64,000 nucleotides of DNA from Phenylobacterium sp. (lineage in GTDB: Bacteria; Pseudomonadota; Alphaproteobacteria; Caulobacterales; Caulobacteraceae), in assembly GCF_016124325.1 (NCBI RefSeq), contig NZ_WGNY01000007.1, forward strand, positions 1-64,000. The letters run 5' to 3'. The notes beneath the pieces were generated by a model. The model did not search any database. It was given only the letters and a program-made list of their open reading frames with translations, and was not told where the DNA came from. Positions within the stretch are counted from its first letter, which is position 1; each line of letters starts with the position of its first letter. Positions 1 through 64,000 of this stretch are shown one piece after another. A program made the translations under genes and the position numbers.

Positions 1-1031
<1,031 letters not shown>

Positions 1032-1048
1032 GCCGGAGCGCGACCCGC

Positions 1049-1720
1049 ATGCGGGGCTGGATCATCGGCGCGGCCGCTGCGGCGGCGCTGGCCGGCCCCG
1101 TCCGCGCCGAGGACATCGTCGGCGACTGGATCGGCAAGGTCACCGCGCCCGGCGACGTCGAGCTGACCATCGCCGTGCACGTGGCCCGTGACGGCAAGGG
1201 CGGCTACGGCGGCTATGCCGAAAGCCCGGACCAGGTGGTCATGAAGATCCCCATGACCGGCATCTCCGGGACGGACGACGCCTTCGCCTTCGAGGCCCCG
1301 GCGGCCCGGGCCGCCTTCTCCGGCAAGTGGGACGCGGGCGCCGCCGCCTGGGTCGGGACCTTCACGCAGAACGGCGTCGAACTGCCGCTCACCCTTGCCC
1401 GGGGCGTGGTTCCGCCGCGGCCGGTGGTGGCGGGCCTCGACGGCGACTGGGCGGGCGTGCTCGCCGCGCCGCAGGGCGACCTGCACCTGCTGCTGCGCGT
1501 GAAGACCGACGCCAAGGGCACGCTGGCCCTCTTCGAATCCCCCGACCAGAGCCCCATGCAGATGGTGGCGGCCCTGACCCACGTGGGCGACGAGGTGACC
1601 GTCACGCTGAAGGGGGTCGGCGGCTTCTCCGGCAGGCTCTCGGCCGACGGCCAGACGCTGGAAGGCCAATGGCGCCAGGCGGGCGGCTCCCTGCCCCTCA
1701 CCTTGAAGAAGGGCGGCTAG
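1049..1720 (+). CDS. Secreted hypothetical protein with two tandem copies of a beta-rich domain
   Basis: ATG at 1049, signal peptide MRGWIIGAAAAAALAGPVRAED; two GDW-G...SPDQ...FSG...PLTL repeats. Confidence 0.8.
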   Translation: MRGWIIGAAAAAALAGPVRAEDIVGDWIGKVTAPGDVELTIAVHVARDGKGGYGGYAESPDQVVMKIPMTGISGTDDAFAFEAPAARAAFSGKWDAGAAAWVGTFTQNGVELPLTLARGVVPPRPVVAGLDGDWAGVLAAPQGDLHLLLRVKTDAKGTLALFESPDQSPMQMVAALTHVGDEVTVTLKGVGGFSGRLSADGQTLEGQWRQAGGSLPLTLKKGG

Positions 1721-1730
1721 CCGAGATCCC

Positions 1731-2561
1731 GTGAGCGCTTCGCCGCCCGCCATCGCCCGCCCGCGCGTCATGGGGATCGTGAACGCAACCCCCGACAGCT
1801 TCTCCGACGGCGGACTCCACCTCGACCCGGCCGCGGCCCTGGCCCACGCCCGCCGGCTGATCGCCGAGGGCGCCGACATCCTGGACCTGGGCGCGGAGTC
1901 CACCCGTCCGGGCGCCGAGCCCGTGGCCGCCGAGACCGAGATCGAGCGGCTCGTCCCCCTGATCGAGGCCATCCGCGCGGAGAGCGGCGTCCCGATCTCG
2001 GTCGACACCATGAAGCCGCAGGCGGCCCGCGCGGCGATGGCCGCCGGCGCCTCGATCTGGAACGACGTCACCGCGCTCCGCCACGCGCCCGACAGCCTGG
2101 AGACGGCGGCGGAGCTGGGCTGCGAGGTGGTGCTGATGCACATGCAGGGCGAACCGCGCACCATGCAGGCCGAGCCCCGCTACGACGACGTGGTCGGCGA
2201 AGTCGGCGCGTTCCTGATCGAGCGCGCCGAAGCGGCCATCGCGGCCGGCGTGGCCCGGGACCGGATCTGGCTCGATCCCGGGATCGGCTTCGGCAAGCAC
2301 ATGATCCGCCATAACCTGCCCCTGCTGGCGGGCCTGCGCCGGATCACCGACCTGGGCTTTCCCGTCCTGCTGGGCGCCAGCCGCAAGAGCTTCATCGGCG
2401 CGCTCGACAACCGGGCCCCGGCCGACCGGCGGCTCGGCGGCTCGATCGCCGCGGCCCTGGCGGGCGCGGCCGCCGGCGTCGCCGCCGTCCGCGTCCACGA
2501 CGTCTTCGAGACGGTCCAGGCCCTGAAGGTCCGGGCGGCGATCGAAGGCGCGGCCGGCTAG
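1731..2561 (+). CDS. folP: Dihydropteroate synthase
   Basis: VMGIVNATPDSFSDGG and DLGAESTRPGAEPV motifs; GTG start. Confidence 0.95.
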   Translation: MSASPPAIARPRVMGIVNATPDSFSDGGLHLDPAAALAHARRLIAEGADILDLGAESTRPGAEPVAAETEIERLVPLIEAIRAESGVPISVDTMKPQAARAAMAAGASIWNDVTALRHAPDSLETAAELGCEVVLMHMQGEPRTMQAEPRYDDVVGEVGAFLIERAEAAIAAGVARDRIWLDPGIGFGKHMIRHNLPLLAGLRRITDLGFPVLLGASRKSFIGALDNRAPADRRLGGSIAAALAGAAAGVAAVRVHDVFETVQALKVRAAIEGAAG

Positions 2562-3064
2562 CCGGGGAGGCGCGACCGATAGATCTCGTTCACGCCCTTC
2601 TCGACCTCGAGGATCTCGGCCCAGGTCATGCGGATTCCGTCGGCGGCGCGTTCCACGCCGGCCAGGTGAGCATGCCAGCCCGCCGCGACGCCCGCGCCGT
2701 CCTTGGGCGTGAGCCCGCCCTGCGTGAGCGTCAGCCGACAGCCGTCGCCGTCGGGCGTGAGCTCGAAGCGCACCTCGGAGGGTCGCCCGTCCTGCGGCCA
2801 GGTCCAGGCGAACAGCCGCGGCGGATCGCAGGCGGTGATCTGGCCGGCCACGCGATGGTCGACCTCCCGGAAGTAAAGGCGGATCGGCGCGCCCACGCGA
2901 AGCGCCTCCATCTCCACCTCGCAGAACCAGTCGGCGATCCGCTCGGGGACGGTGAGCGCGGCCCAGACCTTCTCGATCGGGCGTGCGTAGCGGCGATGGA
3001 ACACGACCTCGAAGGTGTCGCCGGTGCGGCGGACGTCCCCGAGGGCCGGGTCGGCGGGCGGCAT
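2558..3064 (-). CDS. SRPBCC/AHSA1-domain protein
   Basis: FEVVFHRRYARPIEKVWAALTVPERIADWF..., AHSA1-like; starts 2 nt after the upstream AHSA1 gene stops. Confidence 0.85.
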   Translation of the reverse strand: MPPADPALGDVRRTGDTFEVVFHRRYARPIEKVWAALTVPERIADWFCEVEMEALRVGAPIRLYFREVDHRVAGQITACDPPRLFAWTWPQDGRPSEVRFELTPDGDGCRLTLTQGGLTPKDGAGVAAGWHAHLAGVERAADGIRMTWAEILEVEKGVNEIYRSRLPG

Positions 3065-3066
3065 GG

Positions 3067-3615
3067 TCACGACCCTTCCGGCGCGGGGAAGGCGGCGAGG
3101 AGATCGTGGTAGCGCTCGCCCACCTCGGTTTCGCGCTCCATGGTCCAAAGCGTGCGGATGCCTTCGCAGGCGCCGGGCAGGGCCTCGAAGAAGACGTGCC
3201 AGCCGGCGAGCGCGCCGAGGTACTTGCGATGCACCGCCGTCTGGGTCAGCCGCAGGCGGCAGCCGTCGCCGTCGGGCCAGAGTTCGTAGCGCACGTAGGC
3301 GTCGGCGTAGGCCGGATCCTCGGAGTCGGGCCAGGTGTGCGTGATGCGCTTCAACGGCTCCAGCTCGGTGATCACGCCCTCCACCGTGTAGTCGATGTCG
3401 GCGAAGAGGATGCGGTAGTGGCCGCCCACCCGCAGGTCGAGCTCTACCGGCGAGAACCAGTCGGCGAGGCGCTCGGGGATGGTGAGCGCGGCCCAGACCT
3501 TCTCGACCGGCTTCTTGATCCGCCGTTCGAAGATGAGATCGAAGCGGCCGTCGTCGCGCGCGACGGCCTGGCCGAGCTCGTCCGAGATCAGGCCGGCGAA
3601 GGGACCAGGCGTCAT
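3067..3615 (-). CDS. SRPBCC/AHSA1-domain protein
   Basis: FDLIFERRIKKPVEKVWAALTIPERLADWFSPVELDLRVGG. Confidence 0.88.
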   Translation of the reverse strand: MTPGPFAGLISDELGQAVARDDGRFDLIFERRIKKPVEKVWAALTIPERLADWFSPVELDLRVGGHYRILFADIDYTVEGVITELEPLKRITHTWPDSEDPAYADAYVRYELWPDGDGCRLRLTQTAVHRKYLGALAGWHVFFEALPGACEGIRTLWTMERETEVGERYHDLLAAFPAPEGS

Positions 3616-3914
3616 TGCTCGTGCTCCAGGTGCTGTTCCAGGCGCGACAGCCGGTCGGCCCAGAATTGACGGTACGGTCTGAGCCAGGCTTCGAGGCCCG
3701 CGAGGCCTTCGGGTTCGAGGCGGTAGAGCCGCCGCTGGCCGTCGGCGCGGACGCTGACCAGCCCCGCCTCCCGCAGCAGCTTCAGGTGTTTGGACACGCC
3801 GGGCTGGCTGATCGCCAGGGCCTCGACCAGATCGCCGGCCGGCCGCTCGCCCTCACGCAGGAGGTCGAGAATCCGGCGGCGGTTCGGTTCGGCCACGGCC
3901 TCGAAGGGGCTCAT
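3612..3914 (-). CDS. ArsR-family winged-helix transcriptional regulator
   Basis: FEAVAEPNRRRILDLLREGERPAGDLVEALAISQPGVSKHLKLLREAGLV; overlaps next gene by 4 nt. Confidence 0.92.
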   Translation of the reverse strand: MSPFEAVAEPNRRRILDLLREGERPAGDLVEALAISQPGVSKHLKLLREAGLVSVRADGQRRLYRLEPEGLAGLEAWLRPYRQFWADRLSRLEQHLEHEQ

Positions 3915-3957
3915 GGCCTAAGATATGCTCTATTAGAAATATAACTGTCAAGCGATA

Positions 3958-4194
3958 TTAAGTCTGGCCCGCCTTGACCCGCGGATGGTCCCGCCACGCC
4001 GGCAGGGTCGCCATGTAGGCGAGCGTGTCGCGCTCGGCGTCGGCGCGGCTGCCGCCCCGCTCGCGGAGCTGCCAGTCGACCATCCGCGAAAAGCGGGTGT
4101 CGAAGTCCTGCAGCGCGCCGGTCTCGTCGACGCAGTACTGGCAGTAGCGGCCGTTCTCGATCGGCATGCCGCAGCTTTCGCAGTTGTGGGTCAT
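3958..4194 (-). CDS. Small zinc-ribbon domain protein
   Basis: MTHNCESCGMPIENGRYCQYCVDETGALQDF: two CxxC pairs. Confidence 0.8.
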   Translation of the reverse strand: MTHNCESCGMPIENGRYCQYCVDETGALQDFDTRFSRMVDWQLRERGGSRADAERDTLAYMATLPAWRDHPRVKAGQT

Positions 4195-4634
4195 GGGTCG
4201 GGCCTTTCGGTCTTGAGGGCGGAGATCAGTTCGGCGAGCGCTTCGGTCAGGCGGGCCCGCTGCTCGGGGCCCAGGCGGGCGGCGGCGCGGCTCAGGTGAT
4301 CGCGATCCAGGGCGTACATCTCCCGCGCCTGGACCTCTCGGCCATTGGCGGTGAGCCAGACCAGGGCGCGGCGCCCGTCCTCGGGATCAGGCTCGCGGCG
4401 GACCAGGTCCTTCGCCTCCAGATGATCGACCATCTCCGAGAGCGTCGAGGGCGCGCGGTTCAGGTGACGGGAAAGCTCGGTCAGGGTCATGGGGCCCGCC
4501 TCGGCGAGGTGCAGGAGGAAGGCGGCGGTTTCGCGGGTGAGCTGCTCGCGCTTGTCGCGCACGCGGCGCACGGCGTGCAGATAGATGTCCTGATGCGCCT
4601 GCGCGAAGCGCTCGGCGAAGGCGGCGGCGTCCAT
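4191..4634 (-). CDS. MarR-family transcriptional regulator
   Basis: MTLTELSRHLNRAPSTLSEMVDHLEAKDLVRREPDPEDGRRALVWLT. Confidence 0.9.
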   Translation of the reverse strand: MDAAAFAERFAQAHQDIYLHAVRRVRDKREQLTRETAAFLLHLAEAGPMTLTELSRHLNRAPSTLSEMVDHLEAKDLVRREPDPEDGRRALVWLTANGREVQAREMYALDRDHLSRAAARLGPEQRARLTEALAELISALKTERPDP

Positions 4635-4709
4635 GCCCGGACGTTGGCGGCGAAGCGATCCTTCGTAAATCCCGATGCAATTGCGGCCGGCCCGCGCTAT
4701 CGCACGGCC

Positions 4710-5510
4710 ATGTCAGCGCCGGGCCGAGTCCTGATCATCGCCGGATCCGACAGCGGCGGCGGCGCCGGTGTCCAGGCCGACATCAAGACCGTCACCGCGC
4801 TGGGCGGCTACGCCGCCACGGCGATCACCGCGATCACGGTGCAGAACACCCTGGGCGTCAGCGGCGTGCATCCGGTCCCGCTTGAGGTGATCGAGGCGCA
4901 GGCCCGCGCCGTCCTCTCCGACATCGGCGCCGACGCGATCAAGACCGGCATGCTGGGCGACGCAGCCACCGTCGACCTCGCCGCGCGGCTGATCGCCGAG
5001 GCCGGCGTTCCGGCCGTGGTCGATCCCGTGATGGTCGCCAAGGGCGGCGCGTCCCTGCTGGCGGAGGCCGCCGTCGCGGCCGTGCGCGACCGGCTGGTCC
5101 CCGTCGCGGCGCTGCTCACTCCCAACGCGCCCGAGGCCGAGGCCCTGACCGGGTTCACGGTCGCGAGCGTCGACGACCAGCGGCGCGCCGGCGAGGCGCT
5201 GCTGGCGGCGGGCGCCAAGGCGGTGCTGGTGAAAGGCGGCCACGTTCCGGGCGAGCGGGTGGTCGACGTGCTGATGACCCCGGACGGCGAGACACTCTTC
5301 GAAGGCGAACGCCTCGAGACGCGCCACACCCACGGCACGGGCTGCACGCTGGCTTCGGCCTGCGCCACCGGCGTCGCCCAGGGCCTGCCGCTCGACGCCG
5401 CCGTCGCGCGCGCCTGGGACTATGTGCACGAGGCCATGCTGCGCGCGCCGGGGCTGGGCGGCGGCCACGGCCCGCTGGATCACGGCTGGCCGCTGCGGGG
5501 TCGCGCATGA
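4710..5510 (+). CDS. thiD: Hydroxymethylpyrimidine/phosphomethylpyrimidine kinase
   Basis: VLIIAGSDSGGGAGVQADIKTVTALGGYAATAITAITVQNT...GTGCTLASA. Confidence 0.95.
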   Translation: MSAPGRVLIIAGSDSGGGAGVQADIKTVTALGGYAATAITAITVQNTLGVSGVHPVPLEVIEAQARAVLSDIGADAIKTGMLGDAATVDLAARLIAEAGVPAVVDPVMVAKGGASLLAEAAVAAVRDRLVPVAALLTPNAPEAEALTGFTVASVDDQRRAGEALLAAGAKAVLVKGGHVPGERVVDVLMTPDGETLFEGERLETRHTHGTGCTLASACATGVAQGLPLDAAVARAWDYVHEAMLRAPGLGGGHGPLDHGWPLRGRA

Positions 5511-6073
5511 ACCTGCAGACGGAGCTCGACGCCATCCTGCGCCGCTCGGCGCCGTTGATGCAGGTGCTGACGACGATGCGCGAGCTGGCGCCGCCGGACT
5601 GGATGGTCTTCTCCGGCGCCGTCTACCAGCGGGTGCTCAACCACCTGGGCGGCCGGCCGATCGACTACGGAATCCGCGACTACGACGTCGGCTATTTCGA
5701 CGCCTCCGACACGTCCTACGACGCCGAGGACATCGTGATCCGGCGCGTCGCCGCGGCCTTCGAGCCGCCGCTCCGCGAGCTGGTCGAGGTGCGCAACCAG
5801 GCGCGCGTGCACCTCTGGTTCGAAGGCAAGTTCGGCGAACACTATTCGCCGCTGTCCTGCACGGCGGAGGCGCTCACCCGCTTCGAGAGCCCGATGTTCG
5901 CGGTGGGGGTCCGGCTCGGGCCCGACGACGCCATCGCCGTGGAGGCCCCGTTCGGGCTGGAGGACCTGTTCGCCCGGCGCCTGCGCCCTAATCCGACCCG
6001 GCCCAGCATCAACTTCGCCCGCACGGTCGCACGTGCGACCGTGCGTTGGCCCGAGCTCGAGGTGGTCGGCTAG
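5507..6073 (+). CDS. Nucleotidyltransferase-family protein
   Basis: DWMVFSGAVYQRVLNHLGGRPIDYGIRDYDVGYFD...; ATGA overlap with thiD. Confidence 0.75.
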   Translation: MNLQTELDAILRRSAPLMQVLTTMRELAPPDWMVFSGAVYQRVLNHLGGRPIDYGIRDYDVGYFDASDTSYDAEDIVIRRVAAAFEPPLRELVEVRNQARVHLWFEGKFGEHYSPLSCTAEALTRFESPMFAVGVRLGPDDAIAVEAPFGLEDLFARRLRPNPTRPSINFARTVARATVRWPELEVVG

Positions 6074-6516
6074 CTCGCGTAGGGGTCTCGGACGCGGATC
6101 TCCATCCAGCTCTCGACCTTGGTCAGGGGAACGAACCCGAACTGGGCGTAGAGGCCGTGGGCGTCGCGGGTGGCCAGGTGGAGCCGGCGGAAGCCCTGCA
6201 GGTCGGGGTGGCCCCTGAGGTAGGCCATCAGCCGCTTGCCCAGCCCCTGACCGCGGAACGCCTCGTCCACGAACACGTCGCAGATCCAGCCGAAGGTGGC
6301 CCGGTCGGTGACCACACGGGCCATCGCCGCCATGGCGCCGTCGGCGGCGTAGCCCCCGACGACCAGGCTGTTGGCGCAGGCCTTAGCGAAGGTGTCCAGG
6401 GGAATGCCGGCGGCCCAATAGCTCTCCTGCCCGATCCAGCGGTGGGCGCGGGCGAGGTCGAAACGCCCGGCGTCGTCGCTGAGCGTGAACCCGCCGTCGC
6501 TGATCTCATGGGCCAT
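6070..6516 (-). CDS. GNAT-family N-acetyltransferase
   Basis: [51 protein letters not shown]. Confidence 0.9.
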
Positions 6517-6620
6517 GGGCGTTCCCCGAATGCCGCCGGCAGGTCCGCCGGGCGGGAAGTGGCCCTTGCCGCCCGCGACGGCGGAACGCAAGTGAACGAT
6601 GCAATCTCGAGGATTTCGCC

Positions 6621-7439
6621 ATGCGCCAGTGGACCATCGACGCCTTTGCCGATCGCCCGTTCCGGGGCAATCCCGCCTGCGTGGTCGAGCCGTTCGACGC
6701 CTGGCCCGAGGCCGCCTGGATGCAAGCCCTGGCCGCCGAGAACAACCAGGCCGAGACGGCCTTCCTGCTCCGGACCCCCGATCCGGCTCGTTTCGGCCTG
6801 CGCTGGTTCACCCCGGCGCTGGAGGTTCCGCTTTGCGGGCACGCCACGCTCGCCTCCAGCCATGTGCTGTTCGCCGAACTGGGCCTGGGCGCCGCGGCGG
6901 CGACCTTCGACACCCAGTCGGGCCCGCTGATCGTCCGGCGCGACGGCGAACGCTACGAGATGGATTTTCCGGCCCAGCCGCCCGTCCGCACCGAGGTTCC
7001 CGCCGGATTGGCCGAGGCCCTGGGCGCGGCGCCCGCCGAGGTCTGGGCGGGCCCCTATCTGGTCGCGCTCTTCGACGACCCGGCCGTCGTGCGCGGCCTC
7101 GCCCCCGACCTCCCGATGCTCAAGTCGATCTCCGGCGCCGCGACCGGCGGCCGCGGCAACGTGGGGGTCGCCGCGCTGGCGGCCGAGGGCGCGGGCCATG
7201 ACGTTGTGGACCGGTTCTTCGCGCCCGGGTCGGGCATCCCCGAGGATCCGACCACGGGTTCGCTGCACTGCATCCTGGCGCCGCTCTTCGCCGACAAGCT
7301 GGGCCGCGCTTCGGTGAGCTTCCACCAGGCCTATCCGGGCCGGGGCGGCGACCTGGACTGCGAGGTCCGCGGCGACCGCGTCCTGATCCGCGGCCGGGCC
7401 GTCACGGTGGTCGAGAGCGTCTTACGTATCACGGCCTGA
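6621..7439 (+). CDS. PhzF-family isomerase
   Basis: [17 protein letters not shown]...NNQAETAFL...[21 protein letters not shown] motif. Confidence 0.93.
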
Positions 7440-7445
7440 AGCGCT

Positions 7446-7475
7446 GCGCCCCCGCGGCGGAAACCGCGAGGGCGC
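7446..7475. terminator. GC-rich hairpin between convergent genes, candidate bidirectional terminator
   Basis: GCGCCCCCGCGG-CGGAAA-CCGCGAGGGCGC inverted repeat. Confidence 0.5.
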
Positions 7476-7497
7476 CCGGCGCGATCATGACCGGGGA

Positions 7498-7899
7498 TTA
7501 GCGGCGATAGCCGTACCCGTAGCCGTAGTCACGGTCATGGCTTTCGCGCGCGATGTTCCACTCCAGCCGGTCCAGACGCCGATCCAGTTCGGCGCGCTCG
7601 TTCCAGTTGAAGCCGCCGCGGCGGTAGCGCGCCTCGAGGCGGGCGATGTCGCGAGCCTCCTCACGCAGCCGGCGCGCCTCGCGAGCGGTCAGGGCGCCGG
7701 TTCGCAACCCGTGCTCGATGCGGCGTTCGGCCTGGGCCTGGCGGGCGTTGACGCCGGGGTCGCGGTGGGCGCGGTGGTCGCGGTAGTCCCGCTGGTCGAC
7801 GTAGCGGCCATGGTTGTAGCCGTCGGGATGGGCGGCGGCGGGGCCAGCCACGGCGGCGACGGCGGTCGCGGCGGCGAGGGCGGCGATAAGGGTCTTCAT
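7498..7899 (-). CDS. Secreted hypothetical protein rich in Arg/His/Tyr
   Basis: Signal peptide MKTLIAALAAATAVAAVAGPAAAH; heptad-like RRLREEARDIARLEARYRRGGF. Confidence 0.75.
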   Translation of the reverse strand: MKTLIAALAAATAVAAVAGPAAAHPDGYNHGRYVDQRDYRDHRAHRDPGVNARQAQAERRIEHGLRTGALTAREARRLREEARDIARLEARYRRGGFNWNERAELDRRLDRLEWNIARESHDRDYGYGYGYRR

Positions 7900-8022
7900 G
7901 ACAGGTCCTCCTGTTCGCGGGCGGCCAAGGTCGGGCCGTCCATGACGCAGAGAAGACCATGGCGCGCCTGAAGCCCGGCTGAGGCGGGCCGTTGGCGGAG
8001 GTTCAGCTAGATGACGGCGCGT

Positions 8023-9936
8023 TCAGGCGGCCGACTGGGCGGCCGTCCGGCCCGGCGTCGCGCCCGTCGCCGCCGCGTTCAGCGTGGTGGCGATGGCGTC
8101 GTAGAGCTTGGCGATCTCGATCGGCTTGGCGACGTGGGCGTCCATGCCCGCGGCGAGGTATTCCTCGACCTGGTGGCTCATGGCGTTGGCGGTGAGCGCC
8201 ACGATCGGCGTGCGGCGGCGGCCGCTCTGCTTCTCGCCCTCGCGAATCTTGGTCGCGGCGGTGATGCCGTCCATCACCGGCATCTGGATATCCATGAGGA
8301 TCAGGTCGTAGACCCCGGTGCGCCAGGCCTCCACGGCCTCCTTGCCGTCGGGGACGATGTGGACGTCGATGCCCAGCGAGCCCAGCACGGCGGCCAGGAC
8401 CTGCTGGTTGGTCGGGTTGTCCTCGGCCGCGAGCAGGCGCAGGTCGCCCTCGTCCGACGCCACGGCCGTCTCCGGCGCATCGACCGAGGAGGGACCGCCG
8501 CGCCTCAGGGGCAGCTCGACCGTGAAGGTCGAACCATGGCCCTCGCGGCTTTCCACATTGATGGAGCCGCCCATCATCTGGGTCAGCTCGCGGCAGATCG
8601 CCAGGCCGAGGCCGGTGCCGCCGAAGCGGCGCGTCGCCGAATTGTCGGCCTGGGTGAATTTCTCGAACAGGCTGGGCAGCTTCTCGGGCGCGATGCCGAC
8701 GCCGGTGTCGCGCACCACCACCTTGAGGGCGCCCGACGGGGCGGCGTCGAACGAGGCGGTGACCGAGCCCTGAGGGGTGAACTTGACGGCGTTGGAAATC
8801 AGATTGCCCACGATCTGGCGCAGGCGGTCGGCGTCGCCGCGCCACCAGCCCCGAGCCTCGTCGGTCACGTCGACCGCGAACTCCAGGTTCTTGGCCTCGG
8901 CCATCACCGCGAAGCTGTCGCGCGCCTGGATGACCACCGACTCGAGGTCGAAGTCGTCCTCGAACAGCGTCAGCTTGCCCGCCTCGATCTTCGACAGGTC
9001 CAGCACGTCGTTCAGCACCGCCAGCAGCAGGCCGCCCGACCGGCGGATGACGTCGAGGCGGTCGCGCTGGACGTCGTCCAGCTGGCCCATCGACATGACC
9101 TCGGCCATCGCCAGCACGCCGTTCAGCGGGGTGCGGATCTCGTGGCTCATATTGGCCAGGAACTGGGTCTTCAGCACATTGGCCGCGTTGGCGGCGTCGC
9201 GGGCGAGTTCGAGCTCGCGCATGGCCCGCTTCAGGTCGTCCTCCCGCTCGGCCAGCTTGCCCAGCAAGTGGTTGAAGCTCTTGGTCAGGCTCTCGAACAG
9301 CTCGTCGCGGGCCTCGACCACCACCGGCGTGAAGCTGCCGCCCGCGGCCACGTCGTGCATCGCCTTCGACAGGGTCTGGACCGGCTGGATCACCCGGTGC
9401 GCGAGGCTGCGCGCCAGGAACAGGGCCACGCCCACGCCGCCGAACAGCAGGACGAAGGTCAGCGCGATGAACTGCGGCAGCATCGGCGCCAGCGACGGCT
9501 GGGCGACCACGACGCTGATCTTACCGGCCGGCTTGCCGGCGACCACGATCGGTTGCTCGATCGTCTCGACCTCGCCGGCGGCGGGCGCGTTGTTGCGCAT
9601 GGTCGCCAGCTCGCGCCCCGAGGCGTCGACGATCTGCGCCGAAATGACGTCGGGACTGGCCTGAATGGACGCGATCGCCTGGCCCAGCCGAATGCGCTCG
9701 CTGGGGGCCATCCCGGGCGAGGCCATCTGCGCCGCCGTGACCGCGAGGCTTTCGTGGAAGCGATGCGACTGGGTGCGCGCGACCGCCCACTGCTGCAGCA
9801 TGAAGGTGAGGCAGGCGGCCACCAGAACGACGACCGTGGTGATCAGCCCGACACTCGCGACGCGTGCATGAAACGTCGCAGTCGGCGCCGAACTCTTCGG
9901 CGGCCCGTCTTCCGTATTGGCGCCCCGCGCACTCAT
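8023..9936 (-). CDS. Membrane hybrid sensor histidine kinase / response regulator
   Basis: Two TM segments, HAMP-like linker, FLANMSHEIRTPLNGV (HisKA), DTGVGIAPEKL and GTGLGLAI (HATPase), C-terminal REC YDLILMDIQMPVMDG. Confidence 0.95.
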   Translation of the reverse strand: MSARGANTEDGPPKSSAPTATFHARVASVGLITTVVVLVAACLTFMLQQWAVARTQSHRFHESLAVTAAQMASPGMAPSERIRLGQAIASIQASPDVISAQIVDASGRELATMRNNAPAAGEVETIEQPIVVAGKPAGKISVVVAQPSLAPMLPQFIALTFVLLFGGVGVALFLARSLAHRVIQPVQTLSKAMHDVAAGGSFTPVVVEARDELFESLTKSFNHLLGKLAEREDDLKRAMRELELARDAANAANVLKTQFLANMSHEIRTPLNGVLAMAEVMSMGQLDDVQRDRLDVIRRSGGLLLAVLNDVLDLSKIEAGKLTLFEDDFDLESVVIQARDSFAVMAEAKNLEFAVDVTDEARGWWRGDADRLRQIVGNLISNAVKFTPQGSVTASFDAAPSGALKVVVRDTGVGIAPEKLPSLFEKFTQADNSATRRFGGTGLGLAICRELTQMMGGSINVESREGHGSTFTVELPLRRGGPSSVDAPETAVASDEGDLRLLAAEDNPTNQQVLAAVLGSLGIDVHIVPDGKEAVEAWRTGVYDLILMDIQMPVMDGITAATKIREGEKQSGRRRTPIVALTANAMSHQVEEYLAAGMDAHVAKPIEIAKLYDAIATTLNAAATGATPGRTAAQSAA

Positions 9937-10144
9937 AGGCCGGGTGATAGACCAGATAATCCTAACGCTTCGCTTCCGTGGCGCTACGACGACTTCGCGC
10001 GAAGCGGGCCCGGCTGTGGCTTTGGCGCCACGCTACAACTAGCCGCAGAAGAAAACATGGTTAACAACTCCTGAATCGGTTGCGTGCAGCTTAACCACTG
10101 CTTTACCTTAACGGGTGTCGGGTAACTTTAAGGGGTGTTCCCAC

Positions 10145-10480
10145 ATGGATAAGGCATTCGTGGCCCAGCGCGTGGCCAAGAAGCTGTTCACGACCGAAGC
10201 GGCCGTCGACAGCGCTCTCGTTGAAGCCGCTGAACTGATGGGCGAAATGCTCAAGGCCCGGCAAGACGTGAACGTCTCGCTCGTCTTCGCCGACGATGTG
10301 CAGGCGAAGATGATGGAAGCCATGAAGGCGCTGAGCGAAGCTCGCACCGCCATGGTCGGCGTCCACAACGAACTCAACGAGGCCAAGCTGCGCCTCGGCA
10401 TCCGGACCAAGATGGGCCTCGAAAAGCCCGTCGAAGCCTCCGCGAAGGCCGCCCCGGCGGTGATGCGCGAAGTCGTCTGA
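10145..10480 (+). CDS. Conserved-looking small hypothetical protein
   Basis: ATG at 10145, good codon usage, MDKAFVAQRVAKKLFTTEAAVDSALVEAAELMGEMLKARQDVNVSL. Confidence 0.75.
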   Translation: MDKAFVAQRVAKKLFTTEAAVDSALVEAAELMGEMLKARQDVNVSLVFADDVQAKMMEAMKALSEARTAMVGVHNELNEAKLRLGIRTKMGLEKPVEASAKAAPAVMREVV

Positions 10481-10508
10481 CGCCTAAGCTTTCTAGACTT
10501 TAACTGTT

Positions 10509-10540
10509 GCTGCACCCCTTTGAGTTCTAAGGGGTGCAGC
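10509..10540 (+). promoter_or_regulatory. Perfect 12-bp hairpin overlapping the Shine-Dalgarno of the downstream ORF
   Basis: GCTGCACCCCTT-tgagttct-AAGGGGTGCAGC, 3 nt before ATG 10544. Confidence 0.65.
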
Positions 10541-10543
10541 ACC

Positions 10544-10963
10544 ATGTCGGCCTATACGATATTCCTGATCGCCCTGGCGTTTTGTCTGGGGTCTTGCGTA
10601 TTCGCCCTGGTGAAGGGCGGAACGCCTGAGCGTATCGGCGCGCTCATCATCCTGGCCAACCTCATGGCCACCGCCGCCAACGAAAACCTCCTGCACGACC
10701 AGCGCATCCTCCTGGCGATCGATGGGCTCACCGCCGTGGCCCTGCTGCCGTTGACGCTGCGCTACGCCAGCGTCTGGCTGGGCGTCGTCATGCTGCTCTA
10801 CGGTCTCCAGTTCGGCTTGCACGCCTTCTACTTCGTGCTGGAACGGCCGAAGGACGCCCTGCACGTGACGATCAACAACGCCAACTTCTGCGCCATCATC
10901 CTGAGCCTCGGCTGGGGCACCATTCAGGCTTGGCGCCAGCGGAGCGTTCGCGCCGCGGCCTGA
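10544..10963 (+). CDS. Small multi-pass membrane protein, unknown function
   Basis: Four hydrophobic segments in MSAYTIFLIALAFCLGSCVFALVKGG...; ATG 10544. Confidence 0.8.
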   Translation: MSAYTIFLIALAFCLGSCVFALVKGGTPERIGALIILANLMATAANENLLHDQRILLAIDGLTAVALLPLTLRYASVWLGVVMLLYGLQFGLHAFYFVLERPKDALHVTINNANFCAIILSLGWGTIQAWRQRSVRAAA

Positions 10964-11054
10964 CGCGGAGCGCCTGCGCCATAGCGCCGCTGAGAGGTGC
11001 GTTCAGAAAACTTCCGCTTGCGCTGCGGCTCGAACCCTGGCTTTTGGCGCGCGG

Positions 11055-11110
11055 GCCACGCCCTCCCAACGGGGCGCTGCCCATCTGCAAGGATGGGAGA
11101 CATCGCTGTG
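11055..11110 (+). promoter_or_regulatory. Structured 5' leader of serC (serC-RNA-motif-like)
   Basis: Two adjacent hairpins: CGCCC..GGGCG (about 11059-11076) and CCCATC-TGCAAG-GATGGG (11080-11097), AAGGA in the second, immediately before GTG 11108. Confidence 0.5.
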
Positions 11111-12277
11111 ACTGACCTACCGACGCCGGCCATGCGCCCGGCTCGTCCCGAGTTCTCTTCCGGCCCGTGCGCCAAGCGCCCCGGATGGACCCCTCAAAAC
11201 CTGACCGGCGCCGTCCTCGGCCGCTCGCACCGCTCCAAGCTCGGCAAGGGCCGGCTGAAGCAGGCCATCGACCGCACCCGCGAGGTGCTGGGCGTGCCCG
11301 ACGACTACCTCGTCGGCATCGTGCCTGGTTCCGACACCGGGGCCGTCGAGATGGCCATGTGGTCGATGCTGGGCCCCAAGCCGGTGCAGCTGCTCGCCTT
11401 CGAGAGCTTCGGCAAGGACTGGGTCACCGACGTGGTGAAGCAGCTCAAGCTGGACGCCGAGGTGCTGGACGCGCCCTACGGCCGGCTGCCCGATCTTTCG
11501 AAGGTCCGCCCCGACGCCGACCTGGTCTTCACCTGGAACGGCACCACCTCGGGCGTGCGCGTGCCGAACGGCGACTTCATCTCGGCCGACCGCGAAGGCG
11601 TGGTGATCTGCGACGCCACCTCGGCGGCGTTCGCCCAGCCGCTCGACTGGGCCAAGCTGGATGCCGTGACCTTCTCCTGGCAGAAGGCCCTGGGCGGCGA
11701 GGCCGCGCACGGCGTGCTGATCCTGTCGCCGCGGGCCGTCGCCCGGCTGGAGAGCTACGCGCCGCCGTGGCCCATGCCCAAGCTGTTCCGCATGACCAAG
11801 GGCGGCAAGGTCAACGCCGAGATCTTCGAGGGCGCGACGATCAACACCCCGTCGATGCTCTGCGTGGAAGACTATCTCGACGCCCTGGGCTGGGCCGCCA
11901 AGATCGGCGGGCTGGCCGAGCTGCAGCGGCGCGCCGACGCCAATCTGGCCGTGCTCGCCGACTGGGTCGCCAAGACGCCCTGGGTCGACTTCCTCGCGGA
12001 GGATCCGGCGACGCGGTCCAACACCTCCGTATGCCTGAAGGTGGTCGATCCGCGCGTGACCGGGCTGGCCCCCGACGTCCAGGCCGACTTCGCCAAGAAG
12101 CTGGCCTCGGCGCTGGAGAAGGAAGGCGTGGCCCTCGACATCGGCGGCTATCGCGACGCCCCGCCCGGCCTGCGCATCTGGTGCGGCACCACGGTGGACA
12201 CCGCCGACCTCGACGCGCTGACGCCCTGGCTCGACTGGGCCTTCGCGTCCGTCTCCGCCGACCTCCAAGCCGTCTGA
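11108..12277 (+). CDS. serC: Phosphoserine aminotransferase
   Basis: [12 protein letters not shown]...[55 protein letters not shown] start. Confidence 0.94.
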
Positions 12278-12286
12278 CGCATTCCT

Positions 12287-12386
12287 CCCTTCCCCCTTGC
12301 GGGGAAGGGCCGGGGATGGGGGTGCGAAACCCCCTCTCCAGTTCCACACCCCCACCCCAACCCCTCCCCGCAAGGGGGAGGGGCGT
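12287..12386. repeat. Intergenic long inverted repeat (REP/BIME-like)
   Basis: CCTTCCCCCTTGCGGGGAAGGGCCGGGGATGGGGGTGCG faces CACACCCCCACCCCAACCCCTCCCCGCAAGGGGGAGGGG. Confidence 0.75.
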
Positions 12387-12402
12387 TGCGAGGAAACCCT
12401 CC

Positions 12403-13977
12403 ATGCCCCGCGTTCTCATCGCCGACAAACTGAGCCCCGCCGCCGTCGACATCTTCAAGCAGCGCGGCGTCGACGCCGACGTGAAGACCGGCCTGCCCAA
12501 GGAAGAGCTGCTCAAGATCATCGGCGACTACGACGGCCTCGCCATCCGCTCGGCCACCAAGGTCGACAAGGACGTCATCGCCGCCGCCAAGAACCTGAAA
12601 GTGGTCGGCCGCGCCGGCATCGGCGTCGACAACGTCGACATCCCGGCCGCCACCGCCGCCGGCGTGGTGGTGATGAACACCCCCTTCGGCAACTCGATCA
12701 CCACCGCCGAGCACGCCATCGCCATGATGTTCGCGCTGGCCCGCCAGCTCCCCGCCGCCGATGTCTCCACCCAGGCCGGCAAGTGGGAGAAGAACCGCTT
12801 CATGGGCGTCGAGCTCTACGCCAAGACCCTGGGCCTGATCGGCGCCGGCAACATCGGCTCGATCGTCGCCGACCGCGCCAACGGCCTGAAGATGAAGGTG
12901 GTGGCCTACGACCCGTTCCTGTCGCCCGAGCGCGCGGTGGAGATCGGCGTCGAGAAGGTCGAGCTGGACGAGCTGCTGGCGCGGGCCGACATCATCACCC
13001 TGCACACCCCGCTCACCGACAAGACGCGCAACATCCTGTCGGCCGAGAACCTGGCCAAGACCCGGAAGGGCGTGCTGATCGTCAACTGCGCCCGCGGCGG
13101 GCTGGTGGACGAGGCGGCCCTGCGCAAGGCGCTCGACGACGGCCATGTGGGCGGCGCGGCCTTCGACGTGTTCGTCGAGGAGCCGGCCAAGGCGAACGTG
13201 CTGTTCGGCGCGGAGAACTTCATCGCCACGCCGCACCTCGGCGCCTCGACCAACGAGGCCCAGGAGAACGTCGCCCTGCAGGTGGCCGAACAGATGAGCG
13301 ACTACCTCGTCAACGGCGCCGTCACCAACGCCCTCAACAGCCCCTCGGTCACCGCCGAGGAGGCGCCGCGCCTGAAGCCGTTCGTGGCCCTGGCCGAGAA
13401 GCTGGGCGCCCTGGCCGGCCAGATGGTCGACTTCGGCATCAAGGGCGTGGACATCGCCTTCGAGGGCGAGGTCTCCAAGCTCAACACCCGGCCCCTCAGC
13501 GCCGCGGCCTTGGCCGGCGTGCTGCGTCCCATGCTGGCCGAGGTGAACATGGTCTCGGCCCCGGCGGTCGCCAAGGAGCGCGGCGTGACCGTCTCGGAGA
13601 GCCGCCAGGAGGACTCGCCGATCTACGAAAGCCTCATGCGGATCACCGTGACCACCGAGAAGGGCAAGCGCTCGTTCGCCGGTTCGGTCATGGCGGGCGC
13701 GCCGCGCATCGTGGAGGTGAAGGGCATGGAGCTCGACGCGCCGTTCTCGCCGCGCATGCTCTATGTGAACAACCTCGACAAGCCGGGCTTCATCGGCTCG
13801 ATCGGCGCGCTCCTGGCCGACAGCGGCGTCAACATCGCGACCTTCAACCTGGGCCGCATCGACGCCGGCGAGGACGCCATCGCCCTGATCGGCATCGACC
13901 AGGATCCGAACGGCAAGCTGCTGGAGAAGATCCAGGCCCTGCCGCACGTCAAGGAAGCCCGCGTCCTCAGCTTCTGA
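12403..13977 (+). CDS. serA: D-3-phosphoglycerate dehydrogenase with C-terminal ACT domain
   Basis: GRAGIGVDNVDIPAATAAGVVVMNTP; GLIGAGNIGSIVADRANGLKMKVVAYDPF; GVLIVNCARGGLVDEAAL. Confidence 0.97.
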   Translation: MPRVLIADKLSPAAVDIFKQRGVDADVKTGLPKEELLKIIGDYDGLAIRSATKVDKDVIAAAKNLKVVGRAGIGVDNVDIPAATAAGVVVMNTPFGNSITTAEHAIAMMFALARQLPAADVSTQAGKWEKNRFMGVELYAKTLGLIGAGNIGSIVADRANGLKMKVVAYDPFLSPERAVEIGVEKVELDELLARADIITLHTPLTDKTRNILSAENLAKTRKGVLIVNCARGGLVDEAALRKALDDGHVGGAAFDVFVEEPAKANVLFGAENFIATPHLGASTNEAQENVALQVAEQMSDYLVNGAVTNALNSPSVTAEEAPRLKPFVALAEKLGALAGQMVDFGIKGVDIAFEGEVSKLNTRPLSAAALAGVLRPMLAEVNMVSAPAVAKERGVTVSESRQEDSPIYESLMRITVTTEKGKRSFAGSVMAGAPRIVEVKGMELDAPFSPRMLYVNNLDKPGFIGSIGALLADSGVNIATFNLGRIDAGEDAIALIGIDQDPNGKLLEKIQALPHVKEARVLSF

Positions 13978-14053
13978 GCCACGCGCAGGCGACTGGCCCT
14001 TGCCGTTCCGGCCCCGGCGCCACACCTGAGGCGTCGGGTCCCGGGAGGCGCGC

Positions 14054-14791
14054 ATGAAGATCATCGGCAGCTATGTCAGCCCGTATGTCCGCAAGGTGCT
14101 GGCCTGCCTGAACCTCAAGGGCCTGGCCTACGAGATCGACCCGATCACGCCCTTCTTCGGCGACGACGCCTTCGAGGCCATGAGCCCGCTGCGCCGGATT
14201 CCCGTGCTGATCGACGGCGACCTGACCCTCTGCGACTCCTCGGTGATCTGCCAGTACCTGGAGGACGCCTATCCCGGGCGGCCGCTGCTGCCCGCCGACG
14301 TGAAGGACCGGGCCCGCGCCCGCTGGCTGGAGGAGTTCGCCGACACGCGCATGGGCGACGTGTTCATCTGGAGCCTGTTCTTCCAGAAATTCGTCCAGCC
14401 CGCCGTGTGGAAGACGCCGCCCGACGAGGCGCGGGTGCAGAGGGCCCTGACGCAGGACGCGCCCGCCGTGCTCGACTACCTCGAGGGCCAGGTTCCGGCC
14501 GGCGGGTTCCTGTTCGGCGACATCGGCCTCGCCGACATCTCGCTCGCCACCTTCTTCGTCAACGCCGGCTACGTGAGCTTCTCGATCGACGCGGCCCGCT
14601 GGCCGAGGACCGCCGCCTTCGTCGCCCGGGTGCTGGAGCACGACGCCCTGAGGCCCCTCCTGGCGTTCGAGAAGATCCAGACGTCGACCAGCATCGCCAG
14701 CCGCCGGCAGGCGCTCCTGGACGCCGGCGCGCCGCTCTGCGCCGACTCCGTCGGCGGCCGCGAGCCGCGGTCCAGCATCATGCTCGCCTGA
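14054..14791 (+). CDS. Glutathione S-transferase family protein
   Basis: MKIIGSYVSPYVRKVLACLNLKGLAYEIDPI...IPVLIDGDLTLCDSSVICQYLEDAYPG. Confidence 0.92.
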   Translation: MKIIGSYVSPYVRKVLACLNLKGLAYEIDPITPFFGDDAFEAMSPLRRIPVLIDGDLTLCDSSVICQYLEDAYPGRPLLPADVKDRARARWLEEFADTRMGDVFIWSLFFQKFVQPAVWKTPPDEARVQRALTQDAPAVLDYLEGQVPAGGFLFGDIGLADISLATFFVNAGYVSFSIDAARWPRTAAFVARVLEHDALRPLLAFEKIQTSTSIASRRQALLDAGAPLCADSVGGREPRSSIMLA

Positions 14792-14797
14792 TCCCGG

Positions 14798-16330
14798 CTA
14801 CTTCCCGAGCTTCAGGTCGGGCAGCATCGACTCCTGCTGGGCGTCGAGCTGGACCTTGCGGAAGTGCGTGCGCACCCCGCTGTCCGATCCGAATTCCATG
14901 AGCTGGTCGGCCTTGGGATCGTAGGCCGGCCAAGCCGTCCCCCCGCACTTGGGCGCGCCCGCCTTGGCGAAGGCCACCCAGCAGGCGTGCATGAGGCTCG
15001 CCATGGCGCGGTCGTCGGCGCTCACCGTGCTCATCGGCGTGCGCCGGCCCCAGTATTCCCAGACGTACTGGATCTCGGCGGCGTGGGTGGCCCGCGTCAT
15101 CGCCGGGCGGAACCGGGCCCCGACATACGAGAAGTAATAGAGCCACGACGGCTTGCCCGCGTGCGCCTCGGCGGCCACCCAGCGCGCCGCGCCGCCCATG
15201 AAGCGGTCGGTGAACATGGCCCGCGCCAGGAGGTCGGGGTCGGCGTGGACCGGGTCGTCGGCGTAGGCGTCCTTCAGGCCGGCGGGGAAGCGGGCCAGCG
15301 CGGCTTCCGGCAGCTTCATGGGCCCCAGCAGGGAATCTTCCCCCGAGTTGGTGCCGATCATGAGGGGCACGTCGTCGAACCGGCCGTCGGCCAGCGCCTG
15401 GCTGGGCGTCTCGGTCATCAGCTGGCCGTCGACGAAGGGCCCGTAGTTGGCGTTGATCGGGACCAGCTTGTCCACGGGGATCGCCCGCAGGTCGGCGGCG
15501 CTGGCGTCGGCCGCCACCCCGATCTTCTCCAGCGCCTCGGCGCCCTGCTTCTCCTTGTCGGCGAGGGTCACGGGCGGGAACCAGCCGCCGCCGGACTCCA
15601 CGATGGCCTTCTCATAGAGGCCCCGGGCCGAGGGCGTGGCCAGCAGCGCCAGCGTGCTCATGCCGCCGGCCGACTCGCCGAAGACGGTGACGTTCTTCGG
15701 GTCGCCGCCGAACGCGCGGATATTGCGCTGCACCCACTTCAGCGCCGCGATCTGGTCCATCAGGCCGAAGTTGCCGGTGGGCTGGCCGCCGGCCGCCTTG
15801 GTCAGGGCCGGATGGGCGAAGTAGCCCAGGGCGCCCAGGCGGTAGTTGATCGTCACCACCACGACGCCGTCGCGGGCGAAATTCTGGCCGTCGTAGATCC
15901 AGCCGGCGCCGGTGCGGTGGCTGCCGCCATGGATCCACACCATCACCGGCGCGGCCTTCGCGCCCTTCGGCGCATAGACGTTGAGCTGCAGGCAGTCCTC
16001 CGACGTCGGCCCGTTGGCGCCGCCCGTGTTGGGCGTGCCGTCCTTGGTCATCGGCTGCGGACATGACGGACCGGGGAAGATGGTCTCGCGCGGCTTGGCC
16101 CAGGGTGTCACGGGCCGGGGCGGCGCCCAGCGCAGATCGCCGACCGGCGGAGCGGCGAAGGGGATGTTGCGGAAGACATTGGCGTGCTCGTGCGCCACGC
16201 CGATGATCGGTCCGGAATCGATCTTCGCCTTCACCCGCGGCAGCGGGCCATCGGCGGGCTCCTGGGCCTGGCCGACGCCCGACATCGCCAGCGCCGCAAC
16301 GCCCGCCAGGACCGCAATCATCCGCCGCAT
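14798..16330 (-). CDS. Secreted carboxylesterase type B
   Basis: Signal peptide; VMVWIHGGSHRTG; FGESAGGMS nucleophile elbow; EDCLQLNVY. Confidence 0.93.
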   Translation of the reverse strand: MRRMIAVLAGVAALAMSGVGQAQEPADGPLPRVKAKIDSGPIIGVAHEHANVFRNIPFAAPPVGDLRWAPPRPVTPWAKPRETIFPGPSCPQPMTKDGTPNTGGANGPTSEDCLQLNVYAPKGAKAAPVMVWIHGGSHRTGAGWIYDGQNFARDGVVVVTINYRLGALGYFAHPALTKAAGGQPTGNFGLMDQIAALKWVQRNIRAFGGDPKNVTVFGESAGGMSTLALLATPSARGLYEKAIVESGGGWFPPVTLADKEKQGAEALEKIGVAADASAADLRAIPVDKLVPINANYGPFVDGQLMTETPSQALADGRFDDVPLMIGTNSGEDSLLGPMKLPEAALARFPAGLKDAYADDPVHADPDLLARAMFTDRFMGGAARWVAAEAHAGKPSWLYYFSYVGARFRPAMTRATHAAEIQYVWEYWGRRTPMSTVSADDRAMASLMHACWVAFAKAGAPKCGGTAWPAYDPKADQLMEFGSDSGVRTHFRKVQLDAQQESMLPDLKLGK

Positions 16331-16453
16331 GTCGATATCCCCTCCGCGTTTTGGCCGGGATTAGCCCCGGTTTCTGTGACGCGGGCAACCGCGCTTGGCG
16401 GCAATCGCCAGGAATCGTCTAGAACAGGCGAAGCCGGAGCCCGGAAGGATCCC

Positions 16454-16828
16454 ATGAAGCGGCTCGTCTTCGATCTCGACGGAACGCTGGCGCTCGACGA
16501 GCCCGAGCGGCCCTATGCCGAACGCCGGCCCAACGCCGAACTGATCGCCCGCCTGCGCGAATACCGCGCCCAGGGCTTCGAGATCGTCATCTGCTCGGCC
16601 CGCAACATGCGCACCCACCAGGGCTCGATCGGCAAGATCAACGCCCTGACCCTGCCCGTCATCCTCGACTGGCTGGCGCGCCACGAGGTGCCCTACGACG
16701 AAATCCACGTGGGCAAGCCCTGGTGCGGGACCGAGGGCTTCTACATCGACGACAAAGCGGTGCGGCCCAGCGAGTTCGTCCGGCTGAGCCTCGACGAGAT
16801 CCGCGCCCTGCTGGCGAAGGAGGCCTGA
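16454..16828 (+). CDS. HAD-like phosphatase (capsular-polysaccharide type)
   Basis: MKRLVFDLDGTLALDEPERPYAERRPNAELIARLREYRAQGFEIVICSARNMRT. Confidence 0.88.
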   Translation: MKRLVFDLDGTLALDEPERPYAERRPNAELIARLREYRAQGFEIVICSARNMRTHQGSIGKINALTLPVILDWLARHEVPYDEIHVGKPWCGTEGFYIDDKAVRPSEFVRLSLDEIRALLAKEA

Positions 16829-16831
16829 GGC

Positions 16832-18430
16832 TTGGCGCCGTTGCGGCTGATCATGTCGGGCGCGGTCGTCGGCCAGGAGTTGGCCGCCGAGTTCGGCCCT
16901 CTGCCGCCCTCGTTCCTGCCGGTAGGGACGCGGCGGCTCTACGAACTCCAGCTCGATGCGCTGGAGGGCGGCGAACAGTTCCACATGGTGGTCCCCGAGA
17001 CCTTCCAGGTCCCTGCGCACGACGCCCGGCGCCTGGCCGAGCGCGGCGTCGAACTGCTGCCGATCCCGGAAGGCCTGCGCCTGGGCGAGGCCGTCGTCTA
17101 CGCCGTGAACTCCGTGGGCGCCGGCGAAGGGCCGATCCACATCCTGCACGGCGACACCCTGATCGGCGCCCCACCCCTCGATCGCGACGACGTCATCGTC
17201 GGCGGCCCGCGGATGAGCGAATACGCCTGGGCCGAGATGCGCCGGGGCGACGACGGGCGCGTGCTGTCGCTCGACACGACGCCGGCGGGCGAAGACGGCC
17301 ACGAGGGTCGCCCGATCGCGGCGGGCTATTTCAGCTTCTCGTCGTCGCTGGGGCTGGTCCGCGCGCTCTCCCGCATGCGCGGCGACTTCGTGGCCGGGGT
17401 GAACCGCTACCTGACCGAGCGCCCGGTCGAGATGGTCGAAACGCCCGAATGGCTGGATTTCGGCCACCTGCAGACGTTCTTCCAGTCGCGCCTGGCGGTG
17501 ACCACCGCGCGGGCCTTCAACACCGTGCGCATCGACGGCCTGACCGCGCGCAAGACCAGCGTCGATCGCGCCAAGATCCGCGCCGAGGCCCATTGGCTGA
17601 ACGCCATCCCCGCGCCGGTGCAGATCCACACCGCCCGCCTGCTGGCGCACGGCGTCGACGACGGCCGCGCGTTCTACGAGACCGAGTACGAGTTCCTGCC
17701 GGTGGTCTCGGAGCTGTTCGTCCACGGCCTGCTGGGCCGGCACTCCTGGATGCGCATCCTCGCGGCCTGCGAGGCGCTGCTGGCCGCCTGCGCCGCCGAC
17801 AGATCCGAGGACTCCGCCGACGCGGCGCTGCGGACGCTCTGCGTCGACAAGACCCTGGCCCGGCTGGAGCGACACGCGCGGGAGACGGGCTTTCCCATCG
17901 ATCGGCCGCTGCGTTTCGACGGCCAGCCGACGCCTTCGCTGGTGGAGATCGCCGAGCGGCTGGCCGCGGGCCTCGACCTGGAGTCCGGCCGCCGCGAATG
18001 CGTGATGCACGGCGACCTCTGCTTCTCGAACCTGCTCTACGACAGCCGGGTGCGCCGCGTGCGGGCGCTCGACCCGCGCGGGCTGGTGGGCGAACGGCCC
18101 GGCATCTACGGCGACCTGCGCTACGACCTCGCCAAACTCGCCCACTCGGCGGTCGGCCGCTACGACCAGATCATCGCCGGCCGCTACGAAGCCACAGAGC
18201 ACGACGGCGACTTCACCCTGGCCTTCGAGGAGATCGCCGCCCAGCCCTGGCTGGAAGCCGCGCTCGGCGAGACGACTATCGATGGCGAGCCCGCGCTGTC
18301 GCCCACGGTGCGGGCCGCCATGACGGGCCTGTTCCTTTCCATGCTGCCACTGCACGCCGACCGACCCGATCGCCAGCGCGCCTTCGTCGCCAACGCGCTG
18401 CGCCTGTTCCGGGACCTGGACGCCCGATGA
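16832..18430 (+). CDS. Nucleotidyltransferase-like N-terminus fused to APH-type phosphotransferase domain
   Basis: N-terminal SFLPVGTRRLYELQLDALEGG...ILHGDTLIG; C-terminal CVMHGDLCFSNLLYD...LDPRG kinase motifs; TTG start or ATG 16853. Confidence 0.8.
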   Translation: MAPLRLIMSGAVVGQELAAEFGPLPPSFLPVGTRRLYELQLDALEGGEQFHMVVPETFQVPAHDARRLAERGVELLPIPEGLRLGEAVVYAVNSVGAGEGPIHILHGDTLIGAPPLDRDDVIVGGPRMSEYAWAEMRRGDDGRVLSLDTTPAGEDGHEGRPIAAGYFSFSSSLGLVRALSRMRGDFVAGVNRYLTERPVEMVETPEWLDFGHLQTFFQSRLAVTTARAFNTVRIDGLTARKTSVDRAKIRAEAHWLNAIPAPVQIHTARLLAHGVDDGRAFYETEYEFLPVVSELFVHGLLGRHSWMRILAACEALLAACAADRSEDSADAALRTLCVDKTLARLERHARETGFPIDRPLRFDGQPTPSLVEIAERLAAGLDLESGRRECVMHGDLCFSNLLYDSRVRRVRALDPRGLVGERPGIYGDLRYDLAKLAHSAVGRYDQIIAGRYEATEHDGDFTLAFEEIAAQPWLEAALGETTIDGEPALSPTVRAAMTGLFLSMLPLHADRPDRQRAFVANALRLFRDLDAR

Positions 18431-19131
18431 TCGTGATCCCCATGGCCGGGGCCTCGCGGCGGTTCGCCGAGGCCGGCTACGCGGTCCCCAAGCACATGCT
18501 GCCGCTCCACGGCCGCAGCGTGTTCGCCCACGCGGTGGGGAGCTTCGAGGCCGAGTTCGCGCGCACGCCGTTCCTGATCATCGCCCGCAGCGAGGCGGCC
18601 GGCTTCGTACGGGCCGAGTGCGACGCCCTGGGGATCGCCGAGGTCACGCTCGCGCTCCTCGACCAGCCCACGGCCGGCCAGGCCGAGACGGTCGAGGTGG
18701 GGCTGGATCAGGCCGGCGTCGGCGCGGAGACCGCGCTCACCATCTTCAACATCGACACCTTCCGGCCAGGCTTCGCCTTTCCCGGTGGCGCGCTCGCCGT
18801 CATGGACGGCTGGCTGGAGGTCTTTCGCGGCGAGGGCGCCAACTGGTCGTACGTGAGGCCCGCGCCTGGGCCGGAGCCGCTGGCGCTGGAGACGGCGGAG
18901 AAGCGGCCGATCTCCGACCTCTGCTGCACGGGCCTCTACCACTTCGCCCGCGCCGGCGACTTCCGCGCCGCCCTGGCCGCGGAGCGCAACGCCCCGCAGG
19001 CGGCCGAGCTCTACGTCGCCCCGCTCTACAACCACCTGATCCGCCGGGGCGCGCGGATCGGCTACCGGCTGATCGAGACGGACGAGGTGGTCTTCTGCGG
19101 CACGCCGGCCGAGTACGAGGCGCTGCAATAG
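18427..19131 (+). CDS. Sugar-nucleotide transferase (NTP_transferase-like)
   Basis: MIVIPMAGASRRFAEAGYAVPKHMLPLHGRSVFAHAV; ATGA overlap with previous gene. Confidence 0.88.
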   Translation: MIVIPMAGASRRFAEAGYAVPKHMLPLHGRSVFAHAVGSFEAEFARTPFLIIARSEAAGFVRAECDALGIAEVTLALLDQPTAGQAETVEVGLDQAGVGAETALTIFNIDTFRPGFAFPGGALAVMDGWLEVFRGEGANWSYVRPAPGPEPLALETAEKRPISDLCCTGLYHFARAGDFRAALAAERNAPQAAELYVAPLYNHLIRRGARIGYRLIETDEVVFCGTPAEYEALQ

Positions 19132-19136
19132 ATGAA

Positions 19137-19252
19137 CCGTCATCCCAGGCCTTGTGCCTGGGATCCCTCTCGACGCCGCGCGATCGGCGGTCGCCTGGCG
19201 CCGTCCGGGCCGCCGAGGGAGGGATCCTCGCCACAAGGGCGAGGATGACGGG
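19137..19252. repeat. Intergenic palindromic repeat with nested hairpins
   Basis: CCGTCATCCCAGGCCTTGTGCCTGGGATCCCTC ... GAGGGAGGGATCCTCGCCACAAGGGCGAGGATGACGGG. Confidence 0.8.
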
Positions 19253-19274
19253 TGTGAAGCCCGCCCGCCAAAGC

Positions 19275-19385
19275 TAGAGCACGATGGGGTCAGGTGGAAT
19301 CACCTGACCCCATCGTGCTCGAGATCCAAAAGCATAGAGCGCGTTCGAGCGGCGAAACCGCTCACACTTTCGCCTAACGTGCTCA
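19275..19385. repeat. TAGAGC-type two-hairpin intergenic repeat, copy 1
   Basis: GAGCACGATGGGGTCAGGTG-gaat-CACCTGACCCCATCGTGCTC (perfect 20-bp stem, 19277-19320), linker GAGATCCAAAAGCATAGAGC. Confidence 0.85.
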
Positions 19386-20555
19386 GCGCGCCTGCTTGAC
19401 CGCCTTGACGATCTTGGACGCGCGGTCCGACCAGCGGTGCTCGGCCATCGCCCGCTTGTGGCCGCCGCGCGCGATCCCCGCGAGCCGGGGCGTGTCGTCC
19501 ATCAGGGCCAGCAGCTGTTCGGGCGCGCCGGCCATTCGGCTCCACGGGAAGGTCACGATCTCGCGGCCCTCCTTGAACGCCTCCGCGTAGTATTTGCTGG
19601 CGTCGGAAAACACCGCGGCCCCGGCGCACATGGCGGTGAACACCCGCTCGTGCCCGCCCGCGACGAAGCCGTTGTTGGTGTTGAGCACCAGCCGCGTGCG
19701 CCTCAGGAGACGCATCGTCTCCTCGAAGCTGCCGACGCCGCCGTAGACGAAGCTGGGATAGAGCGCCGTCAACGCCTCCCAGCCGTTTCCGTATACGTGC
19801 ATGGGAACACCTGCCCGGCCCAGCGCGTGGAGCAGCGCGTCGCGATGATAGGCCTCGGCGAAGGCCTGGGCCGGCTGCAGCAGCGGCACGAACTGGTCGA
19901 ACAGCTCAGGCGTGAGCTGGCCGCCGCGGGAGGCCAGCGACGCCTTCAAGGCGTCCAGGATCGGCAGGGCCCCGTCGGCGGCCATGCGCCCGGCGATCTC
20001 GCCGACGACCTCCTTCGCCGGGCTCTCCTCCCACGCCGCCCAGCCGGGCTGGGGCGGGCCACGGTAGGTGCCGGTGAAGAGCAGCGGGATGTCGCGCCGG
20101 GCAAAGGCCTCGTCGGAGGCGTCGACCGGCTCGGGCAGCTCGTTGGCGCCGGGCGGCAGGAAGCTGCGGACGGCCAGCCCCCGCGCGCCCGGCCAGCCGG
20201 CCAGGAACTGTACGTGCGAGCGATCCAGGAAGAAGGCGACGTAGCGCCGAATGGACGCGGTGATCCGCGGCACGTGGTGCACGGGATGGTCGACGTAGAG
20301 CGTCGCATAGACGGCGCCCAGCTGGTCGTAGACCGAGCCCGAGGCGTTGCGCAGGTCGCTGCCCACGCCGCCGATGCCGAAGAAGCAGTCCGGCGGATCG
20401 GCGAGCGCGGCGTTGATCGCCGCCATCCGCTCGGGAGGCTCCAGATCGACGACGCGCACGTCGTGCTCCTGCTGGCGCAGCGCTTCGGCGAGCTGGTCGA
20501 TGTGCAGGCGCAGCGACCCGTACTGGGACTGGCCCTTGAACAGAACGAACCGCAT
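19383..20555 (-). CDS. Glycosyltransferase-like protein (Glyco_trans_1_2/CgeB-like C-terminus)
   Basis: LVLNTNNGFVAGGHERVFTAMCAGAAVFSDASKYYAEAFKEGREIVTFPW. Confidence 0.75.
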   Translation of the reverse strand: MRFVLFKGQSQYGSLRLHIDQLAEALRQQEHDVRVVDLEPPERMAAINAALADPPDCFFGIGGVGSDLRNASGSVYDQLGAVYATLYVDHPVHHVPRITASIRRYVAFFLDRSHVQFLAGWPGARGLAVRSFLPPGANELPEPVDASDEAFARRDIPLLFTGTYRGPPQPGWAAWEESPAKEVVGEIAGRMAADGALPILDALKASLASRGGQLTPELFDQFVPLLQPAQAFAEAYHRDALLHALGRAGVPMHVYGNGWEALTALYPSFVYGGVGSFEETMRLLRRTRLVLNTNNGFVAGGHERVFTAMCAGAAVFSDASKYYAEAFKEGREIVTFPWSRMAGAPEQLLALMDDTPRLAGIARGGHKRAMAEHRWSDRASKIVKAVKQAR

Positions 20556-20709
20556 GCGCCCCTCGCCGTCTTCGATCCGGCTGGTCTAGCAAGAGTTGGC
20601 CGGAACACCGAACCCCGTACGGCCGGCGGGCTCGACACAAAGTCGCCGCGAGCCGATCCAACACTCTAGCTTGTGGAGCGTCTGGGGCGGCGCGGCGGGG
20701 GAGAGCGCA

Positions 20710-22920
20710 GTGAGTTGGTGTCCGTCCTGGCTCGCCCTCGCGGCGGCCTTGGCCGCGTCCGTCCCGGCGGTCGCCGAGCCCGACCCGGCGAAACCGATTC
20801 CCGCCGGCCCCGCTCCGGCCAGGCCGGACGCTAGCCAGCAGACCGTGAAGGGCGTCACCGTGACGGGCGAGCCGCCGCCCGTGCGCACCTCCATCGACCG
20901 GCGAAGCTACAGCGTGTCGGGCGACCTGCAGGCGACCACCGGTTCGATCAGCGACGCCCTGCGCAACGTGCCCTCGGTCGAGGTCGACGTGAACGGCAAC
21001 GTCAGCCTGCGCGGCGATCCCAACGTCACCATCATGGTCGACGGCAAGCCCTCGGGGATGTTCCGCGGCGAGGGCAAGGCCCAGGCGTTGCAGAGCCTTC
21101 CCGCCGACCAGATCGAGCGCGTGGAGGTGATCACCAACCCCTCGGCGGCGTTCAGTCCGGAAGGGTCCGCCGGGATCATCAACCTCGTCATGAAGAAGAC
21201 GGACAAGCCGGGGCTCAGCGGCGGCGCGCGCGCCAACCTCGGCTCGAGCGGCCGCCAGAACGGCGGGGCGAACGTGACCTACAAGGACGGCCGTTTCACC
21301 TGGAGCGGCTCCGCCTATGGCCGCCACGACTCGCTGAAGCAGGTCAGCGCGATGACCAAGTCCTTCGTGGCCTCGGGCGCGGGCCAGCCGACGGACGAGG
21401 CCCGCGACAATATCGGATCGGGCGACGTGCGGCTCGCCAACCTGCGGGGCGGTGTCGACTACGATCCCGACGCCAAGACGCGGTTCAGCGCCGAGGTGAA
21501 CTACCGGAGCCTGACCTATGACAGCCTCAGCGCCCTGGCCGTGCGTCAGGCGACGGCGGCCGGCGACGTGGTGCTGGCGGACGACACCGCCAACGCCCTG
21601 CGCGAGGACCGCGACACCCTCGAGACGACGCTCGGCTATCGCCGCAAGATGGGCGAGGACCACGAAGTCTCGCTGAGCTTCGTGCGTGAACTGAACGACG
21701 ACGACCGCAGCCGCGTGGCGCTGCGGCATGTCCGGATTCCGGCCGCCGCCGGCGCCTACGAGGACACCGAGCAGCGCGACCACGCCTGGCGCACCCAGCT
21801 CAAGGCTGACTATTCGCGGCCGTTGGCCGGCGGCGTGAAGCTCAAGCTGGGCTACGAGTTCGACGGCGACGACAACGACTATCGGGTCGTGTTCGGGCGT
21901 GGCCCGGAAGGCGGGCCGGCGGCGATCGATCCCGGCCGCTCGAACCTCTTCAAGTTCGACCAGCAGGTGCACGCCGCCTACGCCACCTACGAGCGGCCGT
22001 TCGGCCGGCTGACGACGCTCGCCGGCCTGCGCGCGGAGGTCACGCGGATCGATCTCAATCAGGTCACCGACGGCCTGAAGCAGGGCGACGACGATGTCCG
22101 GCTCTATCCCAGCCTGCATCTGAGCTGGCGGCTGGACGAGGGCCGCCAATTCAAGGCCAGCTACAGCCGCCGGGTCCAGCGGCCCAACCCGCAGGACTAC
22201 AACCCCTTCCGGATCTACTACGACCCGCAGACCTTCCGGGCGGGCAATCCCGACCTGAAGCCGCAGACGACCGACTCCTTCGAGCTGGGTTACGAGCAGC
22301 GCCAGCGCGGGACGATGTACCTGGCGACGCTGTACTATCGGTCGGGCCGCGACGCGGTGAACGACGTGACGCGCGACCTCGGCGGCGGCGTGCTGCTGCA
22401 GACCCGCGAGAACGTCGGCAGCTTCCAGGCCGCGGGGCTGGAGCTCACGGCGAACGGCCGCCTGCCGGGCCGCCTGACCTATTCGCTCAGCGGCAACGCC
22501 CTGTGGAGCGAGATCGACGCCGGCGACCTGGGCTTCGGCAGCACCCGCCGGTCTGGGGCGAGCGTCTTCGGCCGGGCCACCCTGAACTGGCAGGCGACCG
22601 CCAGGGACTTCCTCCAGGTCCAGGGGATCGTGAACGGCCGGCGGCTGACGCCGCAGGGCCACATCGAACCGATCGGATTCGTGAACCTCGGCTATCGGCA
22701 CAAGTTCAACGACAGGATTTCCGGTGTGGTGACGGTGCAGGACGCGTTCGCCTCGTTCCGCTTCCGCAGCGTGATCGACACGCCGTTGCTGCGGCAGACC
22801 GTGCGCGGCGATCCGCAGAACCGGGCCGTGTTCGTGGGCCTGTCCTACACCTTCGGCGGAGGACGCCCGCGCGATCCCGGCTTCGACTACGGACAGGGCG
22901 GCGCGGCCCCGGGAAACTAG
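20710..22920 (+). CDS. TonB-dependent outer-membrane receptor
   Basis: GTG start with signal peptide; plug IDRRSYSVSGDLQATTGSISDALRNVPSVEVDVNGNVSLRGDPNVTIMVDGKP; beta-barrel C-terminus. Confidence 0.92.
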   Translation: MSWCPSWLALAAALAASVPAVAEPDPAKPIPAGPAPARPDASQQTVKGVTVTGEPPPVRTSIDRRSYSVSGDLQATTGSISDALRNVPSVEVDVNGNVSLRGDPNVTIMVDGKPSGMFRGEGKAQALQSLPADQIERVEVITNPSAAFSPEGSAGIINLVMKKTDKPGLSGGARANLGSSGRQNGGANVTYKDGRFTWSGSAYGRHDSLKQVSAMTKSFVASGAGQPTDEARDNIGSGDVRLANLRGGVDYDPDAKTRFSAEVNYRSLTYDSLSALAVRQATAAGDVVLADDTANALREDRDTLETTLGYRRKMGEDHEVSLSFVRELNDDDRSRVALRHVRIPAAAGAYEDTEQRDHAWRTQLKADYSRPLAGGVKLKLGYEFDGDDNDYRVVFGRGPEGGPAAIDPGRSNLFKFDQQVHAAYATYERPFGRLTTLAGLRAEVTRIDLNQVTDGLKQGDDDVRLYPSLHLSWRLDEGRQFKASYSRRVQRPNPQDYNPFRIYYDPQTFRAGNPDLKPQTTDSFELGYEQRQRGTMYLATLYYRSGRDAVNDVTRDLGGGVLLQTRENVGSFQAAGLELTANGRLPGRLTYSLSGNALWSEIDAGDLGFGSTRRSGASVFGRATLNWQATARDFLQVQGIVNGRRLTPQGHIEPIGFVNLGYRHKFNDRISGVVTVQDAFASFRFRSVIDTPLLRQTVRGDPQNRAVFVGLSYTFGGGRPRDPGFDYGQGGAAPGN

Positions 22921-22973
22921 AACCCCCGCCCGCCCTGGCGGCTTGCGTCTTGACTCCGACGCTCCAGGTTCTA

Positions 22974-22988
22974 GAACAAAGATGGAAC
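22974..22988 (+). promoter_or_regulatory. LexA (SOS) box of alphaproteobacterial type
   Basis: GAAC-AAAGATG-GAAC (GAACN7GAAC) 18 nt before imuA ATG. Confidence 0.88.
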
Positions 22989-23006
22989 AAAAGGAGTCCC
23001 AACGCC

Positions 23007-23792
23007 ATGTCCGATTTTCGCCGCAGGCGGCTCGCCGCCCTCGCCGCGAAGATCGCCGTCCTGGAGGCGGACGGGCGGGCGGATGCGGGCGTCCTGCCGT
23101 TCGGCGCGCCGTCGCTGGACGGCCGCCTCGCCGGCGGCGGGCTGCCGCTGGGGCGCTGGCACGAGATCACGGGCGAAGGGCTGGAGGCCGAGACGGGGGC
23201 CGCGCCGGCCGCCTTCGCGGCCCTGACGGCCACGCCCCTGGCCCGGCGTGGGGAGGCGGTCTGGGTGATGCGCCGCGACGACCTGTGGACGCCCGGGCTG
23301 ATGGGCCTGGGCTTCCCGCCGCAGCGGCTGATCCAGGTGTGCGCCCGCGACGAGGCCGAGGCGCTGGCGGTGATGGAGGACGCGCTCGCCACTGCGGGCG
23401 TCTCTGCGGTTATCGGCGAGGTCGAGGCCGTGGACCTGACCGCCGGACGCCGCCTGCAGCTGGCCTGCGAGAAGCACGGGGCCACGGGGTTCGTGATCAA
23501 GCGCCGTCCGTTCGGCGGAACGGGAAAGCTCGAGCCGGCCGGATCGACAGCCGCCACCCGCTGGCGCGTGGCCTCGGCGCCTTCCGAGCCGCCGGCGGGG
23601 GAGTTCGGCCTGGGCGCGCCGCGGCTTTCGGTGACGCTGGAACGCAGCCGGGGCGGTCGGCCCGGCGCATGGATCCTCGAGGCGGCCTCCGCCTATTCCT
23701 GGGAGACGGGCGATGCCGCGCATCCTCTGCGCCTGGTCGCCGAGCTGGGCGATCGCGAACTGGCGCCGGCGCAAGACCGCCGCGCGGCCTGA
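23007..23792 (+). CDS. imuA: ImuA, SulA/RecA-like mutasome component
   Basis: PFGAPSLDGRLAGGGLPLGRWHEITGEG; position in imuA-imuB-dnaE2 cassette behind LexA box. Confidence 0.92.
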   Translation: MSDFRRRRLAALAAKIAVLEADGRADAGVLPFGAPSLDGRLAGGGLPLGRWHEITGEGLEAETGAAPAAFAALTATPLARRGEAVWVMRRDDLWTPGLMGLGFPPQRLIQVCARDEAEALAVMEDALATAGVSAVIGEVEAVDLTAGRRLQLACEKHGATGFVIKRRPFGGTGKLEPAGSTAATRWRVASAPSEPPAGEFGLGAPRLSVTLERSRGGRPGAWILEAASAYSWETGDAAHPLRLVAELGDRELAPAQDRRAA

Positions 23793-25365
23793 GGCCCCCT
23801 CCACCGCGTTCCGCGGTCCCCCTCCCCCGCTGACGCGAGGGAGGAGCGAAGCGCCGGACTCCCGCTCCTCCCCCGCATCGGCGGGGGAGGTGTCGCCCCG
23901 CACAGGGGCGACGGAGGGGGCGGTCTCGCCCCTGGCCCTGGTCGAGACGGTCCGCCAGATCCGCCGGCTCGTGGCGGTCAGCCCCGAGGCCGCCCGGCTG
24001 GGCCTGTTCCCCGGCCAGAAGGCCACCGACGGCAGGGCCCTGGTGCCCGAGCTGGAGCTGGCCGACGCCGAGCCGGACGCCGACGCGGCGGCGCTGACCG
24101 CCCTCGTCGACTGGTGCGTGCGCTTCTCGCCCGCCGTGGCGGCCGATCCGCCGGACGGCCTGTTCCTCGACATCGAGGGCGCCGACCATCTCTGGGGCGG
24201 CGAGGCGGCGATGCTGGCCGACTTCCGCGCGCGCCTGGCCGCCAACGGCCTGGTCTTCCGCCTCGCCGTCGCCGACACGCCGGGCGCGGCCTGGGCCCTG
24301 GCCCGCTTCGGCCCCGACGGCGTCATCGCCCCGCCCGGCGGCCAGGCCGCGCTGCTGGCGCCCCTGCCCCCCGCCGCCCTGCGGCTCGATCCCGAAGCCG
24401 CCGCCCAGATCGAGCGCCTGGGCCTGCGCCGGCTGGGACAGGTGATGGACATCCCCCGCGCGCCGTTCGGCCGCCGGTTCGGGGCCGCGGCGCTCACCCG
24501 CCTCGACCAGGCCCTGGGCCGCGCGCCCGAGGCGCTCCGCTTCCGCCGCCCGCCGACGCCCTGGGCCGCGCGGCTGGCCCTCGTGGAGCCGATCAGCGCC
24601 CCCGACGACATGGCTCGGGTCGCCGGCGACGTGACCGCCAAGCTCTGCGCGCGGCTGGAGGCCGAGGATCACGGCGCGCGCCGCTTCGAGATCGCCTTCC
24701 ACCGCGTGGACGGCAAGTCGCCCACCCTCGCCGTCGGCCTGTCGCGGGCCGGCCGCGACGCCGGCCGCATCGCGCGGCTGTTCCAGCCCAAGCTGGAGAC
24801 CGTCGACCCCGGCTTCGGCGTCGAGGCCGTGTCGATCTGGGCCTATGAGGTCGAGGCCCTCGGCGCCCGCCAGAGCCGCCTCGACGCCGGCGTGGAGGCC
24901 CGTGACAGCCTGGCGCCCCTGGTCGATCGCCTCGCCAACCGCCTGGGGCCCGAACGCGTCTGGCGCGCGGCCCCGGTCGAGAGCCATGTGCCTGAACGGT
25001 CCGTATCCCGCCGGCCTCCGCTCGCCGACGAGATGGTGGAGGCCTTCCCCTGGGACCCCGAGGCGCCGCGGCCGGTGCGCCTGTTCCGCCGGCCCGAGCC
25101 GCTGGAGGACGTGACCGCGCTGCTGCCCGACGATCCGCCGATCCAGTTCCGCTGGCGCGGCCGGCTGCACCGCGTGCGCCGCGCCGAGGGGCCCGAGCGG
25201 ATCGGCGCGGAATGGTGGACCCAGGACATCGAGGACGTCTCGACGGGCCACGTCCGCGACTACTACCGCGTGGAGGACGCCGGCGGCGCCCGCTTCTGGC
25301 TGTTCCGCGCCGGCCTCTATGGCGAGGCGCCGCCGAAGTGGTGGCTGCACGGCCTGTTCGGGTGA
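23713..25365 (+). CDS. imuB: ImuB, catalytically inactive Y-family polymerase-like protein, with an in-frame repeat-encoded insertion
   Basis: LCAWSPSWAIANWRRRK...ALVETVRQIRRL...LFLDIEGADHLWGGEAAMLADF...QIERLGLRRLGQVMDI. Confidence 0.93.
   Translation: MPRILCAWSPSWAIANWRRRKTAARPEAPSTAFRGPPPPLTRGRSEAPDSRSSPASAGEVSPRTGATEGAVSPLALVETVRQIRRLVAVSPEAARLGLFPGQKATDGRALVPELELADAEPDADAAALTALVDWCVRFSPAVAADPPDGLFLDIEGADHLWGGEAAMLADFRARLAANGLVFRLAVADTPGAAWALARFGPDGVIAPPGGQAALLAPLPPAALRLDPEAAAQIERLGLRRLGQVMDIPRAPFGRRFGAAALTRLDQALGRAPEALRFRRPPTPWAARLALVEPISAPDDMARVAGDVTAKLCARLEAEDHGARRFEIAFHRVDGKSPTLAVGLSRAGRDAGRIARLFQPKLETVDPGFGVEAVSIWAYEVEALGARQSRLDAGVEARDSLAPLVDRLANRLGPERVWRAAPVESHVPERSVSRRPPLADEMVEAFPWDPEAPRPVRLFRRPEPLEDVTALLPDDPPIQFRWRGRLHRVRRAEGPERIGAEWWTQDIEDVSTGHVRDYYRVEDAGGARFWLFRAGLYGEAPPKWWLHGLFG
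23794..23921. repeat. Palindromic doublet repeat inserted in frame in imuB
   Basis: Starts GCCCCCTCC and ends GGAGGGGGC; sub-units 23794-23847 and 23864-23921 are inverted copies (GCTCCTCCCCCG..CGGGGGAGG). Confidence 0.85.
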
Positions 25366-25374
25366 GGAGACCCC

Positions 25375-25779
25375 ATGAAACCCAAGATCAGCCTGATCAC
25401 CTTCGGCGCCCGCGACCTGGAGCGGATGGTCGCCTTCTATCGCGACGGCCTGGGCTTCCCGACCCACAACTACACGCCCGGCGACGACATGGTCATGTTC
25501 CGCCTGGAGGGGACCTGGCTGGGCCTGTTTCCACGGGAGGAAGCCGCCAAGGACGCGGGCGTTTCCTCGGAAGGCTCGGGCTTCACCGGCGTGACCCTCT
25601 CCCATAACGAGCCCTCGAAAGAGGGGGTCGACCGCGCCTTCGCCGAGGCTCTGGCCGCCGGGGCCACCGCCGTCAAACAGCCACAGGACGTCTTCTGGGG
25701 CGGCTACTCCGGCTACTTCGCCGACCCCGAGGGCAACCTCTGGGAGGTGGCCTGGAACCCCTTCACCGACCTCACATGA
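25375..25779 (+). CDS. VOC/glyoxalase-family protein
   Basis: [30 protein letters not shown]...[19 protein letters not shown]. Confidence 0.93.
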
Positions 25780-28700
25780 CCCGCTACGCCGAGCTGCAGG
25801 CCACGACCAACTTCGCCTTCCTGCGCGGGGCCTCGCACCCGCACGAGCTGGTGGCGACGGCGGCGGCGCTGGGGATCGAGGCGATCGGGATCTGCGATCG
25901 CAACAGCCTGGCCGGGGTGGTGCGCGCCTGGTCCGAGATGCGTCGGCTGAACGAGGGCGGGCGCCCGATCCGCGCGCTCACCGGCTGCCGCCTCGACTTC
26001 GCCGACGGGACCCCCAGCCTGCTGGTCTATCCCTCCGACCGCGAGGCCTACGGCCGGCTCACCCGGCTGCTCACCGCCGGCCAGCTCCGCGCCGAGAAGG
26101 GCGCGTGCGAGCTGCATTGGGAGGACTTCCTGGCCCATGCCGAGGGCCAGCTCGCCCTGGTGGTTCCGCCCGAGCGGCTGGACGCGGCGTTCGAACACGA
26201 CCTGAAGCGGATCGTCGGCGACCTGCCCGACGCCTGGCTCGCGGCCTCGCGCGGCTATGGCGCGCGCGACCTGAAGCGGCTCTCGCATCTGGCCGCCCTG
26301 GCCGAGGCGGCCGGCGCGCCGATGGTCGCCACCGGCGACGTGCTCTACCACGGCCCCGAGCGGCGGCCCCTGCAGGACGTGCTGACCTGCATCCGCGAGG
26401 GCTGCACGATCCACGAGGCGGGCCTGCGGCTCGCCGCCAACGCCGAGCGGCACCTCAAGGGCCCCGACGAGATGGCCCGCCTGTTCGCCCGCTTTCCCGG
26501 AGCCGTGGAGCGCAGCGCCGAGATCGCCGGACGGATCGGCTTCGACCTCTCCCAGCTGCGCTACGAATATCCCGACGAGCCGGTGCCGCCGGGCAAGACC
26601 GCCATCCAGCACCTACGCGACCTGGCCTGGGCCGGCGCCGAGTGGCGCTATCCCGGCGGCGTCCCCGACAAGGTGAGGAAGCTGGTCCGGCACGAGCTGG
26701 ACCTGATCGAGAAGCTCGACTTCCCCAACTACTTCCTGACCGTCCACGACATCGTCCGCTGGGCGCGCGAGCAGGACATCCTCTGCCAGGGGCGCGGCTC
26801 GGCGGCCAATTCCTGCGTCTGCTTCTGCCTGGGGATCACCTCGGTCGACCCCACCAAGCCCGACCAGGACCTGCTGTTCTCGCGTTTCATCTCGGAGAAC
26901 CGGGGCGAGCCGCCCGATATCGACGTCGACTTCGAGCACGAGCGGCGCGAGGAGGTGATGCAGTACGTCTACCGCCGCTATGGCCGCCACCGCGCCGCCA
27001 TCGTGGCGACCGTCATCCACTACCGCCCGCGCATGGCGATCCGCCAGGTGGGCAAGGCGCTGGGCCTGACCGAGGACATCACCGCCGCCCTGGCCAACAC
27101 CGTCTGGGGCAGCTACGGCGACGGGGTCCCCGACGAGCATATCCGCCAGGCCGGGCTGGACCCCGACGCCCCCGAGATCCGCCGCGCCACGGCGCTGGCC
27201 CACCAGCTCCTGGGCTTCCCCCGCCACCTGTCGCAGCACGTGGGCGGCTATGTGCTGACCAAGCGGCGGCTGGACGAGACCGTGCCGATCGGCAACGCCG
27301 CGATGGAGGACCGCACCTTCATCGAATGGGACAAGGACGACATCGACGCCCTGTCGCTGATGAAGGTGGACGTGCTGGCGCTGGGCATGCTGACGGCGAT
27401 CCGCAAGGCGTTCGAGATGCTGCCGCCGCTGCCGGACGGCCGGCGCATCACCGACATCGCCCACATCCCGCAGGAGGACCCGGAGGTCTACGAGATGCTG
27501 TGCCACGCCGATTCTGTCGGCGTGTTCCAGGTGGAGAGCCGCGCGCAGATGTCGATGCTGCCAAGGCTGAAGCCCCGGAAGTTCTACGACCTGGTCATCG
27601 AGGTGGCGATCGTGCGGCCCGGGCCGATCCAGGGCGACATGGTCCACCCGTACCTCAAGCGCCGCGACGGGATCGAGCCGGTCTCCTTCCCCCGCCCGGC
27701 GCCCGAATACCCGCAGGACGAGATGGAATCGATCCTGGGGAAGACCATGGGGGTGCCGCTGTTCCAGGAGCAGGCCATGCGCGTGGCCATCGTCGGCGCC
27801 GAATTCTCCGACAACGACGCCGACGGCCTGCGCCGCTCGATGGCCACCTTCCGCAACATGGGCACGGTCGGCGAGTACGGCGTGAAGTTCGTCGAGGGCA
27901 TGATCCGGCGCGGCTACGATCGCGAATTCGCCGAGCGCTGCTTCAAGCAGATCGAGGGCTTCGGCTCGTACGGCTTCCCGGAGAGCCACGCGATCAGCTT
28001 CGCGCTGCTGGTCTACGCCTCGGCCTGGATCAAGCGCCACCACCCCGACGCCTTCTGCGCGGCGCTCCTCAACAGCCAGCCGATGGGCTTCTACCAGCCG
28101 GCCCAGCTGGTCCGCGACGCGCGCGAACACGGGGTGGAGGTGCGCCCGCCCGACGTCATGGCCAGCGACTGGGACTGCACGCTGGAGGAATGCTCCTCCC
28201 CCGAAGGGAACGCTTCGGGGGAGGGGGACCGCGAAGCGGTGGAGGGGGCGCAAGGCGATCTGCTTCCATCGGGCTCGATGCCCCCTCCGTCTCGTCGCGT
28301 GCCGCGCCGAGCCACCTCCCCCGTCGCCTCCGCGACGAGGGAGGAGCGAGCGCACCCTCTCCGCGCCGTCCGCCTGGGCCTGCGACAGGTGAAGGGGCTC
28401 AAGGAAGCCGACGGCGTGGCGCTGGCGAAGGCCCGCGAGGCCGGGGCGCGGACGGTGGAGGACTTCGCTCGTCGCAGCGGCGTGTCGCGCCGGGCGCTGG
28501 AGCTGCTGGCCGAGGCCGACGCCTTCCGCGGGATCGGGCTCGACCGCCGCGCGGCGCTGTGGGCGGTGAAGGGATTGGCCGGCGAATGGCGCGCCGAGCG
28601 CGACGCCCCGCTGCTGCTGCGCCAGAACCTCCAGGAGGTCCAGGTCGAGCTGCCGCTGATGAACCTGCCGCAGCATGTGGTGGAGGACTATCGCACCACC

Positions 28701-29129
28701 AGCCTGTCGCTGAAGGCCCACCCTGTCGGCTTCTTCCGCGAAGACCTGGCGCGGGCGAAGGTTTTCCCCTGCATGGCGCTGCGCACCGCGCGCGACCGCC
28801 GCCGGCTTTCGGTGGGCGGGCTGGTGCTGGTGCGCCAGCGGCCGGGCACCGCCAAGGGCGTGGTGTTCATGACCCTGGAGGACGAGACGGGCGTCGCCAA
28901 CATCGTCGTCTGGCGCGACGCCTTCGAAGCCAACCGCCGCCTCGTGATGACCTCGTCCTTCGTGGTGGTCCACGGCCAGGTCCAGCGCGAGGGCGAGGTG
29001 ATCCACCTGGTGGCCGAACGCTTCACCGACCTGTCCGGCCGGCTCTCCGAGCTGCGCGACGACGAAGGCGCGATCACCGCGCGCACCAAGGTCCAGGGCG
29101 GCCTGATCCGCAGCCGCGACTTCCACTGA
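25776..29129 (+). CDS. dnaE2: Error-prone DNA polymerase III alpha subunit DnaE2, with an in-frame repeat-encoded insertion
   Basis: PHP domain [59 protein letters not shown] overlap with VOC gene. Confidence 0.97.
28192..28347. repeat. Palindromic doublet repeat inserted in frame in dnaE2
   Basis: Starts GCTCCTCCC and ends GGGAGGAGC; sub-units 28192-28249 and 28280-28347; same building blocks as the imuB repeat. Confidence 0.85.
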
Positions 29130-29232
29130 TTGACCGAAAAAGCGGTATGGTCCTAAGGTCCGCGCCAAGGGGAGCGGCGGGGCCAGACGCGCATCCCCAG
29201 CGTGCCGCAAGCCTGGCCTGGAGGACGTCGCC

Positions 29233-30879
29233 ATGGCCGAGAAGGGCTCCCTTTCCGCCGACCGCCGCACCGTGATCGCCGCCGCCGGCGCGCTGGCCGC
29301 CGCGGCAGCCGCCCCGAAGGCCCTGGCGCAGGAGCGCCCGGTCAGCGGGCTCGCCACCGGCGCCGGCGCCAGCAAGCTGTTCGCCGCCACCGAGATTGCG
29401 TCGGGCAAGGTGATGGGCATCGCCAACGGCCCGATCTGGGAGTTCCGCGGCATCCCCTACGGCGCGCCGACCGGCGGCAAGAACCGCTACATGCCGCCCA
29501 AGCCGCCGGCGCCGTGGCGGGGCGTGCGCGAATGTTTCGCCTTCGGCCAGGTCTGCCCTCAGGTGCAGGCCGACATCCGCGGCGAGTACGGCCAGCTGAT
29601 CCAGTGGGACCGGCAGGTCGGCGGCATGGGCGAGGACTGCCTGGTCCTGAACGTCTGGACGCCCAAGCTGGACCGCGGTGCGAAGAAGCCGGTGTTCGTC
29701 TCGTTCCACGGGGGTGGCTTTGCGACGGGATCGGGCAATGCGCCGGGCTTCGACGGCAAGAACCTCGCCTACTACGCCGACGCCGTGGTGGTGACGATCA
29801 ACCACCGCCTGGCCGCCTACGGCTATGCGGGCCTGCACGAGGCCGGCGCGCCGGACGCCTTCAGGTACGCCGGGGTGTGCGGCGCGCTCGACATGGTGGC
29901 CTCCCTGGAATGGGTGAAGGCCAATATCGAGGCGTTCGGGGGCGATCCAGGCGCGGTGATGATCTTCGGCCAATCGGGCGGCGGGGCGAAGACCTCGACC
30001 GTGCTGGCCATGCCGCCAGCCAAGGGCCTGTTCCACCGCGCGGGCGTTCAGTCGGGCTCGGCCGTTCGCCTGGCGACGCCGGAAGCCGGCGCGGCCATGG
30101 CCGAGAAGCTGCTCAAGCAGCTCGGCCTGACGCCGAAGACCGCCGGCGACATCCAGAAGAAGACCTGGCGGGAAATCCTCGAGGCCCAGACGGTCGCCGG
30201 CGCCAACTTCGCGCCGGTGATCGGGACCGACGCCCTGCCGCACCATCCCTTCGATCCGAAGGCGCCCGAAGAGTCGCACGACGTGCCCATGATCGTCTCG
30301 ACGACGCTGGAGGACGCCGCCCTGTCGCTGACCAACTTCGATCTCACCGAGGCGGGGCTGGTCGAGCTGCTCGACAAGCGGTTCAAGGGCCAGGGCAAGG
30401 AGATCGCCGCGCTCTACCGGCGCTACGATCCGATCGCTACGCCGTTCCTGATCCAGGCCCAGGTGTTCACCGACTCCGGCTTCCGGCGCGGCGCGTTCCT
30501 CCAGGCGACGCGCAAGGCGGCGGCCGGCGGGGCCCCCGTCTACATGTACCAGTGGAACTGGCGCACGCCGGCCTACGACGGCAAGTTCGGCGCGGTGCAC
30601 GGCATCGACGTCTCGGCCAGCTTCCACTCGTACCGCGACGCGTTCTTCGCCGGCTCGACGTCGGGCAAGCGGATGGCCGACCGGCTGGCCTCGGCCTGGA
30701 GCGCCTTCGTGCGGACCGGCGACCCCAACAATCCGCACCTGCCGCCGTGGAGCCCCTACGACGACGCCGGGCGGGCGGTGATGATCTTCGACGAGGACAC
30801 CCACCAGGAGCTCAGTCCGCGCGCCGAGATCCGCGCCTATTGGGACGCGCATGCGCCCTCCGGCGGGCCGTTCGGCTAG
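29233..30879 (+). CDS. Carboxylesterase type B with Tat-like signal
   Basis: DRRTVIAAAGALAAAAAAPKALA; EDCLVLNVWTPK; VFVSFHGGGFATG; FGQSGGGAK. Confidence 0.92.
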   Translation: MAEKGSLSADRRTVIAAAGALAAAAAAPKALAQERPVSGLATGAGASKLFAATEIASGKVMGIANGPIWEFRGIPYGAPTGGKNRYMPPKPPAPWRGVRECFAFGQVCPQVQADIRGEYGQLIQWDRQVGGMGEDCLVLNVWTPKLDRGAKKPVFVSFHGGGFATGSGNAPGFDGKNLAYYADAVVVTINHRLAAYGYAGLHEAGAPDAFRYAGVCGALDMVASLEWVKANIEAFGGDPGAVMIFGQSGGGAKTSTVLAMPPAKGLFHRAGVQSGSAVRLATPEAGAAMAEKLLKQLGLTPKTAGDIQKKTWREILEAQTVAGANFAPVIGTDALPHHPFDPKAPEESHDVPMIVSTTLEDAALSLTNFDLTEAGLVELLDKRFKGQGKEIAALYRRYDPIATPFLIQAQVFTDSGFRRGAFLQATRKAAAGGAPVYMYQWNWRTPAYDGKFGAVHGIDVSASFHSYRDAFFAGSTSGKRMADRLASAWSAFVRTGDPNNPHLPPWSPYDDAGRAVMIFDEDTHQELSPRAEIRAYWDAHAPSGGPFG

Positions 30880-30965
30880 AACGCCGTTCCATCAACTTGA
30901 CGTCCTTGGCGTCTGATGTCGGAGTCCGCCCTCCCGGCGCGTCTTGAAGGGGGAGGAACCTCATC

Positions 30966-32084
30966 ATGTCAGACGCCATCAGACTGCTCGTTGGGACCCG
31001 AAAGGGCGCCTGGACCCTGGAAAGCGACGCGGCGCGGGCGAGCTGGCGTGTCGAGGGGCCCCTGTTCCTGGGCCAGATCATCAACCACTTCGTCCGCGAT
31101 CCGCGCGACGCCAGGACGCTGCTGATGGCGGCGTCGACGGGACACCTGGGTCCGACGATCCTGCGCTCGACCGACGACGGCAAGACCTGGGCCGAGGCGA
31201 GCCGGCCGCCGGCGTTTCCCAAGGGCGATCCCCATGGCCGCTCCGTCGACCACTCGTTCTGGCTGGAGCCCGGCCACCCCGACGAACCGGGCGTCTGGTG
31301 GGCGGGCGTCTCACCGCCGGCCCTGTTCCGCAGCGCCGACGGCGGCGACACCTGGGAGAGCGTAGAGGGCCTGAACCTGCATCCCAAGGCCATGGACTGG
31401 TTCCCGCCCGAAGGCGGCACGCCCGACGGCGCGATCCTCAATCAGGTGATCATCGACCCCCGCGACGCGCGCCACATGTATCTGGCCACCTGCTCGGCCG
31501 GCGTGCTCGAGACCACCGACCAGGGCGCGACCTGGCGGCCGCTGAACCAGAACGTCCGCTGCGACTTCTTCCCCGACCCCTATCCGGAATACGGCCAGGA
31601 CAGCCATTTCGTGGCGCTCGCCCCCACCGACCCCGACCGGCTCTGGCAGCAGAACCACTGCGGGATCTACCGGCTCGATCGGCCCGGCGAGCGGTGGGAA
31701 CGGATCGGCGAGGCCATGCCGAAGGAGGTCGGCGACATCGGCTTCACCATCGTGCCCCACGCGCGCGACCGCGACACCGCCTGGGTCTGGCCCATGGACG
31801 GCACGGAGGTCTGGCCGCGAGTGAGCCCGGGCGGGCGGCCCGCCGCCTACCGAACCCGCGACGGCGGCGCTTCGTGGGAGCGGCAGGACAAGGGCTTCCC
31901 CGCCGTGCAGGGCTGGTTCACCGTCAAGCGCCAGGCGTTCTGCGCCGATGCGCGCGACCCCATGGGCCTCTATATCGGCACCACCGGCGGCGAGGTGTGG
32001 ATGACCGGCGACGAAGGCGGGAACTGGCGGCAGATCTGCGCCCACCTGCCCGAGATCTATTCGGTGACGGCCACGCCCGCATGA
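30966..32084 (+). CDS. BNR/sialidase-like beta-propeller protein
   Basis: Repeated S-DGG-TWE motifs (STDDGKTWAEA, SADGGDTWESV, TTDQGATWRPL, TRDGGASWERQ). Confidence 0.88.
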   Translation: MSDAIRLLVGTRKGAWTLESDAARASWRVEGPLFLGQIINHFVRDPRDARTLLMAASTGHLGPTILRSTDDGKTWAEASRPPAFPKGDPHGRSVDHSFWLEPGHPDEPGVWWAGVSPPALFRSADGGDTWESVEGLNLHPKAMDWFPPEGGTPDGAILNQVIIDPRDARHMYLATCSAGVLETTDQGATWRPLNQNVRCDFFPDPYPEYGQDSHFVALAPTDPDRLWQQNHCGIYRLDRPGERWERIGEAMPKEVGDIGFTIVPHARDRDTAWVWPMDGTEVWPRVSPGGRPAAYRTRDGGASWERQDKGFPAVQGWFTVKRQAFCADARDPMGLYIGTTGGEVWMTGDEGGNWRQICAHLPEIYSVTATPA

Positions 32085-32344
32085 TCCGCGTGTCGATCCC
32101 CTCGCAGCTGATCGCCTACACCGACGGCGCCACCCGGGTGGAAGCCGACGGCGCGACCGTGGCGGCCGTGCTCGACGACCTGGACCGGCGCTTTCCGGGC
32201 CTGAAGTTCCGCGTGATCGACGAGCAGGACCGCATCCGCCGCCACATGCGCATCTTCGTCGGCCAGGACGAAGCCAGGCGCGTGGACGTACCAGTCCGTA
32301 ACGGCGGCGAGGTCCTGATCTTCGGCGCGCTCAGCGGCGGCTGA
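32081..32344 (+). CDS. MoaD/ThiS-like ubiquitin-fold protein
   Basis: C-terminal ...GEVLIFGALSGG diglycine; VAAVLDDLDRRFPGLKFRVID; ATGA overlap with BNR gene. Confidence 0.87.
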   Translation: MIRVSIPSQLIAYTDGATRVEADGATVAAVLDDLDRRFPGLKFRVIDEQDRIRRHMRIFVGQDEARRVDVPVRNGGEVLIFGALSGG

Positions 32345-32347
32345 CGC

Positions 32348-33880
<1,533 letters not shown>

Positions 33881-34025
33881 GACGTTTCCCCAGAGCCGAT
33901 TTTTCGAAGTTCCGGTCCAATTAGACAGCGGCTGTTTCGCCAATGTGTCCGGAATGCGCGACGGACCTTGCCCCCTGGCGCGGGGCGCGCCTAGCCTCCT
34001 CGCGCAACCTGGGAGAGGCGACACG

Positions 34026-34397
34026 ATGCGCAGACGGACAGCGATGATCGGAGCGGGCGTCGCGGCGCTCGCCCTGGCGGCGGGCGCAGCTTGGGCGGCC
34101 GATGCGCCCGCCTATGTGGTCAACGAGATCAACGTGACCGACGCGGCGAAGTTCGGGACTTACGTCGCCCAGGTGCCGGCCACCTTCGCGCCGTTCGGCG
34201 GCGAGTATGTGATCCGCGGCGGCGCGCCCGAGGCGGTGCACGGCGGGGAGCCGCCGCAGCGGCTGGTGGTGCTGAAGTTCCCCAGCCGGGAGAAGGCCCG
34301 CGCCTGGCGCGCCTCGCCCGCCTATCAGGCGATCCTGCCGATCCGGGAGGCCTCGTCCACCAGCCGGGTCTACATCGTCGACGGCTACGTCCCTTAG
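34026..34397 (+). CDS. Secreted DUF1330-like protein
   Basis: Signal peptide, AYVVNEINVTDAAKFGTYVAQVPATFAPFGGEYVIRGG. Confidence 0.85.
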   Translation: MRRRTAMIGAGVAALALAAGAAWAADAPAYVVNEINVTDAAKFGTYVAQVPATFAPFGGEYVIRGGAPEAVHGGEPPQRLVVLKFPSREKARAWRASPAYQAILPIREASSTSRVYIVDGYVP

Positions 34398-34585
34398 GAG
34401 TGGGCGGCGGGGACGTGCGGCGCGGTGGCCATCTTCTGCGCGCCGGCCGCGTCGGCGGGCTGGCCGGATTCCACCGTGTGGATCACCCCGAACACCAGGG
34501 CGACGAAGATCGCGCAGGCCACGGTCACCGGCGGGACCAGGACGAGAATGCGACCGGGCGTGGCGAGACCCTTGGGCATGGGCAT
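34394..34585 (-). CDS. Small single-TM protein
   Basis: MPMPKGLATPGRILVLVPPVTVACAIFVALVFGVIHTVESG. Confidence 0.5.
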   Translation of the reverse strand: MPMPKGLATPGRILVLVPPVTVACAIFVALVFGVIHTVESGQPADAAGAQKMATAPHVPAAHS

Positions 34586-34634
34586 GGCGGACTCCTGACG
34601 AAACACCCTCTCGACGGACGTTCCGGGGGAGGGT

Positions 34635-35543
34635 TCAGCCGCGCTTGAACGCCGCGATCGCGTCGGAAAGAGGGCGCGCGGCCTCTTCGTAGCCGGCCCA
34701 GGCCTTGGTGCGCTTCAAGCGGGCAGGGGCCGTGCGGAGGGTGAACGCCAGGGGATCGAGCCCCTGGCGGACCTGGCCCCAGGTCAGCGGGAACGAGACC
34801 GGCGCCAGGGGCCGCGCACGTGGCGACAGCGGCGCCACAGCCGTCGCCATCCGGTCGTTGCGAAGATAGTCGAGGAAGATGCGCCCCTTGCGCTTCTCCT
34901 TGGCCATGGAGACCACGTAGCGGTCGGGGTCGTCGGCGGCGATGGCGTCGCAGACCGCGCGGGCGAACCGCTTCGCCGCCGCCCAGTCGCAACCGCCGGG
35001 CACGATCGGCGTCACCACATGCAGGCCCTTGCCGCCGGTGGTCTTGCAGAAGGCGACGAGGCCGGCCGCGTCCAGCCGCGCTTTCACGGCCCGGGCGGCT
35101 TCCGCCACGCGATCGAAGGGCAAGCCTTCGTCGGGATCGAGGTCGAACACCAGGCGACCGGGAACCTCCGGCTCGCCGGGCGCGCAATTCCAGGGATGCA
35201 GTTCCAGGACCCCGATCTGGGCCAGCGCCGCCAGGGCCTCCAGGCGATCCACCTGCAGGTAGGGTTCGTCGTCGCCGGCCACCTCCACCTGGGTAATCAG
35301 GCCCGGCACGCCCCGGCCCGCATGGCGCTGGAAGAAGCGGTCGCCGCCGAGGCCCTCCGGCGCGCGGATCATCGAGCAGGGCCGGCCTCGGATATGCTCC
35401 AGCATCCACGGCCCGACGGTCTCGAAATAGCGCGCGAGATCCAGCTTGGTGATCGGCCGGCCCTCGCCGTCGTCGGGCCACAGCGGCCGGTCGGCGTGGG
35501 TGAGGCTCACGCCCATCACGGTCGGATCGTCGGCCTCCGCCAC
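34635..35543 (-). CDS. LigD-type polymerase/primase domain protein (stand-alone)
   Basis: [79 protein letters not shown]. Confidence 0.94.
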
Positions 35544-35549
35544 CCTGCC

Positions 35550-36158
35550 CTACTCCGTCATGAACCGCGTGGGCGTCGGCCCTCCGCCCTCGGCGATGGC
35601 GGCCATGGTCCGGCCCGACGCCACCGAGGTCGTCTCCTCGTCCAGGATGGCCGCGCCGCCGTCGTCGACCGACCAGCCGTCATGGTGCTTGATCAGCAGC
35701 CAGTTGTCGCGTCGCTCGCCCTTGCGGCCCTTCATGCGCACCAGGACCCAGGACCCCTTCAGCCGTTCGCCGTCCAGGTCGAACTTGAGCTCGCCCGTCT
35801 TCAGCCCGTCCCGCGCGTCGCCTTCGGGCGTCCAGTAGCCGCGATCCCAGAGCATCACGGTCCCGCCGCCATATTCCCCCTGGGGGATGGTCCCTTCGAA
35901 ATCGCCGTAGTCCAGCGGATGATCCTCCACTTCGACCGCGAGACGCTTGTCGTGCGGATCGAGGGACGGGCCGCGGGTCACCGCCCAGGACTTGAAGACG
36001 CCGTCCAGTTCGAGACGCAGATCATAGTGGAGGCGGGTGGCGTCGTGCTTCTGAATCACGAACCTAAGGCGTTTCGACGCCTGCGTCTTGGCGGCGTCCT
36101 TCGGCTCGGTCGTCTTTGCGAAATCCCGCATGGACCGGTAGCGGGTGAGCGTGTCCAT
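35550..36158 (-). CDS. LigD-type 3'-phosphoesterase domain protein (stand-alone)
   Basis: RFVIQKHDATRLHYDLRLELDGVFKSWAVTRGPSLDPHDKRLAVEVEDHPLDYGDFEGTIPQGEYGGGTV. Confidence 0.95.
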   Translation of the reverse strand: MDTLTRYRSMRDFAKTTEPKDAAKTQASKRLRFVIQKHDATRLHYDLRLELDGVFKSWAVTRGPSLDPHDKRLAVEVEDHPLDYGDFEGTIPQGEYGGGTVMLWDRGYWTPEGDARDGLKTGELKFDLDGERLKGSWVLVRMKGRKGERRDNWLLIKHHDGWSVDDGGAAILDEETTSVASGRTMAAIAEGGGPTPTRFMTE

Positions 36159-36162
36159 GAGG

Positions 36163-37563
<1,401 letters not shown>

Positions 37564-37836
37564 CGCGCGGCCTCCAGCCAGTCCGGCAGTTCGTCGACGC
37601 TGGCGCCCTTCTTCCCGACGATCAACCCTTCGCCGGCCTGGGCCGGGCCTTTCGGGGCGAAGATTGCCAGCGAGCGGGCGACCGCAGGCGCTTCCAGCAA
37701 AATGAACCTCCCGGCAGGCATGCCGACACAACGCAGAGGCGAGCCGTTCGATCCCCGCGCCGAAACGCGGCCCGCCCCTTGACCGCGAAGCCGCCGCGCG
37801 CTCGTCTCCCGCCTCCGCGTCGCAAGAGGAAAGCCC

Positions 37837-39297
37837 ATGCCCGCCAACGAAGCTGACGCCATCGTGCTGTTCGGCGCGACCGGCGACCTGGCGGGCCGGA
37901 TGCTGCTGCCGTCGCTGTATTTCCTGCACGCCGACCGGTTCCTGCCGGACGGGTTCCGCATCGTCTGCACGGCCCGGACCGAGCTCACCCGCGAGGCGTT
38001 CCTGGAGCAGGCCCACGCGACCGTCAGCGAGCGCAGTTCGGGCGTGGACGACGAGGTCTGGGCCGGGTTCGCCGAGCGCATCGACTATGTGGCGGCCGAC
38101 GCCACCACCGCCGAGGGCGCCGGCAAGCTTTGCGCGGCGCTGGAGGGCGCGCGGCGGCCGTTCTTCTACCTGGCCATCTCGCCCAGCCTCTACGAGAAGA
38201 TCGCCGTGGCGCTGGCCGGCGTGGGCCTGGCGAGCGAGGCGTCGCGGATCGTGCTGGAGAAGCCGATCGGCCGCGACCTCGACTCCTCGCGCCGCATCAA
38301 CCGCTCGCTGGGCGGCGTGTTCGACGAGAACCAGGTGTTCCGCATCGACCACTACCTGGGCAAGGAGACGGTCCAGAACCTGATCGCTCTGCGGTTCGCC
38401 AACACGCTGTTCGAACCGCTGTGGAACAGCCTGTCGATCGACCACGTCCAGATCACCGTGGCCGAGACCGAGGGCGTCGGCGACCGCTGGCCCTACTACG
38501 ACGAGTACGGCGCGCTGCGCGACATGCTGCAGAACCACATGCTGCAGCTCCTGTGCCTCGTGGCCATGGAGCCGCCGGCCGACATGGAGCCCGACTCGGT
38601 CCGCAACGAGAAGGTCAAGGTGCTGCGCTCGCTGCGCCGCTTCAGCCGGGTGGACGCCAACGAGAAGTCGGTGCGCGGCCAGTACACGCCGGGCGTCGTG
38701 CGGGGCGCTTCGGTTGACGGCTACGAGGCCGAGCGGGGCGAGAAGAGCGGCACCGAGACCTTCGTGGCGTTGCGGGCCGACATCGACAACTGGCGCTGGG
38801 CCGGCGTGCCGTTCTTCCTGCGCACCGGCAAGCGGATGCCGGAGAAACGCACCCAGGTCGCCATCCAGTTCAAGCCCGTGCCGCATTCGATCTTCGGCCA
38901 GGCCTCGATCCACGACCTCGTCGCCAACCGCCTGGTCATCGACCTGCAGCCGGACGAGGACATCAAGCTCACCCTGATGAACAAGGCGCCGGGCCTGAGC
39001 CAGGGCGGCATGCGCCTGCAGTCGCTGCCGCTGTCGCTGTCGCTGCTGCGCACCTACGAGGGCGTGGGCGGCCGGCGGCGCATCGCCTACGAGCGGCTGC
39101 TGCTCGACGTGATCCACGGCGACGCCACCCTCTTCGTCCGCCGCGACGAGGTGGAAGCGGCCTGGAGTTGGGTGGACTGCGTGGCCGACGCCTGGGCCGA
39201 GGCGAACCTGCAGCCCAAGCCCTACGCGGCCGGCAGCTGGGGCCCCTCCGGCGCCTTCGCCCTCATCGAACGCTTCGGCCGCGCCTGGACCGACTGA
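37837..39297 (+). CDS. zwf: Glucose-6-phosphate 1-dehydrogenase
   Basis: IVLFGATGDLAGRMLLPSLY; RIDHYLGKETVQNLIALRFAN. Confidence 0.97.
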   Translation: MPANEADAIVLFGATGDLAGRMLLPSLYFLHADRFLPDGFRIVCTARTELTREAFLEQAHATVSERSSGVDDEVWAGFAERIDYVAADATTAEGAGKLCAALEGARRPFFYLAISPSLYEKIAVALAGVGLASEASRIVLEKPIGRDLDSSRRINRSLGGVFDENQVFRIDHYLGKETVQNLIALRFANTLFEPLWNSLSIDHVQITVAETEGVGDRWPYYDEYGALRDMLQNHMLQLLCLVAMEPPADMEPDSVRNEKVKVLRSLRRFSRVDANEKSVRGQYTPGVVRGASVDGYEAERGEKSGTETFVALRADIDNWRWAGVPFFLRTGKRMPEKRTQVAIQFKPVPHSIFGQASIHDLVANRLVIDLQPDEDIKLTLMNKAPGLSQGGMRLQSLPLSLSLLRTYEGVGGRRRIAYERLLLDVIHGDATLFVRRDEVEAAWSWVDCVADAWAEANLQPKPYAAGSWGPSGAFALIERFGRAWTD

Positions 39298-39301
39298 GGC
39301 G

Positions 39302-41197
39302 CTACCGCACGCTCTGCCAGCTCTTGGAGAGCAGCGAGGCGCAGTTGATCAGGCCGACCAGCGAATAGGTCTGCGGGTAGTTGCCCCAGAGCTCGGCCCC
39401 GTCGAGAGCGATGTCCTCCGACAACAGGCCCGCGGCGGTGCGCCGGCCCAGCATCTCCTCGAACAGCGCCCGCGCCTCGTCGGTCCGGCCCGACAGGTGC
39501 AGGGCCTCGATGAGCCAGAAGGTGCAGACATTGAAGGCCGTCTTCGGCGGGCCGAAGTCGTCGGGGATCGCGTAGCGTAGCATGTAGGGCCCGCGCCGCA
39601 GGCCCGCCTCCACGGCGGCCATGGTGGCCTTCATGCGCGGATCGTCCGAGGCGGCGAAGCGCACGTCCACCATCTGCAGGAGCGAGGCGTCCAGTTCGTC
39701 GCCCCCGAAGGTGGCGGCGTAGCGGCCCTCCTCCGCGTTCCAGGCCCGCGTCTCGATGGTTTCGCGCACCTTGGCGGCCCGGTCGTTCCAATACTCGGCC
39801 CGGTCGGCGAGGCCCAGCTTCTCGGCCGCGTTGGCCAGGCGGTCGCAGGCGGCCCAGCACATGACCGACGAGTAGGTGTGGACCGCCTCGCGGCCGCGAA
39901 ACTCCCACAGGCTGGCGTCGGGCTGATCGTGCAACTCGAAGGCCCGCTCGCCGATCGGCTCCAGGGCGTGGAAATCGTCCTCCGTGGCCGGCCGCAGCAG
40001 GCGTTCGTCGAAGAACGCCTGGACGGTCGACAGGATGATCTGGCCGTAGACGTCGTGCTGCAGGTGCTCGTGGGCCTGGTTGCCGACCCGCACGGGCCCG
40101 ATGCCCCGGAAGCCGGCCAGATGCGGCGCGATCCATTCGGTCAGCACCGGCTCCAGCCCCACGCCGTAGACGGGCTGCACGTGACCCGCCTTGCCGTTGG
40201 CCGGGCGGGGCGGGGCCGGTTCGGACCGCTGCAGGCCCGAGTGCCAGGCCAGTTCGGCGGTTCTCTGGAACGGGCCGCGCGTCGCCTCGTCCACAAGGTT
40301 GCGCAGGTAGCCCAGGTAGTTCTCCAGCATGTCGGCCGCGCCCAGCCGGTTCAGGGCCTGGACCACGTAGTAGGCGTCGCGAAGCCAGCAATACCGGTAG
40401 TCCCAGTTGCGGCCGTCGCCGTCCTCGGCCTGGTGTTCCGGGATCGAGGTGGTCAGCGCCGCGACGATGGCGCCGGTCTCCTCGTAGGCGCAGAGCTTCA
40501 GCGTGATCGCCGCGCGGATCACCGCTTCCTGCCATTCCAGCGGAACCGAGAGCGTCCGGACCCAGCCGCGCCAGTAGCCCGTGGTTTCGCGCAGCATCTG
40601 GCCGGCGATGGTCGCCACGTCGGCGTCGAGCCCCTCGTCGGGCCCCAGGAACATGCCGATGGGTTCCTCCAGCCGGAACGCGCGCTCGTTCTGGATGTGG
40701 CTGACCGGCGCGTCGGTGGTGAGCCTCAGCGTCACGTCCTTGGCCATGTAGCGGATATGGTTCGAACCGGTGGTCTGGTAGCAGGCCTGCTCCCCGTAGT
40801 TCGTCGTTGGGCGCAGGCGGATGCGGATGCGCGGCGCTCCGGACAGCGGCGTGACCATCCGGACGAAGGCCAGCGGCCGGTAACGGCGGCCCCGCCGGGT
40901 GAAGCGCGGCGCGAAGTCCAGGATCTCGACGGCGGCGCCCTCGGCGGTGCGGATCTCGGTGCGCAGGATCGGCGTGTTGCGCAGATAGGCCTGCGAGGTC
41001 TCGACCGCGCCCTCCACCTCGATGGCCCAGACGCCCCGACCCGCCTCGTCGACGGAATCCTTGCCGCCCAGCAGGGTCGAGAAGAACGGATCGCCGTCGA
41101 CCCGCGGCACGCAAGCCCATACGAACCGTCCCGCCCGGTCGATCAGCGCGCTCGCGGTGCAATTGCCGATCGGGAACAGATCGAGGGACTGGGACAT
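39302..41197 (-). CDS. Glycoside hydrolase family 15 (glucoamylase/trehalase-like)
   Basis: NWDYRYCWLRDAYYVVQALNRLG; ATFGGDELDASLLQM; TFWLIEALHLSGR. Confidence 0.93.
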   Translation of the reverse strand: MSQSLDLFPIGNCTASALIDRAGRFVWACVPRVDGDPFFSTLLGGKDSVDEAGRGVWAIEVEGAVETSQAYLRNTPILRTEIRTAEGAAVEILDFAPRFTRRGRRYRPLAFVRMVTPLSGAPRIRIRLRPTTNYGEQACYQTTGSNHIRYMAKDVTLRLTTDAPVSHIQNERAFRLEEPIGMFLGPDEGLDADVATIAGQMLRETTGYWRGWVRTLSVPLEWQEAVIRAAITLKLCAYEETGAIVAALTTSIPEHQAEDGDGRNWDYRYCWLRDAYYVVQALNRLGAADMLENYLGYLRNLVDEATRGPFQRTAELAWHSGLQRSEPAPPRPANGKAGHVQPVYGVGLEPVLTEWIAPHLAGFRGIGPVRVGNQAHEHLQHDVYGQIILSTVQAFFDERLLRPATEDDFHALEPIGERAFELHDQPDASLWEFRGREAVHTYSSVMCWAACDRLANAAEKLGLADRAEYWNDRAAKVRETIETRAWNAEEGRYAATFGGDELDASLLQMVDVRFAASDDPRMKATMAAVEAGLRRGPYMLRYAIPDDFGPPKTAFNVCTFWLIEALHLSGRTDEARALFEEMLGRRTAAGLLSEDIALDGAELWGNYPQTYSLVGLINCASLLSKSWQSVR

Positions 41198-41362
41198 CGG
41201 GGGCCTTCTCGCCGTTGCGCTCGCGACCAGTAGGGCGGCGACGCGCCGCCGCCGCAACCCCCAGAAACGCACGGCGGGCCCTGTGGCGCCTCGCAGCCCG
41301 CCACGAGGCGGGCTAGGCTTGCGCGGCGCGCGCCCGCAACCGGGCCGGACGCCGACGGATCG

Positions 41363-42037
41363 ATGCTGGAAACCTACGACGCTCCGCAGGCCCTCGAAGC
41401 CACTGCGGCCGAGGCTGTGATCGGCGCGCTCGGCGACGCCCTGTCCGCACGCGGCCGAGCGAGCCTGATCGGCACGGGCGGCCGGTCGCCCGGCCCTGTC
41501 TACGATCGCCTGGCTTCGGCGCCGCTGGCCTGGGCCGATGTGACGGTCTCGCTGTCCGACGACCGTTTCGTGCCGCCGGACGATCCGGCGTCGAACGCGC
41601 GCCTGGTCCGCGAGCGACTGCTGACCGGGCGCGCCGCCACGGCCAAATTCGAGCCGCTGCGCCACGACGTGGCGACGGCTGACGCCGCCGCCGACATCGC
41701 CGATCCGCGCCTCGCGGCCCTGGCCCCCTACGACGTGGTGATGCTGGGCATGGGCGAGGACGGCCACGTGGCCTCGCTGTTTCCGGGCGATCCGCGGCGC
41801 GACGCGGCGATGGATCCGAGCGGGGAGCGCTTCGTGATGGGGGTCCCGGCCGGCCTGGGCAGCCCGCCGGTGGCGCGGATCACGCTGACGCTGAGGGCCC
41901 TCCTCTCGGCGCGGCTGACCCTGATCCTTATCTCGGGCGTTCCAAAGCGGACGATCATCGAAGCCCGGGCGGGCCTGCCCGTGCACGCCCTGCTCGAACA
42001 CGCTAAAGCCCCGGTGCGCGTCCTCTGGACGCCGTGA
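41363..42037 (+). CDS. pgl: 6-phosphogluconolactonase
   Basis: [18 protein letters not shown]...[38 protein letters not shown]. Confidence 0.94.
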
Positions 42038-42074
42038 CGCCGGGCCCATCGCAATTGTCGCAAGGAGCGCAGCC

Positions 42075-43885
<1,811 letters not shown>

Positions 43886-43886
<1 letters not shown>

Positions 43887-44866
43887 TGAAGGTCCAGTGG
43901 ACCGGATTGGTCGGGGACGTGGGCGGCACCAACGCCCGCCTCGCCCTGGTGGACGAAGAGGGCCGCATCCGCAATCCGCGGTCGTTTCCCTGCCGCGAGT
44001 ACGCGAGCCTCGCCGACATCCTGGCCGAATACCTCGAGACGACCGCCGGCAAGCGTCGGCCGCCGCGCGCCGTGATCGCGGTCGCCGGCCCCGTGGTCGA
44101 GGGCGAGATCGAGTTCACCAACCTCGACTGGCGGGTCTCCGAAGTGGATCTCGTCGCCCAGTTCGAGTTCGAGGCGGTCGCCCTGATCAACGACTTCGCC
44201 GCCCAGGCGCTCGCCTGTCCGCGCCTGGAGGGCCAGGACGTCCGCGTCCTGGGCCCGGAGTTGGCCGGCGCCCACAACATGCCCCTGATCGCCCTGGGCG
44301 CGGGCACCGGCTTCGGCGTCGCCGGCCTGGCGCGCAGCGACCGCGGCGACATCGCCATCGCCACCGAGGGCGGCCACGCCGCCTTCGCGCCGACCGACGA
44401 GGTGGAGCTGGAAATCTGCCGTCGCCTGCAGGCCCGGCATGGCCGGGTGTCGATCGAGCGCCTGCTGTCGGGACCGGGTCTCTATGATCTCTATGCCGTC
44501 CTGGCCGACCTGGAGGGCCAGGCGCCCGCCCTGGCGGACGAGGCCGCCGTCACCACCGAGGGCCTGGTGGGCGACCCGCTGGCCGCCGCCACGCTCGACC
44601 GCTTCTGCCGCATCCTCGGCGCGGTGGCGGGCGACCTGGCGCTGACCTTCGGGGCGCGCGGCGGGGTCTACGTCTCCGGCGGGATCGCGCCCCGGATCGC
44701 CGAACGGCTGGCCGGGAGCGCCTTCCGGGCCCGCTTCGAGGACAAGGGGCGCCTGTCGGACTATGTCCGCGACATCCCGACCTTCCTCGTGCTGCACCCC
44801 TACCCGGCCATCGTCGGCGCGGCCCGGGCGCTGGAGCAGATGGAACGGACCCTCAGCACGCTGTAG
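43886..44866 (+). CDS. glk: Glucokinase
   Basis: GLVGDVGGTNARLALVDEEG; VNDFAAQA-like INDFAAQALACP; GAGTGFGVAGL. Confidence 0.95.
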
Positions 44867-44980
44867 AGCCTTCCCGGATCAAGTGGCATCACTTGATCCG
44901 GACAAGAAGGCTCGATCTTCAAAAGTGTAGAGCCCGTCCGGGCGGGTGAACCGGCATCCACTTCACCCTGACGGGCTCTA
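44864..44980. repeat. TAGAGC-type two-hairpin intergenic repeat, copy 2
   Basis: GAGCCTTcccGGATCAAGTG-gcat-CACTTGATCC..AAGGCTC; linker GATCTTCAAAAGTGTAGAGC; TAGAGCCCGTC..GACGGGCTCTA. Confidence 0.85.
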
Positions 44981-45757
44981 GCGGCCGGCGAAGTTCCCCG
45001 GCCGGCGCTCGGCGACCGAGCGCACGCCTTCCTTGAAGTCTTCCGTGGCCCGCAGGATCGTCTGCTCGCGGTGCTCGACGTCGGTCCGGGCGCGGATCGC
45101 CGCCGCCAGGCCTTCGCGCAGCGTCTTGCGGGTGGAGACCACCGCCAGCGGCGCGTTCTCGGCGATCTCGGCGGCCAACTTCAGCGCCGCGGCGCGCAGC
45201 TCCTCGGCCGGGACCAGCTCGTCGGCCAGCCCCCAGGCCAGGGCTTCCTCGCCCTTGATCCGGCGGCCGGTCAGCATCATCAGCGCCGCCTTCTGCTCGC
45301 CCACGATGCGCGGCAGGGCGTAGGTGATGCCGAAGCCGGGGTGGAAGCCCAGCTTGACGAAGTTGGCCGCGAAGCGCGCCTCGGGGCTCACGACCCGGAA
45401 GTCGGCCACCAGCGCCAGGCCCAGGCCTGCGCCGACGGCGGCGCCCTGCACCGCCGCGACGATCGGCGTCTCCACGGAGTAGAGCCGCACCGCCTCGACG
45501 TAGAGGTCATTGATCCCTTCCATGCCCGACGAGACGCGGTCGGTGGGCGAAGAGAAGTCGGCGCCGGCCGAGAAGCTCTTGCCGTCCGACTGCAGCACGA
45601 TGGCCCGCGCCTGCGAACCGTCGACCGCCTCCATGGCGTCGGCCAGGTCGCGCATGAACTCGACCGAGACGAAATTGTGCGGCGGCCGGTCCAGCGTGAC
45701 CACCGCCACGTGCCCGTCCATCGCGACCTTCACGTGGTCGCCGTATTTGTCTTTCAT
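44978..45757 (-). CDS. Enoyl-CoA hydratase/isomerase family protein
   Basis: VVTLDRPPHNFVSVEFMRDLADAM; IVAAVQGAAVGAGLGLALVADFRV. Confidence 0.93.
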   Translation of the reverse strand: MKDKYGDHVKVAMDGHVAVVTLDRPPHNFVSVEFMRDLADAMEAVDGSQARAIVLQSDGKSFSAGADFSSPTDRVSSGMEGINDLYVEAVRLYSVETPIVAAVQGAAVGAGLGLALVADFRVVSPEARFAANFVKLGFHPGFGITYALPRIVGEQKAALMMLTGRRIKGEEALAWGLADELVPAEELRAAALKLAAEIAENAPLAVVSTRKTLREGLAAAIRARTDVEHREQTILRATEDFKEGVRSVAERRPGNFAGR

Positions 45758-46920
45758 CGCCTGGTCCCCAGAAGATTCCTCGCCACCACCCACTTATGCA
45801 CTTCGGTGGGCCCGTCATAGATGCGCATGGTGCGCAGCTTCGCCTGCATGAGCTGCAGCGGTAGTTCCTTGGTCATACCCATGGCGCCGAACGCCTGCAT
45901 GGCACGGTCGACGACCTCGTAGGCCATCTCGGTGGCGAACCACTTGATCATGCTGATCTCGGAGCGGACGTCGCGGCCCTGGTCGATCTTCCAGGCGCAG
46001 TCGTAGGTCATCAGCCGGGTGGCGTGGATCTTGGTGGCGGCCTCGGCCACCCACCACTGGATCGCCTGCCGCTCCGACAGCGGCATGCCGAAGGTCTTCC
46101 GCTGCGGCGCGTACTCGACGATCATGTCCAGCGCGCGCTGGGCCATGCCCACCGACCAGGCCGCCATCTGGATGCGGCGCGTGCCGAGGCGGGTCTGCAT
46201 CGGCGCGAAGCCCGCGCCTTCCTGGCCCAGCAGCTTCCAGCCCTCGACCCGGCAATCCTCCAGCGCCACCTCGTAGGTGTAGGCGCCGGCGATCATCGGA
46301 ATCCGCCGCAGCACGTTGAAGCCCGGCGTCCCCTTGTCGACCAGGAAGGCCGAAATCCCGCCCCGCGCCTTCTTCTCGGGATCGGTCACCGCCATCAGGA
46401 TGGTGAAGTCGGCGTCGGCGGCCCGGCTGATCCAGATTTTCCGGCCGTTGATCACCCAGTCGTCGCCGTCACGCACAGCGCGGGTGGTCATACCGGCGGG
46501 GTCGGACCCGGCGCCGGGCTCGGAGATGCCGATGGCCGAGGTGGTCTTGCCCGCCACATAGGGCGCCAGATAGGCCGCGCGCTGCCGTTCGTTCACCGTC
46601 TGCATCAGCATGCGCAGGTTCGGGCTGTCCGGCGGCAGGGTGTAGGGCGTGACCGTGCGGCCGATCTCCTCCTCGACCCCCACCATGGCCACCATCGGCA
46701 GGTCGGAACCGCCCACGTCCTCCGGCGCGTCCAGGCCGAACAGGCCCAGTTCGCCCGCGATCTTGTCGAGGCGGGCATTCTCGGCCTCGCCGATGCCCAG
46801 GCCCTTGCCCTCGGCCTCGCGCAGCATGACGGCGGCTTCCAGGGGCATCAGCTGGTCGCGCACGAACTTGCCCACCAGGTCCTTGAGCATGCGATGCTCT
46901 TCGGGGAGCTCGAAGTCCAT
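45754..46920 (-). CDS. Acyl-CoA dehydrogenase
   Basis: AIGISEPGAGSDPAGMTTRAVRDGDDWVINGRKIWISRA; YDGPTEVHKWVVARNLL. Confidence 0.95.
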   Translation of the reverse strand: MDFELPEEHRMLKDLVGKFVRDQLMPLEAAVMLREAEGKGLGIGEAENARLDKIAGELGLFGLDAPEDVGGSDLPMVAMVGVEEEIGRTVTPYTLPPDSPNLRMLMQTVNERQRAAYLAPYVAGKTTSAIGISEPGAGSDPAGMTTRAVRDGDDWVINGRKIWISRAADADFTILMAVTDPEKKARGGISAFLVDKGTPGFNVLRRIPMIAGAYTYEVALEDCRVEGWKLLGQEGAGFAPMQTRLGTRRIQMAAWSVGMAQRALDMIVEYAPQRKTFGMPLSERQAIQWWVAEAATKIHATRLMTYDCAWKIDQGRDVRSEISMIKWFATEMAYEVVDRAMQAFGAMGMTKELPLQLMQAKLRTMRIYDGPTEVHKWVVARNLLGTRR

Positions 46921-46993
46921 GGCGCTTCCTCGCGTGTTTTCCGACTGTTGAACCAGCCTCGGCGAACCGATACTAGGTCCCCTGGGAATTGCC

Positions 46994-47020
46994 CATATGT
47001 GGATCGCATTTCCACATATG
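46994..47020. promoter_or_regulatory. Perfect 10-bp inverted repeat between divergent acyl-CoA dehydrogenase and IclR genes, candidate operator
   Basis: CATATGTGGA-tcgcatt-TCCACATATG. Confidence 0.65.
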
Positions 47021-47097
47021 TAGAAGATATGTCCTCTGATATGGACGAGCGCGCATACTTGTGGTGATTGGGTCCAGAATACGGGAGTCAGGCATCC

Positions 47098-47838
47098 GTG
47101 GCCGAGGGCGCGGTCAAATCGGCGAGGCGGGCGCTGGAGATCCTCGAGGTGTTCAGCCGCCATCGCCGCCCGCTGGCCCTCAAGGAGGTGCTGGACGAGC
47201 TCGGCTATCCCACCTCCTCGGGCTCAGCGCTGATGAAGTCGCTCGTGGCCCTAGGCTACCTCGACTACGACCGCGAGCGGCGCACCTACTTCCCGACCAT
47301 GCGCATCGCCGCCCTGGGCGACTGGGTGCAGAAGGCCCTGTTCGGCGACGGCCCGCTGCTGCCGGCGCTGCAGGAACTCCACGAAAGCACCGGGGAGACC
47401 GTCGTGCTGGCGGTGCAGAGCGACCTGCACGCCCAGTATGTCCACCTGATCCATTCGGCCGAGCCGCTGAAGATCGGCGCGCAGCCCGGCACGCGGCGGC
47501 CGCTGGCGCGCTCGGGACTCGGCCTTGTCCTGCTGTCGGCGAAGAGCGACGCCGAGATCGAGCGGCTGCGGCGGCGGATCAACGCCTCGGGCGACGACAA
47601 CCTCCAGTCTCGCGAAGAGCTGATGGGCCGGGTGAACACCGTCCGCTCCCGCGGCTACGCCTTTTCGAAGAACAGCATCTCGGCGGGCGTCGGCATCATC
47701 GGCGTGGCGTTGCCGAAGGGCCCGTTCGGGCGGACGTTCGCGGTGGGCGTCGCCGGCCAGGTGCCGCGCCTGGAAGACAAGCAGGATCAGATCGTGGGCG
47801 AGCTGCAGGCGATGGTCCACCGGCTCGAGCACAGTTGA
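47098..47838 (+). CDS. IclR-family transcriptional regulator
   Basis: VKSARRALEILEVFSRHRRPLALKEVLDELGYPTSSGSALMKSLVALGYL; GTG 47098 (alternative TTG 47068). Confidence 0.9.
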   Translation: MAEGAVKSARRALEILEVFSRHRRPLALKEVLDELGYPTSSGSALMKSLVALGYLDYDRERRTYFPTMRIAALGDWVQKALFGDGPLLPALQELHESTGETVVLAVQSDLHAQYVHLIHSAEPLKIGAQPGTRRPLARSGLGLVLLSAKSDAEIERLRRRINASGDDNLQSREELMGRVNTVRSRGYAFSKNSISAGVGIIGVALPKGPFGRTFAVGVAGQVPRLEDKQDQIVGELQAMVHRLEHS

Positions 47839-47848
47839 GGGAGAACGC

Positions 47849-49057
47849 ATGACCAAGACCCTGGCCCCAAAGCCCACCGGGCCGCTGGCGGGAATCCGCA
47901 TCCTGGACCTGACCAGCGTGGTGAACGGGGCCTACGGCACCCAGATCCTCGCCGACCAGGGCGCTGACGTGATCAAGCTGGAGGATCCCGGCTCGGGCCG
48001 CGGCGACGGCGGTGACATCATGCGCTGGGCCGGCCATCTGCCCGAGGGCGCGCCCCGCGGCATGGGGCCGATCTTCCTCACCATCAATCGCAACAAGCGC
48101 TCGATCCTGGTCGACATGAAGTCCGAGGCCGGCAAGCGGACCCTGAGGCGCCTCATCAAGTCGTCCGACGTACTGGCCAGTTCGGTGCGCTACGAGGGCA
48201 TGAAGCGCCTGGGCCTGTCGTACGAGGAGGTGGCGGCCATCAAGTCCGACATCATCTTCGTGCATGCGGCGGGCTACGGGTCGGATGGGCCCTACGCGGG
48301 CGAACCGGCGTACGACGACCTGATCCAGTCCGCCTCCGGTATGGCCGACGTCCTACCGCGCACCGACGGCAATCCCGTTCCGCGCATCCTGCCCACCCTG
48401 GTGGCCGACAAGGTGTCCGGGCTGTTCCTCTCCCAGGCGGTGACCGCGGCCCTGCTCCACCGCGAACGGACCGGCGAGGGCCAGTTCGTGGAAGTGCCGA
48501 TGTTCGAATGCGTCACCAGCTTCCTGCTGGTCGAGCACCTCTACGACCACGCCTTCGACCCGCCGACCGGCCAGTGGGGCTATCAGCGGGTGGTCAACCC
48601 CAACCGCAAGCCGTTCAAGACGAAGGACGGCTACATCGGCCTGCTGCCCTACACCGACAAGCAGTGGGACCAGTTCTTCGACGCCGCAGGCTTCGGCGAG
48701 GCGGTGAAGTCCGACCCGCGCTTCGCCGACTACGCCATGCGCGCCAAGCACACCCGCGAGCTCTACGGCATGATCGAGGAGGCGGCGGCCACCAAGACCA
48801 CGCAGGAATGGCTGGACATCCTCAAGCCGCTGTCGATCCCGGTGGTGAAGACCAACAGCCTCGACGACCTCGACGACGACCCGCACCTGAAGGCCGTGGG
48901 CTTCTTCGAGACCTACCAGCACCCCGACGTGGGCCGCTACCGGCTGATGAAGCCGCCGGTGAAGTTCGCCAGGAGCCCCTCCAACATCCGCCGCCACCCG
49001 CCCAAGCTGGGCGAGCACACCGAGGAAGTGCTGGCGGAGATCCCCGAGGAGGCCTAG
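47849..49057 (+). CDS. CaiB/BaiF family CoA transferase
   Basis: LAGIRILDLTSVVNGAYGTQILADQGADVIKLEDPGSGRGDGGDI; NRNKRSILVDMKSEAGK. Confidence 0.95.
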   Translation: MTKTLAPKPTGPLAGIRILDLTSVVNGAYGTQILADQGADVIKLEDPGSGRGDGGDIMRWAGHLPEGAPRGMGPIFLTINRNKRSILVDMKSEAGKRTLRRLIKSSDVLASSVRYEGMKRLGLSYEEVAAIKSDIIFVHAAGYGSDGPYAGEPAYDDLIQSASGMADVLPRTDGNPVPRILPTLVADKVSGLFLSQAVTAALLHRERTGEGQFVEVPMFECVTSFLLVEHLYDHAFDPPTGQWGYQRVVNPNRKPFKTKDGYIGLLPYTDKQWDQFFDAAGFGEAVKSDPRFADYAMRAKHTRELYGMIEEAAATKTTQEWLDILKPLSIPVVKTNSLDDLDDDPHLKAVGFFETYQHPDVGRYRLMKPPVKFARSPSNIRRHPPKLGEHTEEVLAEIPEEA

Positions 49058-51852
49058 GGCGGCCCCCCGCCGTCGCCGAGGACGATGAAGGGCGCCCAGA
49101 AGCGCGGGTGGAGGTTGGCGCGGGCCGGCGGCGCGGCGAGGTAGGCCCGCTGCGCCTGGGCCAGCGCCTCGGCGGGGCCCGGCGCCCCTGCGCCGGCCAG
49201 CCGCGCGAAGAGGTCCGAGACGATGGTCGCGCCGGCCTCGGAATTCACCGGCCAAAGCGTGCCCAGCACCCCGCGCGCGCCGGCCTGGGCGAAGGCCGAG
49301 CTCAACGCCGGCAGGTCCTGGGCGACGCGGGTGAAGTCGAGGTTCGCCGTGTTGCAGGCCGACAGGGCCACGAAGTCGGCGGGCAGGTCCAGATCGGCGA
49401 TCTCCGAGGCGGTCAGGAGGCCGTCGAAGGCGTCGCCGCCGGAGGGGGTGAGCACCAGGGCCGGCTCGGCCACGCCCTCGACCTCGCCGCGCATGAGGCC
49501 GTGTGTGGCGAAGGAGACGAACCGGGCCCCCGGCGCGAGCGCCTCGCGCACCCGCGCTTCGGTGGCGTCGGGCCCGGTCAGGATCTACGCCGTGCGGAAC
49601 GGCCGGGCCGACGCCGCCAGCTCGGCGGCGGTTTCCGGCAAGGGGCCGAGCCCGGCCTCGCGCAGGGCCTTGGCGCCCTCGCCGTCCAGCACCGGATCGC
49701 CGACGCCGAGGAAGTCGCGGGCCGGCGGGCGGAGCCGGGCCGAGCGGGCGGCCACCAGGGCGGCGGCCGAGCCGGCATAGCTCACCGCGTGGCTCCGCAC
49801 GAACCAGTCGGCAGCCGCCAGGTCGTAGCCTTCGCCCTGGCGCGGCGGCGCGCTTGGCAGCAGGGCCGCCAGCGGCAGGCCGCCGACACTGACCAGCGGC
49901 GAGAGCCAGGTCACACGGTCGCCCGGCTTCAGGCAGGGCTCGAAGGGTCTCAGGAAGACGTCGTAGAGCCGTGCCGCCGAGGCGGCCGGGAACTGGTTGT
50001 CGACCTCGTCGTCCGGCGCGTGGGTCGCCGACAGCGCCGCCTGCAGCAGCCGCACGTCGAGGACCACGCGGCTGGTGTCGGGGCGGGCGGTGGCGAGCGT
50101 CATCCCCTCTCGGCGGACACAGGCGTAGACCACCTCGCTCCCGATAGGCGCATAGGCCAGCGCGGCCTCGTCCGGGCCCAGCACGCCGCGCAGCCTTTGC
50201 AGGGTGACGAGATTGGCGCCCGAGACCGCGAGGCCGGCGTGGACGAGCGCCTGGTCCGACGCCGCCAGCGCCGCGTCGAGCTGGGCGAGTTGGGCCAGGC
50301 CGGCCGTGTCGTAGCCGAACGGGCGGGCCGGATCGGGCGCGGCGGCGCGACGGACCATGCCGCCGATAGCCGCCTGCTCCAGCCGGTCCCGCCGCGCTCG
50401 CAGGCGAAGGCCCTCGTGCGCCAGGCGGCGTGCGTCCGCGTCGCGCGCCGAGGCCAGCAGCGTCATGGCGTCGGCGTCGAAGCCCGGCCCGGCCCGGCTC
50501 GCCAGTTGGACGAGGGCGAAGGTCGTTTCCGGATCGCCCGACTGGCGCGTCGCCGGGATCAGCGACAACCCGATCAGCAGCCGGTCGAAGACTCCCGGGC
50601 GGTACCAGGCGCCGGGCGGGCCGTCCGCCTCCGCCATGGCCAGGACCCGGCCGCCGAGCTGGGCGAGAGCCTGGGCCTTGCCGGACCCTGGCGGCGCGGC
50701 CAGCGCCCGGCCCGCGAGCCTGTAGGCGTCCACGGCGGCCCGCGCGTCCGCATCGGGCTTGAAGCCAAGGGGGCCGCCCAGGGCGGCGGCGGCCACCGCG
50801 TCAGGCCGCCTCGCGCTCGCCGCAGCCAGGCCGCGGACGGTGAGGTAGGCGAGTTCGTCGACGTTCTGGGGCGCCCGGCCGGGGGCCGTGTAGAGCGGCG
50901 CCAGCGGGTGATCGGCCAGGACGCGGACGCCGCAATCCAGGGCGTCGCGGCAGAGCGCCGCCTTCATGTTCAAGGCCCAGCCGGCAAGCCAGGCGCGCAT
51001 GTCGGGATCGAGTTCGAGGGTCTCCAGGCCGGCCAGCACCGCATCGGTCTCGCGCGCCGCGCCCTCGCCGTCGTCGACGGCTGCGAGCAGTTCGGCGGCT
51101 GAGCGATGGAACAGCACCGCCTCCAGCGTCCGGGGCGGCAGGGCGGCGGCGATGAAGGGCTGGCTGGCCGCATACAGCCCATAGGCGCGTTCGTAGGCCC
51201 CGAGCTGAACGAGGCTCGCCATCGCGTCGGCCAGGACGCTGGCGACCTCGTAGGGCGCACGGCTCGGCGCGCCGACCGACCCGGCGATCGCCAGCACCTC
51301 GCTCGCGGCCCGTTCGGCCGCCTCGCGCGAGCCCGCGGCCAGGACGACGTTGGCCCGAAGCGCCCGGCGGCGAAGGTAGAGCAGCCCCTCGGCCGGCGCG
51401 TCCGCGTCCCAGGCCTTGTCGGCCAGGGCCTCGGCGAGGGCGGGCTTCGACCCGATCGCGAGCCGCGCGGCGTTCACGTAGTAGTCGACTTCCAGCGCCT
51501 GGCGCATCCGCTGCGCCGGATCGGCCGACAGCGAGGCGGTGACGGCGTCCACATAGGCCTGGGTCCGTTCGGCCAGGCAGGCGGCGGCCCGCATGCGGCG
51601 GCAGATCTCCAGGAGGGTGGCCAGCGCCTGGGCGCGCGCCGGCGCGTCGTCCCGGGCGGCCTCCGCCAGGGCGGCGAGCTGGTCCCGGGCCTTTAGGCCC
51701 TGTCCGTCCAGGAACAGGCGCCCCGCCGCGGCGATCCGGTCATCGGAAGTTTCCGCCGCCGCCGGCGCAACTCCGCCGAGAAATAGGCTTGCCGCGCATG
51801 CCAGCCCGGCTAGGCTTCGCACGTGACGTCCGAAGGGGAGGCCTAAGCCCAT
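49054..51852 (-). pseudogene. Secreted CHAT-domain (caspase-like) protein interrupted by one in-frame TAG at 49585-49587
   Basis: ORFs 49585-51873 and 49054-49551 are in one frame; reading through gives ARPFRTA*ILTGPDATEARVREALAPGARFVSFATHGLM...FVALSACNTANLD. Confidence 0.8.
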
Positions 51853-53056
51853 GAAATGGCTCCAGATCACCATGCTCTCAGCAAGCCTGGCGGCGCCATC
51901 ATATGCGCTGGCCGCGCCGCCGGAAGCCTACCTGGGGCGTCCGGCCGTCCAGGCGCAAGGCGCCCGAAAGCCCGCGGACGACGCCGTGGCGGCCTCGATT
52001 CCCGCAGGATCCGCCGCCCAGCGCTCGGGCGCCGCGGTCAAGCGGTACGGCGAGGCGCTGAACGGCCTGAAGCCCGAGCGCCACGCCGCCACCCGCGGCG
52101 CCGCGGAGACGCGGATCTACGAACAGGCTTCGCCTTCGGTGGTGCTGATCGTGACGCCGGCGGGCCTGGGCTCGGGCGTGGTCGTGGGCGCCGACGGCCG
52201 GATCGTCACCAACCTGCACGTGGCCGGGGACTTCGACACCGTCGGCGTCATCTACAAGCCGGCCGAGGAGGGCGCCTCGATCGAGGACGCCGTGCTTCAC
52301 AAGGCCCGGGTGCTGCGGCGAGACGAGAAGGCGGACCTTGCCCTCGTGCAGGTGGACGACCTGCCGACCACGATCAAGCCGCTGGCGATCGGCAACCTGG
52401 ACGCCGTACGGGTGGGCGCGGACGTCCACGCGATCGGCCACCCGACGGGCGAGGCCTGGAGCTACACGCGCGGCATCGTCAGCCAGGTGCGCCGCGACTA
52501 CGCCTGGACCGCGCGGGGCGACCGCTTCGAGCATGAGGCGACGGTCATCCAGACCCAGACCCCGATCAATCCCGGCAATTCGGGCGGGCCGCTGTTGAAC
52601 GACAAGCTGGAGGTCGTGGGCATCAACAGCTTCAAGGCCGGTGGCGAGGGGCTGAACTTCGCGGTGTCGGCGGACGACGTGAAGGCGCTCCTGGCGCGAA
52701 CGGAGGATCGGGCGGCCACCAAGCGCTCGAACGCCCCCGACGGCGTCTGCAAGGCGGCCGAGATCGACAGCCGGCCCTCCAAGGATCCCACCGGGGTGGA
52801 GTATCTGATCGACGCCGACTGCGACGACGAGGGCGACTATTCGGTGTTGATCCCCAAGAGCAGGCGCGATCCGATCCTGACCATGCTCGACACCGACGGG
52901 GATCGCGAAATCGACACCATCCTGGTCGACAAGAACCACGACGGGGAGCCGGAAACCGGACTCTACGACACGGACGGCGACGGCAAGGTCGACCTCGTGG
53001 GGGCGTTCCGCAAGGGCGAGGACGAGCCCTACAAGTGGGAGAAGATCAAGGACTGA
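51851..53056 (+). CDS. Secreted trypsin-like (S1C/HtrA-type) serine protease with C-terminal Asp-rich repeats
   Basis: TNLHVAGDFD (His), KADLALVQVDD (Asp), INPGNSGGPLLN (Ser); DTDGDREID, DKNHDGEPE, DTDGDGKVD. Confidence 0.9.
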   Translation: MKWLQITMLSASLAAPSYALAAPPEAYLGRPAVQAQGARKPADDAVAASIPAGSAAQRSGAAVKRYGEALNGLKPERHAATRGAAETRIYEQASPSVVLIVTPAGLGSGVVVGADGRIVTNLHVAGDFDTVGVIYKPAEEGASIEDAVLHKARVLRRDEKADLALVQVDDLPTTIKPLAIGNLDAVRVGADVHAIGHPTGEAWSYTRGIVSQVRRDYAWTARGDRFEHEATVIQTQTPINPGNSGGPLLNDKLEVVGINSFKAGGEGLNFAVSADDVKALLARTEDRAATKRSNAPDGVCKAAEIDSRPSKDPTGVEYLIDADCDDEGDYSVLIPKSRRDPILTMLDTDGDREIDTILVDKNHDGEPETGLYDTDGDGKVDLVGAFRKGEDEPYKWEKIKD

Positions 53057-53058
53057 GC

Positions 53059-53622
53059 ATGCGGGTGACGGTCAGCGGGACGTCGGGGTCGGGCAAGACC
53101 ACCTTCGCCGGAACGCTGGCGAAGGCCATCGGCGCGCGCCATATCGACCTCGACGCCATCAACTGGCAGGCCGACTGGCGCGACCTGAACACCCACGACC
53201 GGGAGGAATTCCGCCGCCGGGTGGCCGAGGCCGCCGCCGGCGACGCCTGGGTGGCCTGCGGCAACTACTCGACGGTGCGCTCGATCATCGTGGCGCGCGC
53301 CACGCACGCGGTCTGGCTCGACTATCCGAAATGGGTGGTGATGAGCCGCGTCCTGCGCCGCTCGTTCCATCGCTCATGGACCAGCGAGGAGCTGTGGCCC
53401 GGCACCGGCAACACCGAGACCTTCGCGCGGTGGTTCGACAAGGAGCATCCCGTCCGCTGGGCCTGGGACACCTACGACAACCGCCGGCGGCGGATCGACG
53501 CCGAGATCGCCGATCCGGCGCTGGCCCATCTTGAGGCGCACCGCCTGCGCCATCCCCGCGAGGCGGCCCCGTTGATCGCGGCGCTGACGGCCGCAGCCCA
53601 GGCCGAACGCGTCTCCGCCTGA
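53059..53622 (+). CDS. P-loop adenylate-kinase-like NTPase
   Basis: MRVTVSGTSGSGKTTFAGTLAKAIGARHIDLDAINWQADW. Confidence 0.88.
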   Translation: MRVTVSGTSGSGKTTFAGTLAKAIGARHIDLDAINWQADWRDLNTHDREEFRRRVAEAAAGDAWVACGNYSTVRSIIVARATHAVWLDYPKWVVMSRVLRRSFHRSWTSEELWPGTGNTETFARWFDKEHPVRWAWDTYDNRRRRIDAEIADPALAHLEAHRLRHPREAAPLIAALTAAAQAERVSA

Positions 53623-53652
53623 AATCCGTCAGGCCTTTAAATCGAAAGACGC

Positions 53653-53703
53653 GAGCACGCTGATCCCGGATGGCTTGATTCAAGCCAGCCGAGACGTGCT
53701 CTA
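53653..53703. repeat. TAGAGC-type intergenic hairpin repeat, copy 3 (minus orientation)
   Basis: GAGCACG ... GGCTTG-att-CAAGCC ... CGTGCTCTA. Confidence 0.75.
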
Positions 53704-54117
53704 GGCGGGCGCGAACACCGGCACGGGTGCGCCGCCTTCGGTGGGCTGGAACTTCACCTTCACCCGCATGCCGATCGACAGCCCGTCGGGCGCCACGTCG
53801 ACGAAGTTGGTCAGCATGGCCGGCCCCTCGTCGAGGGTGACGTAACCGATGGCGTAGGGGCCGCTCGGTGAGCGCCACATCACCGAGTAGGTGTAGATCA
53901 CGCCTCCGCCAGCGCTCTCCTCCCAGACGGTGCGGTCGGAATGGCAGAACGGGCAGATGGTGCGCGGGTACCAGTGGGCCTCGCCGCAGGCCTGGCAGCG
54001 CTTGATGAGGAACCTTCCCTCGGCGGCGGCGTCGAAGAACGGCTTGCTCTCCAGCGTCACGGCCGGCGCCGGGAGGGGCCGGCTCATCAGGGCGGGGCGT
54101 TCGGTGGTGTCGGACAT
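53701..54117 (-). CDS. Zn-ribbon/OB-fold (DUF35-type) acyl-CoA-associated protein
   Basis: RFLIKRCQACGEAHWYPRTICPFCHSDRTVWEESAGGGVIYTYSVM. Confidence 0.93.
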   Translation of the reverse strand: MSDTTERPALMSRPLPAPAVTLESKPFFDAAAEGRFLIKRCQACGEAHWYPRTICPFCHSDRTVWEESAGGGVIYTYSVMWRSPSGPYAIGYVTLDEGPAMLTNFVDVAPDGLSIGMRVKVKFQPTEGGAPVPVFAPA

Positions 54118-54121
54118 GGCC

Positions 54122-55315
54122 TTACGCCTCCCGTTCCATGATGACGGTCGCCGATCCGTGGCGGACGCCCAGCGAGCCGCCCGTGCCGTGGGCGATGACG
54201 AGGTCGCAGTTCGGGACCTGCACCTTGGGATGCGCCTCGCCGCGGGCCTGGCGGACCGCCTCGATGATCTTGGTGATGCCGCCGCGGTTGGTGGGGTGGT
54301 TGTTGCAGAGCCCGCCGCCGTCGGTGTTGAACGGCAGCTTGCCGACGCCCGAGATCAGGTTGCCGTCGGCGACGAACTTGCCGCCCTCGCCCTTCCGGCA
54401 GAAGCCCAGATCCTCGATCTGCATCAGGACCGTGATGGTGAAGCTGTCGTAGATCGAGGCGTACTTGATGTCGGCGGGCGTCACGCCGGCCTCCTCGAAC
54501 GCCTTGGGTCCCGACCAGACGGCGCCGGAATAGGTGAGATCGAGGCCCCGGCCGCCTTGCTGCACCTTGGGCGCCTCGCCGGCGCCCAGCACCCGCACCA
54601 GCGGCCGCTTCAGCGACCTGGCGATCTCGGGCGTCGTGACGACCACGGCGCCGCCGCCGTCGGTGACGACGCAGCAGTCCAGCAGGTGCAGCGGATCGGC
54701 GATCATCCGCGAGTTCACCACCTCCTCCACCGTCACGACGTTCTTGAGGAACGCGTGCTCGTTCCACTGGGCGTGGTGGCTGGCCGCCACCTTGATCCAG
54801 GCCAGCTGCTCCGAGGTGGTGCCGTACTCGTACATGTGGCGCATGGCGCACATGCCGTAGGTGTTGTGGGTCGAGCCGCCGTAGACGCTCTCGAAGCCCT
54901 GCTCGGGCGCGCCGTCCGAAAGGCCGCCTCCGCCACCCCCGCCGCGTCCGGGCCCGGGACGCCCGCCACCGTTGCGCGGACGGCCGGCGAGGGTGATCAG
55001 CGCCACCTGGCACTTGCCCTCGGCGATCGCCTGGGCGGCGTGGTTCAGATGGACGATGTAGGAGGATCCGCCGGTCTCGGTGGTGTCCATGTGGCGGATG
55101 TTCTTCAGGCCCATGTAGTCGATCATCGACATGGCCCCGAAGCCCGGCGCGTCGCCGGCGCAGAAGTAGGCGTCCACGTCGTCGAACGAGAGCCCCGCGT
55201 CGTCCAGCGCGCCCCTGGCGCACTCGGCGTGGAGTTGGGCGGTCGTCTTGTCGGGCGCGTCGCGCGTCGGATGCTCGAACACGCCGGCCACATAGGCCTT
55301 GCCTTTGATGCTCAT
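54122..55315 (-). CDS. Thiolase-family protein (SCP2-type)
   Basis: KAYVAGVFEHPTRDAPDKTTAQLHAECARGALDDAGLSFDDVDAYFCAGD; NTDGGGLCNNHP; IAHGTGGSLG. Confidence 0.9.
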   Translation of the reverse strand: MSIKGKAYVAGVFEHPTRDAPDKTTAQLHAECARGALDDAGLSFDDVDAYFCAGDAPGFGAMSMIDYMGLKNIRHMDTTETGGSSYIVHLNHAAQAIAEGKCQVALITLAGRPRNGGGRPGPGRGGGGGGGLSDGAPEQGFESVYGGSTHNTYGMCAMRHMYEYGTTSEQLAWIKVAASHHAQWNEHAFLKNVVTVEEVVNSRMIADPLHLLDCCVVTDGGGAVVVTTPEIARSLKRPLVRVLGAGEAPKVQQGGRGLDLTYSGAVWSGPKAFEEAGVTPADIKYASIYDSFTITVLMQIEDLGFCRKGEGGKFVADGNLISGVGKLPFNTDGGGLCNNHPTNRGGITKIIEAVRQARGEAHPKVQVPNCDLVIAHGTGGSLGVRHGSATVIMEREA

Positions 55316-55397
55316 CGTCCTCCCCAAACCAGGGCGCCAAGAATGGCGTGGGCTTAGCCGCTGGCGCCGCCCCCTTCAATCGTCCGCAGGGTCACCC

Positions 55398-56873
55398 TCA
55401 GGCCGTCTGGGCCGTCTGGGCGATACGGGCGTCGCGCAGCGCCGTGCGGCGCACCTTGCCGGCGTCGTCGCGCACCGGCTCGTCGACGAACTCGTAGGAT
55501 CGGGGGCGCTTGTAGGTCACCAGCCGGTCGGCCAGATGCGCCTGCAGCGCCTCGGCGCTCACCTCGCCCTTGGCGTTGATGATGGCGTGGATGCGCGAAC
55601 CCATGTCCTCGTCGGGCAGGCCGATCACGGCGCACGACTCCACCGCCGGGTGCTCCTGCAGCGCCGATTCGATCTCGGCCGGATACACGTTGGAGCCGCC
55701 CACCAGGATCATGTCGGTGCGCCGGTCGGCCAGGTAGAGATAGCCGCCCGCGTCGAACCAGCCGATGTCGCCCAGGCTCTCCCAACCGTCGGGCAGCGTC
55801 CTGGCCTTGGCGCCGACGTACCGGTACGTTTCAGGCGCGCCAGGCGTGCGGCGCATGTAGATTTCGCCCACCTCGCCGGCGGGCAGCTCCTGGCCGTCGT
55901 CGCCGCAGACCTTCATCTCGCCGATCGCCACCTGGCCCACCGAGCCGCGATGCGCCAGCCACTCGGTTCCGGTGATGATCGTCACCGCCTGGGCCTCGGT
56001 GCCGGCGTAGAGCTCCATCACCTCGCCCGGCGCGATCCAGTGGATGAAGGCTTCCTTCAGCCAGGCGGGGCAGGGCGCCGCCATGTGCCAGAGCGTCTGG
56101 ACGCTGGAGAGGTCGTAGCGGCTCTTCACGTCGCCCGGCAGGTGCCAGATGCGGTTCATCATGGTGGGCACGAGATAGACCCAGCTGGCCCTGCGCCGTT
56201 CGATCTCGGCCAGCGTCCCCTCCGGGTCGAACCGGGGCGTCAGCACCACGTGGCAGCCCATGGCCGTGCCGGTCATCATCATGCCGAAGGGGGCGTTGTG
56301 GTAGAGCGGCGCCGGGATCAGCATCGTCTCGCCGGCGCAGATGCGGAAGCCGCCCACCTCGGGCGTCTCGCGCGGCGTCACGCCGGGCTGGCCCGCGAGG
56401 ATCAGCTTTGGCCGGCCGGTCGATCCGCCGCTGGTGGGCGCCTTGGAGATCGGGGGAATCGCGTCGGGCAGGTCGCTTTCGTCGTCGGACAGCGCCGCGA
56501 TCTCGGACACGCCCATCACGGGACGGTCCACCTCGTGCTCGAAGTCGGCGATCACCAGCGGCGACCCGGCCAGTTCGATGATCGCCTGCAGCTCTCCCCG
56601 GGGCAGGCGGAACGACACCGGCTGCGGCGTCGCCCCCAGCTTCCAGATCGCGTGGCAGGCCTCGACGAAGCCCACGCCGTTCTGCAGGCCCACGGTCACC
56701 AGATCGCCGGCCTTCACGCCCCGCGCGGCCAACCCGCGGGCCAGGCGGTTGGTGCGCCGGTGCAGCTCCGCATAAGTGAGGGTTTCGCCGCCGCAGCTCA
56801 CTGCCGGACGCTGGCCCTGCGTCGCCGCGTTCTGGGCCAGCTTGGCGCCGAAGGACATCATCTCGTCGGTCAT
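55398..56873 (-). CDS. AMP-binding acyl-CoA synthetase
   Basis: APTSGGSTGRPKLI; YLADRRTDMILVGGSNVYPAEIE; GKVRRTAL. Confidence 0.94.
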   Translation of the reverse strand: MTDEMMSFGAKLAQNAATQGQRPAVSCGGETLTYAELHRRTNRLARGLAARGVKAGDLVTVGLQNGVGFVEACHAIWKLGATPQPVSFRLPRGELQAIIELAGSPLVIADFEHEVDRPVMGVSEIAALSDDESDLPDAIPPISKAPTSGGSTGRPKLILAGQPGVTPRETPEVGGFRICAGETMLIPAPLYHNAPFGMMMTGTAMGCHVVLTPRFDPEGTLAEIERRRASWVYLVPTMMNRIWHLPGDVKSRYDLSSVQTLWHMAAPCPAWLKEAFIHWIAPGEVMELYAGTEAQAVTIITGTEWLAHRGSVGQVAIGEMKVCGDDGQELPAGEVGEIYMRRTPGAPETYRYVGAKARTLPDGWESLGDIGWFDAGGYLYLADRRTDMILVGGSNVYPAEIESALQEHPAVESCAVIGLPDEDMGSRIHAIINAKGEVSAEALQAHLADRLVTYKRPRSYEFVDEPVRDDAGKVRRTALRDARIAQTAQTA

Positions 56874-57032
56874 CGACCTGGGCCTCCCACAGCCTGGGGC
56901 CCGAAGCCCATCACGCCTTTTCGTCACCTTCGGGCCTCGGGGCGGGCCGCGCAAGGTTTCGAAAGTGCGGTGTGGCCCTTGGCTTCCCCGACGTCCGGCT
57001 CCCACCTGACCTGCAACGATGGAGACACGACG

Positions 57033-57455
57033 ATGCTCGAAGGCAACCAGGCGGCCGTATTCGCCGAGCGCCAGAAGGGGACCCTGCCCGGCGAACTGGG
57101 GATCGAATGGGAGGTGGTCGCCAACGGCCGCGCCAGCGGCCGCTTCACCGTCGCCCGCCGGCACATGGCCCCGAACGGCTTCATGCACGCCGCCTCGGTC
57201 GTGGCGCTGGTCGATTCAGCCTGCGGCTACGCCTGCGTGGCCTCGCTGCCCGACGGCGCGAGCGGCTTCACGACGATCGAGATCAAGACCAACTACCTGG
57301 GCACGGCCAAGGAGGGGGAGGTGGTCCGCTGCGAGGCGCGCCTCGTCCATGGCGGCCGCATGACCCAGGTCTGGGACGCCGAGGCCATCAACGAGACCAC
57401 GGGCAAGACGATCGCGCTGTTCCGTTGCACCCAGATGGTGCTCTGGCCGCGCTGA
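57033..57455 (+). CDS. PaaI-family hotdog thioesterase
   Basis: RHMAPNGFMHAASVVALVDSACGYACVASLPDGASGFTTIEIKTNYLGTAKEG. Confidence 0.9.
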   Translation: MLEGNQAAVFAERQKGTLPGELGIEWEVVANGRASGRFTVARRHMAPNGFMHAASVVALVDSACGYACVASLPDGASGFTTIEIKTNYLGTAKEGEVVRCEARLVHGGRMTQVWDAEAINETTGKTIALFRCTQMVLWPR

Positions 57456-57543
57456 ACCGCCGCCCTTGCGCAAGCGGGAGCGGATGAGTAGTAGTCGCCG
57501 CTCGCTCAGCCGGCGGCCTTCACGGGCCGCCGCGCAGCCCGTC

Positions 57544-57633
57544 GGAGAGGTGGCTGAGTGGTTGAAAGCACCGCACTCGAAATGCGGCATACTCGCAAGG
57601 GTATCGAGGGTTCGAATCCCTCCCTCTCCGCCA
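57544..57633 (+). tRNA. tRNA-Ser(CGA)
   Basis: GGAGAGG acceptor pairs CCTCTCC; anticodon loop CTCGAAA (CGA); long variable arm; GGTTCGAATCC T-arm; encoded CCA. Confidence 0.97.
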
Positions 57634-57658
57634 CAACGCCTCACGGCGCCGGATCGGC

Positions 57659-58135
57659 CTAGTCGCCCTGCGTCCCGTCGTTGGCCGCCTTGCGGCCACG
57701 CGCGGGCGGATGCGGCAGTTCGAGCTGCTCGAGCGCGGAAATGAGATCCGTGAAGATCGGCAGGGTGCTCTTGAGCTGACCGAGGTTGTTCCGCGAGATC
57801 GTTTCCAGGATCTCCGCGCCCGCATCCGTCAGGCTCAGCAGCACGCGGCGGCGATCGAGGGGCGACGGCGCCCGGCTCAACAGGCCCCGTTCGATCAGGC
57901 GGTCGACCAGCCCGAGCGCGCTGTGGTTCTTGATCATGAGGCAGTCGGCCAGCTCGCCCACGCTCATCGCCATCGGGCCCGGATGCGCGCGCACGGCGAG
58001 CAGCGCCTGGTGTTGCTGGGGTGTGAGCTTCAGCGCCCGCGCGCCGGCCTCGCTGAACGCATGGAAGCGCCGCAGCGCGTTTCGGAAGGCGCCGAGCGCC
58101 TGGTAGTCGAGGGTAGTGAGCTTCCGCCGCGACAT
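57659..58135 (-). CDS. MarR-family transcriptional regulator
   Basis: MSVGELADCLMIKNHSALGLVDRLIERGLLSRAPSPLDRRRVLLSLTDAG. Confidence 0.9.
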   Translation of the reverse strand: MSRRKLTTLDYQALGAFRNALRRFHAFSEAGARALKLTPQQHQALLAVRAHPGPMAMSVGELADCLMIKNHSALGLVDRLIERGLLSRAPSPLDRRRVLLSLTDAGAEILETISRNNLGQLKSTLPIFTDLISALEQLELPHPPARGRKAANDGTQGD

Positions 58136-58301
58136 GCCACGCGGCGAAGAGACACGGGTTGGCGCGTTCACGGGACTTCTGTTTCCGCCATTCGATCCGG
58201 GGCCAGGCGAAATTGCCTCGCGACCAGAGGTAGACCAAAAAGCGCGCCCGTCCGCCACCTGATCAAAAGATAGTACCGGGCGTCCGGCGGCGGCCCCCGC
58301 C

Positions 58302-59174
58302 TTAGTCCTTCCACTCCGAGATCAGCGCCCCGTCGTGGCCTTCGAAGGCCACGCGATCGAAGGTCACCGCGAACAGGCAGATGGGCCGGTGATCGGCCGA
58401 CTCACTCCAGCAGCGGATCGCCCGGCCGTCAGGGAAGCCGGTAATGCGCCCCTGGATCTCCAGCTCGAACCCCTCCGGAGGCGTCAGGACGACGCCGTCT
58501 TCGGCCTTGACCACGTAGTCGTAGGGGCGACTGCGGCGCTGGGCGACGCGCGAGGCCCCGGCGTCGAACAGGCGCGCGAGCCCGAGCGTGGGCCCCGCCG
58601 GCGGCGTCGGCGACGCCGGCGCGACCTGATCGCGAGGCGGCGGGCAGATGTCGGCCGACGTCCAGGGCCGCGGGATCCAGAAGCCTTCCACGTTCTCGGG
58701 CCGCTCTGCGGCGGGCAGGCCCTGGATCAACGGCAGCTGCGACCATGTCCCCGGGCGCGCGATCAGCCGGATGGACCGCCCCTTGGGATCGAGCTCGTAA
58801 TAGGCCTGGGCGCCACCCGGTTGGACCTGCGGGCCGTCGCAGCCGAAGGGGATGCGGAGGGCGAACGCGCGCCCGACGAGCGGATCCTTGGCCTCATCCG
58901 GGGCCTCGCCGGCGGCGTAGGCCGAGGCGGCGGCCTGCGAGGCCGCGATGATCTCGGCCCGGGTCAGAGTCGGCTCGGGTTCGACGATCTTGGGCGGCGG
59001 CTGGATCACCGCCGGCTCGGCCTTGGGCGGTGGGGCCGGCGGCGCAGGCGCGGGCGCCTTCTCCGTGGGCCGCAGGATCGCCCAGGCCAGGATCGCCGCG
59101 ACCACCAAGCCAATCGTCACGGGGGCGATAAGGTCCAGGTTGCGCCGAGGGCGCCCCGATCTATTGTCCGCCAT
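58302..59174 (-). CDS. Membrane-anchored hypothetical protein with Pro-rich linker
   Basis: Single TM IAPVTIGLVVAAILAWAIL followed by PAPAPPAPPPKAEP. Confidence 0.75.
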   Translation of the reverse strand: MADNRSGRPRRNLDLIAPVTIGLVVAAILAWAILRPTEKAPAPAPPAPPPKAEPAVIQPPPKIVEPEPTLTRAEIIAASQAAASAYAAGEAPDEAKDPLVGRAFALRIPFGCDGPQVQPGGAQAYYELDPKGRSIRLIARPGTWSQLPLIQGLPAAERPENVEGFWIPRPWTSADICPPPRDQVAPASPTPPAGPTLGLARLFDAGASRVAQRRSRPYDYVVKAEDGVVLTPPEGFELEIQGRITGFPDGRAIRCWSESADHRPICLFAVTFDRVAFEGHDGALISEWKD

Positions 59175-59262
59175 GCCACCACCCTAGCAGATAGTCAGGC
59201 GGCGGATTCAAGATGTGCGGGAAATGTCCTAGCGAACGCGCGGCGTCCGAGACGCCGCCGGC

Positions 59263-60558
59263 ATGACGACGCCGCAGATCATCGCCCTGGGCGTGCTGGC
59301 GGCCGTCGTGGCCGCGCTGATCCAGGGCCGCGTCCGCGCCGACGTCGTGGCGCTCGCGGGCGCGGCGGTGCTGCTGGGCACCCGCACGGTCCGGCCGGTC
59401 GAAGCCCAGGCGGCGTTCGCGAGCCCGGCGATCATCGCACTCGCCTCGCTTTTCGTGATCGCCTACGCCATGGAGCTGTCGGGCCTTCTCGGCCTGATCA
59501 TCCGCATGGCCATCCGCCTTTGCGGACGCCTCGGGGCGATGGGCCTGTGGATCGTCATCGTGCTGGCGGGCGCCGCCTCGGCCTTCCTCAACAACACGCC
59601 CATCGTCGTGCTCGCCGCGCCGGTGGTGCGCGATACGGCCCAGTCGATGGGCCTGTCGCCCAAGCGGTTCCTGATCCCGCTCTCCTACGCCACCATCCTA
59701 GGCGGCGCCTGCACGCTGATCGGCACCTCGACCAACCTGCTGGTCAACGACATGGCGCGCAACGCCGGCCAGCCGGCCTTCGGCATGTTCGAGATCACGC
59801 CGGTGGCGCTGGTCGTCGCCGCCGCCGGCGGGGCCTATCTTTTCTTCTTCGGCGGCCGCCTCCTCGCCCATCCGGCCCCGGACGGCGGCGGCGAAGCGCC
59901 GAAGTTCGGCGGCATCAACGCTCCGGGCGACGACCCCAGCCTGTTCCCGACCGACCGGCCGCTGAAGCCCGGCGCCGCGGCGCTGTCGCTGCTGGTGTTC
60001 TTGGCCGTGCTCACCGTATCGGCCCTGGGCGTGGCGCCCATCGCCGCCAGCGCCTTCACCGGCGCGGTCCTGCTCGTGCTGCTGCGCGTGATCACCGCCG
60101 AGGAGGCCTATCGCGGGCTGCGGCCCGAGATCCTGTTCCTGATCGCCGGGATGGTGGTGGTCGGCATCTCGCTGGAGGTGACGGGGCTGGCCTCCACGGT
60201 GACCGACGCGCTCGTCGGCTGGGTGCAGGTCCTGGGTCCGATGGCGGCGCTGGCGCTGGTCTACGGCGCCACCCTGCTGCTGACCGAGGTGCTCTCCAAC
60301 GCCGCCGTGGCGGTGCTGTTCGCCCCGATCGTCGTGGCGCTCGCCGAAAGCCTGGGCGTCAGTCCGCGGCCGTTCCTGGTCGCCCTGATGATGTCGGCCA
60401 GCGCCGCCTTCGCCACGCCGTTCGGCTATCAGACCAACGTGCTCGTCTACCAGTTGGGCGGCTACGCCTACACCGACTTCATCCGCATCGGCGTGCCGCT
60501 GAATCTGGTGACGTGGGCGGTGGGCGTCGCGGTGATCCCCACCGTCTTCCCCTTCTGA
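59263..60558 (+). CDS. SLC13/ArsB-like anion permease
   Basis: Multi-TM, FLNNTPIVVLAAPVV, GGACTLIGTSTNLLVNDMA, FATPFGYQTNVLVYQLGGY. Confidence 0.92.
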   Translation: MTTPQIIALGVLAAVVAALIQGRVRADVVALAGAAVLLGTRTVRPVEAQAAFASPAIIALASLFVIAYAMELSGLLGLIIRMAIRLCGRLGAMGLWIVIVLAGAASAFLNNTPIVVLAAPVVRDTAQSMGLSPKRFLIPLSYATILGGACTLIGTSTNLLVNDMARNAGQPAFGMFEITPVALVVAAAGGAYLFFFGGRLLAHPAPDGGGEAPKFGGINAPGDDPSLFPTDRPLKPGAAALSLLVFLAVLTVSALGVAPIAASAFTGAVLLVLLRVITAEEAYRGLRPEILFLIAGMVVVGISLEVTGLASTVTDALVGWVQVLGPMAALALVYGATLLLTEVLSNAAVAVLFAPIVVALAESLGVSPRPFLVALMMSASAAFATPFGYQTNVLVYQLGGYAYTDFIRIGVPLNLVTWAVGVAVIPTVFPF

Positions 60559-60573
60559 GCCGGCCGGCGGCCG

Positions 60574-61332
60574 TCAGCAGATGAAGAGCGGCGTGCGCCA
60601 GCCCCAGAGGGCGCGGCGGCGCAGGCCCGCGCCGCTGGGCCCGGAGAACTTGGGGTCGAGCAGCATCTCCCGGGACATGACGATCAGGTCGACCTGATGG
60701 TCTTCCATGTATTGCGCCGAGGCCTCATCGGGCGTCTCGGCGTCCAGCGGGAAGATGTTGGCCTCGCAGGCGCCCACCGCCTCGCGCGCCCAGGCCAGCT
60801 TGGCGGCGGCGGGCTCGTCGTCGGCCGAGCCCATCAGGATGATGTCGAGGTCCAGGTCGGACAGCACAGGCAATCGCGAGACGGTCTCGACGGCGCGTCG
60901 ATGGCCAGGATCTGAATCGATAAGCACCAGGGCGCGGCTGATCGGCAGGTAGATCTGCGATACCAGGCAAAGCGACTTCGTCGTCCGGCGCAGCAGGGCC
61001 TCGGCCCGCGAGCCCAGCGTCATGCGCCGCCCATTGGTCCGTTCGCCGCGCTTGCCCAGGACGATCACTTCGGCGTCGCCGCCCGCCCCCTCCACGGCTT
61101 CGACGAAGTCGCCGGCGCTGCGCAGGATCCGCGCCGCTTCGACCCCGTGATGTTCCAGCCGCTCGCGAGCGGTGGTGAGGATGTCCTCGACCGCCTCGCC
61201 ATCGCCGTTCTGCGGCTCGGCGACCCGAAGAACCTCCACCGAAGCCCCGAGCGGCCCGGCCAGCCACGCGGCGTGGTCGCAGACGGAGGTCGCATAGGCC
61301 GAGCGGTCCAGGCAGGCGAGTACGGTCGACAT
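60574..61332 (-). CDS. Universal stress protein (tandem USP domains)
   Basis: MSTVLACLDRSAYATSVCDHAAWLA...EVIVLGKRGERTNGRRMTLGSRAEALLRRTTKSLCLV. Confidence 0.88.
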   Translation of the reverse strand: MSTVLACLDRSAYATSVCDHAAWLAGPLGASVEVLRVAEPQNGDGEAVEDILTTARERLEHHGVEAARILRSAGDFVEAVEGAGGDAEVIVLGKRGERTNGRRMTLGSRAEALLRRTTKSLCLVSQIYLPISRALVLIDSDPGHRRAVETVSRLPVLSDLDLDIILMGSADDEPAAAKLAWAREAVGACEANIFPLDAETPDEASAQYMEDHQVDLIVMSREMLLDPKFSGPSGAGLRRRALWGWRTPLFIC

Positions 61333-61628
61333 CGGGCGGGAAGGTCTCCGGCAGATCGGCGGGAACCGTCGGTCGTTTCAGCAGGCCAGTCCAGAGACCA
61401 CCGGCGCGCGCCGTTCGCGGCCAGCGCCATCAACTGCGCAATGCGCGGAGGAGGATGCGCGACGCCGTCGGCCGGGGGGGCGCGTATACGGCGCCGCGCG
61501 CGGATCCTCAAACGACCCGTCGGTCTGTCTACACCAGATGGTATTTGATCGTAAGGCGATACTTCCTAAAAAGTGGGCGACACGCCCGCTGCCCAACCGC
61601 TGCGCAGACGAAGACGGAGAGACAGGCG

Positions 61629-61817
61629 TTGCCCACGCCCGGGACGACATCGCGAAAGTTCCGCATCCTGCTGTTCGCCGTGGGGGCGGCCGCGGCCTGC
61701 GCGACCGGCGCCGCGGCGGGCCAGTACCTGCGCCTGGAAGAAGGGGCCCTGCTGATCAGCGGGCCGCCCAGGCTTCAGATCTCCGGGCCCGGGCGCGCGA
61801 GCCTGCCCAGGACGTAG
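61629..61817 (+). CDS. Possible small exported protein overlapping MFS gene 3' end
   Basis: TTG start, FRILLFAVGAAAACATGAAAG signal-like segment. Confidence 0.3.
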   Translation: MPTPGTTSRKFRILLFAVGAAAACATGAAAGQYLRLEEGALLISGPPRLQISGPGRASLPRT

Positions 61818-63004
61818 AGCGCCGCCGCGGCGGCCAGGGCGACCGGGGCCATGGCGGCGAACACCTCGCCCGGCGTGGCGCCCATGTCCCGCAATTCGCC
61901 CGCCACCAGGGGCCCGGCGATGGATCCCAGGCGCCCCATCGCCACCGCCGCGCCGGTCCCCGCCGCCCGCGCCTGGACCGGATAGAGCTCCGGAGCCACC
62001 GCGTAGAGCGCGAACTGCGCGCCCATCACCAGGAAGCCGGCGGCGGCGCATGACGCCAGTATGGCGCCCGTGGACGAGGCGGCGGCGAGGCCGGCCATCG
62101 CCGCGGCCAGGGCGAGATAGGCGAGCAGCAGCGGCCAGCGCCAGCCGATCCGGTCGGTCACGGCCCCCAGCGCCAGCGCCCCCAGGATGCCGGCGACGTT
62201 GAACACCATCGCCGCGGCGAACCCTTCCGCGGGCGGACGCCCGTTGGCGACGACCAGCGTCGGCAGCCAGTTCAGCGCGAGATAGAGCACCATCAGGGTC
62301 AGAACGAACGCCGCCCAGAGGGCGACGGAAGCGCCGGCGCGCCCTCCGCCGAACAGGGTGGAGGCCAACCGGCGATCGGTCGCCGGTTCGTGGGCCGGCC
62401 GCGTCTCGGGCAGCGCCCACGCGACGAGCGGGACGAGCACGAGCGGGACGATCCCGCCGGCGACGAAGATCATGCGCCAGTCGAGATCAGGGCCGGCCAG
62501 CCGCGCGATCAGCGCCGAGGTCGCCCCGCCCACCGGCATGCCGCAGAACATGGCCGTGACGGTCACGCCCCGGCGGTCGGGGCGGCTGATCTCATTGGCC
62601 ACGGCGATCAGGTTGGGCATCGCCCCGCCGAAGCCGAGGCCCGTGGCCAGGCGCGCGGCGAGCAGGGCCTCGTAGGACGGGCTCATCGCGGTCACGATGG
62701 AGAAGACGCCGAACGCGGCCACCGATCCGAGCAGCACCGGCTTGCGCCCGACGCGGTCGGCGAGCCAGCCGCCGATGAACGCCCCGATGACGAGGCCGAT
62801 CATCGCCGCGCCGCCGGCCCACCCCTGCTGGCTGGGATCGAGGCCCAGGGCCGGGACCATCGCCGGGGCCGCCACGCCGAAGGCCTGGATGTCGTAGCCC
62901 TCGACCGCGGCGACCAGGAAGCAGACCGACACCACCAGGCCGGAGCCGGCCCACTTCGACTGCTGCACCGGCTTGCCCCCGTCACCCGTTCCGGCGCGCA
63001 ACAT
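61775..63004 (-). CDS. MFS transporter (aromatic-acid:H+ symporter-like)
   Basis: EGYDIQAFGVAAPAM; GGWLADRVGRKPVLL motif between TM2 and TM3. Confidence 0.92.
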   Translation of the reverse strand: MLRAGTGDGGKPVQQSKWAGSGLVVSVCFLVAAVEGYDIQAFGVAAPAMVPALGLDPSQQGWAGGAAMIGLVIGAFIGGWLADRVGRKPVLLGSVAAFGVFSIVTAMSPSYEALLAARLATGLGFGGAMPNLIAVANEISRPDRRGVTVTAMFCGMPVGGATSALIARLAGPDLDWRMIFVAGGIVPLVLVPLVAWALPETRPAHEPATDRRLASTLFGGGRAGASVALWAAFVLTLMVLYLALNWLPTLVVANGRPPAEGFAAAMVFNVAGILGALALGAVTDRIGWRWPLLLAYLALAAAMAGLAAASSTGAILASCAAAGFLVMGAQFALYAVAPELYPVQARAAGTGAAVAMGRLGSIAGPLVAGELRDMGATPGEVFAAMAPVALAAAAALYVLGRLARPGPEI

Positions 63005-63042
63005 GCCGTGCGGCGGGCGGCGCTGTCATCCCCGCGCGGCGG

Positions 63043-64000
63043 TCAGGGCAGCTTCAGCGCCGCGCGGACGGCGGCCCAGGAGATCAGCTTGAAGTTCTGG
63101 TCCTCGGGGGCGTTGTCGCCGTCCTGGGCGATCAGCACGCCCTCCGGGAAGTCGGGCCCGAAGGCGCCGAGGGCGATCTCGATGCCGTCGGTCTCGCTGG
63201 TCCCGTCGACGCCGGTCGGGCCGGCGACGATCCGGAAGCGGCCCATGTAGCGGGCGTCGGGCAGGCGATACACCGCATAGGCCGAGTCGCCCTGGCTCGA
63301 GGCGACGAGATAGCCGCCGTCGGCGCCCTGCGGCGCGATCGCCACCCCCTCAGCATCGGCCACCAGCGTCGCGCCGTCGACCCGCGCGAAGACCCGGGGG
63401 ACGGGCGAGCCGGCGGGGTCGGCGTCGATGCGCCACAGACCCACGTCCTCCTCGGCGACATAGAGCTGGCCGGTGCGGTCGTCGGCGGCGCAGCCCTCGG
63501 CCTGGGTGGCAAGCTTCACCTGCCGGACCACCTCGGCCTTCGGCGCGGCCCCCGAAAGATCGAGCCGGGCCTGCACGACGCGGCCGTCCTTCATCACCAC
63601 GAAGGCGAAGACGGCGCGGTCGGCGGCGCGCCGCCACAGGCAGAACCCGTAGGCCTCGCCCTCCGCCACGGGAAGGGCGCCCAGGGCTGTGAGCCCGGCG
63701 GTCGCCGTATCGAGCCGGAAGAGGGCCACCTTGCCGTGCGCCAGGTCGGTCCGGTCGCTGGCGGCCACCAGCACGCCGGGCGTGCCGGCGATGTCGGCGC
63801 CGTCGCGCAGGTCGACGTTGTTCACCCGCCCGGCCGCCAGCTGGCTGCGGGTCCGGCCGTCCAGGCCATAGACGTAGAGTCCGGCCTGCTTGTCGGTGGC
63901 GACGATCAGGCTGGCGGCGGGGTCGGCGGGATTTCGCCAGATCGCGGGATCGTCGGCGGCGTCGCGCGCCGAGGCCACCGCCGTCGTCTCGCGCAGCGCC
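63043..64000 (-). CDS. 3-phytase-like beta-propeller protein (5' end outside window)
   Basis: DDPAIWRNPADPAASLIVATDKQAGLYVYGLDG; QAEGCAADDRTGQLYVAEEDVGLWRI; TDGIEI. Confidence 0.9.
   Translation of the reverse strand, partial: ALRETTAVASARDAADDPAIWRNPADPAASLIVATDKQAGLYVYGLDGRTRSQLAAGRVNNVDLRDGADIAGTPGVLVAASDRTDLAHGKVALFRLDTATAGLTALGALPVAEGEAYGFCLWRRAADRAVFAFVVMKDGRVVQARLDLSGAAPKAEVVRQVKLATQAEGCAADDRTGQLYVAEEDVGLWRIDADPAGSPVPRVFARVDGATLVADAEGVAIAPQGADGGYLVASSQGDSAYAVYRLPDARYMGRFRIVAGPTGVDGTSETDGIEIALGAFGPDFPEGVLIAQDGDNAPEDQNFKLISWAAVRAALKLP

Follow-up and report, generated by a model that had tools for sequence, protein, structure and literature searches.

A dispersed palindromic repeat lies in frame within imuB of Phenylobacterium, at a site probably set by the stop codon of the overlapping imuA

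In a 64,000-nucleotide stretch of Phenylobacterium DNA (the window), a 128-bp palindromic block lies within the open reading frame of imuB, directly behind the stop codon of the upstream, overlapping gene imuA. The explanation considered very likely, taken as a whole, is that an element copy behind the imuA stop falls in the overlapping imuB and is read there as a loop of the protein. A normally extragenic repeat would be read as ImuB because the imuA/imuB overlap puts the stop codon in the ImuB linker. The block itself is one copy of a palindromic element (REP/MITE-like) that is dispersed in Phenylobacterium and probably non-autonomous, and the position of the imuA stop in the overlap probably explains the insertion site. 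In-frame palindromes as such are already established, as the RPEs of Rickettsia and as intragenic REPs, including those in DnaE2; what is added here is the explanation of the site, its recurrent use and a second hot site in a damage-response helicase. No paper on such ImuB inserts, or on gene overlap as their cause, was found in the open-access papers searched. The features of the junction are the following.

23007-23792, + strand: imuA, matching the ImuA model NF033429 below its curated cut-off, with the stop codon TGA at 23790-23792.
23713-25365, + strand: imuB, an intact open reading frame of 550 aa for a Y-family protein with an IMS domain (Pfam IMS above the cut-off; dN/dS).
23794-23921, + strand: palindromic element of two facing units (sequence, repeat search, fold, about 28 places in the genome).
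23794-23802, + strand: left terminal inverted repeat GCCCCCTCC, one base past the imuA stop.
23803-23817, + strand: left side hairpin ACCGCGTTCCGCGGT (sequence, fold).
23821-23844, + strand: core hairpin of unit 1 (repeat search).
23867-23890, + strand: core hairpin of unit 2, an inverted copy of unit 1 (repeat search).
23892-23912, + strand: right side hairpin GTCGCCCC..GGGGCGAC (repeat search).
23913-23921, + strand: right terminal inverted repeat GGAGGGGGC (sequence, repeat search).

The original prediction had described a palindromic repeat of two inverted units inserted in frame inside imuB, and this description holds: two units face each other within 23794-23921, and the block, which starts with GCCCCCTCC and ends with GGAGGGGGC, contains no stop codon in the imuB frame and corresponds to ImuB residues 28-70, about 43 aa. 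The terminal arms comprise 23794-23807 and 23908-23921, and a small side hairpin is present on either flank, outside the two facing core hairpins. Folded as single-stranded DNA, the block reaches -58.9 kcal/mol, compared with -34.5 +/- 3.2 for dinucleotide shuffles (z -7.75), and none of the 200 shuffles was as stable. An isolated small hairpin of similar type, CCTCCCCGCAAGGGGGAGG, occurs elsewhere in the window, at 12363-12381.

The overlap between imuA (in frame +2) and imuB is 80 nt in the window and has a similar length in most orthologs. For comparison, 100 genomes of the genus were sampled and yielded 80 imuB regions, most of them with dnaE2, or 81 sequences with the window included; the imuA stop codon falls within the ImuB linker codons in all 81. 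Most of these proteins have 9-15 residues joining IANWRRR to FAL(I/L)ETVR, and insert-less orthologs typically have 7-31 nt between the imuA stop and the conserved FAL motif. The ImuB segments flanking the block had been expected to be nearly contiguous, and rightly so, since orthologs without the insert run from ...IANWRRRNPSDSPA straight into PFAL(I/L)ETVR; the ortholog alignment that had been proposed thus shows most ImuB proteins of the genus with a short linker and no insert, rather than with an equivalent segment of non-repeat DNA. What the first reading overlooked is the imuA-stop site, together with the recurrent hits by different repeats and the in-frame copies in dnaE2 and a helicase. 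A single base separates the imuA TGA from the start of the block, and most palindromic inserts among the orthologs begin 0-15 nt past the corresponding stop. This rule is strong, not absolute, because a clade of eight and L075 deviate from it. In the clade (L116, L121, L128-L130, L133, L134 and L138), the expansion precedes a displaced imuA stop and is read in both the imuA and the imuB frames, because the imuA overlap is longer there; in L075, compared with its empty sister L086, the insert stands upstream of the ancestral stop and a new stop now precedes it. Very large distances from the imuA stop to FAL in L115, L118 and L126 were dismissed as motif-search errors, the linkers there being short.

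An expanded linker (at least 43 nt from the imuA stop to FAL) is found in 17 of the 81 sequences, and ten of the 17 expansions are strongly palindromic, with fold z values from -2.8 to -11; the insert of L100 also matches a half-unit by sequence. Across the ImuB alignment, linker inserts are concentrated at this single site, and inserts of at least 10 aa occur at only two others, in L099 and in the relatives L142/L143, whose insert resembles the window element. The inserts of L071, L072, L073, L074 and L114 belong to several repeat families and are each multi-copy in their own genomes; therefore, insertion at the ImuB site has recurred. On a maximum-likelihood tree, the insert state must have changed 14 times or more, and well-supported branches force at least ten of these changes; the label mapped on the tree also covers the clade of eight and the expansions that are not palindromic. 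Three close pairs differ in insert state (L075/L086, L112/L117 and L132/L131). An assembly artefact was rejected, as independent genomes bear inserts at the ImuB site. The L073 insert (G013) represents an inverted-repeat family of its own, about 156 bp long and dissimilar to the window element; this family is multi-copy in several relatives, with many copies in G070.

Counting copies, as the original prediction had suggested, shows that the block is not single-copy: searched against its own genome (4.9 Mb, 58 contigs), it gave 40 matches at about 28 places, intergenic as well as within genes, and a half-unit search added further, weaker units. Twelve of the 14 scorable intergenic copies, defined by callable neighbours and with copies at contig ends left out, have a called stop codon no more than 20 nt away, a zone that takes up 8% of intergenic bases (binomial p 2.6e-8, either end of a copy being allowed). 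The underlying gene census drew on a home-made codon-usage gene caller, on search hits and on a sample of 845 kb. The 9-mer ends, counted by themselves, did not exceed chance; information comes only from complete elements. Among 50 loci in four relatives, 28 have a stop codon no more than 20 nt away, and for most of the rest the distance is at most about 50 nt; the nearness of copies to stops agrees with the published position of REPs (PMC3733652). Because the copies hug stops, the place behind imuA is an ordinary one for the repeat, and it is the overlap that makes it protein. Very similar copies of a longer element variant stand at contig ends in L008, L009, L012 and L015, which suggests a repeated locus that breaks the assembly.

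The post-stop position and the strong folding (z -7.75) are typical of REPs, which have been proposed as mRNA actors (PMC3733652), and a hairpin behind imuA might protect the upstream message, cause partial termination of transcription or couple the translation of imuA and imuB, the peptide being a by-product. Such an RNA role is judged unlikely, considering that most relatives lack the element and that the unrelated repeats at the ImuB site are alike only in being palindromic. Under the preferred explanation, in which the overlap makes protein of a post-stop repeat, transposition would be the source of the block, and elements would settle or survive mainly directly behind stop codons. The imuA stop lies among the codons of the ImuB linker that leads from the predicted first helix to the second strand, so that a repeat behind it lands inside imuB; the repeat would be kept only if its length and frame left imuB open and, once kept, would be read as a 43-aa, Pro/Ser/Gly-rich loop.

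A second in-frame insert is present in dnaE2, which belongs to one operon with imuB. In Caulobacter crescentus (vibrioides), DnaE2 depends on ImuB for its function (PMC8102061).

25776-29129, + strand: dnaE2, error-prone polymerase of 1117 aa, carrying the second in-frame insert (NF004225, 1421.9 bits).
28192-28249, + strand: dnaE2 unit of the window element family, core hairpin first and terminal repeat last (genome match L029, sequence, half-unit search).
28280-28347, + strand: second dnaE2 unit, in the opposite orientation (sequence).

The two dnaE2 units stand back to back, whereas those in imuB face each other, and the insert amounts to 45 aa after residue about 810; among the other 73 DnaE2 sequences aligned, only L099 has one, a short insert. 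Further in-frame copies in the same genome were found in a ligase-associated DNA damage response DEXH helicase (TIGR04121, L024:1501-1620), in an asparagine synthase between its glutaminase and synthase domains (L011/L014; L011:1501-1653) and, as a linker element, in a lipoyl-bearing E2-type protein recognized by eye (L020:432-497 and L023:1501-1565). Palindromic in-frame inserts of differing sequence recur between the two helicase domains of this protein in at least 8 of the 30 loci examined in the genus, and the asparagine synthase of G051 (L270) has an insert at the matching place. The helicase observation concerns L024, L238, L267 and L306-L317. L020 and L023 are two nearly identical contig ends and represent either a duplicated gene or overlapping ends of contigs.

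The inserts in dnaE2, the helicase, the asparagine synthase and the E2-type protein do not stand at stop codons, and thus a tolerant linker alone can host the element. These permissive mid-gene inserts speak for a reading in which the ImuB site is hot merely through a tolerant loop, the imuA stop being a bystander and elements inserting anywhere but surviving in permissive loops. This reading is a real possibility, although clearly not the favoured one: nearly all palindromic ImuB inserts come after the imuA stop, even though the linker spans both sides of it, and at its other places in the genome the element stays close to stop codons.

ImuB is intact and under purifying selection, with dN/dS outside the linker of 0.30-0.35 for this genome versus its relatives and 0.09-0.24 among the others. 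A structure model of ImuB (seven sequences, mean pLDDT 46.6) consists of a strand at residues 3-8, a helix at 10-23, a coil at 24-75 and a strand at 76-80; it was used for the order of these elements alone, as weak support, and its quality is too low to establish that the loop lies at the surface. The 43-aa loop, rich in Pro, Ser and Gly, is apparently translated as part of ImuB and would be situated at the protein surface, with a near-neutral effect on ImuB. The repeat would instead be extragenic if the true ImuB start were downstream of the block, and indeed the insert lies near the N terminus, a class for which Di Nocera and colleagues warned of misannotated starts (PMC3733652), while the conservation of the upstream segment is not independent evidence because this segment also encodes imuA. 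Nevertheless, a downstream start appears extremely improbable: the segment before the insert, RILCAWSP.WAIANWRRR, is conserved no less well in the imuB frame than in the imuA frame (cross-genus mean identity 0.62 vs 0.56) and is predicted by the low-confidence model to form the strand-helix pair that opens the fold.

A loop that alters mutasome activity and is selected for it, in line with the speculation of Di Nocera and colleagues on repair-gene REPs, might be considered in view of the three DNA-damage genes (imuB, dnaE2 and the ligase-associated helicase) that carry in-frame copies in one genome, the recurrence of inserts in relatives and the published finding that intragenic REPs favour repair genes, DnaE2 among them (PMC3733652). 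Selection of this kind would nonetheless be very improbable, given that the sequence, length and family of the repeat vary among species, that many relatives have no insert and that dN/dS of imuB in this genome is not strikingly different.

Comparison with known repeats places the element close to several classes. RPE and WPE palindromes are about 100-150 bp long and multi-copy and occur both between genes and in frame within conserved genes, which in Wolbachia include recombination and repair genes (PMC2229807, PMC4224334). The block had been likened to RPEs, and by behaviour alone the likeness stands: its size (128 bp), its copy number, its presence both between and within genes and the existence of insert-less orthologs all agree with that class, the block being a multi-copy palindrome that most orthologs lack and that, placed in frame, is apparently translated. 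Unlike RPEs and WPEs, the window element is GC-rich and belongs to another host order, and one ImuB loop is struck again and again, where the overlapping upstream gene has its stop codon. The Caulobacter CerM-associated intergenic repeats CIR1-4, found in Caulobacter and related alphaproteobacteria, are about 110 bp long and have two hairpins (reviewed in PMC2229807); they carry GANTC sites and stops in all frames and have been reported as intergenic only (PMC2229807). The window element is likewise built of two hairpin units, but a CIR was rejected, because 23794-23921, when read through, showed no GANTC motif and is open in the imuB frame.

The GTAG and CGTC REPs are short palindromes, often facing dimers, that mostly adjoin ORF 3' ends (Di Nocera and colleagues 2013, PMC3733652). 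Intragenic REPs were found in frame in replication and repair genes, including DnaE2, and an effect on mutability was speculated (Di Nocera and colleagues, PMC3733652); the main text of that paper mentions neither ImuB nor Caulobacter nor Phenylobacterium. A CGTC REP has a stem of 8-9 bp opening with AT pairs, a loop of 4-5 and a CCA tail (PMC3733652). The window element resembles intragenic REPs in its facing palindromes, its nearness to ORF 3' ends and its in-frame presence in DnaE2; a CGTC REP was rejected because the core stems of the block, CCTCCCCCGC/GCGGGGGAGG, are 10 bp long and have no AT opening. REPINs are facing REP pairs mobilised by RAYT, and the window element is similar to them in that its two hairpin units face each other across a variable middle part, but it has no GTAG tag and its genome has no Y1 transposase. 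A search for the RAYT-type Y1 transposase (PF01797) gave no match in this genome, whereas the controls, including Caulobacter vibrioides, were positive, and mobilisation by RAYT was rejected on this ground, as was, with the block lacking GTAG, a GTAG REP or REPIN with RAYT. The parental transposase was sought as PF01797 only, and no mobilising enzyme was found. Terminal inverted repeats, a feature of MITEs, are present in the block (GCCCCCTCC / GGAGGGGGC). Comparisons with empty sites revealed no clear target-site duplication; the L071 insert is flanked by a CGGCCTRRCGCC-like direct repeat, possibly by chance.

The placement of a repeat by an overlapping stop codon offers a concrete route from extragenic repeat to protein, in which the overlap sets a favoured post-stop site inside the next gene. 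The orthologs provide a natural replicate series, in which a single loop of a DNA-damage mutagenesis factor has received different repeats independently about ten times or more, and the 2013 idea that repeats in repair genes alter mutability becomes directly testable in harmless free-living bacteria. More generally, overlapping junctions might be gateways that make protein of post-stop repeats, with imuA/imuB a standing port for activity-tuning loops, although this broader idea is a long shot.

Expanded linkers are also found in other genera. In a second genus of the family, g21, which is probably Caulobacter, 13 of the 18 readable sequences have an expanded linker directly behind the stop of the imuA frame, and ten of these linkers have a fold z of -3 or lower. 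ImuB-linker inserts are mostly missing in g20, and L219 of g14 carries a different palindrome at the imuA-stop spot.
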